Notes under the pieces: generated by a model
Database searches by the model: none
What the model was told of the DNA's origin: nothing
The model's input: only the letters and a program-made list of their open reading frames with translations
Virus record (IMG/VR): IMGVR_UViG_3300047585_000021
Coordinates: 1 to 24,572 of that record
Length of the DNA stretch: 24,572 bases
DNA from: a virus
Reading direction: 5' to 3' (one strand)
Position numbers and translations under genes: made by a program
In this document: positions 1 to 24,572 of the stretch, piece by piece
Position numbering within the stretch: the stretch's first letter is position 1
Layout: each line of letters opens with the position of its first letter

Positions 1-1
1 C

Positions 2-556
2 GCGAACGGCTCGCAGGGCGGCGACGAGACCCATGAGCACGAGCACACCCACGACAACGACGCCGACCACGGTCACAGCCATGGCGGGGCCGACGACCGG
101 GCCCCGGCCCGCGTAGTGGCCGTGCGCGCGCGGGTGCTCGGCATCGAGTCGATGCCGCTGGCGGCCAAGGCGCTGCCTGTGCATCACACGGCCACGACCG
201 ACGAGGCGTGGGATGGCCCGGCCGCGGTCGCCGCGATGCCGGCTGACGACACGGTCCTGAAGTACTGCCACGCCTGGGAAGACGCCGACGCGGCCAGCGT
301 GCCCCACGAAGACGGCGACGACGACGCCGACGACCAGAAGGGGAACTACAAGTTCCCGCACCACAAGACCAAGGGCGGCCCGGCGAACCTGGCCGCCTGC
401 CAGAACGGCATCGACCGGCTGTCGTCAGCGGACATTCCCGCGGCCGACGACGCCGGCGTGAAAGCGCACCTGCAGGGCCACCTGGACGACGGCGGCAAGG
501 GCGGCAAAGACGCAAGCGACCACGCGGACACGCCCGCGTGGCTACGGGACGCCTGA
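2..556 (+). CDS. Prohead protease-like protein, C-terminal part (5' end outside window)
   Basis: The frame is open from the window edge, so only the C-terminal ~184 residues are seen. They start with a His/Asp/Glu-rich stretch (about residues 10-30, many HEH/HTH/HGHSH steps) that could bind metal. The conserved-looking domain follows: KALPVHHTATTDEAWDGP, then HHKTKGGPANLAACQNGI and ADIPAADDAGVKAHLQGHL. From memory, this D-E-W-D-G-P ... A-C-x-x-G-I ... I-P-x-x-D-x-x-G-V-x-x-H-L block is typical of the C-terminal extension of actinophage HK97-type prohead proteases. Its position just upstream of the capsid gene agrees. The protease core (catalytic His/Ser) is not in the window, so the enzymatic call is inference. 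A GTG at 116 is an internal codon rather than the likely start, because the frame stays open and composition-consistent upstream. A capsid-associated protein without protease activity is the alternative. Confidence 0.7.
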   Translation, partial: ANGSQGGDETHEHEHTHDNDADHGHSHGGADDRAPARVVAVRARVLGIESMPLAAKALPVHHTATTDEAWDGPAAVAAMPADDTVLKYCHAWEDADAASVPHEDGDDDADDQKGNYKFPHHKTKGGPANLAACQNGIDRLSSADIPAADDAGVKAHLQGHLDDGGKGGKDASDHADTPAWLRDA

Positions 557-565
557 GGAGGCGGT

Positions 566-2089
566 ATGACCACGATGACGCTCCCCACCTCCCAGGAGGA
601 GTTCGAGGAGGCCCTGAACGACCGGGCCAAAATGAAGGCGGTCTGGGAGGACGGCGAGGAGGGCTGGCAGGGCTTCGTCCGCGGCTACGCCAAGGCCGCA
701 CTGGAGACGGCGGCCGGTGACCCGACCGAGCTATCCCTGCAGATGCGCGAGCAGGTCCAGCTGGGCATGCAGGAGTTCCTCAGGGACCAGGCCGCGCAGG
801 GTTACCGCCCCGCCGCCGGATTCAGGCCCGGCGCTGGCCCGGCGCTGACCGGCCGCGAGGCCCGCAGGGCGCGCGCCGTCACCCGGTCACGGATGCGCAA
901 CGCCGCCTACCTCGCCGACGAGAACGCCCTGTTCAATGAGCGCGCGCTGGGCGCGGCCGTTGACGAGGAAGAGTACGCGGCCAACTTCGGCAAGTTCATG
1001 TACGCGATCTTCAAGGCCGAGAAGGATGCCGGCCAGCGGGGCGACACGGAGAAGGTCACCCGGATCCAGGACTTCAAGGCCAAGCTCGAGAAGACGCGCC
1101 TGAGCAACGCCATGTCCGAGCGGATTCCGTCCGAGGGCGGCTTCCTGGTGCCTGAGAACCTCCGCTCGGAGATTCTCATGGTGGCGCTGGAGACTGCGGT
1201 GATCCGGCCGCGGGCGCGGATCATCCCGATGGACTCGCTGCGGGTGCCGCTGCCCTCGATCGACGACACGAGCCACGCCAGCAACGTCTACGGCGGGGTT
1301 CAGGCGTTCTGGACCGAGGAAGGCGCGGCGCTGGCCAGCTCGGCGCCGACCTGGGGCCGCATCACCCTTGAGGCCAAGAAGCTAACGGCCTACACCGCCA
1401 TCCCGAACGAGCTGCTCCAGGACAGCACGACCAGCCTGGACATGTGGTTCAACAAGTTCTTCCCGACCGCGGTCTCCTGGTTCGAGGACGTCGGCTTCAT
1501 CAGCGGGACGGGTGTCGGCGAGCCGCAGGGCATCCTGCAGGCCCCGGGTGCGGTGCGGGTGCCGGTCGGCACTGACTACACGATCGCGTTCGCGGACATC
1601 GCGAAGGCCTACAGCCAGATGTGGCCGGCCAGCCTGAACCGGGCGGTGTGGCTGTGCAGCCCGGACGTGCTGCTGCAGCTGCTCCTGCTGGCGCTGACGA
1701 GCAACTCGACCACGATCGCGCCGCCGCTGTGGCTGCAGCAGATGAACGCCACCGACACGCCGGGCGGCGGCAACGGCGACGGTGTCAGCTACCGGCTGAT
1801 GGGCCGGCCGCTGATCGTGACGGAGAAGATGCCGTCGGGCCTGAGCGGGAACACGACCACGCCGGGTGCTCTCACCCTGGTTGACCTGGACTACTACCTG
1901 CTGGGTGACCGCCAGACCATGCAGGTGGCCAGCTCGGACGAGTACCTGTTCGGCCAGGACATGATCGCCTACCGGATCATCGAGCGCCTCGACGGCCGGT
2001 TCTGGCTGCAGAGCCCGATCACCCCGGAAAACGGCAGCTCACAGAAGCTGTCTCCCCTCGTCAAGATCGACACCACGGCCACGAGCTGA
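566..2089 (+). CDS. HK97-fold phage major capsid protein (first of two)
   Basis: This 507-residue protein should be the main subunit of the icosahedral head. Residues 1 to ~182 form a charged, helix-rich N-terminal part, which matches the scaffold-like delta domain that prohead protease removes in HK97-type heads. The conserved core begins at residue ~183 with SERIPSEGGFLVPENLRSE. It continues with IRPRARIIPMDSLRVPLP, an FWTEEGAAL stretch, YTAIPNELLQDS, WFEDVGFISGTGVGEPQG (near residue 314), and ends with RIIERLDGRFWLQSPITP. These are hallmark features of the HK97-type capsid family (TIGR01554-like). Total length is typical for an uncleaved precursor. The start is supported by GAGGAGG at 555-561, four bases upstream of the ATG. 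It lies directly behind the protease-like gene, the usual order. A paralogue follows at 2555. Confidence 0.95.
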   Translation: MTTMTLPTSQEEFEEALNDRAKMKAVWEDGEEGWQGFVRGYAKAALETAAGDPTELSLQMREQVQLGMQEFLRDQAAQGYRPAAGFRPGAGPALTGREARRARAVTRSRMRNAAYLADENALFNERALGAAVDEEEYAANFGKFMYAIFKAEKDAGQRGDTEKVTRIQDFKAKLEKTRLSNAMSERIPSEGGFLVPENLRSEILMVALETAVIRPRARIIPMDSLRVPLPSIDDTSHASNVYGGVQAFWTEEGAALASSAPTWGRITLEAKKLTAYTAIPNELLQDSTTSLDMWFNKFFPTAVSWFEDVGFISGTGVGEPQGILQAPGAVRVPVGTDYTIAFADIAKAYSQMWPASLNRAVWLCSPDVLLQLLLLALTSNSTTIAPPLWLQQMNATDTPGGGNGDGVSYRLMGRPLIVTEKMPSGLSGNTTTPGALTLVDLDYYLLGDRQTMQVASSDEYLFGQDMIAYRIIERLDGRFWLQSPITPENGSSQKLSPLVKIDTTATS

Positions 2090-2126
2090 GCTCTGGCCAG
2101 GGTTTGCCCGAAGGAGGCAGCTAGTC

Positions 2127-2552
2127 ATGATGGAAGCGCTCGGCCGACTGTTCAATGTCGCGCCAATCGCAGCGGGAACGCTGATCAGCCTCAAGGATGC
2201 CGCCGGCGTGACGTTCGTCTGCACCGGCAACGACACGTTCACCGTCAAGAGCGCGAACACCTACAACGGCTCGGCGACGGCGCTGACCGCGATCACCCGC
2301 TACTACAGCAACACCTCGACGGCGGGCGGGGCGGCCTGGACGGACTCCGGCGACCTGGCCAACGCGGTCTCGGCGGTGACGATCGCGTCGGGCGTGGTGG
2401 TGTTCTACATCGACGCCGCGGACCTCCCGGCCGGCGCGGAGTACGTCGAGGTGACGGTCGCCGCGTCCGGCCTGGTGCAGGCGATCACGCACGACCTGCT
2501 GCCGCAGCGCACGCCGAAGCTGATGCGCCAGCTGTCGGGGTCGGCCAGCTGA
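2127..2552 (+). CDS. Small beta-rich head protein, possible capsid decoration protein
   Basis: A 141-residue protein sits between the two capsid genes. It has AGTLISLKDAAGVTFVC near the N-terminus, a hydrophobic/Thr-rich middle with alternating beta-type residues, and a C-terminal HDLLPQRTPKL tail. No signal peptide, membrane helix or catalytic motif is visible. Similar small proteins next to the capsid gene in actinophages are usually of unknown function. Its size, beta character and position suggest a decoration or head-stabilising protein, but this is inference. AAGGAGG at 2111-2117 gives a good ribosome binding site; two consecutive ATG codons (2127 and 2130) are both possible starts. It ends two bases before the ATG of the second capsid gene, so the two are probably co-translated. 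Confidence 0.85.
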   Translation: MMEALGRLFNVAPIAAGTLISLKDAAGVTFVCTGNDTFTVKSANTYNGSATALTAITRYYSNTSTAGGAAWTDSGDLANAVSAVTIASGVVVFYIDAADLPAGAEYVEVTVAASGLVQAITHDLLPQRTPKLMRQLSGSAS

Positions 2553-2554
2553 CC

Positions 2555-3736
2555 ATGACCACCGACACGCTGCCGCTGGCGGAGCTGGAGCTGAGCGCGG
2601 GCGATCTGCCTGCGCCCGGTTCCTGGCGGTCGGCGCTGTACCGGCCGGACGCGCCGGGCGCGGCGCTGGACGGCCAGCCGTGGGCGCGGTCGTGGGGTGC
2701 GTTCATGCATGCCATCACCGACCCGGACAACCCGGCGGCGCGCACCCTGATCGGCAACGTCATGTCGGAGCGGGTGCCCAGCGAGGGCGGGTTCCTGGTG
2801 CCGGAGTTCCTGCGGTCGCAGGTGCTGGCATACATGACGGCCCCGATCGTGCGCCCGCAGGCGATGGTGCTGCCGATGACGTCGGACCGGCTGGCGATCC
2901 CGGTGCTGGATAACCCGAGCCAGGCCAGCAGCGCGCAGGCGCTGGGCGGCATGACGTTCGCATGGGTTGAGCCGGGGGCGGTGATCCCGGGCTCGGCGGC
3001 CACGGCCCTGGCGCCGCAGTTCGGCCGCGCGGTCCTGGAGGCCCGCAAGGCCGCCGCGTACATGCAGGGCGTGCCGAACGAGCTGGTGGACGACGCGGCG
3101 GGCGCGTTCGGCGACTTCACCGCGCGGGTGATCGCGAAGGGTTATGCGTGGTTCGAGGATGACGCGTGGCTGAACGGCACCGGGGTGGGCCAGCCGCAGG
3201 GGCTGATCAACGCCGCGTGCGCGGTGGGCGTGGACCGCACCACGGCTAACGCGGTGACGTTCCTGGACGTCGTCGCGATGTTCAAGGCGCTGCACCCGGC
3301 GAGCAAGCAGTCCGGGCTGACGCCGGGCGTGACCTCGACGGCGTGGCTGATGTCGGCGACCGTGATGGACCAGATCCTGGAGATCTACTACAACCCGACG
3401 GGCAGTGAGGTTGTGCCGCCGTCGGGGTGGTTCTCAATGGGCGACGGGCGCGAGATCGGCCCGAACATGCTGGGCCTGCCCGCCGTGGTGACCGACCACC
3501 AGCCCGCCATTGGGGCGACGGGCGACATTGTGCTGGCCGACCTGGCGGAGTACGTGATCGGCGACCGGCTGGCGATGACTGTGGAGCGGTCGGCGAAGGG
3601 TGCCGGGTTCGTAACGGGCACCTCGAATTTCCGCATCAAGAGCCGGGTGGACGGCCGGTACTGGATCCAGAGCCCGACCACGACCGAGGCCGGCCAGACG
3701 GTGAGCCCGGTCGTGGTCCTGGACACCCACACCTAG
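2555..3736 (+). CDS. Second HK97-fold major capsid protein paralogue with short N-terminus
   Basis: The 393-residue product is clearly paralogous to the capsid protein at 566. Shared landmarks are MSER(V/I)PSEGGFLVPE (here residues 70-83), IVRPQAMVLPM, GVPNELV, YAWFEDDAWLNGTGVGQPQG (near residue 208), a GLPAVVTDHQP stretch and the ending KSRVDGRYWIQSPTT. The short helix before the core also matches (WGAFMHAIT here, FGKFMYAIF in the first copy). The N-terminal part before that helix is only about 45 residues against about 140, so most of the scaffold-like delta region is absent. The core is intact and in frame, with no sign of decay. There is no strong ribosome binding site, and the gene starts two bases after the preceding stop, which suggests translational coupling. 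It may form a minor capsomer (for example a vertex protein, as T4 gp24 does relative to gp23) or mixed hexamers; this is inference. Confidence 0.93.
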   Translation: MTTDTLPLAELELSAGDLPAPGSWRSALYRPDAPGAALDGQPWARSWGAFMHAITDPDNPAARTLIGNVMSERVPSEGGFLVPEFLRSQVLAYMTAPIVRPQAMVLPMTSDRLAIPVLDNPSQASSAQALGGMTFAWVEPGAVIPGSAATALAPQFGRAVLEARKAAAYMQGVPNELVDDAAGAFGDFTARVIAKGYAWFEDDAWLNGTGVGQPQGLINAACAVGVDRTTANAVTFLDVVAMFKALHPASKQSGLTPGVTSTAWLMSATVMDQILEIYYNPTGSEVVPPSGWFSMGDGREIGPNMLGLPAVVTDHQPAIGATGDIVLADLAEYVIGDRLAMTVERSAKGAGFVTGTSNFRIKSRVDGRYWIQSPTTTEAGQTVSPVVVLDTHT

Positions 3737-3745
3737 GCGGCCGCG

Positions 3746-4201
3746 GTGACTTTGTGGCGATGCAGGCGGGACGGGGTGCGGTACGCGGCCGGCCTGCCCC
3801 GCTGCCCGCAGCCGGGTTGTGGCAGCACGGACTACGAGGAGGACGGCGTGGCGAAGATAACCCCGGCCGGTGCGACGTTCGAGCCCGGCCGCGAGCCGGA
3901 GGACCCGATCACCTACGCGGGCACTGGCCGCGAGGTGCATGGCCCGCAGCTCGACGAGTCCGTCCTGCGCCCGGCCGCGCCGGGGGCCACGGAGCACGCT
4001 GGCTACGGCGTGGAGATGCACGGCACCGAGGTTCCCGCGGACGGGACCGTGGCGTCAGTGAGCAACGACCCCTCCGAGGGTGGGCCTGCCGGTGCCCCTG
4101 TGGCGGCTGCCGAGCCCCCCGCTGACCCGCCGGCCGACCCCGCCCCGGCTCCGCGTCCGGCGCCCGCCCGCAGGCCGCCGAAGGCCGCCAAGGATGGCTG
4201 A
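3746..4201 (+). CDS. Small Cys-containing head protein with Pro/Ala-rich tail
   Basis: The 151-residue protein starts with a zinc-ribbon-like segment: Cys6, Cys20 and Cys25 in WRCRRDGVRYAAGLPRCPQP. From residue ~105 the C-terminal third is a Pro/Ala/Arg-rich, probably disordered tail. Function is unknown; similar small Cys proteins are common between capsid and connector genes of actinophages. GTG 3746 is the first start codon after the in-frame stop of the capsid gene and keeps the Cys motif, but no clear ribosome binding site precedes it. A second in-frame GTG at 3848 (giving a protein beginning M-A-K-I-T) has an excellent GAGGAGG five bases upstream, so a shorter 117-residue product may be made as well or instead. 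Only three cysteines of a four-ligand site are visible. Confidence 0.8.
   Translation: MTLWRCRRDGVRYAAGLPRCPQPGCGSTDYEEDGVAKITPAGATFEPGREPEDPITYAGTGREVHGPQLDESVLRPAAPGATEHAGYGVEMHGTEVPADGTVASVSNDPSEGGPAGAPVAAAEPPADPPADPAPAPRPAPARRPPKAAKDG
3836..3842 (+). promoter_or_regulatory. Strong internal Shine-Dalgarno upstream of alternative GTG start
   Basis: GAGGAGG lies five bases before the in-frame GTG at 3848, inside the gene that starts at 3746. It is much better placed than anything before 3746 and may direct synthesis of a shorter product. It also encodes Glu-Glu-Asp residues, so it could be a coincidence of coding sequence. Confidence 0.4.
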
Positions 4202-4207
4202 TCAGGC

Positions 4208-4432
4208 ATGTCCGAGCAGACGGGCTCCTGGTGGGGACTCGACTCCGTTCTCAAGCAGAACGCGGTCGAGTTCGAGAACTTCGTCAGCAACCCGCCGGTG
4301 GCGTGCCCAGACGACGGCGAGCCGCTGCGCCCTGCGCCGAACACGGTGGCCGGCGCGGGCGTCGAGCTGTACTGCAAGTTCTGCGGCTGGCAGTACCCGC
4401 GCGACTATGTCCGCCCCGAACGGCCGGGGTGA
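4208..4432 (+). CDS. Small conserved actinophage head-region protein with Cys motif
   Basis: A 74-residue protein with an acidic/aromatic N-terminal helix (AVEFENFVSNPPVACPDD) followed by a CxxC unit (Cys56, Cys59 in YCKFCGWQYPRDYV); Cys33 may be a further metal ligand. From memory, the pattern F-E-x-x-x-x-x-P-P-V-A-C-P ... L-Y-C-x-x-x-G-W-x-Y-P-R-D recurs in small proteins found near capsid genes of many actinophages, with no known function. It begins seven bases after the preceding gene's stop and is followed immediately by the next start codon, so it belongs to the late operon. A metal-binding structural role is a guess. Confidence 0.85.
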   Translation: MSEQTGSWWGLDSVLKQNAVEFENFVSNPPVACPDDGEPLRPAPNTVAGAGVELYCKFCGWQYPRDYVRPERPG

Positions 4433-5209
4433 GTGATGAAGGCGGCGGACGCGCGGGGCACGACGAGCAAGCATGCGGGCTCGCGCAAGCACTCGTCGCG
4501 CAAGCACACCCCGACGAAGACCGAGACGGCGACGGTCCGGATCGGCGGGGTCAAGGTGACGGTGAAGGCGACGATGCCGGTGCACGCGAAGGCGCGCGGG
4601 CTGGCCCGGGCGCCTGTCATGGACCAGGAGGGCGCGCAGCAGGACCTTCTGCGGCTTTGGCCTGCGCCTGGCGGTGAAGCCGAGCCGCGTCAGCCGCCAG
4701 GCGCGCCCCCCTGCCTGGATACCCGCCCGCTCGATGACGTGGCGTGCTGCTCGGCGCTGGCGCTGGCCACCTCGCTGCGGCTTGCTGGCCGCACCGTGGG
4801 CGCGGATGACGTGATGGCGCTCTACGAGCTCACGGCGGCCGATGACGACGCGGGCGCGACCATCCTGGCCACACTGGAGGCTGCCGCCGAGCACGGGCTA
4901 GGCAATCTGCGGCCGACGGGTTTCAGGGAGCTGGCGGGAGTAGGCGCGCAGAGTCGCCTCGTTCTTAAGCCGCGCCCCGCCGCCGAAACACAAACCCGAC
5001 AGCTAACGGCTCGCCCGCTCGGTATGCAACTTTCTGCAAGTGCCGGGCCGCAGCCTCCCGCCAGCCCCGCCCTGATTCTAGGTCTCGACCTGCCCGGCCC
5101 GCACGCGGTCCTGGCTGTGGGTGACACCTGGTGGTCGTGGGGCCGGCCCTGGCACCGCTCGGCGTTCCCGCACGCGGTCATCGAAGAGACGTGGGCGGTG
5201 ACGTGGTGA
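4433..5209 (+). CDS. Papain-like-fold protein of unknown role
   Basis: The 258-residue protein has a very basic, Ser/His/Lys-rich N-terminus (residues ~1-45), then a globular part. Cys105/Cys106 sit at the start of a hydrophobic helix (DDVACCSALALATSLRLAG), and His224 lies in GPHAVLAVGDTWWSWG. A helix-borne Cys followed ~120 residues later by an H-A-V-L-x-V-G strand and an aromatic/Gly motif resembles papain-like or C39-like cysteine peptidases. From memory, related proteins of unknown function are frequent in actinobacterial phage regions. Catalytic activity is not shown: the third residue (Asn/Asp) is not obvious. The gene starts directly at the preceding stop (GTG 4433, or ATG 4436), and its stop overlaps a GTG start of a mini-protein. 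Codon use at about 4900-5060 is slightly more relaxed than in the neighbours. Confidence 0.8.
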   Translation: MMKAADARGTTSKHAGSRKHSSRKHTPTKTETATVRIGGVKVTVKATMPVHAKARGLARAPVMDQEGAQQDLLRLWPAPGGEAEPRQPPGAPPCLDTRPLDDVACCSALALATSLRLAGRTVGADDVMALYELTAADDDAGATILATLEAAAEHGLGNLRPTGFRELAGVGAQSRLVLKPRPAAETQTRQLTARPLGMQLSASAGPQPPASPALILGLDLPGPHAVLAVGDTWWSWGRPWHRSAFPHAVIEETWAVTW

Positions 5210-5292
5210 TCCTTACCATCGCGGGCGCCGTCGCTCTCGTGGGGCTCGCATACCTGGTCGGACGTCAGCGCGAGCGAGGCGATCGGCCATGA
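5206..5292 (+). CDS. 28-residue single-helix membrane mini-protein
   Basis: A short frame starts at a GTG that overlaps the preceding stop (GTGA, 5206-5209) and ends in a TGA that overlaps the next ATG (ATGA, 5289-5292). It encodes 28 residues: a hydrophobic helix (ILTIAGAVALVGLAYLVG) followed by a short basic tail (RQRERGDRP). This is the classical layout of a one-pass membrane peptide with its C-terminus in the cytoplasm by the positive-inside rule. The double four-base overlap and the filling of an otherwise empty 80-base gap argue that it is translated. Function is unknown; a small membrane effector or a leader for coupled translation of the adaptor gene are both possible. Confidence 0.6.
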   Translation: MILTIAGAVALVGLAYLVGRQRERGDRP

Positions 5293-6437
5293 CCGTGTCT
5301 CGCATGACCTACTGCTCGCGCGACGACGCCCAGCGCAGCATGGACCTCAAAGACGGCGTGATCGACAACGACAAGCTCGACCGGGGCCTGCGCTCCGTGT
5401 CGGAGAACATCGAGGCCCAGGCCAAGCGCCTGTTCTACCCCAACGACACCACCCGCTGGTGGGACTGGCCCAACCAGGGCGGCTCGGGCGGCGGCCAGTA
5501 CGCGACCCCGTGGACGCTCCGCTTCGACCAGTACGACTGCGTGGTGCTCACGGAGCTTGTGAGCGGCGGCGTCACGATCCCGCTGAACGCCGTCTTCCTG
5601 GAGCCGGTCAACAAGCGCCCGGACTTCCCGTACACCTACCTGGAGCTGGACCGGTCGCAGTCGTACTCGTTCGGGAACAACGGCCAGACACCGCAGCACA
5701 ACATCATGGGCGTGGGCACGTGGGGGTTCACCGCGGCGGCCGACCCGGTGACCGCGCTGGCCGCGAACGTGGGCAGCACCGACACGACAGTGAGCATCGC
5801 GAACGGCGCCGAGCTCGGCGCGGGCGACCTGATGATCCTCGGCTACGGCCAGGGCGAGGCCCCGTATCCCACGGCGTACGGCTACGCGGGCGCGGTGGCC
5901 CCGTATGTGGGTGAGCGGATCGTGGTGACCGGCAAGACCGCGCTGGCGACGGGCCTGACCCAGTCCGGCGGCGGCTGTACTGCCGCGTCGGACGCGGATG
6001 TGGCGCTGACGACGACGGGCAGCGGGTCACTGAACGCGGGTGAGGTGCTGCTGCTCGATCAGGAGCAGATGCTCATCGAGCAGACGAGCGCCGGCATCGC
6101 GACGGTGGTGCGGGCGTGGAACGGCACCGCGCTGGCCACGCACTCGGCGGCAACGGTGTATGCCTACCGGCTGCTGTCGGTGAACCGGGCCCAGCTCGGC
6201 ACCACGGCCAGCACGTACAGCTCCGGCGCGGGGGTGTTCAAGCACCGCGTGCCCGGCCTGGTGCGGGACCTGTGCGTGGCCGAGACGGTGAACCGGGTGC
6301 TGCAGGAGTCGAGCGGCTACAGCCGGACGGTGGGCTCTGGTGATGCGGCGATGCCGGCGTCCGGGGTGGCGCTGGCGGACCTGTGGGACGAGGTCATGAC
6401 CGCCTATGGGCGGCGGGCCCGGCAGAGGGCGGTGTGA
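5289..6437 (+). CDS. Head-tail connector (adaptor) protein with inserted beta modules
   Basis: The 382-residue protein ends with a conserved-looking helical segment, PGLVRDLCVAETVNRVLQES ... LADLWDEVMTAYGRRAR, of the kind that closes head-tail adaptor proteins in actinophages. The middle (about residues 150-300) carries two repeats of a beta module of the type 'T-x-V-S-I ... L-x-x-G-D/E-x-x-x-I/L ... E-x-M-x-I-E ... V-V-R-A-W-N-G-T-x-x-x-x-H'. Such modules recur in actinophage structural proteins and explain why this adaptor is much longer than the ~100-170 residues of a minimal one. The ATG overlaps the stop of the 28-residue mini-protein. It lies between head genes and neck genes, as expected for a protein that sits under the portal. 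Confidence 0.8.
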   Translation: MTVSRMTYCSRDDAQRSMDLKDGVIDNDKLDRGLRSVSENIEAQAKRLFYPNDTTRWWDWPNQGGSGGGQYATPWTLRFDQYDCVVLTELVSGGVTIPLNAVFLEPVNKRPDFPYTYLELDRSQSYSFGNNGQTPQHNIMGVGTWGFTAAADPVTALAANVGSTDTTVSIANGAELGAGDLMILGYGQGEAPYPTAYGYAGAVAPYVGERIVVTGKTALATGLTQSGGGCTAASDADVALTTTGSGSLNAGEVLLLDQEQMLIEQTSAGIATVVRAWNGTALATHSAATVYAYRLLSVNRAQLGTTASTYSSGAGVFKHRVPGLVRDLCVAETVNRVLQESSGYSRTVGSGDAAMPASGVALADLWDEVMTAYGRRARQRAV

Positions 6438-6438
6438 G

Positions 6439-6795
6439 ATGGCGCGCAAGCACGAGCTGATCCCCGGCCAGGTCTTCGCCCGGGCGCTAGAGGCTGCCGG
6501 GATCATCGAGGACCTGGACGCGATCGAGCGCATCGTCATCGATGTGCGCGGTGGCGAGCCGGTCAGGCTGTATGTCCAGCGCCTCGGGGACGACCGGCTG
6601 CCGTCGATCGCGGCAATCCTCGCGGGTGCGTGCTGCGACATGCACAACCGCAGCTGCGAACCACCGGGCGACCTGTGCTGCAGCGCCTGCACCGAGGCGC
6701 GCCACGCGGGCTGGGTGGACGAGCGCGGAGCGCAGCGCTACGGCCACCCGATCGGCGAAGGGTGCTCGAACCCCGACCTGTCGGCGGTGACCTGA
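6439..6795 (+). CDS. Cys-rich small connector-region protein
   Basis: The 118-residue protein has an N-terminal helix-strand part (HELIPGQVFARALEAAGI, then DAIERIVIDVRGGEPVRLYV). A cluster of Cys and His follows (CCDMHNRSCEPPGDLCCSAC and later GHPIGEGCSN), probably a zinc-binding site. No function is recognised. ATG 6439 follows the adaptor stop by one base; a frame extension upstream to 6406 overlaps the adaptor and is unlikely. Its stop overlaps the next start as TGATG. Small proteins of this kind are frequent in actinophage connector regions. Confidence 0.8.
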   Translation: MARKHELIPGQVFARALEAAGIIEDLDAIERIVIDVRGGEPVRLYVQRLGDDRLPSIAAILAGACCDMHNRSCEPPGDLCCSACTEARHAGWVDERGAQRYGHPIGEGCSNPDLSAVT

Positions 6796-7199
6796 TGGCC
6801 AGCCGCGTGAAGGTGTCCGGGCCGATCTTCGACGGCGAGGCGATGAACGCCGTCCGCATGTTCCAGCGCGACACCATCAACGACCTCGCCGAGCAGGGCC
6901 AGCGGGTGATCCAGGAGCGCGCCAGGGCGATGAACAAGTCCGGCCGGGGCGGCACCGGCGCGGCGGCCGGCGGCGTGAAGCTGACCGGCGGCGACGAGAA
7001 GCGGATCATCTCCGGCGGCATCGAGAAGGGCGACTTCGCGTGGCCGTGGCTGGAGGGCAAGTCGAAGCGGAACCTCTCGACCGGCTTCAAGGGCTACGGG
7101 ACGTTCAAGAAGACCCGGCTGCTGATCGCCCGGGAGCTGCGCCCGGTCGCGCAGCGGAACCTGAGCCGGTACCTGCCCATGATGGGCGGTGAGTCGTGA
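6795..7199 (+). CDS. Neck / tail-completion protein (HK97 gp10-like position)
   Basis: A 134-residue basic protein with an N-terminal amphipathic helix (FQRDTINDLAEQGQRVIQER), a Gly-rich loop (SGRGGTGAAAGGV) and a C-terminal Lys/Arg-rich helix. The order adaptor, this protein, tail terminator, tail tube is that of HK97-gp10-type neck or tail-completion proteins, and the basic helical character fits. Sequence similarity to gp10 itself cannot be confirmed by eye. The ATG overlaps the preceding stop (TGATG, 6793-6797), and the stop overlaps the next GTG (GTGA, 7196-7199). Longer readings of this frame to the left overlap the preceding gene and were not chosen. Confidence 0.75.
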   Translation: MASRVKVSGPIFDGEAMNAVRMFQRDTINDLAEQGQRVIQERARAMNKSGRGGTGAAAGGVKLTGGDEKRIISGGIEKGDFAWPWLEGKSKRNLSTGFKGYGTFKKTRLLIARELRPVAQRNLSRYLPMMGGES

Positions 7200-7678
7200 G
7201 CGGCTTCGACGGGCCGGGCGTCCTGGCCGTCTACTCGGCGCTGACCAGCCACGCCAAGAGCCTGAACATCTTCCAGGACGTCAACCGGCACGAGTCGGAC
7301 AACCCGCCAGCGGGCGGCGCGTACTGCTCGTTCCTGCTCGGCGACGGCGAGGCGATCCGGGCGTCCGGGATGACCGCGACGTCGATCCGGCAGGAGTTCA
7401 CTGCCCGCATCTACGTGCTCCGCCAGCAGCGGCCCCTGGAGGCGATCGACCCGGCGATCCTGACCTCGACCATGCTCCTGGTGGCCGCCTACTCCGCCGA
7501 CTTCACGCTGGCCAGCGTCCCGGCCGGCCTGGTGCGGAACGTGGACCTGCTCGGCGCGACCGGCCAGGGGCTGAGCTGGCGGCCCGGCTACCTGGAGCAG
7601 GACGGCAGCACGTACCGGGTGATGGACGTCCTCGTTCCGCTGATCCTCAACGACGCGTTTGCGCAGGTGGCGACATGA
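7196..7678 (+). CDS. Tail terminator-like protein
   Basis: The 160-residue protein begins with GVLAVYSALTSHAKSLNIFQ, continues with beta segments (TSIRQEFTARIYVL) and ends with YRVMDVLVPLILNDAFAQVA. Length, alpha/beta character and position (immediately before the tail-tube genes) fit a tail terminator, the ring that caps the tube and joins it to the connector. Family membership rests mainly on synteny. It overlaps both neighbours by four bases (GTGA at the start, ATGA at the end), so translation is probably coupled through the connector-tail genes. Confidence 0.75.
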   Translation: MSGFDGPGVLAVYSALTSHAKSLNIFQDVNRHESDNPPAGGAYCSFLLGDGEAIRASGMTATSIRQEFTARIYVLRQQRPLEAIDPAILTSTMLLVAAYSADFTLASVPAGLVRNVDLLGATGQGLSWRPGYLEQDGSTYRVMDVLVPLILNDAFAQVAT

Positions 7679-9123
7679 GCGGGAGCACCACGAAGAGCAG
7701 TGGTCTCGGCGATGACCTGGTCGTGGCCGGTTACCACATCGGCGGCGACGTCCAGGACCTGAGCATCGCCAGCCCGCTCGGCGTGCTCGACGTCACCGAC
7801 ATCACCCAGTACGGCCACTCCCGCCTCGCCGGCCTGCGCAGTGCCTCCATGGACCTGGTCACGTTCCACGACCCGGCCGCGAATATGGCCCATGACGCAT
7901 TCAAGGGCCTGCCCACGGCCGACGTGATCATGACCTACCTGCGCGGGACGGCACTCGGGGGCGCGGCGGCGAGCCTGAACGCCAAGCAGGTCGGCTACGA
8001 CCCGACCAGGAGCAACGACGGCAGCCTGACATTCAAGGTGCAGGGCCAGTCGAACTCCTACAATGCCGCCGCCCTGGACTGGGCCGTCCAGCTCACCCCC
8101 GGAGTGACCAGCGTTGCCAACCTGCTGACCGGCCAGAACGCGGGTTTCGAGGGCGGCGTCGGCAACTGGGTGCAGGCGGGCGGCTGCACGGTCGCCGACT
8201 CGTCGGCGCAGGCCCATTCGGGCAGCGATTCGCTGGCATTGACCTGTACGACGGCTGGCACGATGGGTGCCGCGTCGTGCATCGCCTCCAGCATCACCAC
8301 GCAGGGGCTCGCGGTCACGGCGGGCCAGCTCTACACCGTCCAGATGTACCTGCGGGCGGCCACGGCGGCCCGCACCAGCACGCCGCAGATCGCGTTCTAC
8401 AGCCCCGCGGGGACCCTGCTGTCCACGGTCAGCGGCAGCGCGGTCGCGGACGTGACGACCGGCTGGACGCTGCTGACGGTCGAGGCCGCGATCGCCCCGG
8501 CGACGGCGGTCTATGCCCGGGTGCTGATCCAGGTCGCCAGCGCGGCCCTGACTGAGGTGCATTACCTCGACGACGTGTCCGTGTTCCCGGCGCCGGGCAG
8601 TGTGAACAACGGCCAGGCGTACGGCTTCGGCGCGCAGGCCTATCTGCACGTGCCCGCGTTCACCGGCACCGATGTGACCGTGCAGCTGCAGCATGCCCCG
8701 GATGGCGAGACCTGGACGGAACTGGCCGCCTTCAGTCAGGTCACCGGCTCCGTGCCGCTGGCGCAGCGGCTGTGCCTGTCCGGGCTGTTCACCTGCCCCG
8801 TGGCGTCGCCCGGGGTGTTCACCGCGCCGGGCCCGGTCTTCCTGGCCAACCAGGCGGTGCAGCTGTCCGCGCTGCCCGGCCAGAGCCTGCCCGGCGGGTT
8901 CGCCGCGGCGACGACGTACTACGTGATCTCGCCGGCCGGCAGCACGTTCGGGCTGGCCGCGACGCCGTCCGGTTCGCCGATCAACGCCACCACGGCCGGC
9001 TCTGGGGTCGTGGGCGCGGTGGTGGACCAGTACCTGCAGGCCGCGCTCACGACGGTAGGCGGCTTCACCGCCCTGTCGTACGAGGTCAACGTGAATGTGA
9101 ATCCGGTGCAAGTCGTCTTCTAG
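7675..9123 (+). CDS. Tail-tube-like protein with two inserted domains
   Basis: The 482-residue protein has the frame of an actinophage tail-tube protein: residues 1-~148 (STKSSGLGDDLVVAGYHIGG ... LRSASMDLVTFHDPAANMAH ... VIMTYLRGTALGG ... DGSLTFKVQGQSNSYN) and the pieces FGAQAYLHVPAFTGTDVTVQ and FTALSYEVNVNVNPVQVVF. Two segments interrupt this frame. Residues ~149-309 (NAGFEGGVGNWVQAGGCTVA ... LDDVSVFPAPG) look like a carbohydrate-binding jelly-roll of the CBM4/9 type. Residues ~372-447 (ending SLPGGFAAATTYYVISP ... INATTAGSG) are a module also present in two tail-tip proteins further on. ATG 7675 overlaps the previous stop. Whether it forms the tube itself or a minor ring is open, because a second tube-like protein follows at 9608. 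Confidence 0.8.
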   Translation: MSGSTTKSSGLGDDLVVAGYHIGGDVQDLSIASPLGVLDVTDITQYGHSRLAGLRSASMDLVTFHDPAANMAHDAFKGLPTADVIMTYLRGTALGGAAASLNAKQVGYDPTRSNDGSLTFKVQGQSNSYNAAALDWAVQLTPGVTSVANLLTGQNAGFEGGVGNWVQAGGCTVADSSAQAHSGSDSLALTCTTAGTMGAASCIASSITTQGLAVTAGQLYTVQMYLRAATAARTSTPQIAFYSPAGTLLSTVSGSAVADVTTGWTLLTVEAAIAPATAVYARVLIQVASAALTEVHYLDDVSVFPAPGSVNNGQAYGFGAQAYLHVPAFTGTDVTVQLQHAPDGETWTELAAFSQVTGSVPLAQRLCLSGLFTCPVASPGVFTAPGPVFLANQAVQLSALPGQSLPGGFAAATTYYVISPAGSTFGLAATPSGSPINATTAGSGVVGAVVDQYLQAALTTVGGFTALSYEVNVNVNPVQVVF

Positions 9124-9137
9124 GGAGGTGGTCTGAC

Positions 9138-9608
9138 ATGCCAGCATCCCGCAGGGCCGTGGCCCGCGCGGTGCGGCAGCCGTTCCGTATGGCGCCGCGG
9201 CTGCCGGTCACCGCGGTCAAGACCTGGGCTGTGCGCCAGTCATCCGACCGCACGGTGAAGGTGGCGTGCGAACGCGCCGCCCCGCCGTGCTGGTCCTACC
9301 TCAAGGGCTGGGAAACCTTCCTCGACGAGAAGGTGCCCGCGCAGGCCGAGGCTGCGCGCTGGATCCGCCACGAGTCCGGGCGCACCTTCACCGAGACCAC
9401 CGGCGGCGGCCTGACCGTCTTCCGGTTCGGGCCGGGGCAACGGTGCTTCACCGAGCATCGCACCCGCCCGCAGCAGTGGGTCGAGCGCGACGGCGACTGG
9501 CGCGGCCGGGGCCGCGGTGCCGTGCTGCTGCACAAGCGGCCGGCTGACTGGCAGGAATCGTTCGGCGAGCACCAGGACCGGCTCGCCACGGCAATCGAAA
9601 GGGGCTGA
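9138..9608 (+). CDS. Conserved actinophage protein of unknown function
   Basis: A 156-residue basic protein. The recognisable part is WSYLKGWETFLDEK, ESGRTFTETT, FGPGQRCFTEHR, GDWRGRGRG and a closing DWQESFGEHQDRL. From memory this set of motifs (C-x-x-Y-x-x-G-W ... E-S-G-R-x-F-T ... F-x-P-G-Q-x-C-F-x-E-H-R ... G-D-W-R-G ... D-W-x-x-x-F-G-E-H-Q) is common just upstream of the tail-tube gene in actinophages; no function is known. GGGAGGTGG at 9123-9131 is a good ribosome binding site for ATG 9138. An earlier in-frame start would run inside the preceding gene. It is a soluble protein without visible membrane segments. Confidence 0.85.
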   Translation: MPASRRAVARAVRQPFRMAPRLPVTAVKTWAVRQSSDRTVKVACERAAPPCWSYLKGWETFLDEKVPAQAEAARWIRHESGRTFTETTGGGLTVFRFGPGQRCFTEHRTRPQQWVERDGDWRGRGRGAVLLHKRPADWQESFGEHQDRLATAIERG

Positions 9609-10027
9609 TCACGATTAGCAAGGTCACCGGCCTCGGCTGGACCACCTTCACCCTCGCGGACGCCGCGGGCACCCCCCGCGACATCCGCGACGACATCAAC
9701 TCGCTGAACTTCGCCACCCCGCGTGGCGTGCAGGACGTCACCGGCATCGGGGTGTCGGCACACGAGCGGCTGCTGCTGCTGGCCGACCTGTCCGTCGAGA
9801 TGGACGGCACGTTCGACAACGGCACCAACCTCGAGCACGACGTCTTCCAGACGATCAGCTCGACGTCGGTGAACCGGGCGATGGCCAACACGGTCAACGG
9901 CTGCACGCTCAACGCCAACCTGCTGCTCACCGACTACCAGATCGCCCGGTCCGCGACCGGCGAGCTGACCTGGAAGGTGCCCGGCGTGCTGGCCGACGGC
10001 AACGTGCCCCAGTGGTCCGGAGACTAG
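9608..10027 (+). CDS. Major tail tube protein with non-ATG start
   Basis: The ~139-residue product reads SKVTGLGWTTFTLADAAG, then IRDDINSLNFATPRGVQDVT, ERLLLLADLSVEMDGTFDN, HDVFQTISSTSVNRAMANTV and GELTWKVPGVLADGNVPQWS. From memory this is the compact actinophage tail-tube family whose N-terminus is conserved. No ATG, GTG or TTG lies between the upstream stop region and the conserved start. The candidates are ATC 9608 (overlapping the preceding stop as TGATC), ACG 9611 or ATT 9614, preceded by GAAAGGGG at 9597-9604. GTG 9728 would remove ~40 conserved residues and is unlikely to be the true start. ACG and TGATC each differ by one base from a normal ATG or TGATG, so a point change or sequencing error is possible. 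Confidence 0.8.
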   Translation: MTISKVTGLGWTTFTLADAAGTPRDIRDDINSLNFATPRGVQDVTGIGVSAHERLLLLADLSVEMDGTFDNGTNLEHDVFQTISSTSVNRAMANTVNGCTLNANLLLTDYQIARSATGELTWKVPGVLADGNVPQWSGD

Positions 10028-10110
10028 GAGCTGGGTCCAAGTCATCATGACCGTCACGGTTTCTCAATACTCTTGCCAAGTCATATTGGTGATGGCAAGG
10101 GGGTTCCGTC
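10028..10110 (+). promoter_or_regulatory. AT-richer leader of the HNH gene with inverted and direct repeats
   Basis: This is the only clearly AT-richer intergenic stretch of the late region. It contains the inverted repeat CTTGCCA (10072-10078) / TGGCAAG (10093-10099), a short palindrome GTCATCATGAC (10041-10051) and a 9-bp direct repeat CCAAGTCAT (10037-10045 and 10076-10084). It may hold a promoter or RNA hairpin for the HNH gene, or be the edge of the inserted segment. No convincing -35/-10 pair was found. Confidence 0.4.
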
Positions 10111-10875
10111 ATGGGCGGAGCGGCGTCGGGAAACTACATGGTCAAGTCCTGCGGGAAGGCGCACGCCTGGTGTGCGGAGTGCATGCCAGAGGTGGCGGCC
10201 GGCCAGCGGGGGCCGAAGCCGCCGAACCCGGAGCTGCCGCCATGCCGGAACTGTGGCCGCTGCGACGCCTGCCTAGGGCTGGTCGCCCCGGAGGGAATGA
10301 AGGTCTGCCGTCAGTGCGGGGAGACCAAGTCGCTCTCCGGGTTCTACAGGCGCCCGGAGGGTGGCACCTACCGCAACCAGTGCAGGCGGTGTGTTTCTGG
10401 CCCAGTGAAGCGGGTGGTCTGCGAAGGGTGCGGGCGCCGGTTCGGCAGGCATGGGGACACGCGGACGCTCTGTCCCCGATGCCGGCCGCCCCTCACGAAG
10501 CCGTGCGCCCGGTGCGGCACGGAGTTTGTCGGCTCGATGGACCAGCGGCGCTACTGCTCGCCGGAGTGCCGCGCTGCGGCACTCAAGGATCAGCGGGACG
10601 CGGTGCGCAAGGCGCAGCGCCTCGAAGCCCTGCGGGCCTACAGCGGCGGGGGCGAGCCGGCCTGCGCGTGCTGCGGCGAGTCCATCCTGCTGTTCCTTGC
10701 ACTCGATCACGTCAATGGCGGCGGCTATCAGCAGCACCGGGAGCTGGGCGGCGGCGGCTTCTATTCGTGGCTACGCAAGAACAACTATCCGGAGGGATTT
10801 CAGTTGCTCTGCCATAACTGCAACTTCGGGCGCCAGCTCAATGGTGGCGTCTGCCCGCACGTGGGGGCCGGTTAA
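10111..10875 (+). CDS. HNH homing endonuclease-like protein with multiple zinc ribbons
   Basis: The 254-residue protein carries several CxxC pairs in its first ~180 residues (CAECMPE; CRNCGRCDAC; CRQCGETKSLSGFYRR ... CRRC; CEGCGRRF ... CPRC; CARCGTEF ... CSPEC), a string of zinc ribbons probably used for DNA contact. The C-terminal part is an HNH nuclease core: CACCGE (185-190), ALDHVNGGG with His200, FYSWLRKNNYPEGFQLLCHN with His235, then CNFGRQ and CPH. This arrangement is typical of free-standing phage HNH endonucleases. It lies between the tail-tube and chaperone genes, where it has no virion role, so it is likely an inserted selfish gene. AAGGGGG at 10097-10103 precedes the ATG. The stop overlaps the next ATG (TAATG). 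Confidence 0.88.
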   Translation: MGGAASGNYMVKSCGKAHAWCAECMPEVAAGQRGPKPPNPELPPCRNCGRCDACLGLVAPEGMKVCRQCGETKSLSGFYRRPEGGTYRNQCRRCVSGPVKRVVCEGCGRRFGRHGDTRTLCPRCRPPLTKPCARCGTEFVGSMDQRRYCSPECRAAALKDQRDAVRKAQRLEALRAYSGGGEPACACCGESILLFLALDHVNGGGYQQHRELGGGGFYSWLRKNNYPEGFQLLCHNCNFGRQLNGGVCPHVGAG

Positions 10876-11384
10876 TGGGTTTCAAGCCGAAGAAGCGCTA
10901 CAAGCTGGTCTTCGCCGAGCCGGAGTGGAACGGCCTGGAGGTCGTGATGCGCCGCGCGACGATCGGCGACCTTCTCGACCTCCAGGGGCTGGGCGTCGAT
11001 CCCGGCATGTCCCCGGCAGCGGCCATGGGGCTCCCGGAGGACGTGATCCGCGCGATCTTCGGGACGTTCGCCCGGTTCCTGGTGTCGTGGAACGTCGAGG
11101 ACGACGTCGCGGGCGAGGACGGGAGCCTGGCCACGGTCCCGGTGCCGCCGACGCTCGAGGGCGTGCTCACCCAGGAGCAGGACTTCATCTTCATGATCCT
11201 GGCCAACTACCAGAAGCACATCTTGTCGGTGGCGCCCCCTTTGCCCGCAGGCTCCGGGAATGGCGCGACGCCACCGGGGCCGCCACCGGCGCCGGCGGGG
11301 ATGGAGATCCCGATGACCCCGCTGACGGATACGCCAGCGGCCCCGGAGACGGAGACGACGCCGGGAAGCCCTGGGAGCTCGTAA
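10875..11384 (+). CDS. Tail assembly chaperone, zero-frame product (gpG-like)
   Basis: The 169-residue protein starts with KKRYKLVFAEPEWNGLEVVM and the typical helical body (ATIGDLLDLQGL ... FGTFARFLVSWNVEDD ... DFIFMILANYQKHILSV). Residues after ~124 are a Pro/Thr/Gly-rich tail with no domain character. Position directly before the tape measure gene and the overlapping -1 frame identify it as the shorter member of a gpG/gpGT-type chaperone pair, which coats the tape measure during tail assembly and is not part of the virion. The ATG overlaps the stop of the HNH gene, so the endonuclease gene may have captured the original upstream junction. Confidence 0.88.
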   Translation: MGFKPKKRYKLVFAEPEWNGLEVVMRRATIGDLLDLQGLGVDPGMSPAAAMGLPEDVIRAIFGTFARFLVSWNVEDDVAGEDGSLATVPVPPTLEGVLTQEQDFIFMILANYQKHILSVAPPLPAGSGNGATPPGPPPAPAGMEIPMTPLTDTPAAPETETTPGSPGSS

Positions 11385-11512
11385 GGGCGGAGCTGGTGCT
11401 GGGCCTGGCCGAAATGTGGCACTCCCGCCCATCCCAGGTGCTGAAGGAAGACGCGGAGGTGCTGCGCGACCTGGAGGTCAGGCGGCTCGGAACGCCGAGG
11501 GGAGGTGAGTAA
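10875..11512 (+). CDS. Tail assembly chaperone, -1 frameshift fusion (gpGT-like)
   Basis: Slippage by -1 at 11237-11243 joins the first ~123 residues of the zero frame to 89 residues of the overlapping frame, for ~212 residues in total. The added part reads ARRLREWRDATG, then a Gly/Asp-rich linker and a helical end, WELVRAELVLGLAEMWHSRP, SQVLKEDAEVLRDLEVRRL. That ending resembles the T domain of gpGT proteins, which contacts the tape measure. The T part has no start codon with a ribosome binding site of its own. The fusion stop overlaps the tape measure ATG as TAATG, as expected for a fusion that is the functional upstream partner. The joined coordinates are 10875-11243 then 11243-11512. Confidence 0.8.
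11237..11243 (+). other. Programmed -1 ribosomal frameshift site CCCTTTG
   Basis: The heptamer C CCT TTG is in the zero frame in the canonical X XXY YYZ register: tRNAs on CCT and TTG can re-pair with CCC and TTT. A possible stimulatory hairpin, TGGCG-CGA-CGCCA, lies at 11261-11273, 17 bases downstream (a little further than usual). No other in-register slippery heptamer was found between the end of the conserved G domain and the zero-frame stop. Confidence 0.72.
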
Positions 11513-14190
11513 TGGCGGCGAACGTCGTCGAGATCGTCATCACCAGCACAAACAAAGCGGGCGCTGGCATCGAGGAGTCCGCGGACCAGGCCGAGGAGGC
11601 CGCCGCGGCGTGGGACGCCTACGCGGACGCGGCCACCCGGGCGGCCGAGGCGAACACGGAGCTGGAGGCGGCGGCGGCCCGGCTGGCCGGGGTGCAGGCC
11701 GACGAGGGTGCCAGCGGCGAGGAGCTGGCCGCCGTGCAGAACGAGTACGCGGCGGCGCTGGACCGGGCCAGCACGGCGGCCACGGCGAGCCTGGACGCCC
11801 AGATGCGGCTGGCCGCGGCCGAGCGTGATAGCGCCGCGGCGGCGAAGGAGTCCAGCGACGCCCAGGAGGAGAGTGCCGCCAAGACCGACGAGTCCAGCGA
11901 GAGTGCGGGCATGTTCGCGGGCGCCTGGGGGAAGGCGAAGCTGGCACTCCTCGGCGTCGCCGGGGCGATGGTCTACGGCACGGTCAAGGCGGCCGGTTTC
12001 CAGAGTGTCATGAACACGCTGAACACGCAGGCGGGCGTGTCGCGCGGCCAGCTCGCGTCGCTCGGCAACGGGGTGCTGGCGCTGGCCGGGCAGGTCGGCG
12101 ACAGCCCGGACTCCCTGGCGCAGGCGCTCTACCACGTCGAGTCGTCGTTCGCCAGCGTCGGCATCACCGGCCCGAAGGCCCTCAACCTGCTGAAGACGGC
12201 GGCCGAGGGTGCGGCGGTCGGTCACGCCGACCTGGTCGACGTCACGAACGCGCTGGACGCGACGATCGTCGCCGGGGTGCCGGGGATCAAGTCCTACAGC
12301 GGCGCGATGGGTGCCCTTAACGCCATCGTCGGCTCCGGCGACATGACCATGCAGGATCTGGCCAGCGCGATGTCCACCGGCGTGATGGCGGTCGCGAAGT
12401 CGTTCGGCCAGAACATTTACCAGGTCGGGGCGGCCCTGGCCGTCTTCGGTGACAACAACATCCGGGGGGCCCACGCGGCGACGGAGCTGCGGATGGCCTG
12501 GCAGGCGATGCAGGCGCCGCTGACCACCGCGGGCCCGGTGCTGAAGAGCATCGGCCTGACGATGACCGAGCTGGGCCACACGATGACCCACGAGGGCATG
12601 TCGTCGGCGATCGAGCAGTTCATCCAGCACCTGCAGGCGAGCAAGGTCCCGGCCAGCGACTGGGGCCAGTACATGACTGAGATCTTCGGCAAGAAGGCCG
12701 GCGTCGGCATCGGGATCCTGACCGACCAGATCGACCGGCTCAAGAGCAAGTTCCCCGACCTCGAGCGCGGCGCATCCGGCTTCGGCTCGGCGTGGGCGCA
12801 CACGCAGCAGACGGTCGCGCAGCAGTGGGCCGACCTGAAGTCCAGCCTGGACGCCCTGGTCACCAAGATGGGCGTCGGCCTGCTGCCGATCGCCATGAAG
12901 GCCGTCCGCGGGCTGACCGACTTCGCCAACGCGCTCGAGCATGGGAAGGGCCCGGCGATCGCGGTCGCCGCCATCATCGGCGGCGCGCTGGCGGGGATCG
13001 CCCTCAAAAAGCTCCAGGATGGGCTCTCGACCGCAGCCGAGGGGTTCGAGAATCTCTGGAAGGGCGGCGAGAAGCTCGCGGGCTGGGCCGGCCAGATGAT
13101 CGGCAAGCTGACCGGCGCCGGGGACGCCGCGGCGGACGCGGCCACCGAGACCGAGGGCCTGGCCGCCGCACAGGATGCCCAGGCCGAGTCGGCGGAAGGG
13201 GCAGCGGCGGCGCAGGAAACCCTTGACGTTGCCGAGGACGCCAACCCGATCGGCGCGATCATCATGCTGCTGGTGGCCCTGGCCGCCGGGATCTATGAGG
13301 TCGTGAGGCACTGGAAGGACTTCGAGCACTGGGGATCCGAGGCCCTCCATGGGGTCGAGACCGCGGCCCGCGACGTGTGGTCCTGGATCAAGGCGAACTG
13401 GCCGATGCTGGCCGGGATCCTGCTAGCGCCATTTACCGGCGGTATTTCGCTGGCAATCGCCCTGATCGTGAAATTCCACAAGGATATCGAGCGCGAATTC
13501 GATGATATCCGCCACGACGTGGCGTCAGATCTGGACGGAATGCGCCACGATGTCGCCGCCGCTTTTGACGATTTTATTAGCACCGAGGAATCGGGGCTGG
13601 ATATTATCCGCCACGATTTCGCCTCGAAATTCGACCAAATCCGGCACGACATCGCCTCCTGGGGCGATGACGTCGTCCACTGGTTTGAGCAGCTCCCCGG
13701 CCGGATCGTGAACGGTGCGGCGGCGCTGCCGGGGATGCTTTTCCATCTCGGGGAGAACGCGATCTCTGGGCTGCTGCACGGCCTGGAATCGATGGTCGGC
13801 GGCCTGATCGGTGATGCGGAGAATTGGGGTCACGACATCGCCAACGCCATTGGCGGCGCTTTCGGTATCCATTTCAGCGAGCCGTCTGAGGCCACGAAGA
13901 TGATCGCGGCCGGGCAGCGCGCCGGCCTGGGCTTCGCCAAGGGGCTGGCGTCCACGGAGGGCGCCTTGCGCGGCGCCGCGGCGACCGCGTCCCGTGCCGC
14001 GATGTTCGGCGGGGCTGGCGGCGGCTACGGCGGCGGCGGTGCGGGCGGCCAGATGGAGGTCGTCCTGCGCTGGGAAGGGGCCGAATCGGGGCTGATCAGG
14101 GAGCTGTTCCAGTCGCTGAAGGCGCAGGTCCGGGTCGTCGGCGGCGGTGGCACCAACAGCGCCCAGCGGGCGTGGGGACAGACGAGCTAG
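11512..14190 (+). CDS. Tail tape measure protein
   Basis: At 892 residues this protein should set the tail length, about 130 nm at 0.15 nm per residue. Residues ~1-135 are an Ala/Glu/Asp-rich coiled-coil region. Residues ~150-480 match the TP901-type tape measure core (VMNTLNTQAGVSRGQLASLG, GIKSYSGAMGALNAIVGSG, IRGAHAATELRMAWQAM). Hydrophobic segments lie near residues 143-160, 481-500, 580-597 and 631-652, as in tape measures that insert into the membrane during DNA ejection. Residues 663-728 form six 11-residue repeats of the (F/L)DxIRHDxAS type. A Gly-rich stretch and a VVLRWEGAESG segment close the protein. The ATG overlaps the chaperone fusion stop. DNA at ~13430-13700 uses more A/T third positions than the rest, which hints at mosaic origin. 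Confidence 0.95.
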   Translation: MAANVVEIVITSTNKAGAGIEESADQAEEAAAAWDAYADAATRAAEANTELEAAAARLAGVQADEGASGEELAAVQNEYAAALDRASTAATASLDAQMRLAAAERDSAAAAKESSDAQEESAAKTDESSESAGMFAGAWGKAKLALLGVAGAMVYGTVKAAGFQSVMNTLNTQAGVSRGQLASLGNGVLALAGQVGDSPDSLAQALYHVESSFASVGITGPKALNLLKTAAEGAAVGHADLVDVTNALDATIVAGVPGIKSYSGAMGALNAIVGSGDMTMQDLASAMSTGVMAVAKSFGQNIYQVGAALAVFGDNNIRGAHAATELRMAWQAMQAPLTTAGPVLKSIGLTMTELGHTMTHEGMSSAIEQFIQHLQASKVPASDWGQYMTEIFGKKAGVGIGILTDQIDRLKSKFPDLERGASGFGSAWAHTQQTVAQQWADLKSSLDALVTKMGVGLLPIAMKAVRGLTDFANALEHGKGPAIAVAAIIGGALAGIALKKLQDGLSTAAEGFENLWKGGEKLAGWAGQMIGKLTGAGDAAADAATETEGLAAAQDAQAESAEGAAAAQETLDVAEDANPIGAIIMLLVALAAGIYEVVRHWKDFEHWGSEALHGVETAARDVWSWIKANWPMLAGILLAPFTGGISLAIALIVKFHKDIEREFDDIRHDVASDLDGMRHDVAAAFDDFISTEESGLDIIRHDFASKFDQIRHDIASWGDDVVHWFEQLPGRIVNGAAALPGMLFHLGENAISGLLHGLESMVGGLIGDAENWGHDIANAIGGAFGIHFSEPSEATKMIAAGQRAGLGFAKGLASTEGALRGAAATASRAAMFGGAGGGYGGGGAGGQMEVVLRWEGAESGLIRELFQSLKAQVRVVGGGGTNSAQRAWGQTS
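13498..13695 (+). repeat. Six 11-residue repeats within the tape measure gene
   Basis: Consecutive units read FDDIRHDVASD, LDGMRHDVAAA, FDDFISTEESG, LDIIRHDFASK, FDQIRHDIASW, GDDVVHWFEQL. The hydrophobic first position and the IRHD core are kept in four of six units; the third and sixth are divergent. Eleven-residue repeats with regularly spaced aromatic or large hydrophobic residues are known in tape measure proteins. Confidence 0.75.
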
Positions 14191-14199
14191 GGAGGGCGC

Positions 14200-15666
14200 A
14201 TGGCGAAGATCACCACGGCGAACGGGCCGTCCGGGCCAACGGTGCCGGGGCCGGTCGGCGCGGCCGGGTCCCTTCAGACCGAAGATGGCGTGTGGCGGCC
14301 GGCCAGCTCGCTGATTCCCGGCGGCGGCGTCTCATCGGCGTTCGGCCGCAGCGGGGCTGTTGTGGCGCAGAGCGGCGACTACACGGCCGCGCAGGTGGGT
14401 GCCGACCCGGCGGGCACCGCGGTGGCTGTGGTCGCAGCGTCGGCGACGTCGATCCTGACGCTGGTCACCCCGCCGGTCACCTTCAGCCAGAGCCCGTACG
14501 CGGCGGCGGCGGACGCGATAGTGCCGGTGGACACCACGAGCGGGACTGTGGTGGTCAAGCTGCCCTCTGGCCCGGCCGCGGGGACGCTGGTGGTGGCCAA
14601 GATGGTCACTCTCGGCGGCAGCAACGAGGTGACGATCGAGACGCAGGGCCCCGACGTCTTCAACAAGACCGGCGGCGGCACGAGCCTGAACCTGACCCTG
14701 CAGGCGCAGGGCGTGATCCTGCAGTACGGCGGCGTGGGCACCGCTGGCGCGGGTGCGGGCATCTGGACGGACATCTCTGATGACCTGCCGCTGACCCAGC
14801 TCAATGCCCTCTACGACGCGGCGGGCGCGGCGGCCACCGCCCAGTCCACCGCGGAAACGTACGCACTGAACCTCCAGCCGACGTCGGGCTCGCCGCTGGC
14901 CACCACGAAAGGCGGCACTGGCGGCAGCTATGCGAGCTTCGCCGCGGCACTCGCCGCCGCCGGGATCACGCCCCCGGCGCCCTCGGCCAACTTCAAGCCC
15001 GCCAACCCCACACCCACGTCCACCACGTCAATGGTGATGATGGGCCTCGGCCAGGCTGGCAGCGGCCAGGCGCTCGTCTACACCCCCACCGGCACCGGCA
15101 AGGTCAAGGTGGACATCCGCGCCTCGGTGTCGAGTGAGGGCGCGACCGCGATCGTGACCGTCGGCCCCCGCTACGGCACCGGCACCGCACCGGTGCCCGC
15201 AGTGACCGCGACCGTCTCCAGTGGCACCGGCAGCGCGGCCGCGTTCACGGCCACCAACTCGTTCACCGCGGGCCAGCAGGTCTACGTGGGCGGCACCACG
15301 CAGCCCACGAACTTCGTCCAGGGGACGGCGTATTTCGTCGCCGCCAGCCCGGCGCCGACCTCGTCGGTGTTCTACCTGTCCGCCACCAATGGCGGCTCTG
15401 CGATCGCCTACTCCAGTGCCGGCGCGGCGGTCACTGTCGGCGCGGTTGTGACCGGCACCCGGTTCGGCGTCCCGGCCGACGATGCGGTCCGCGCGTCCAA
15501 CCCGGGCACCGCGGGCCAGTTCCTCACCCCGTGGTCAGCGAACGACGACCTGGCCCTGGCGCCGAACACCACCTACTGGTTTGACCTAGCGCTGGAGACG
15601 ACCACGGCCGCGGACACGGCCCAGGCCGGCAACATCAGCGCAACCTTCGCCGAGCAAGTCTCCTAG
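14200..15666 (+). CDS. Tail fibre-like / minor tail protein
   Basis: The 488-residue Ala/Gly/Thr-rich beta protein contains the phage-fibre motif VSSAFGRSGAVVAQSGDYTA (about residues 44-63), a second fibre-type beta segment (VPVDTTSGTVVVKLPSGPAA), the linker SPLATTKGGTGGSYASFA and a C-terminal beta domain (GSGQALVYTPTGTGKVKVDI ... PNTTYWFDLALETTTAAD). Residues ~334-417 hold a module (AGQQVYVGG ... GTAYFVAASPAPTSSVFYLS ... AIAYSSAGA) related to those in the proteins at 7675 and 15675. GGGAGGG just after the tape measure stop is its ribosome binding site. Its place directly behind the tape measure, ahead of the main tail-tip protein, is slightly unusual. A role in surface binding is inferred from the motifs. 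Confidence 0.8.
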   Translation: MAKITTANGPSGPTVPGPVGAAGSLQTEDGVWRPASSLIPGGGVSSAFGRSGAVVAQSGDYTAAQVGADPAGTAVAVVAASATSILTLVTPPVTFSQSPYAAAADAIVPVDTTSGTVVVKLPSGPAAGTLVVAKMVTLGGSNEVTIETQGPDVFNKTGGGTSLNLTLQAQGVILQYGGVGTAGAGAGIWTDISDDLPLTQLNALYDAAGAAATAQSTAETYALNLQPTSGSPLATTKGGTGGSYASFAAALAAAGITPPAPSANFKPANPTPTSTTSMVMMGLGQAGSGQALVYTPTGTGKVKVDIRASVSSEGATAIVTVGPRYGTGTAPVPAVTATVSSGTGSAAAFTATNSFTAGQQVYVGGTTQPTNFVQGTAYFVAASPAPTSSVFYLSATNGGSAIAYSSAGAAVTVGAVVTGTRFGVPADDAVRASNPGTAGQFLTPWSANDDLALAPNTTYWFDLALETTTAADTAQAGNISATFAEQVS

Positions 15667-15674
15667 GGGCACCC

Positions 15675-16313
15675 ATGGCTGACGGCTTTTCCACGTATAT
15701 GGCCGACCTGATGCTCGGCTGGCTGGCGGGCGCCGCCCCGCCGGCTCCGCCGGCCGTCTATGTGCAGGGCCACACCGGGCCACCTGGTTCGGCGGGCACG
15801 TCGAACGTGTCCAGCGTGACCACGCGCAAGGCGCTAACCTTCGGCAGCCCGTCCGCTGGCTCGGTGGCGATCACGAACACGCCGCAGTGGCTGAACTGGG
15901 CCGGGACTTCCGGGGAGGTGTGGACCGATGTCTCGCTGTGGGATTCCCTGACGGGCGGCAACTTCCTCGACTCGATCGAGCTGGCCGGCACCTGGTACGA
16001 GTTCACCTGCACCCAGGCCAGCCCCGGCATCTTCACCTGCCCGGGCCTGTCACCCGCGAACGGGCAGACGGTCTACCTGCTCGCCGCCGAAGGGTCGTCG
16101 CTGCCCGGCGGATTCTCAGCCGCGACCGCCTACTACATCGTGAGCGCGTCGGGTAACACGTTCGAGCTGTCGGCCACGCTGGGCGGATCGGGCATCAACG
16201 CCACGTCGGCCGGTGGCGGCCTGGTGGCCGCGACGGCCCCGACCAACCCGATCAACACGGGCAACAACCTGCAGCTCTCCAGCCTGACGGCCGCCTTCCC
16301 GGTCGCCGCCTAA
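15675..16313 (+). CDS. Tail-tip / fibre-associated protein with inserted beta module
   Basis: The 212-residue protein begins with DGFSTYMADLMLGWLAG, then APPAVYVQGHTGPPGSAGTS, RKALTFGSPSAGSVAITNTP, GEVWTDVSLWDSLTGGNFLD and ends NNLQLSSLTAAFPVAA. This is the layout of a widespread small phage tail-associated family ('Y-x-x-x-L-L-x-x-x-L-G ... V-Y-V-x-L-H-T ... P-G ... F ... H-x-x-L-W-D-A ... G-G-N-F-L'). Between GGNFLDSIEL and NNLQLSSL the family sequence is split by residues ~110-185 (FTCTQASPGIFTCPG ... SLPGGFSAATAYYIVSA ... GSGINATSAGGG), the module also found in the tube-like protein at 7675. AGGGG precedes the ATG. The function is probably structural at the tail tip. Confidence 0.8.
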   Translation: MADGFSTYMADLMLGWLAGAAPPAPPAVYVQGHTGPPGSAGTSNVSSVTTRKALTFGSPSAGSVAITNTPQWLNWAGTSGEVWTDVSLWDSLTGGNFLDSIELAGTWYEFTCTQASPGIFTCPGLSPANGQTVYLLAAEGSSLPGGFSAATAYYIVSASGNTFELSATLGGSGINATSAGGGLVAATAPTNPINTGNNLQLSSLTAAFPVAA

Positions 16314-16317
16314 TCCC

Positions 16318-19300
16318 ATGACCGCGCCCTACCTCGCCGGATCGGCCCTCGCCGCGACCGGGGGCACCAGCCTCACGGTCACGGCGGGCTCGAACGCGGG
16401 CGCGGGCGCGGCCAGCGGCGTGACGGCCGGTGACACCGCGGTCGTGATCGCCGCGACCGGCGGCACCACGATCATCGGCGTCACCGACAGCAACAGCGAG
16501 ACGTTCACCGCCGGGATAGCCGAGGCCACCGCGCCCGGCTCGGCGATCTACTACTGCCCCGGATCGGCCGGCCTCGCGTCAGGCACCGGCACGGCCACCA
16601 TCACCTACAGCGGCGGCGCTGGCGAGAAGAACGGCATACTGCTCGGTATCCCGGCCGCCATGGGCATCACCGGCGAGGACTCCGGCGGGTCGGCCGCGGG
16701 CGCGGGCACCAGCTCCGGCGGCGCGTTCAGCCTGAATAGCGGCACGCTCGCGACCCAGAACGAGATTCTGATCGGCACGGTCACCTACGGCAACGGCGGG
16801 GGCGCGTCGCCGGTCTGGAGTTCGGGGTGGACGCCGATCGGGGTGGCGTTCCATGCCACGAGCCAGCAGTGGACGGCGGTCGCCTACGCCGAGCCGGGGG
16901 CCAGCACGTCACCGGTCACCCTCGGCATCTCAGGCCTGGCCGGGACGCCCATCTACAGCGCCTGCATCCTGGCGTTCAAGACCACGGTGAGCTTCAGCGC
17001 CGCCCAGCAGGTGGTCCCGGCCCAGTCGGCCGCACTCAAGCAGGGCGTCCACGCCGCGGCTGCGCAGCTGGTGATCCCGGCGCAGTCGGCCAGCACCACC
17101 CAGGGCATCCACGCCAGCGCGGCCCAGCTGGTGGTGCCCGTCCAGTCGGCCGTGATGGTGGTGACCGAGCCGCCGCCCGTGGTGCCGCCGTTCCCGGCGT
17201 CGCCGATCGGCCTGACCGCCCAGATCCTGCTGCCGTCGCTCGGCATGACCGGCACTCCGGGGGTCACCGGCGCGACCGTCAACTGGGCCACCTACGGCCT
17301 GTCGGCCAGCCAGGTCATGACGGCGGCGGCGACCTACGACGGCTACACCAGCACCACCCTGGCCGCATCCGGGCAGCGGTACTACCTCACCGAGGGCACC
17401 CTGCCCGCCACCCTGCCGACGGCGCTGGCCAGACTGGTCGCGGCGGGCGTGTTCGTGCAGGTCTGCCTCAAGCCCACCCGCCAGTCGGTGCTCACCGGCG
17501 GCTCCACGCTGGCCGCCCAGCAGTCGGCGCTCGCGGCGTTCATCGCCGCCATGCAGGCCGCCTACGTGACCGCGGGGTTCAGTGCCAGCAACTTCAGCGT
17601 GACGCTGTGGACAGAAATGAACGACCACGGCACGCAGCCGTTCCCTTACGCGGGCACCGGCGGCACGCTCACCTTCGCGGCCTACTGGGCGGCATTCGCG
17701 CCGGTCATCCTGGCCGCGGGCGCGCTGGCCAACTACAACCCGTCCTGCAACACCGCCAGTGCGCTCAACGGCGCGGAATGGTTCAGCCTGCTCAGCCCGC
17801 TGCCCTCACAGTTCATCGTCGACCTGTACTCCAACGCGTGGCACGACGGCGGCTTCATCGACCAGCCCTGCGGGGGTGCCTCCTTCAGCTATCAGGAGCT
17901 GGCCGACGGCGCGGGCATCCCGCTCGGCATCGGCGAGTACGGCCTGGCCGCGGGCAACCCGCCCGGCTACATCCCCAACTCCACGGTGTGGGGCGAGTTC
18001 ATCGGCGACTACCTGATCCCGCTGTTCAGCAACCGGCTGGTCACCGGCCGCAGCAACGCCGAAATCCTGCACTTCGGCACCGGCGGGGTCCTGGGCTCGC
18101 CGGTCTACAATTCGATCCAGTCCGCCACCGACTTCAAGACCGGGCTCACCACCGGCGGCAGCGGCCAGATCATTCCCGGCGTCTTCCAGATGACCGCCCT
18201 CTCCCAGCCGGTCTCCTCCTCCTCGCCGCAGTGGCAGGACATCTCCGGCTACGTCTACCAGCGGGCCGGCACGAGCCCGGCGGTCACCATCACCCGCGGC
18301 CGGCCGAACGAGTCCGCGCAGGCGACGCCGAGCTCGGCGTCGTTCCAGGTGAACAACCAGTCCGGCAACTTCACGGCGGAGAACCCGCTCGGCGCCTGGT
18401 ACGGGCAGATCGGGCGCAACACGCCGGTCAGGTTCTCCGTGCCAGCGCAGAACCCGTCGCTGCGGATGGAGGACGACAGCTCGAGCTATGCGAGCACGCC
18501 GAGCTCGACGTCGCTGAACGTGAGCGGCGGCATCGACGTGCGGATCGACATGACCCCCTCGACCTATGCGGGATGCGACCTGGCCGGGAAGTGGCAGCTC
18601 GGCTCCGGCGGCACCCAGTCGTCGTGGATCCTGCAGCTGAACGCCGACGGCACGGTGACGTTCTACTGGTCGAGCACCGGCACCAACTTCTTTTCGGTGC
18701 AGTCCACCCAGCCGCTGCCGCGCTTCGGCCGGATCATGGTCCGCGCCGTGCTCACCCTCGCGACCGGCACCGTGACGTTCTGGACGGCACCGCAGATGGG
18801 CGGCACGCAGACACAGCTCGGCGCGGCAGCCACCGGCACCGGCGGGGCCAGCACGTCGGTCTACGCCGGCACCACGCAGATCCAGGTCGGCGGGCTGAGC
18901 GGCGCGGCGAGCCTGAACGGCACCATCCACGAGTTCCAGCTCCTCAACGGCGGCGGCACACTGGTGGCCGACCCGGTGTTCTCCGCCCAGATCGAGGGCG
19001 CGGCGTCGTTCACCGACGTCCAGGGGAACGTCTGGACGCTGAATGGCACCGCCGGGATCAGCGAGCGGTCCTACCGCTACTTCGGCGAGATGTCGTCGAG
19101 CCCGAAGGCCACCGACCCGACGCTGACCGACGTCTACGTGCCGGTGACCTCGGGTGGCATCCTGCGGCGGCTGCAGCAGGGCAACGCGCCGGAGTACTCG
19201 CCGATGCGGCGGGCCGAGACCGCGCAGGCCGGGGACCTGTTCCCGGTCGCGTACTACCCGTGCGAGGACCTGCAGGGCTCGACGTCGATCGGCTCGGCGA

Positions 19301-20991
19301 TCGGCGGCCCGATCATGACGGTCGCGGGCGGCACTGGCGACGGGTCGGTGACGACGACCGGGCCGGCGTTCTCCAGCGACTCCACGTTCGCGTGCTCGGC
19401 CGCACTGCCGGTCCTGAACGGCTCGTCGTGGCACGCCCAGATCCCGGCCTATGAGAGCAACGGCAGCATCATCACCCGCTTCCTGCTCGACGTGCAGGAC
19501 ACGCCGCCGAACGAGGCGCGGATCATGCGGGTGATCACGAACGGCACGCTGCAGGAGCTGTCGCTGTACTACACCACCGGCGGCGGCATGGGCCTGGCCG
19601 GCTACGACGCCGGCGGGACCGTGTTCGACAGCGGCCCGATCATCTTCAACGTGGACGGCGAGCCAGTGTGGGTCACCATGGAGCTGCGCCCCGGATCTGG
19701 CTCGACGGTGAACTGGTCGGTCGAGACGCTGCAGCCGGGCTCACTGACGGGCCTGAGTGACGCCGGCACCTTCACTGGCACGATCGGCAACGCGACCGAC
19801 GTCTATGTGAACCCGCAGCAGCTGCTCCAGCAGGTCGTCATCGGGCACGTCTCGGTGCAGTCGGCCTGGCAGTCCCTGTTCGGCCTGTACTGGCCGCTGG
19901 ACGCCTGGACCGGCGAGACCGCGGGGGCCCGCTTCCTGCGCCTGTGTGGCGAGAACGGCATCCCGGCCCGCATCTACGGGTTCCCCGCCAGCACCGCACT
20001 GATGGGCGCGCAGCCGGTGGATACGCTGCCGGACCTGCTGCAGCAGTGCGAGGACGCCGACCGGGGCATGATCTACGAGCCCCGGCAGGCGTACGCGCTC
20101 GGCTACCGGCCGTTGCACGCCCTGGTGAACCAGTCGGCGGCGGTGACGCTGGACTGGTCGCAGGGGATGATCGCGGCGGACGGCTGGCAGCCGCCGACTG
20201 ACGACGATCAGTACACGATCAACGACGTCACCGCCACCCGCGATTCGGGCGGCTCGTCGGGCTCCAGTGGCGCGACCTACCGGACCTACCTCGACGACGG
20301 GTCGGCGATGAGCGTCAGCCCGCCGCCGGTGGGCGCGGGCGACTACGCCACCTCGGTGAGCGTGAACGTGCAGGACGACGGCCAGCTGCCCGACGTCGCC
20401 GGGTGGATGGTGCACACCGGCACCGTGGACGAGGCGCGCTGGCCCGCGATCACCGTGGACCTGGCCCGCACCGAGGTCGCCAGCCTCTTCTACGTGCTCC
20501 AGGACCTGAACATCGGCGACCGGCTCGACCAGGTGAACGTGCCCACCTGGGTGACGTGGGACGACGTGCGCCAGCTGGCGGCCGGGGTGACCGAGGGCAT
20601 CGGCGGCTACTTCTGGAAGGTCGCCTGGAACGGGATCCCGGAGACGCCGTACGAGACTGGCGTGTTCGACGACCCGGTGTACGGCCGGTGCGACACCGAC
20701 GGGTCGGCGCTGTATGGCGGCATCAGCGAGACCGCCACCACGTTCCAGGTGCAGGCCACGGCCAGCGGCGCGCCGCTGTGGACGACGAACCCGGCCGACT
20801 TCCCGTTCGACATCCAGGTCAAGCCGCAGGGCGCGCCGGGCCGGGGTGAGCGGATCACGGTGACCGGCATCAGCGGGACGAGCTCGCCGCAGACATTCAC
20901 GGTCACCCGGTCAGTGAACGGGGTGGTCATGGCCCACAACGCGGGCGACCAGGTCAGCTTGTTCTTCACTCCGGTCTATGCGATCAGTTAG
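16318..20991 (+). CDS. Giant minor tail / tail-tip protein with N-terminal glycosidase-like domain
   Basis: This 1557-residue protein is modular. Residues 1-~225 form a beta-sandwich-like domain. Residues 227-286 are three 20-residue repeats (unit SAAQQVVPAQSAALKQGVHA). Residues ~290-620 look like a TIM-barrel glycosidase: FVQVCLKPTRQ, VTLWTEMNDHG with Glu433, SQFIVDLYSNAWHDGG, and PLGIGEYGLAAG with Glu540, the places expected for acid/base and nucleophile in clan GH-A. From Trp639 (WQDISGYVYQRAG ... ITRGRPNESAQATPSSASFQ ... YGQIGRNTPVRFSV) the usual actinophage minor tail protein begins, with concanavalin-like domains at ~713-915 and ~976-1180 and a tail-hub-like part (FLRLCGENGIPARIYGF; LLQQCEDADRGMIYE) to the end. 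It follows the previous stop by four bases. Substrate and activity are unknown; Thr instead of Asn precedes Glu433. Confidence 0.88.
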   Translation: MTAPYLAGSALAATGGTSLTVTAGSNAGAGAASGVTAGDTAVVIAATGGTTIIGVTDSNSETFTAGIAEATAPGSAIYYCPGSAGLASGTGTATITYSGGAGEKNGILLGIPAAMGITGEDSGGSAAGAGTSSGGAFSLNSGTLATQNEILIGTVTYGNGGGASPVWSSGWTPIGVAFHATSQQWTAVAYAEPGASTSPVTLGISGLAGTPIYSACILAFKTTVSFSAAQQVVPAQSAALKQGVHAAAAQLVIPAQSASTTQGIHASAAQLVVPVQSAVMVVTEPPPVVPPFPASPIGLTAQILLPSLGMTGTPGVTGATVNWATYGLSASQVMTAAATYDGYTSTTLAASGQRYYLTEGTLPATLPTALARLVAAGVFVQVCLKPTRQSVLTGGSTLAAQQSALAAFIAAMQAAYVTAGFSASNFSVTLWTEMNDHGTQPFPYAGTGGTLTFAAYWAAFAPVILAAGALANYNPSCNTASALNGAEWFSLLSPLPSQFIVDLYSNAWHDGGFIDQPCGGASFSYQELADGAGIPLGIGEYGLAAGNPPGYIPNSTVWGEFIGDYLIPLFSNRLVTGRSNAEILHFGTGGVLGSPVYNSIQSATDFKTGLTTGGSGQIIPGVFQMTALSQPVSSSSPQWQDISGYVYQRAGTSPAVTITRGRPNESAQATPSSASFQVNNQSGNFTAENPLGAWYGQIGRNTPVRFSVPAQNPSLRMEDDSSSYASTPSSTSLNVSGGIDVRIDMTPSTYAGCDLAGKWQLGSGGTQSSWILQLNADGTVTFYWSSTGTNFFSVQSTQPLPRFGRIMVRAVLTLATGTVTFWTAPQMGGTQTQLGAAATGTGGASTSVYAGTTQIQVGGLSGAASLNGTIHEFQLLNGGGTLVADPVFSAQIEGAASFTDVQGNVWTLNGTAGISERSYRYFGEMSSSPKATDPTLTDVYVPVTSGGILRRLQQGNAPEYSPMRRAETAQAGDLFPVAYYPCEDLQGSTSIGSAIGGPIMTVAGGTGDGSVTTTGPAFSSDSTFACSAALPVLNGSSWHAQIPAYESNGSIITRFLLDVQDTPPNEARIMRVITNGTLQELSLYYTTGGGMGLAGYDAGGTVFDSGPIIFNVDGEPVWVTMELRPGSGSTVNWSVETLQPGSLTGLSDAGTFTGTIGNATDVYVNPQQLLQQVVIGHVSVQSAWQSLFGLYWPLDAWTGETAGARFLRLCGENGIPARIYGFPASTALMGAQPVDTLPDLLQQCEDADRGMIYEPRQAYALGYRPLHALVNQSAAVTLDWSQGMIAADGWQPPTDDDQYTINDVTATRDSGGSSGSSGATYRTYLDDGSAMSVSPPPVGAGDYATSVSVNVQDDGQLPDVAGWMVHTGTVDEARWPAITVDLARTEVASLFYVLQDLNIGDRLDQVNVPTWVTWDDVRQLAAGVTEGIGGYFWKVAWNGIPETPYETGVFDDPVYGRCDTDGSALYGGISETATTFQVQATASGAPLWTTNPADFPFDIQVKPQGAPGRGERITVTGISGTSSPQTFTVTRSVNGVVMAHNAGDQVSLFFTPVYAIS
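16996..17175 (+). repeat. Three 20-residue repeats linking two domains of the giant tail protein
   Basis: Three units of 60 bp encode SAAQQVVPAQSAALKQGVHA, AAAQLVIPAQSASTTQGIHA and SAAQLVVPVQSAVMVVTEPP. The first twelve positions (x-A-A-Q-x-V-(V/I)-P-(A/V)-Q-S-A) are nearly invariant. They connect the N-terminal beta domain to the glycosidase-like domain, then run into a Pro-rich hinge. Confidence 0.85.
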
Positions 20992-21002
20992 GGAGGTGAG
21001 CG

Positions 21003-21509
21003 GTGACTAACGCGGCGACCATCTTCGCGGGCAGCAAGATCACGGCGGCCGGCCAGGCGGGCATCGCACCCATGTGCGCGGCCAAGGGGTCGAACCAGTC
21101 CCTGGCCAGCTCGGTCAGCCTGCAGAACGACAACGCGGTGCTGTTGGCCGTGGCCGCGAACACCACCTACAAATGGCTGTGCACGCTGTTCTACACCGGC
21201 GGCACCGAAGGCTCGTCGGACCTGCAGTTCAACTGGACCGGCCCGTCCGGTGCGGCCTGGACGTTCACCGCCGACTACCGCAACACCAGCGGCGTCTTCG
21301 TCGGCGGGGTCGGCTTCACTCAGGCCTCGGCGAACATCGTCTGCGGCTCGAACGGCTCATCGTTCCTCTGCGCGGTGAAAATGAGCGGCATCCTGATCGT
21401 GGGCTCGACGGCTGGCACGTTCCAGCTCCAGTGGGCGCAGGACACTTCGAACTCGACCGCGACCGTCATGCAGGCCAACTCGGACCTGACCATGTGGAAC
21501 GTGTCGTGA
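21003..21509 (+). CDS. Small beta-rich tail-tip protein
   Basis: The 168-residue protein reads LASSVSLQNDNAVLLAVAAN, TYKWLCTLFYTGGTEGSSDL, FNWTGPSGAAWTFTADYRN, and ends TFQLQWAQDTSNSTATVMQA, then SDLTMWNV. Small beta-sandwich proteins with the pattern 'D-x-x-L-x-x-x-V-x-A-N-x-x-Y ... Y-x-G ... D-x-x-x-x-W-T-G-P-S-G-A ... L-x-W-A-Q' lie downstream of the tail-tip gene in many actinophages and are taken as tail appendages or receptor-binding parts; no experiment is known to me. GTG 21003 has an excellent GGGAGGTGAG at 20991-21000. It is the last plus-strand virion gene and converges on a minus-strand gene five bases further on. Confidence 0.82.
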   Translation: MTNAATIFAGSKITAAGQAGIAPMCAAKGSNQSLASSVSLQNDNAVLLAVAANTTYKWLCTLFYTGGTEGSSDLQFNWTGPSGAAWTFTADYRNTSGVFVGGVGFTQASANIVCGSNGSSFLCAVKMSGILIVGSTAGTFQLQWAQDTSNSTATVMQANSDLTMWNVS

Positions 21510-21512
21510 TGC

Positions 21513-21544
21513 GGCTACGCGGGAGCCCACGCCGGGTCGTAGCC
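21513..21544. terminator. Possible hairpin between convergent genes
   Basis: GGCTACG (21513-21519) and CGTAGCC (21538-21544) can pair around an 18-base loop that is itself GC-rich. It lies just after the stop of the tail-tip gene and across the 3' end of the minus-strand gene. There is no T-tract, and most of it is coding sequence of the minus-strand gene, so this is a weak call. Confidence 0.3.
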
Positions 21545-21928
21545 CGGGTGGTCGCTGTAGACCGTGGCCACAGCGCATACGTCGGGGCACGGCCACGGAA
21601 CAGACGACACTTCGTCTCCGCCTCCCCCACAGCAGGTGCCGCAGATTGGCGGCTGCACCGGATACAGCCGGTGCCGCTTCAGGGTGGCCCGCTTGGCCGC
21701 GACGTCGCGGAGCACCCGCGCCGGGTCATGGCGGGCGATGTGAGCCGACTCCTGGACGGTGGGCGTTCCCTCGTCGTAGATGAGGGGGTCGCCGGTGGCA
21801 TCCGCAACCATGGGGGCGCCGTAATCCTCGCCACCAGGCACCCAGGGGGCCGGAGCAGATTCGGTCGCAGCTTTCGCGATCGCCTCATCCTCGTCCAGCC
21901 GTGCGGTCAGGAACGTCACCAGGTCCAT
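21515..21928 (-). CDS. DUF6221-like protein on the opposite strand
   Basis: The 137-residue protein begins MDLVTFLTARLDEDEAIAKA, has an APAPWVPGG segment, then YDEGTPTVQESAHIARHDPA, RVLRDVAAKRATLKRHR, a Cys cluster (ICGTCCGGGGDE ... PCPDVCAV) and the closing ATVYSDHPGYDPAWAP. The pattern 'D-L-V-x-F-L-x-A-R-L-D-E-D-E ... H-I-A-R-H-D-P-A-R-V-L-R-(D/E)-V ... Y-x-x-H-P-x-Y-x-x-x-W' is that of DUF6221, a family seen in actinobacterial genomes and their phages without known function. It is the only minus-strand gene inside the late region, opposite to all neighbours. It therefore probably has its own promoter and looks like an acquired accessory (moron-type) gene. Only 26 bases separate its ATG from the divergent ATG at 21955, so promoter elements must overlap coding sequence. 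Confidence 0.88.
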   Translation of the reverse strand: MDLVTFLTARLDEDEAIAKAATESAPAPWVPGGEDYGAPMVADATGDPLIYDEGTPTVQESAHIARHDPARVLRDVAAKRATLKRHRLYPVQPPICGTCCGGGGDEVSSVPWPCPDVCAVATVYSDHPGYDPAWAPA

Positions 21929-21954
21929 CCGCCCATGCTCGCACGGAGCGCACC

Positions 21955-22266
21955 ATGATCGAGTGGCTGCTGCACTGGCTTGCCGTCCACACTGGCACCG
22001 TCAACGAGCCCGGCCCGTACTACGGGTTCTGGTCCGGATTCGGCTCCGACCTGGGCGAAGTCGCCATCGTGGGCGCGCTGGCCGGGATACTGCGCAAGCA
22101 CAACTGCCACGTCCAGCACTGCTGGCGGCTCGGCCGCCACGCCGTCGAGGGCACCCCCTGGCTCGTGTGCGCCCACCACCACCCGAGGGGTGCGCCCGCG
22201 CATGCGGACATCCTCGCGGCCAGCGCTCGCCAGCTGGCATCTGGCAAGCCGAAGGGAGTGAAGTGA
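21955..22266 (+). CDS. Small membrane protein, conserved in actinophage lysis region (holin candidate)
   Basis: The 103-residue product reads MIEWLLHWLAVHTGTVNEPG, then PYYGFWSGFGSDLGEVAIVG, ALAGILRKHNCHVQHCWRLG, HAVEGTPWLVCAHHHP. One hydrophobic segment (DLGEVAIVGALAGIL, about residues 31-45) is followed by a His/Cys-rich stretch that may bind metal. From memory, this 'F-W-S-G-F-G-S-D-(L/I)-(G/S)-E ... R-K-H-N-C-H ... C-W-R-x-G-x-H-x-V-x-G-T-x-x-x-x-C-x-x-H-H' family is common near lysis genes of actinophages. A holin role is often supposed but not shown. The ATG at 21955 is the first start not overlapping the divergent gene. Its stop overlaps the next GTG (GTGA). Confidence 0.85.
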   Translation: MIEWLLHWLAVHTGTVNEPGPYYGFWSGFGSDLGEVAIVGALAGILRKHNCHVQHCWRLGRHAVEGTPWLVCAHHHPRGAPAHADILAASARQLASGKPKGVK

Positions 22267-22526
22267 ACCCATGGAGCCTATGGGACCGCTTGAAAGACAT
22301 CGGGCTGACCATCCTGGGCGCGTTCGCGATCGAGTCGCAGATCCGGTCGCCGCACCCGAACGGGCTGGTGATCGGCGCGGGCCTGGCGCTCACCGTGCCC
22401 GACGTCGCCCGCAAGGTCAGAGCGCTGCTGCCAGGGCCTGGCGATGGGGAACCCTCGGAGCCGGAGCCGCCAACATCGGGGTCGCCATCGGAATCCTCAC
22501 GGCGGGAGGTGTCCGGTGGTAAGTGA
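22263..22526 (+). CDS. Small two-segment membrane protein (holin candidate)
   Basis: The 87-residue protein starts at a GTG overlapping the preceding stop. It has two hydrophobic segments (LTILGAFAIESQI, residues ~15-27, and GLVIGAGLALTVPDVARKV, ~34-52), then a Pro/Ser/Glu-rich hydrophilic tail. Two helices and a charged tail in under 90 residues fit a holin or antiholin, and it lies just ahead of a GH25-like gene. No family-specific motif is recognised, so the assignment rests on topology and context. Its end overlaps the start of the next gene by 11 bases. Confidence 0.75.
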   Translation: MNPWSLWDRLKDIGLTILGAFAIESQIRSPHPNGLVIGAGLALTVPDVARKVRALLPGPGDGEPSEPEPPTSGSPSESSRREVSGGK

Positions 22527-22956
22527 AGGTGACGGCCATGCGCCGGGTGACCCGCGGGGGCAGATGAAGCAGATAGTGAACCTGGCGCGCGGGCCGAAGG
22601 GTGAGCAGGGCGACACTGGCCAGCGGGGTGCGCGCGGGCCGGCCATGAGCGGGCCTGTCCGCCGCGCGATCGTCTACCTGTGCGTCGGGGCGTTCACCAT
22701 CGGCGGCGCGAACCTGCTGTGGACCAATCAGGCCGTGAACTCCTATAAGGCTGGCCAGGCAGCCGAGCAGGCCACCGCGCAGCGCCAAGGCGAGATGCTC
22801 GAGCACAAGCTGTGCACCACATTCGGGAGCCTGGCTGCACTGAAACCGCCGCCCGGCAATCCGCACACCAATCCGAGCAGGGCCTACGAGCAGGGCGAGC
22901 ACGCCATCCTCGACCAGGTCGGCCCCGACCTGCAATGCCCGAAGGAGCAACCATGA
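22516..22956 (+). CDS. One-pass membrane protein with collagen-like stretch
   Basis: The 146-residue protein contains six G-X-Y triplets (GPKGEQGDTGQRGARGPA, residues ~29-46), then a membrane helix (RRAIVYLCVGAFTIGGANLL, ~52-71) and an outside region with MLEHKLCTTFGSLAALKPPP, NPSRAYEQGEHAILDQVG and a final Cys. From memory, actinophage lysis-region membrane proteins share the 'L-C-x-T-x-x-x-L-A-A-L-x-P-P-x-G-x-x-x-x-N-P-S-R-x-Y' ending. The N-terminus is Gly/Asp-rich. GTG 22516 is chosen because GGGAGG at 22504-22509 lies six bases upstream; an ATG at 22444 would add an Arg/His-rich extension in shadow of the previous gene. A role in lysis (spanin-like or holin regulator) is possible but unproven. 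Confidence 0.8.
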   Translation: MVSEGDGHAPGDPRGQMKQIVNLARGPKGEQGDTGQRGARGPAMSGPVRRAIVYLCVGAFTIGGANLLWTNQAVNSYKAGQAAEQATAQRQGEMLEHKLCTTFGSLAALKPPPGNPHTNPSRAYEQGEHAILDQVGPDLQCPKEQP

Positions 22957-23441
22957 TCACCATGTACGACGCACTGAACCCCGGCAACATCCCCGCCTCG
23001 GCCCGCGTGGTCGGCGGCTACCCGGACCGGTGGGCCCGGGAGGGCTGGGACCGTTTCCCGGGCGCGGTCAAGGTGCTGATCGCCGAGTCGCTCGACCCGG
23101 CGGGACTGTGGCGGCACTGCAACGTCTTCGGCACCGAAGCCGGCGCGCTCACCCCCGCCCAGGTCCGCGAGTGCCTCGAGTACCGGCAGGGCCTCGGCAA
23201 GCACGGCAACACCGTCTACTGTTCCGCTGACATCCTCAAGGAGGTCCAGGAGGCATGCCACGGGCTGGACTACTGGCTGTGGCTGGCCGACTGGCTCGGG
23301 CAGCCCGAGGACCTCGAGCGGGCCGCGCTGGTCCAGTACCGGGGGAATGTGGCGCCGGGCTACGATCTGTCGGCCGTTTTCAGCGCGCAGTGGCTGGAGG
23401 AGATCGACGAGGCCAACCGGCCCTGGCCGCTGGCTGCATAG
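22953..23441 (+). CDS. GH25-like / DUF1906-like protein, possible endolysin or remnant
   Basis: The 162-residue protein reads MYDALNPGNIPASARVVGGY, WDRFPGAVKVLIAESLDP, GALTPAQVRECLEYRQGLGK, NTVYCSADILKEVQ, LDYWLWLADWLGQPEDL and VQYRGNVAPGYDLSAVFSAQ. This matches, from memory, short TIM-barrel-like proteins of actinobacterial phages related to GH25 muramidases. In that family the middle normally reads L-D-V-E-x-G-(D/N)-A-T-P; here it is CNVFGTEAGALTP, so the D-x-E pair is disturbed and activity is uncertain. GGAGCAA precedes ATG 22953, which overlaps the previous stop (ATGA); ATG 22962 is also possible. It closes the plus-strand lysis group. No secretion signal is visible, as usual for holin-dependent phage enzymes. 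Confidence 0.78.
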   Translation: MITMYDALNPGNIPASARVVGGYPDRWAREGWDRFPGAVKVLIAESLDPAGLWRHCNVFGTEAGALTPAQVRECLEYRQGLGKHGNTVYCSADILKEVQEACHGLDYWLWLADWLGQPEDLERAALVQYRGNVAPGYDLSAVFSAQWLEEIDEANRPWPLAA

Positions 23442-23571
23442 TACTCTGGCCGCAGAATCTACAGCGCTGGCGCGGCGGCGCGGACCCGCAAACGCAGGCC
23501 CGAAGTGCGGCTCAGCCCTCCCGCGCACCATAGCTACACCGCCAGGTACCGGAGATCGGCACCGGAACGGC

Positions 23572-23599
23572 GTGGCCCCGGCCGTGATCCACGGGGCAC
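23572..23599 (+). terminator. Possible terminator hairpin between convergent operons
   Basis: GCCCCG (23575-23580) pairs with CGGGGC (23592-23597) around an 11-base loop; with one bulged G the stem extends to GTGGCCCCG/CGGGGCAC. It lies in the 165-base gap between the end of the plus-strand lysis genes and the end of the minus-strand operon, where a bidirectional terminator is expected. No U-tract follows, which is common in actinobacteria. The rest of the gap (23442-23571) shows nothing recognisable. Confidence 0.4.
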
Positions 23600-23606
23600 C
23601 TCTCAC

Positions 23607-23690
23607 CTAGTGCACGACCAGGGCCGCGACCACCGCCGCGAGCATGACCACGGCCACGACCGCGAAGGCGATCCTGCCGCCGAGATTCAT
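23607..23690 (-). CDS. 27-residue single-helix membrane mini-protein
   Basis: A 27-codon frame starts at an ATG overlapping the stop of the preceding minus-strand gene (ATGA, 23687-23690). It encodes MNLGGRIAFAVVAVVMLAAV followed by VAALVVH, nearly all one hydrophobic helix. The overlap, matching the 4-base overlaps of the rest of this operon, and the clean hydrophobic pattern support translation. A small membrane peptide in a conjugation-type operon could assist transfer or spread functions, but no homologue can be named. Confidence 0.55.
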   Translation of the reverse strand: MNLGGRIAFAVVAVVMLAAVVAALVVH

Positions 23691-23923
23691 TTCCGCCGCT
23701 CCCGGTAGTCGATCGAGCCGCGCACGATCCGGTGCACCGTCCGCGACCCGAACCGCTGGCGCCGTCCGGAGCCGCCGCACCGGCCGCAGTTGCCGAACCG
23801 CTTGGCGTTGCTCCCGGCGTTCCGGCCGGTGCCCTTGCATTTGCCGCACGGGCCGAACGGCCAGAAGTACAGGCTGACCGCCCAGCAGGCGAGCGCGCCG
23901 ACGGCGACTAAGAAGAGGATCAC
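23687..23923 (-). CDS. One-helix membrane protein with DnaJ-like CxxCxGxG motifs
   Basis: The 78-residue protein starts at GTG 23923, which overlaps the stop of the upstream gene and has GGGAGGG about eight bases upstream. Residues 2-~20 are a membrane helix (ILFLVAVGALACWAVSLYF). Then come CGKCKGTG and CGRCGGSG, two CxxCxGxG units like the zinc finger of DnaJ, and a basic tail (RRQRFGSRTVHRIVRGSIDY). From memory such small 'helix + CxxCxGxG' proteins occur beside FtsK-like transfer genes of actinomycete mobile elements and in some actinophages; their role is unknown. A longer reading to 23998 overlaps the upstream gene and is not preferred. Confidence 0.8.
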   Translation of the reverse strand: MILFLVAVGALACWAVSLYFWPFGPCGKCKGTGRNAGSNAKRFGNCGRCGGSGRRQRFGSRTVHRIVRGSIDYRERRK

Positions 23924-24168
23924 CGGCCGCCCTCCCGCCGCGTGGCCCGCGTGTCGTCGCCGAACGCGGCGCCGAGCCGGTGGCAAGCGCACGAGCACGA
24001 GCCGGCATCGCAGCTGGCGTGCCGGTGCTTCCGGCAGTCCTCTGAGGCCCCTACCGGGGTAGGGCCCGTACTACCTCTCGCCGACCTGCGGTTATTCCGC
24101 CCATTCCTACCCGCCCCTACCGGGGCACCCGCGCTGGCCTGGGCGGTAGGAGGTAGGGGGCTGGTCAC
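23920..24168 (-). CDS. Small Cys/His-rich protein of transfer-type operon
   Basis: The 82-residue product has a flexible Gly/Ala/Arg-rich first half and a Cys/His cluster, EDCRKHRHASCDAGSCSCACHR, which should bind zinc. GTG 24168 overlaps the stop of the translocase gene (GTGA), and its own stop overlaps the next GTG (GTGA), so it is embedded in a chain of coupled genes. This tight chaining and the compact Cys cluster are the reasons to accept it despite its size. Its N-terminal coding part contains repeated (A/T)-P-V-G-A steps encoded by a 13-bp direct repeat. Function is unknown. Confidence 0.68.
   Translation of the reverse strand: MTSPLPPTAQASAGAPVGAGRNGRNNRRSARGSTGPTPVGASEDCRKHRHASCDAGSCSCACHRLGAAFGDDTRATRREGGR
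24046..24160. repeat. 13-bp direct repeat, hairpin and GGTAGG-type motif cluster
   Basis: GCCCCTACCGGGG occurs exactly at 24047-24059 and 24113-24125 (66 bp apart). The first copy is part of an inverted repeat, GGCCC(C)TAC-CGGG-GTAGGGCC (24046-24066). CTACC or GGTAG cores occur about seven times within this ~115 bp. They overlap the 5' coding part of the small Cys/His-rich gene. They could be operator-like sites or simply repeated coding sequence. Confidence 0.45.
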
Positions 24169-24572
24169 GCCTGCCCCCGGATCTGCTCGATATCGGCCCT
24201 GCGGCACCCCATCAGGTTCTGGCCGAACATCTTCACCTGCACACTCGGCACGCCCAGCGCCCGGCAGTCGGCCGACACGCTGTCCGGCGTGGCGTCCTGC
24301 CACCGCTCCGGGAACTGCGTGGCCAGCCGGCCGGTCAGCACCTGCCAGTGCAGCCCCGGGTCGGAGCCGAACACGGCCAGCACGTCGGCCAGCACGTCGC
24401 GGGCGGGCGCTTCGGCCTCGATCCCGGCCGCCATGCCGGTCAGCGTCCCGGCACGCTCACGCAGCGCCCTGGCCGCGATCAGGATGCGCTCGGCGTCCTG
24501 ACTGTCGGCCAGGTAGGTGCGCACCGTCGGCGACCGGTCAGAGGCCCCGCGCAGGATGCCGACGCCCTTGTA
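24165..24572 (-). CDS. FtsK/SpoIIIE-type DNA translocase, C-terminal part (5' end outside window)
   Basis: The frame is open to the window edge on the minus strand; 135 residues are visible. They read YKGVGILRGASDRSPTVRTY, LADSQDAERILIAARALRER, AGTLTGMAAG, then a second domain VLADVLAVFGSDPGLHWQVL, TGRLATQFPERWQDATPDSV, SADCRALGVPSVQVKMFGQN, MGCRRADIEQI. The first block (K-G-x-G-x-L-x-G ... V-R-T-Y-x-x-D-x-x-x-A-E-R-I) is the end of the ATPase domain of actinobacterial FtsK-like TraB/TraSA proteins. The second is the winged-helix-like C-terminal part that follows it in such proteins and would bind DNA. In actinomycete integrative conjugative elements this protein moves double-stranded DNA between cells. 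The Walker motifs are outside the window. It heads a coupled four-gene operon. Confidence 0.82.
   Translation of the reverse strand, partial: YKGVGILRGASDRSPTVRTYLADSQDAERILIAARALRERAGTLTGMAAGIEAEAPARDVLADVLAVFGSDPGLHWQVLTGRLATQFPERWQDATPDSVSADCRALGVPSVQVKMFGQNLMGCRRADIEQIRGQA

Follow-up and report, generated by a model that had tools for sequence, protein, structure and literature searches.

Tandem PF05065 capsid paralogs in metagenomic phages: evidence for one old duplication and a candidate vertex subunit

In most phages with HK97-fold capsids, hexamers and pentamers are built from one protein. In phage T4, gp24 probably arose from the shell protein gp23 by duplication and forms 11 pentameric vertices (PMC9958956). 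The two T4 proteins are only ~20% identical, and the N-terminal piece that is cleaved off comprises 10 residues in gp24 and 65 in gp23 (PMC9958956). Names of a similar kind occur in long-tailed actinophages, where annotators of Gordonia cluster DR phages (e.g., CaiB), and also of mycobacteriophage cluster B, called adjacent head genes "major capsid hexamer" and "major capsid pentamer". The two CaiB proteins (560 and 257 aa) have no mutual similarity (best E 1.4) and neither matches the capsid family PF05065; the second belongs to a PHROG of unknown function. Outside the phages, two HK97-fold proteins share one shell in the Family 2B encapsulin of Streptomyces lydicus, according to the titles of entries 9bix and 9bje. 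We found no tandem PF05065 pair in the literature, in a search that took in little of the subscription literature and returned only T4-type vertex proteins and hexamer/pentamer names given by annotation.

We analyzed a stretch of phage DNA of 24,572 nucleotides (the window; IMG/VR record IMGVR_UViG_3300047585_000021, positions 1 to 24,572), in which two capsid ORFs, P1 and P2, lie in tandem (Table 1). An earlier note on this DNA had located both ORFs and assigned them to one capsid family with intact cores. The positions were exact, both ORFs are open and complete, and both proteins match PF05065 (Phage_capsid, HK97-lineage) with scores far above the curated cut-off of 24.2 bits. The match covers residues 191-482 of P1 (profile positions 1-272 of 280) and residues 78-368 of P2 (positions 1-268 of 280). 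Neither protein matched another Pfam family among 24736 models at E up to 0.1. Their PHROG matches were phrog_10 and phrog_617, which are major head protein families, and did not include the CaiB families phrog_777 and phrog_779. Because the CaiB proteins have no detectable relation to each other or to PF05065, their names do not denote a pair of the P1/P2 type. The encapsulin is not a phage capsid and is remote in sequence (~10% identity in the fold alignment).

The proposed functional parallel is T4. P1 and P2 are 34% identical over 403 columns in BLASTP (E=1e-67) and, like gp23 and gp24, appear to be paralogous HK97-fold shell proteins derived from a duplication, here a single one seen in 36 genotypes. 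As in T4, the second protein has a much shorter region before the core (~70 residues in P2 versus ~183 in P1, with ~145-165 in single-copy relatives). Unlike gp23 and gp24, P1 and P2 lie outside that sequence family and match PF05065 only; the pair therefore looks like a duplication independent of T4, and a vertex role for P2 is a proposal. The T4 tail is contractile and its head prolate. The window carries a tape measure gene and therefore belongs to a long-tailed phage.

Table 1. Features of the window discussed in the text (positions in the window; all on the strand shown)
Feature	Position	Strand	Evidence
Upstream gene, C-terminal part, cut by window edge; prohead protease?	2..556	+	Dagobah gene order
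AGGAGG Shine-Dalgarno of P1	556..561	+	sequence
P1, ancestral-type major capsid protein, 507 aa	566..2089	+	PF05065 150.7 bits; pLDDT 76.7; clade 99/95
P1 domains: helical scaffold-like (delta) region ~1-182, HK97 core ~183-507	within 566..2089	+	
P1 residues 1-118, scaffold-like part absent in P2, kept by single-copy relatives	566..919	+	BLASTP start P1 120 / P2 26; alignment with single-copy relatives
AAGGAGG Shine-Dalgarno of small head protein	2111..2117	+	sequence
Small head protein, 141 aa, probable decoration/cement protein	2127..2552	+	own HMM over relatives; role from position
TGA-CC-ATG junction: P2 start 2 nt past small-gene stop, without Shine-Dalgarno	2550..2557	+	sequence
P2, derived capsid paralog, 393 aa, proposed minor/vertex subunit	2555..3736	+	PF05065 99.8 bits; pLDDT 82.3; clade 100/100
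P2 domains: short N-terminal region ~1-70, HK97 core ~70-393	within 2555..3736	+	
Tape measure protein	11512..14190	+	PF10145 60.9 bits; PHROG tape measure families

Structures of P1 and P2 were predicted with AlphaFold2 from alignments of each protein's own relatives, a comparison that the earlier note had suggested. The RcGTA capsid (6tb9) was the best match of both models (VIA Z 19.1 for P1 and 18.8 for P2), and HK97 itself was matched at Z of ~16 (16.6 for P1 against prohead I). Across the solved HK97, T5, and RcGTA capsids, the two models gave Z values of 15-19 with an rmsd of ~3.5-5 Å over ~250 residues. An HK97 fold is thus predicted for both proteins. Foldseek ranks of the pentamer and hexamer chains of HK97 did not separate P1 from P2.

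Relatives were collected in four IMG/VR scans, and loci with a shared capsid sequence were merged into genotypes. Both genes were present in 36 distinct genotypes, and in every case P1 preceded P2 on the same strand. P1 was found alone in 12 genotypes, each with at most 1342 bases available downstream, and P2 alone in six, each with at most 1849 bases available upstream; one of the six (L050) has a P1 fragment at the contig end. The apparent exceptions to pairing are all contig ends, and no genotype among the IMG/VR loci had enough flank but lacked the partner gene. The earlier note had held that routine decay of the second copy in relatives would argue for a passenger duplicate. Degraded P2 was looked for among the relatives and none was seen, P2 being open in the 36 genotypes.

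Single-copy relatives made up 31 genotypes, with one capsid gene per whole record where whole records were searched. A pattern scan of 84,980 species genomes revealed no P2, and the 21 loci matched there by the P1 profile had one capsid place each within the examined stretch. The same was seen in the stretches examined of prophage relatives in Streptomyces, Kitasatospora, and Herbidospora; given these relatives, the window phage probably infects an actinobacterium. Cultivated phages had one capsid place per record in 223 of 223 records matching P1 and 61 of 61 matching P2, and none in the collection searched had two. The closest cultivated capsid relative, Streptomyces phage Dagobah (37% to P1), has the same small head gene downstream and, unlike the window phage, one capsid gene in its whole record. 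The dual-capsid genomes are all metagenomic and known from genes alone.

To place the duplication, we built a tree of 59 proteins without a very distant outgroup, whose inclusion made the base unstable. P1 and P2 each formed a well-supported clade (Table 1), and a larger quick tree agreed. The L082/L090 lineage was the first branch in both clades, which argues for one duplication before that split. These results indicate that the pair is the product of one ancient duplication that preceded the separation of the known dual-capsid lineages. Together with the 36 paired genotypes, the two clades bear out a duplication that is old and conserved, which the earlier note had left to a tree. Single-copy relatives, namely Dagobah and the actinobacterial prophages, lay at the base or outside of the P1 and P2 clades. 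A constraint holding P1 and P2 together against single-copy L077, L079, L087, and L095 was not rejected (p-AU 0.35); these four may have split off before or after the duplication, and they may thus have lost P2. The degree of identity between P1 and P2 and the presence of the pair in 36 genotypes rule out a chance or artifactual duplication, and two unrelated acquisitions are ruled out by the nesting of both clades among the same relatives.

Pairwise distances of P1 and P2 were correlated (r=0.55, Mantel p=0.0002), and the two trees were not fully congruent. L010 combines P1 of one subgroup with P2 of another, apparently through partner exchange by recombination, and the partners therefore seem exchangeable to some degree. 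The apparent reassortment lies at L010:4163-7614, where an unrelated 86-aa ORF stands between P1 and P2. In the earliest-branching two-capsid lineage (L082, L090/L091, and L094), the second copy is less diverged; the called start of L090 P2, which is uncertain, leaves only ~32 residues before the core.

The change after duplication was one-sided. Stem branches were 0.34+0.52 for P2 versus 0.055+0.10 for P1, and diagnostic sites polarized by the single-copy relatives comprised eight derived in P2 and none derived in P1. The eight sites map to the E-loop, P-domain, spine helix, and A-domain and are not gathered in a single interface. The long stem, these derived sites, and the loss of ~118 N-terminal residues mark P2 as the derived copy. 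The earlier note had described a duplicated, diverged, and shortened copy, which agrees with the 34% identity, the one-sided change, and the lost N-terminal residues. In close pairs, dN/dS was ~0.15-0.6 for both copies by a simple counting method, with synonymous sites near saturation in wider pairs. These values indicate purifying selection on both P1 and P2.

The core starts given in the earlier note, residues 183 and 70, were correct within a few residues. It had also stated that P2 lacks most of the scaffold-like region; this held, but the loss does not extend to the whole region before the core, because residues 26-69 of P2 align with residues 120-182 of P1. P2 has no counterpart to approximately residues 1-118 of P1 or to a stretch of ~19 residues further along (~157-175 in P1). 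The number of residues before the conserved GGFLVP motif is ~145-165 in single-copy relatives, ~175-190 in P1, and mostly ~55-90 in P2 (up to 107 where starts are uncertain). Since P1 and the single-copy relatives are long and P2 is short, the short form is the derived one. P1 and P2 have both retained the SERxPSEGGFLVPE motif of the N-arm. HK97-type proteins are usually cleaved near this motif, and both P1 and P2 would be cleaved, by one protease.

The earlier note had pointed out a small head protein between the two capsid genes. The gene is real and conserved, but it is not specific to the duplication and adjoins the capsid gene in single-copy relatives too. Its profile detected homologs directly after the capsid gene in Dagobah and in further single-copy relatives that include L018, L079, L087, and L096. 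In dual-capsid phages the gene follows P1 in some, including the window, and P2 in L005, L010, and L044. These placements identify it as ancestrally associated with the capsid gene and not as part of the duplication. The protein had no Pfam match and only a marginal PHROG match to a tail family (E=0.087); a decoration or cement function is a guess from its position and size. The gene part upstream of P1 matched neither Pfam nor PHROG and, from its position, probably encodes the prohead protease; Dagobah carries a Clp-type protease there.

Several neighboring genes were recorded in passing. HNH-like endonuclease ORFs lie between P1 and P2 in L003 (3159-3872), L004 (3391-4119 and 5114-5944), and L006 (946-1776). 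The L004 ORFs include the sequence MALGEG, with which the adjoining small head protein begins; it looks as though the start of that gene was duplicated on insertion. The tail region of the window includes tandem tail-tube-like paralogs at 7675-9123 and ~9602-10027, which are 32% identical over 103 columns (E=2e-11); long extra domains are inserted in the first. Both copies are also found in single-capsid relatives, and this duplication is therefore older than that of the capsid gene. An HNH endonuclease gene at 10111-10875 (phrog_2255, E=8.8e-15), likely a homing element, lies among the tail genes.

We also compared expression signals of P1 and P2. In the window, the Shine-Dalgarno sequences of P1 and of the small head gene are strong, and P2 has none. 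The junction upstream of P2 (Table 1) makes translational coupling to the small head gene probable. Among relatives, at least roughly half of the P2 starts that were called overlap or abut an upstream stop (-4, -1, +2, +3). Pairing with the anti-Shine-Dalgarno sequence was stronger for P1 in 13 of the 15 paired loci in which both starts could be called (medians -7.6 versus -5.3 kcal/mol; Wilcoxon p=0.005), under a calling rule that prefers good sites, and is thus biased against weak sites in P2, and with a few P1 starts placed by hand at the conserved N-terminus. At equal GC3, the share of C-ending two-fold codons was 0.896 in P2 and 0.940 in P1 (p=0.002), the loci in these expression comparisons being phylogenetically non-independent. 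Within the window the share was 0.97 in P1, 1.00 in one tail-tube-like gene, and 0.90 in P2, which resembles ordinary genes. These indirect signals are indications that smaller amounts of P2 are needed, which fits a minor subunit. In many relatives (e.g., L008:701-714), a conserved GCTCTGAAAGGGGC-like leader precedes the P1 start by ~6 bases; it is perhaps no more than the ribosome-binding site and the end of the upstream gene.

On these observations we propose that one capsid gene was duplicated once, before the known dual-capsid lineages separated. P1 would have retained the ancestral job and the long scaffold-like N-terminal region and would form most of the head as hexamers. P2 would have lost most of that region, changed fast on its stem branch, and then come under purifying selection as a minor subunit that joins the shell built by P1 and depends on P1 for assembly. 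The vertices are the obvious place for it, because T4 evolved the same arrangement; P2 would then be incorporated in the virion at the pentameric vertices, as ~55 of the several hundred subunits of the shell. On the preferred reading, P1 forms the hexamers and P2 a minor kind of capsomer, and we consider the chances slightly better than even that P2 occupies the pentameric vertices, as gp24 does beside gp23. The earlier note had suggested a division of labor, either between hexamer and pentamer subunits or between two head forms. A division of labor agrees with three observations: P1 and P2 are both under purifying selection, divergence is concentrated in P2, and P2 has the weaker expression signals. 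Hexamer versus pentamer appears to be its best-supported form. A vertex subunit is not a necessity, because one protein suffices for a closed shell in single-copy relatives, and P1, having no fixed diagnostic change, gives no sign of having lost pentamer formation.

P2 may instead be a structural minor subunit other than a penton, one that forms mixed capsomers by entering hexamers or a certain ring, such as one around the portal, or by acting as a determinant of size or curvature. We regard this as unlikely, though worth serious consideration: the data give a conserved, probably minor, P1-dependent subunit without a location, the P2-derived sites are scattered over four parts of the fold, and mixed HK97-fold shells exist, the two-component S. 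lydicus encapsulin being one of the fold matches. Against it, the only tailed-phage precedent we found in which a shell protein was duplicated and its N-terminal piece shortened is the T4 vertex protein. A bolder version, to which we give rather little credence, is that two full paralogs co-assemble in a fixed geometry beyond a simple penton swap, as mixed capsomers or with a size-setting subunit, so that two dedicated products replace quasi-equivalence and their ratio sets shell size.

Readings that take P2 out of the P1 shell fare worse. A move to a non-shell role in head assembly, in which P2 would act transiently, recruit the protease, or serve as a plug and be missing from mature shells, would suit the fast stem evolution of P2, whose presence in the virion is a prediction only; it is very unlikely in view of the capsid core, conserved over nearly its full length, and the N-arm motif common to both proteins. 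The second head form of the earlier note, a smaller or alternative particle made mainly of P2, is conceivable in that small shells can in principle form from capsid proteins that have no scaffold domain and that encapsulins share the fold. It went unsupported and seems highly improbable: P2 was never seen without P1 where the flank sufficed, its expression signals are the weaker ones, and most of the scaffold-like region retained by single-copy relatives is missing from it. That single-copy relatives manage without P2 could suggest a passenger duplicate with no function of its own. This reading is nearly refuted by the open P2 frames in 36 genotypes, retained since an old duplication, by dN/dS well under 1 in close pairs, and by the strongly conserved family-specific motifs.

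The family thus contains closely related one-gene and two-gene versions, including the basal two-gene lineage L082/L090, and the step from a self-switching capsid protein to a dedicated subunit is therefore directly comparable within it. The single-copy prophage relatives in Streptomyces offer an experimental handle. If P2 is a vertex protein, vertex specialization arose in the PF05065 lineage independently of T4.

Follow-up and report, generated by a model that had tools for sequence, protein, structure and literature searches.

Decorated tail hubs and related systems

Extra domains are found in the tail-tip proteins of Gram-positive phages, where they are located within the gp27-like domain of "evolved" Tal proteins or in the galectin loops of "evolved" Dit proteins (PMC7291167). 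As far as the available part of that source describes them, these decorations are mostly binding modules. The same part of the source mentions a glycosidase domain on the Tal protein of Listeria phage PSA, and it describes gp27/Tal-type hubs as trimers. Hydrolases are well known among phage depolymerases, which are generally elongated homotrimers that protrude from the virion (available part of PMC5380687), and glycoside hydrolase genes have been found in soil viruses (available part of PMC11222151).

The window, i.e. the whole stretch of DNA that was analyzed, is a virus record of 24,572 bases. Positions 16318–20991 on the plus strand encode a single open reading frame of 1557 amino acids, which is composed of an N-terminal piece, linker repeats, a probable first hub strand, a predicted GH-A-like barrel and the rest of a tail hub. 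The closest described proteins are the phrog_5313 proteins of Streptomyces phages, e.g. phiSASD1 gp38, Vondra gp18, Dubu gp16 and Chymera gp18. These are homologous to the window protein from W639 to near its end, with approximately 30%–35% identity, however they start about 18 residues before the Trp and contain neither the barrel nor the long N-terminal piece.

The inserts of evolved Tal and Dit proteins in the available part of PMC7291167 are carbohydrate-binding modules, whereas the window insert is predicted to be barrel-shaped and enzyme-like. In Listeria phage PSA a glycosidase is also present on the hub, but at the end of a post-structural extension and not in the first hairpin (same part of the source). 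The polysaccharide depolymerases are virion-borne and glycan-directed, as is proposed for the window barrel, however the latter is a predicted GH-A-like barrel within a hub and not an elongated protruding homotrimer (available part of PMC5380687). In the open-licence literature searched, no hub was found to be described with an enzyme-like barrel inside its first hairpin. The decorated hub is thus a known arrangement, and the new aspect is that the insert resembles an enzyme, whereas the usual ones are binding modules. The protein is probably the tail-tip hub of an actinobacterial phage, decorated with an enzyme-like barrel that would cut host surface glycan.

The 1557 amino acid open reading frame and its tail part

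Third-position GC of the open reading frame is 0.92–0.99 per 100-codon block, with the exception of the last block (0.73), which extends beyond the stop codon. Because this value is even and high, the open reading frame looks coding along its full length. The length of 1557 aa and the positions of W639, of Glu433 (in LWTEMND, from residue 430) and of Glu540 (in GIGEYG, from residue 537), as given in the preliminary description of this DNA, are exact. All parts of this protein that are described below are on the plus strand.

A separate piece of about 290 residues precedes the barrel. Residues 1–225 (positions 16318–16992) appear beta-rich by eye when the sequence is read and are without a family match; a search with residues 1–234 gave no match in Pfam or PHROGs, and residues 1–290 display chance-level similarity only to the N-terminal pieces of six relatives. 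Residues 228–287 (positions 16999–17178) consist of three tandem 20-residue (60-nt) repeats that probably form a linker; the later copies share 73% and 62% identity with the first one.

At the C-terminal side, residues 617–638 (positions 18166–18231) would connect the barrel to the hub, with boundaries that we infer, and residues 639–1557 (positions 18232–20988) form the remaining part of the gp27/Tal-type hub. Jelly rolls of the LamG/pentraxin type are predicted in it by analogy with the model of a relative. The phrog_5313 profile matches residues 638–1548 with an E-value of 7.1e-176. Thirty-three phage records, 32 from Streptomyces and one from Thermobifida, are similar to the tail part. Since the relatives are Streptomyces phage proteins, the host of the phage is probably an actinobacterium.

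The nearest hub relative (L012) is 49% identical in the window part, and its model has a pLDDT of 86.4. This model stands in for the window protein and displays the hub fold: the Z-scores are 20.1 for the hub of Agrobacterium phage Milano, 19.6 for a Streptomyces contractile injection system, 18.7 for VgrG1, 18.5 for Mu gp44 and 17.4 for T4 gp27, and the hub matches span about 290–320 residues. The jelly-roll regions of the model match LamG or pentraxin folds. The hub alignment (A6) has 41 sequences, i.e. the window and 40 of the 43 listed, with L051, L091 and L005 left out. The tail part is, on the basis of this model, a gp27/Tal/VgrG-type hub. The term "minor tail protein" that was previously applied to it leaves the type unspecified, and the Z-scores of 17–20 give the more precise designation. 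The homologous tail part is present from W639. Since homologous hubs are trimers, about three copies of the barrel would be expected per tail tip.

Predicted fold and catalytic residues of the barrel

Residues 308–616 (positions 17239–18165) are predicted to form a GH-A-like (beta/alpha)8 barrel that resembles glycanases. The model was made with AlphaFold2 from a four-sequence alignment. It has a mean pLDDT of 60.6 and a pTM of 0.69, the mean pLDDT of the five models is 38–61, and 105 of the 309 residues are at pLDDT below 50, with beta-1 not modeled. From beta-2 to beta-8 the strands and helices alternate in the model, as in the (beta/alpha)8 fold of clan GH-A.

Glu433 (positions 17614–17616), the predicted acid/base, is directly after beta-4, two residues past the strand (model strand 119–124, Glu at 126). 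Glu540 (positions 17935–17937), the predicted nucleophile, is inside beta-7 (model strand 229–235, Glu at 233). The two residues are thus placed in the predicted model at the strands whose ends carry the catalytic Glu residues in clan GH-A, and both are identical in the four barrel sequences. A TIM barrel with Glu433 and Glu540 arranged as in clan GH-A had been proposed before, and the model and the structural matches agree with this proposal.

A Foldseek search against the PDB shows nine matches at E-values up to 0.001, of which eight are titled as glycanases or heparanase. The best is a beta-1,4-galactanase (E-value = 2.7e-5). The nine top matches have low TM-scores (0.31–0.43, normalized by query length), and TIM barrels of unrelated proteins are found at lower ranks. 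The ninth match, 6zpl_C, has the title of a transporter complex. The barrel is aligned with it over the same chain range as with lichenase, thus this match is probably to a fusion partner. Among the best 50 VIA-align matches listed (Z 12.0–13.7 over 207–245 residues), all except one are glycan-cutting enzymes by title, i.e. xylanases, galactanases, lichenases and others. The best structural matches of the barrel are enzymes that we take to be GH5/10/26/39/53-type glycanases. When viral models are searched, the top match is a protein without a name from Ralstonia phage RSB3 (E-value = 4.8e-5).

In clan GH-A the acid/base Glu is commonly, although not universally, preceded by Asn (His in GH26). 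The residue before Glu433 is neither of these; it is Thr in the window protein and in relative L105, and Gln in relatives L098 and L093. The barrel is therefore termed GH-A-like and is not assigned to a GH family. Sequence profile searches of Pfam, NCBIfam and the PDB also did not place it in a named GH family. The barrel thus shares with the clan GH-A glycanases the predicted fold and the Glu residues at beta-4 and beta-7, and differs from them by the absent profile match and by Thr or Gln before the first Glu. The earlier interpretation of the domain as an enzyme is in part upheld, by the predicted resemblance to GH-A-like glycanases.

Relatives of the barrel

Only three relatives of the barrel were found, with pairwise E-values to the window sequence of 3e-55 (L098), 4e-37 (L105) and 7e-4 (L093). 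There are 26 alignment columns that are identical in all four sequences and two of these are Glu, i.e. Glu433 and Glu540. The alignment of three relatives from elsewhere and the identity of both Glu residues in all four argue that the barrel pattern is beyond chance.

All three relatives are in phage contigs, in the tail-tip region. In L098 the barrel is a gene of its own, two genes downstream of a phrog_5313 hub piece. In L105 it is also a separate gene, which contains two Pfam He_PIG stretches and is found three genes after a Sipho_Gp37 protein. In L093 the barrel is within one hub-type open reading frame, which shows weak matches to phrog_5313. Downstream of the barrel relative, the L098 contig also encodes an Rv2525c-like glycoside hydrolase-like domain (PF08924) at positions 6534–7367.

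The beta-7 motif, searched as a DNA pattern, was present in six contigs, of which two contain relatives (L093 and L095; L095 and L098 are one contig). L094 has a beta-7-like motif, but its domain is clearly different and it was rejected as a relative; the remaining three contigs do not have the barrel domain. The beta-4 motif, searched in the same way, was present in seven contigs, where L095 is the sole relative and the other six are unrelated. Profile scans added L105 alone, and a profile search that covered 50 of about 95 loci, with L093, L098 and L105 among the 50, detected the barrel in these three only.

The barrel sequence by itself gave no match in the viral_contigs set, in phages at E-values up to 10, or in genome_contigs, the last also with a two-sequence alignment. 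Plasmids gave one chance-level match (E-value = 7), and the sequence search of the PDB gave just a glucuronan lyase at an E-value of 1.5. L093 and L095 as queries had no match in phages. The barrel showed no match in Pfam or PHROG at E-values up to 10, the PDB profile search none at E-values up to 10, and the barrel region none in NCBIfam at E-values up to 1. The tail part, when first scanned on its own, gave no match either, and a second copy of the whole 1557 aa protein was not found in the contigs searched. The barrel family thus escapes sequence profiles, and such enzymes can hide under annotations such as minor tail protein or hypothetical protein.

Proposed function

Placement on the virion, catalysis and a role in adsorption are what we infer for the barrel. 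About three barrels would ring the tail tip, facing outwards from the turn of the first hairpin of the hub. These may hydrolyze glycan on the host surface with the pair of Glu residues, as enzymes of clan GH-A do. With glycan hydrolysis at the tip, the phage could get through a layer of polysaccharide, or trim its receptor, ahead of hub opening, and the N-terminal piece together with the jelly rolls of the hub may hold the tip to the glycan. A more specific interpretation, which we offer tentatively, is that the barrel represents an unnamed GH-A-like family, so far found only in phage tail-tip modules, that would act as a functional enzyme from an insertion site within the first hairpin of a hub trimer. 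Its three active sites would lie round the tube exit and would cut, not merely bind, glycan.

The barrel could also be a glycosidase-like domain without catalytic activity whose role is glycan binding alone, as for the modules on decorated hubs and distal tail proteins elsewhere, although we regard this as unlikely. The presence of Thr or Gln at the position of the GH-A Asn before the acid/base would agree with loss of activity, and the hub already has jelly rolls that resemble LamG or pentraxin. The prevalence of binding modules among the Dit and Tal decorations in the available part of PMC7291167 is in agreement as well. However Glu433 and Glu540 are the sole Glu residues identical in all four sequences, where the most distant one shares 24% identity with the window sequence, and binding by itself would not call for a pair of Glu residues at the expected catalytic positions. 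These points favor an enzyme that cuts glycan.

The place of cutting may also be different. The domain could be a wall-degrading tail lysin that cuts peptidoglycan or a wall polymer at DNA entry, and not an outer glycan. Peptidoglycan-cutting domains are described on the Tal extensions of several siphophages (available part of PMC7291167). The structural matches listed, however, are to glycanases and not to lysozymes or amidases, which says nothing on the substrate; a tail lysin appears rather improbable compared with an enzyme for the host surface glycan.

Predicted position of the barrel in the hub

The relatives of the tail part open with a segment of the type M-x-FPxTPLxxxVELxLxG, which is immediately N-terminal to the Trp, and their usual start is about 18 residues before the Trp that is equivalent to W639. 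The preliminary description placed the normal start of such tail proteins at W639 itself. This agrees with the similarity to the phage records, which begins at residue 639 in 23 of the 33 (at 652–653 in the other ten), but not with the usual start of the proteins. The segment represents strand 1 of the hub. As we read the alignment, 88 of 90 relatives have it right in front of the Trp position; in L038 and L051 it is aligned elsewhere.

When the first 638 residues of the window protein are scanned with a matrix of 44 strand-1 segments from relatives, the highest score is at residue 292 (FPASPIGLTAQILLPSL, 11.3 bits), and the next site scores -3.8. The score at residue 292 is equaled or exceeded in 7 of 5000 shuffles. 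The segment is short, and a score of this height is also reached in 10 of 2318 other open reading frames with a length of 200 aa or more. This strand-1-like segment, residues 292–309 (FPASPIGLTAQILLPSLG, positions 17191–17244), ends where the barrel starts. In the L012 model, a turn of two residues lies between strands 10–15 and 18–21, at the equivalent point. Residues 292–309 thus resemble the hub's own first strand. Because this segment adjoins the barrel, and because a turn is present at the matching point of the L012 model, the most likely location of the barrel is within the first beta-hairpin of the hub, at its turn. The earlier statement that it is fused in front of the tail protein is probably not correct in this form, since the matrix match at 292–309 places it most likely after the first strand.

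The order in L093 is different by our reading: the barrel is followed by a proline-rich linker, then by what may be strand 1, and a loop of greater length leads to SWVDV. Insertion is therefore not the sole arrangement, as the L093 barrel precedes both linker and hub. The gap scan of the relatives is blind to an insert at profile columns 18/19, where the piece of 18 columns is below the reporting length.

A plain N-terminal fusion would have joined an upstream tail gene in frame at the old start of the hub, Met625 (position 18190), and the likeness at residues 292–309 would then be due to chance. When the sequence is cut at Met625 this residue is aligned with the initial Met of the relatives, added N-terminal domains are found on other hubs (L012, L047, L053 and L076), and the L093 barrel lies ahead of its hub. 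However, residues 292–309 had been left out of the Met625 alignment, and residue 292 is the clear best matrix site, rarely matched in shuffles and exactly at the barrel edge. A Shine-Dalgarno-like stretch is absent before 18190, though it is also absent before 16318. Met625 as the old start was dropped once the first strands of the relatives were read and the like segment was found at 292–309, and we consider a plain fusion rather improbable beside an insertion in the first hairpin. That the contig joins two unrelated phages by faulty assembly is very improbable, for although the window is a fragment of a virus contig and the whole protein lacks a second copy in the contigs searched, all 1557 codons are in one uninterrupted frame whose third-position GC is even, and L093 independently links the barrel family to a hub-type open reading frame.

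Other domains on related hubs

Close relatives of the hub have other domains in place of the barrel. The L012 hub gene (L012:6288–10772) displays a Pfam Beta_helix domain (E-value = 2.9e-9) ahead of the hub, on the side where the window protein has its N-terminal piece. A hub of the same family in L013 (L013:2388–5897) has a Spherulin4 domain (PF12138, E-value = 7.9e-29) near its C-terminal end. The gene that precedes the L013 hub has a beta-helix-like appearance and no Pfam family match. Gaps of more than 60 extra residues are present in 33 of the 90 relatives, 32 of them by our count near the C-terminal end; the one in L076 looks spurious. The Beta_helix and Spherulin4 domains and the C-terminal additions show that the hub family takes up varied domains. 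Binding and cutting by actinobacteriophages at the host surface are poorly known, and the window protein and its relatives point to a constant hub with varied domains of glycan-active appearance.

Neighboring genes

A tape measure protein gene is located upstream at positions 11512–14190 on the plus strand. Between it and the hub gene are two fibre-like genes on the same strand, at 14200–15666 and at 15675–16313, the latter with a Pfam Gp80 fibre match. In ten annotated phage records the hub gene is directly after the gene at the tape-measure position; phiSASD1, Vondra, Dubu and Chymera are among the phages with this order.

The window contains two HK97-type major capsid genes, at positions 566–2089 and 2555–3736, both with a Pfam Phage_capsid match. 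The proteins are 34% identical over 403 residues, and the pair represents, by this comparison, a divergent duplication of the capsid gene. A module of about 50–110 residues is common to a tail-tube-like protein (positions 7189–9123) and to the proteins of the two fibre-like genes, with identities of 50% over 109 aa and 40% over 57 aa. The tail-tube-like open reading frame also bears a Pfam CBM_4_9 domain.

Follow-up and report, generated by a model that had tools for sequence, protein, structure and literature searches.

Does a temperate phage carry a conjugation-type DNA translocase as part of its own genome, or do a phage and a transferable element lie side by side at one site? This question is raised by the window analyzed here, the whole of a 24,572-base viral record (IMG/VR record IMGVR_UViG_3300047585_000021), in which a virion and lysis block meets a convergent operon that is cut by the right edge of the record.

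Gene content of the window and its right-end operon

Genes for an HK97-type capsid, a tape measure protein, tail and lysis, as expected of a temperate tailed phage, are all present in the window. On the plus strand, the major capsid gene is located at 566–2089 (TIGR01554, E-value 9e-56), the tape measure gene, recognized by a family match, at 11512–14190, and a tail-region gene (phrog_24062) at 21003–21509, the last of which is also found near the junction in the related viral records L028, L030 and L036. Further along the same strand are a gene for a membrane protein with a collagen-like stretch (22444–22956), a relative of which adjoins the lysin in L028, and an endolysin-like gene (22953–23441), the last of the virion and lysis block. 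The product of this gene shows 32% identity to the L028 endolysin, which bears a PG_binding_1 domain (E-value 2e-4), and gave no match in Pfam or PHROG. An integrase and an att site are not seen in the window and are known from relatives alone, with integrases present in genomes G001, G002 and G009 and in viral records L041 and L042.

Two other genes of the window were noted. A second, different HK97-type capsid gene is located at 2555–3736 (TIGR01554, 1e-39), the nearest relative of which is from Streptomyces phage Dagobah (33%). A DUF6221 gene (PF19730, 7e-29), which looks like a moron, is located at 21515–21928 on the opposite strand within the tail and lysis block.

The operon at the right end is encoded on the minus strand. 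Its first visible gene (24165–24572, product P0001) is open at the contig edge and was recognized by homology as the 3' end of a traB-type, FtsK/SpoIIIE-like translocase gene; the last 135 codons, of a protein of about 670–730 aa, cover the end of the motor domain and a C-terminal winged-helix domain, the contig stops before the 5' part is reached, and the distance to the capsid gene is 22 kb. Downstream is a small cysteine-rich ORF (23920–24060; 46 codons read, start not located), for which an ORF in a similar position is seen in L029. Its stop at 23920 overlaps by GTGA with the gene for a 79-aa membrane protein with a CxxCxGxG zinc-ribbon motif (23687–23926), a conserved partner gene of traB: most of the viral and chromosomal loci have a relative of it directly after traB. 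A candidate ORF for a 27-aa hydrophobic peptide (23607–23690) overlaps with the 79-aa gene by ATGA. Thus, the small genes with 4-base overlaps, convergent with the lysis and virion block, that the initial annotation described are indeed seen, the 27-aa ORF as a candidate only.

Identity of the translocase gene

Searches with P0001 by itself gave chance-level matches at best in the family libraries, and the identity of this 135-aa product therefore rests on its relatives. Such relatives were found at nine viral and 26 genome loci with 53–70% identity, and three further viral records were added. The full proteins, mostly of about 670–930 aa, match the PHROG family 1358, annotated as "FtsK/SpoIIIE-like", with E-values of 1e-15 to 1e-23, and the TraB protein of L028 matches TraB of plasmid pSVH1 with an E-value of 1e-18. 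A Walker A motif of the form AxPR[QA]GK[ST], in which the first glycine of the P-loop is replaced by alanine, and a Walker B motif of the form hhhDE or hhhEE are kept in the full-length relatives. These motifs and the genes upstream of traB are known from relatives, since the window covers 135 TraB codons only.

Structure predictions agree with this assignment. For L028 TraB, the modelled structure matches that of the FtsK motor (6t8o, E-value 8e-13) as well as that of TcpA, a conjugation coupling protein, and long helices are predicted at residues 66–196, in the N-terminal region that is off the window. The AlphaFold model of P0001 is a winged helix with pLDDT values of about 90–95 over residues 61–130 and structural matches with Z-scores up to 6.6. 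Foldseek/VIA searches with the C-terminal model returned generic winged helices and did not list the FtsK gamma domain, an absence that weighs little.

No match was obtained by tblastn with P0001 against phages and plasmids or with the full L028 TraB against phages, and, at the limits applied, none of 50,697 records of isolated phages gave a relative. The Pfam model FtsK_SpoIIIE did not match any of the seven relatives scanned and is therefore unusable for finding this group. Judged from sequence, the gene in the window is nearly certain to be of the TraB type, a membrane pump with which mobile elements of mycelial bacteria move double-stranded DNA from hypha to hypha. The proposal in the initial annotation that the gene at the right edge is the end of an FtsK/SpoIIIE-type translocase, with Walker motifs to be looked for in the full gene, is thus borne out by the full-length relatives rather than by the window alone.

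The same junction in viral records, prophages and a plasmid

The junction of lysis genes and a TraB-type gene, which the initial annotation had suggested looking for elsewhere, was found in the same convergent form in seven further viral records (L028, L029, L030, L031, L036, L041 and L042) and in six prophages. In all of these viral records but L031, the gene order is GntR regulator, small ORF, DUF2637-type membrane protein, TraB and small genes, after which lysin and tail genes follow in convergent orientation; contigs that extend far enough also show an integrase upstream. The GntR regulator was not called in L036. Record L031 starts within traB and shows the downstream part. A colinear variant was seen in L033, L034 and L047.

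The prophages were identified by a search with the window capsid against 297 genomes of one bacterial family, which gave nine clear relatives. In six of these (G195, G260, G122, G092, G064 and G228), a TraB-like gene is located 17–21 kb away on the same contig and is convergent as in the window; in the other three, none was seen on the contig that carries the capsid gene. The layout of the window is also that of pPaSha2 of Pseudonocardia alni (L123, CP052773.1), a circular molecule of 41,938 bp, which encodes terminase, portal, protease, capsid and holin as well as a convergent set of TraB, DUF2637 and integrase genes. As a separate observation, L032 and L035 carry TraB on viral contigs of 102–103 kb, in which the PF05065 capsid was not found.

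One element rather than two in the relatives

A similar picture could be produced by a prophage that is the direct neighbour of an actinomycete integrative conjugative element (AICE) at a shared site, or by a chimeric contig; AICEs with closely related TraB proteins do occur alone (G144, G026). This reading is highly improbable, as the convergent junction recurs in divergent sequences and searches of the phage relatives for the AICE replication genes RepSA and Prim-Pol gave no match. The att sites also speak against it. In the 8.15-Mb chromosome of G228, a perfect 44-bp repeat is located at 3,329,589 and at 3,389,348, the right copy inside a tRNA-Thr gene and adjoining the integrase, and the pair encloses portal, terminase, amidase and TraB genes (PF01580 above its cut-off). 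In G122, a 45-bp repeat from a tRNA-Arg gene flanks a region of about 55 kb that includes genes for capsid, TraB, DUF2637 and GntR proteins.

A single att pair around both blocks implies one element rather than two neighbours. Thus, it is well supported from the relatives that the transfer module and the virion genes form one element, and the two-element reading is largely refuted for them. Two possibilities raised in the initial annotation were examined in this light: that two elements share one site is rejected for these relatives, and an att site separating the two blocks is not seen in G228, where there is no third copy of the repeat between the pair.

Relationship to AICEs

The cellular TraB proteins nearest to the window gene, with 67–69% identity over the part in the window, belong to AICEs, among them those of G144 and G026 (68–69%). 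These two are encoded by AICE-like elements located at tRNA genes, with Prim-Pol and without virion genes. In a tree of 64 TraB proteins, in which the window is represented by 135 residues only, the window forms a clade with L028, L029, L030, L031, L041 and L042 with a support of 1.0, nested inside the AICE TraBs. Across the tree, the distribution of phage-linked TraBs needs eight changes as compared to a mean of 14.5 after shuffling, pointing to several captures of TraB by phages.

The clade contains only phages so far, and PHROG, where the full-length relatives score best against family 1358, gives as function only the moron and host takeover class. Both observations are compatible with an FtsK-like phage gene for genome uptake on infection, superinfection exclusion or host takeover. 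We consider such a role quite improbable because the clade is nested in the AICE TraBs and because the motor motifs, the partner genes and the repeat array described below are kept. The phage-specific family that the initial annotation had considered agrees with the membership of the clade and not with its position in the tree.

RepSA and Prim-Pol were found neither in eight viral records nor inside the G228 and G122 prophages, in a search that was made with the models of these two families; the window itself is a partial sequence. As a control, both models matched elsewhere in the same genomes, Prim-Pol inside the AICEs. This suggests a phage with a transfer module rather than a full AICE fused to a phage, and also that a circular transfer form would depend on phage replication. 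The hybrid element proposed in the initial annotation therefore holds in that virion and transfer blocks are united in one element (G228, G122), but not as a full AICE.

A chromosomal match in N. gerenzanensis was also tried as PhiNon1; it turned out to be AICE-like, without virion genes beside it.

A repeat array 3' of traB

A cluster of short repeats directly 3' of traB (24049–24158) was revealed by a k-mer cluster scan with shuffled controls. It consists of CCTACC at 24050, 24106 and 24116 on the plus strand and of GGTAGG at 24058, 24145 and 24152, with a weaker copy, CTACC, at 24071. No other 6-mer cluster in the record is as strong: the array has six copies as compared to a mean of 2.4 after shuffling, and none of 1,000 shuffles reached six. 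In nearly all close relatives, the roughly 150 bp after the traB stop contain four to eight copies of one heptamer, on both strands. The heptamer is typical of the locus: CGCGACC or CGCTACC in most relatives, and otherwise CGTTACC (L055, L057), CGCGATC (L030, L041), CGCTGCA (L031) or CTAACCC (G122). By the same scan, the array was weak or absent in G092, G260, L036 and some distant loci. When applied to pSVH1 as a control, the scan recovered GACCCGGA repeats from 16 bases after traB; TraB of pSVH1 is reported to read repeated 8-bp motifs (PMC3583192). In pWTY27, clt was mapped by deletion and footprinting to the last 16 bp of traA and 159 bp beyond, with four heptamers (PMC3583192).

The array also contains a more constant element, recognized by its recurrence among loci. 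In the window, this is CGCAGGTCG (24082–24090, minus strand), which has one mismatch to CGCAGGTCA. Of 80 loci, 17 have an exact copy of the latter in the 310 bp that follow traB (1.2 expected), including ten of the 15 phage-linked loci, and the element is also present at +147 in pSVH1 (L119) and pSG5 (L122).

Operators, such as one for the GntR regulator, and replication iterons likewise typically have short repeats on both strands. We nevertheless regard the array as probably a TraB loading site, to which TraB would bind, and the operator or iteron reading as rather improbable. The position of the array 3' of traB agrees with that of the repeats in pSVH1 and of the clt mapped in pWTY27, and the array type tracks the TraB C-terminus on the tree. 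Another point that we count against an operator or iteron is that the array is located upstream of traB instead in L032 and L035.

Some further features of these regions were noted. The constant element lies amid variable repeats in L028, L029, L030, L041, L042, G228, G122 and G064, and in some phages there are two copies, 42–53 bases apart. In the distant TraB-type loci L074, L076, L077, L082 and L085, palindrome-like repeats (CCTCTAG/CTAGAGG or CCGCTAG/CTAGCGG) begin about 15 bases past the stop.

Covariation of the array and the TraB wing

For the 43 loci with CGCTACC or CGCGACC, the array was compared to the TraB alignment. At position 684 in the L028 frame, which corresponds to N119 of P0001, alanine is present in 23 of 25 loci with CGCGACC, and valine, threonine, serine or asparagine in all 18 loci with CGCTACC. 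Six of seven changes at base 4 of the array fall on branches where the class of residue 684 changes, as compared to none of 20,000 random placements. Column 684 was picked after inspection, and in a scan of 404 columns it was tied first with one motor-domain column. Thus, it is suggestive that the array sequence and a TraB wing residue change together on the tree, whereas a recognition code between wing and array stays a hypothesis because the second column scores equally. Residue N119 maps to the wing of the predicted winged helix of P0001, a position that would fit DNA contact by the wing. In TraB of pSVH1, helix a3 and not the wing has been credited with recognition (PMC3583192).

Proposed role of the module

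Taken together, the window probably derives from a temperate actinophage that carries an AICE-type transfer module beside, and convergent with, its lysis genes. The module would comprise a GntR regulator, a DUF2637 membrane protein, TraB, the clt-like array and the zinc-ribbon membrane protein, without an AICE Rep. We infer from the relatives that the upstream genes of the module (GntR, DUF2637) are also present in the window phage. After excision of a circular phage genome, TraB hexamers would sit in the membrane, the C-terminal winged helix would bind the array 3' of traB, and the motor would drive the double-stranded DNA of the phage through septa or into adjacent hyphae; the virion genes would serve release as particles. 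Such phages may thus also spread by cell-to-cell DNA transfer; a putative transfer of DNA between hyphae is plausible, with the chances about evenly balanced.

The module could alternatively serve the upkeep of the prophage within one mycelium, across septa, in spores or by rescue of compartments without the circle, rather than transfer between strains. In Streptomyces plasmids, Spd and TraB proteins serve stability and spreading within the mycelium (PMC4170104); here, TraB is accompanied by DUF2637 and zinc-ribbon genes, and the module is present in the circular extrachromosomal record pPaSha2. In the plasmids studied, however, the tra gene and clt are enough for transfer between strains (PMC3583192, PMC4170104), and we consider a role restricted to upkeep less likely than not, although the observations made here fit both readings. 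For the phages with a transfer module as a group, we tentatively suggest, with somewhat less than even confidence, that a TraB-clt module was acquired separately by several temperate actinophage lineages, which use it to pass the double-stranded genome directly between hyphae alongside virions, and that the specificity of the array, set by the TraB wing, is fast-changing between phages.

Relation to known systems

The module resembles the TraB/clt systems of pSVH1 and pWTY27 in its predicted FtsK-like membrane translocase with a C-terminal winged helix, its GntR and SpdB2/DUF2637-type neighbours and the short repeats directly 3' of the tra gene. It differs in that it is located in a phage genome, in the sequence of the repeats and in that the covarying residue is in the wing and not in helix a3. 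Related TraB proteins and the same partner genes are found in AICEs of the pSAM2 and pMEA type, which have int, xis, rep, Prim-Pol and tra, whereas the phage relatives carry virion and lysis genes, and RepSA and Prim-Pol are absent from those searched. For pSAM2, no clt has been described (PMC9513070).

Actinobacterial elements that unite phage structural genes with a plasmid life are pZL12/PhiZL12 and PhiNon1, and transfer genes are reported for pZL12 (PMC3583192, PMC5431353). With these precedents, the combination is not categorically new. By published descriptions, the difference from pZL12 is that the present elements insert at tRNA genes and encode a TraB next to an array. New in this analysis is the array of short repeats just 3' of traB, which was an unplanned find.

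If the proposed role is correct, phages of mycelial bacteria would gain a second, particle-free route of spread, and the module would suggest where AICEs and phages swap parts. Repeat arrays and wing residues, read as a code, would also make the specificity of TraB testable. The arrays are candidate clt sites for AICEs, none having been described for the archetype (PMC9513070). Mobility typing overlooks such elements: pPaSha2, which is typed and filed as a non-mobilizable plasmid, looks like a complete phage genome that includes TraB.
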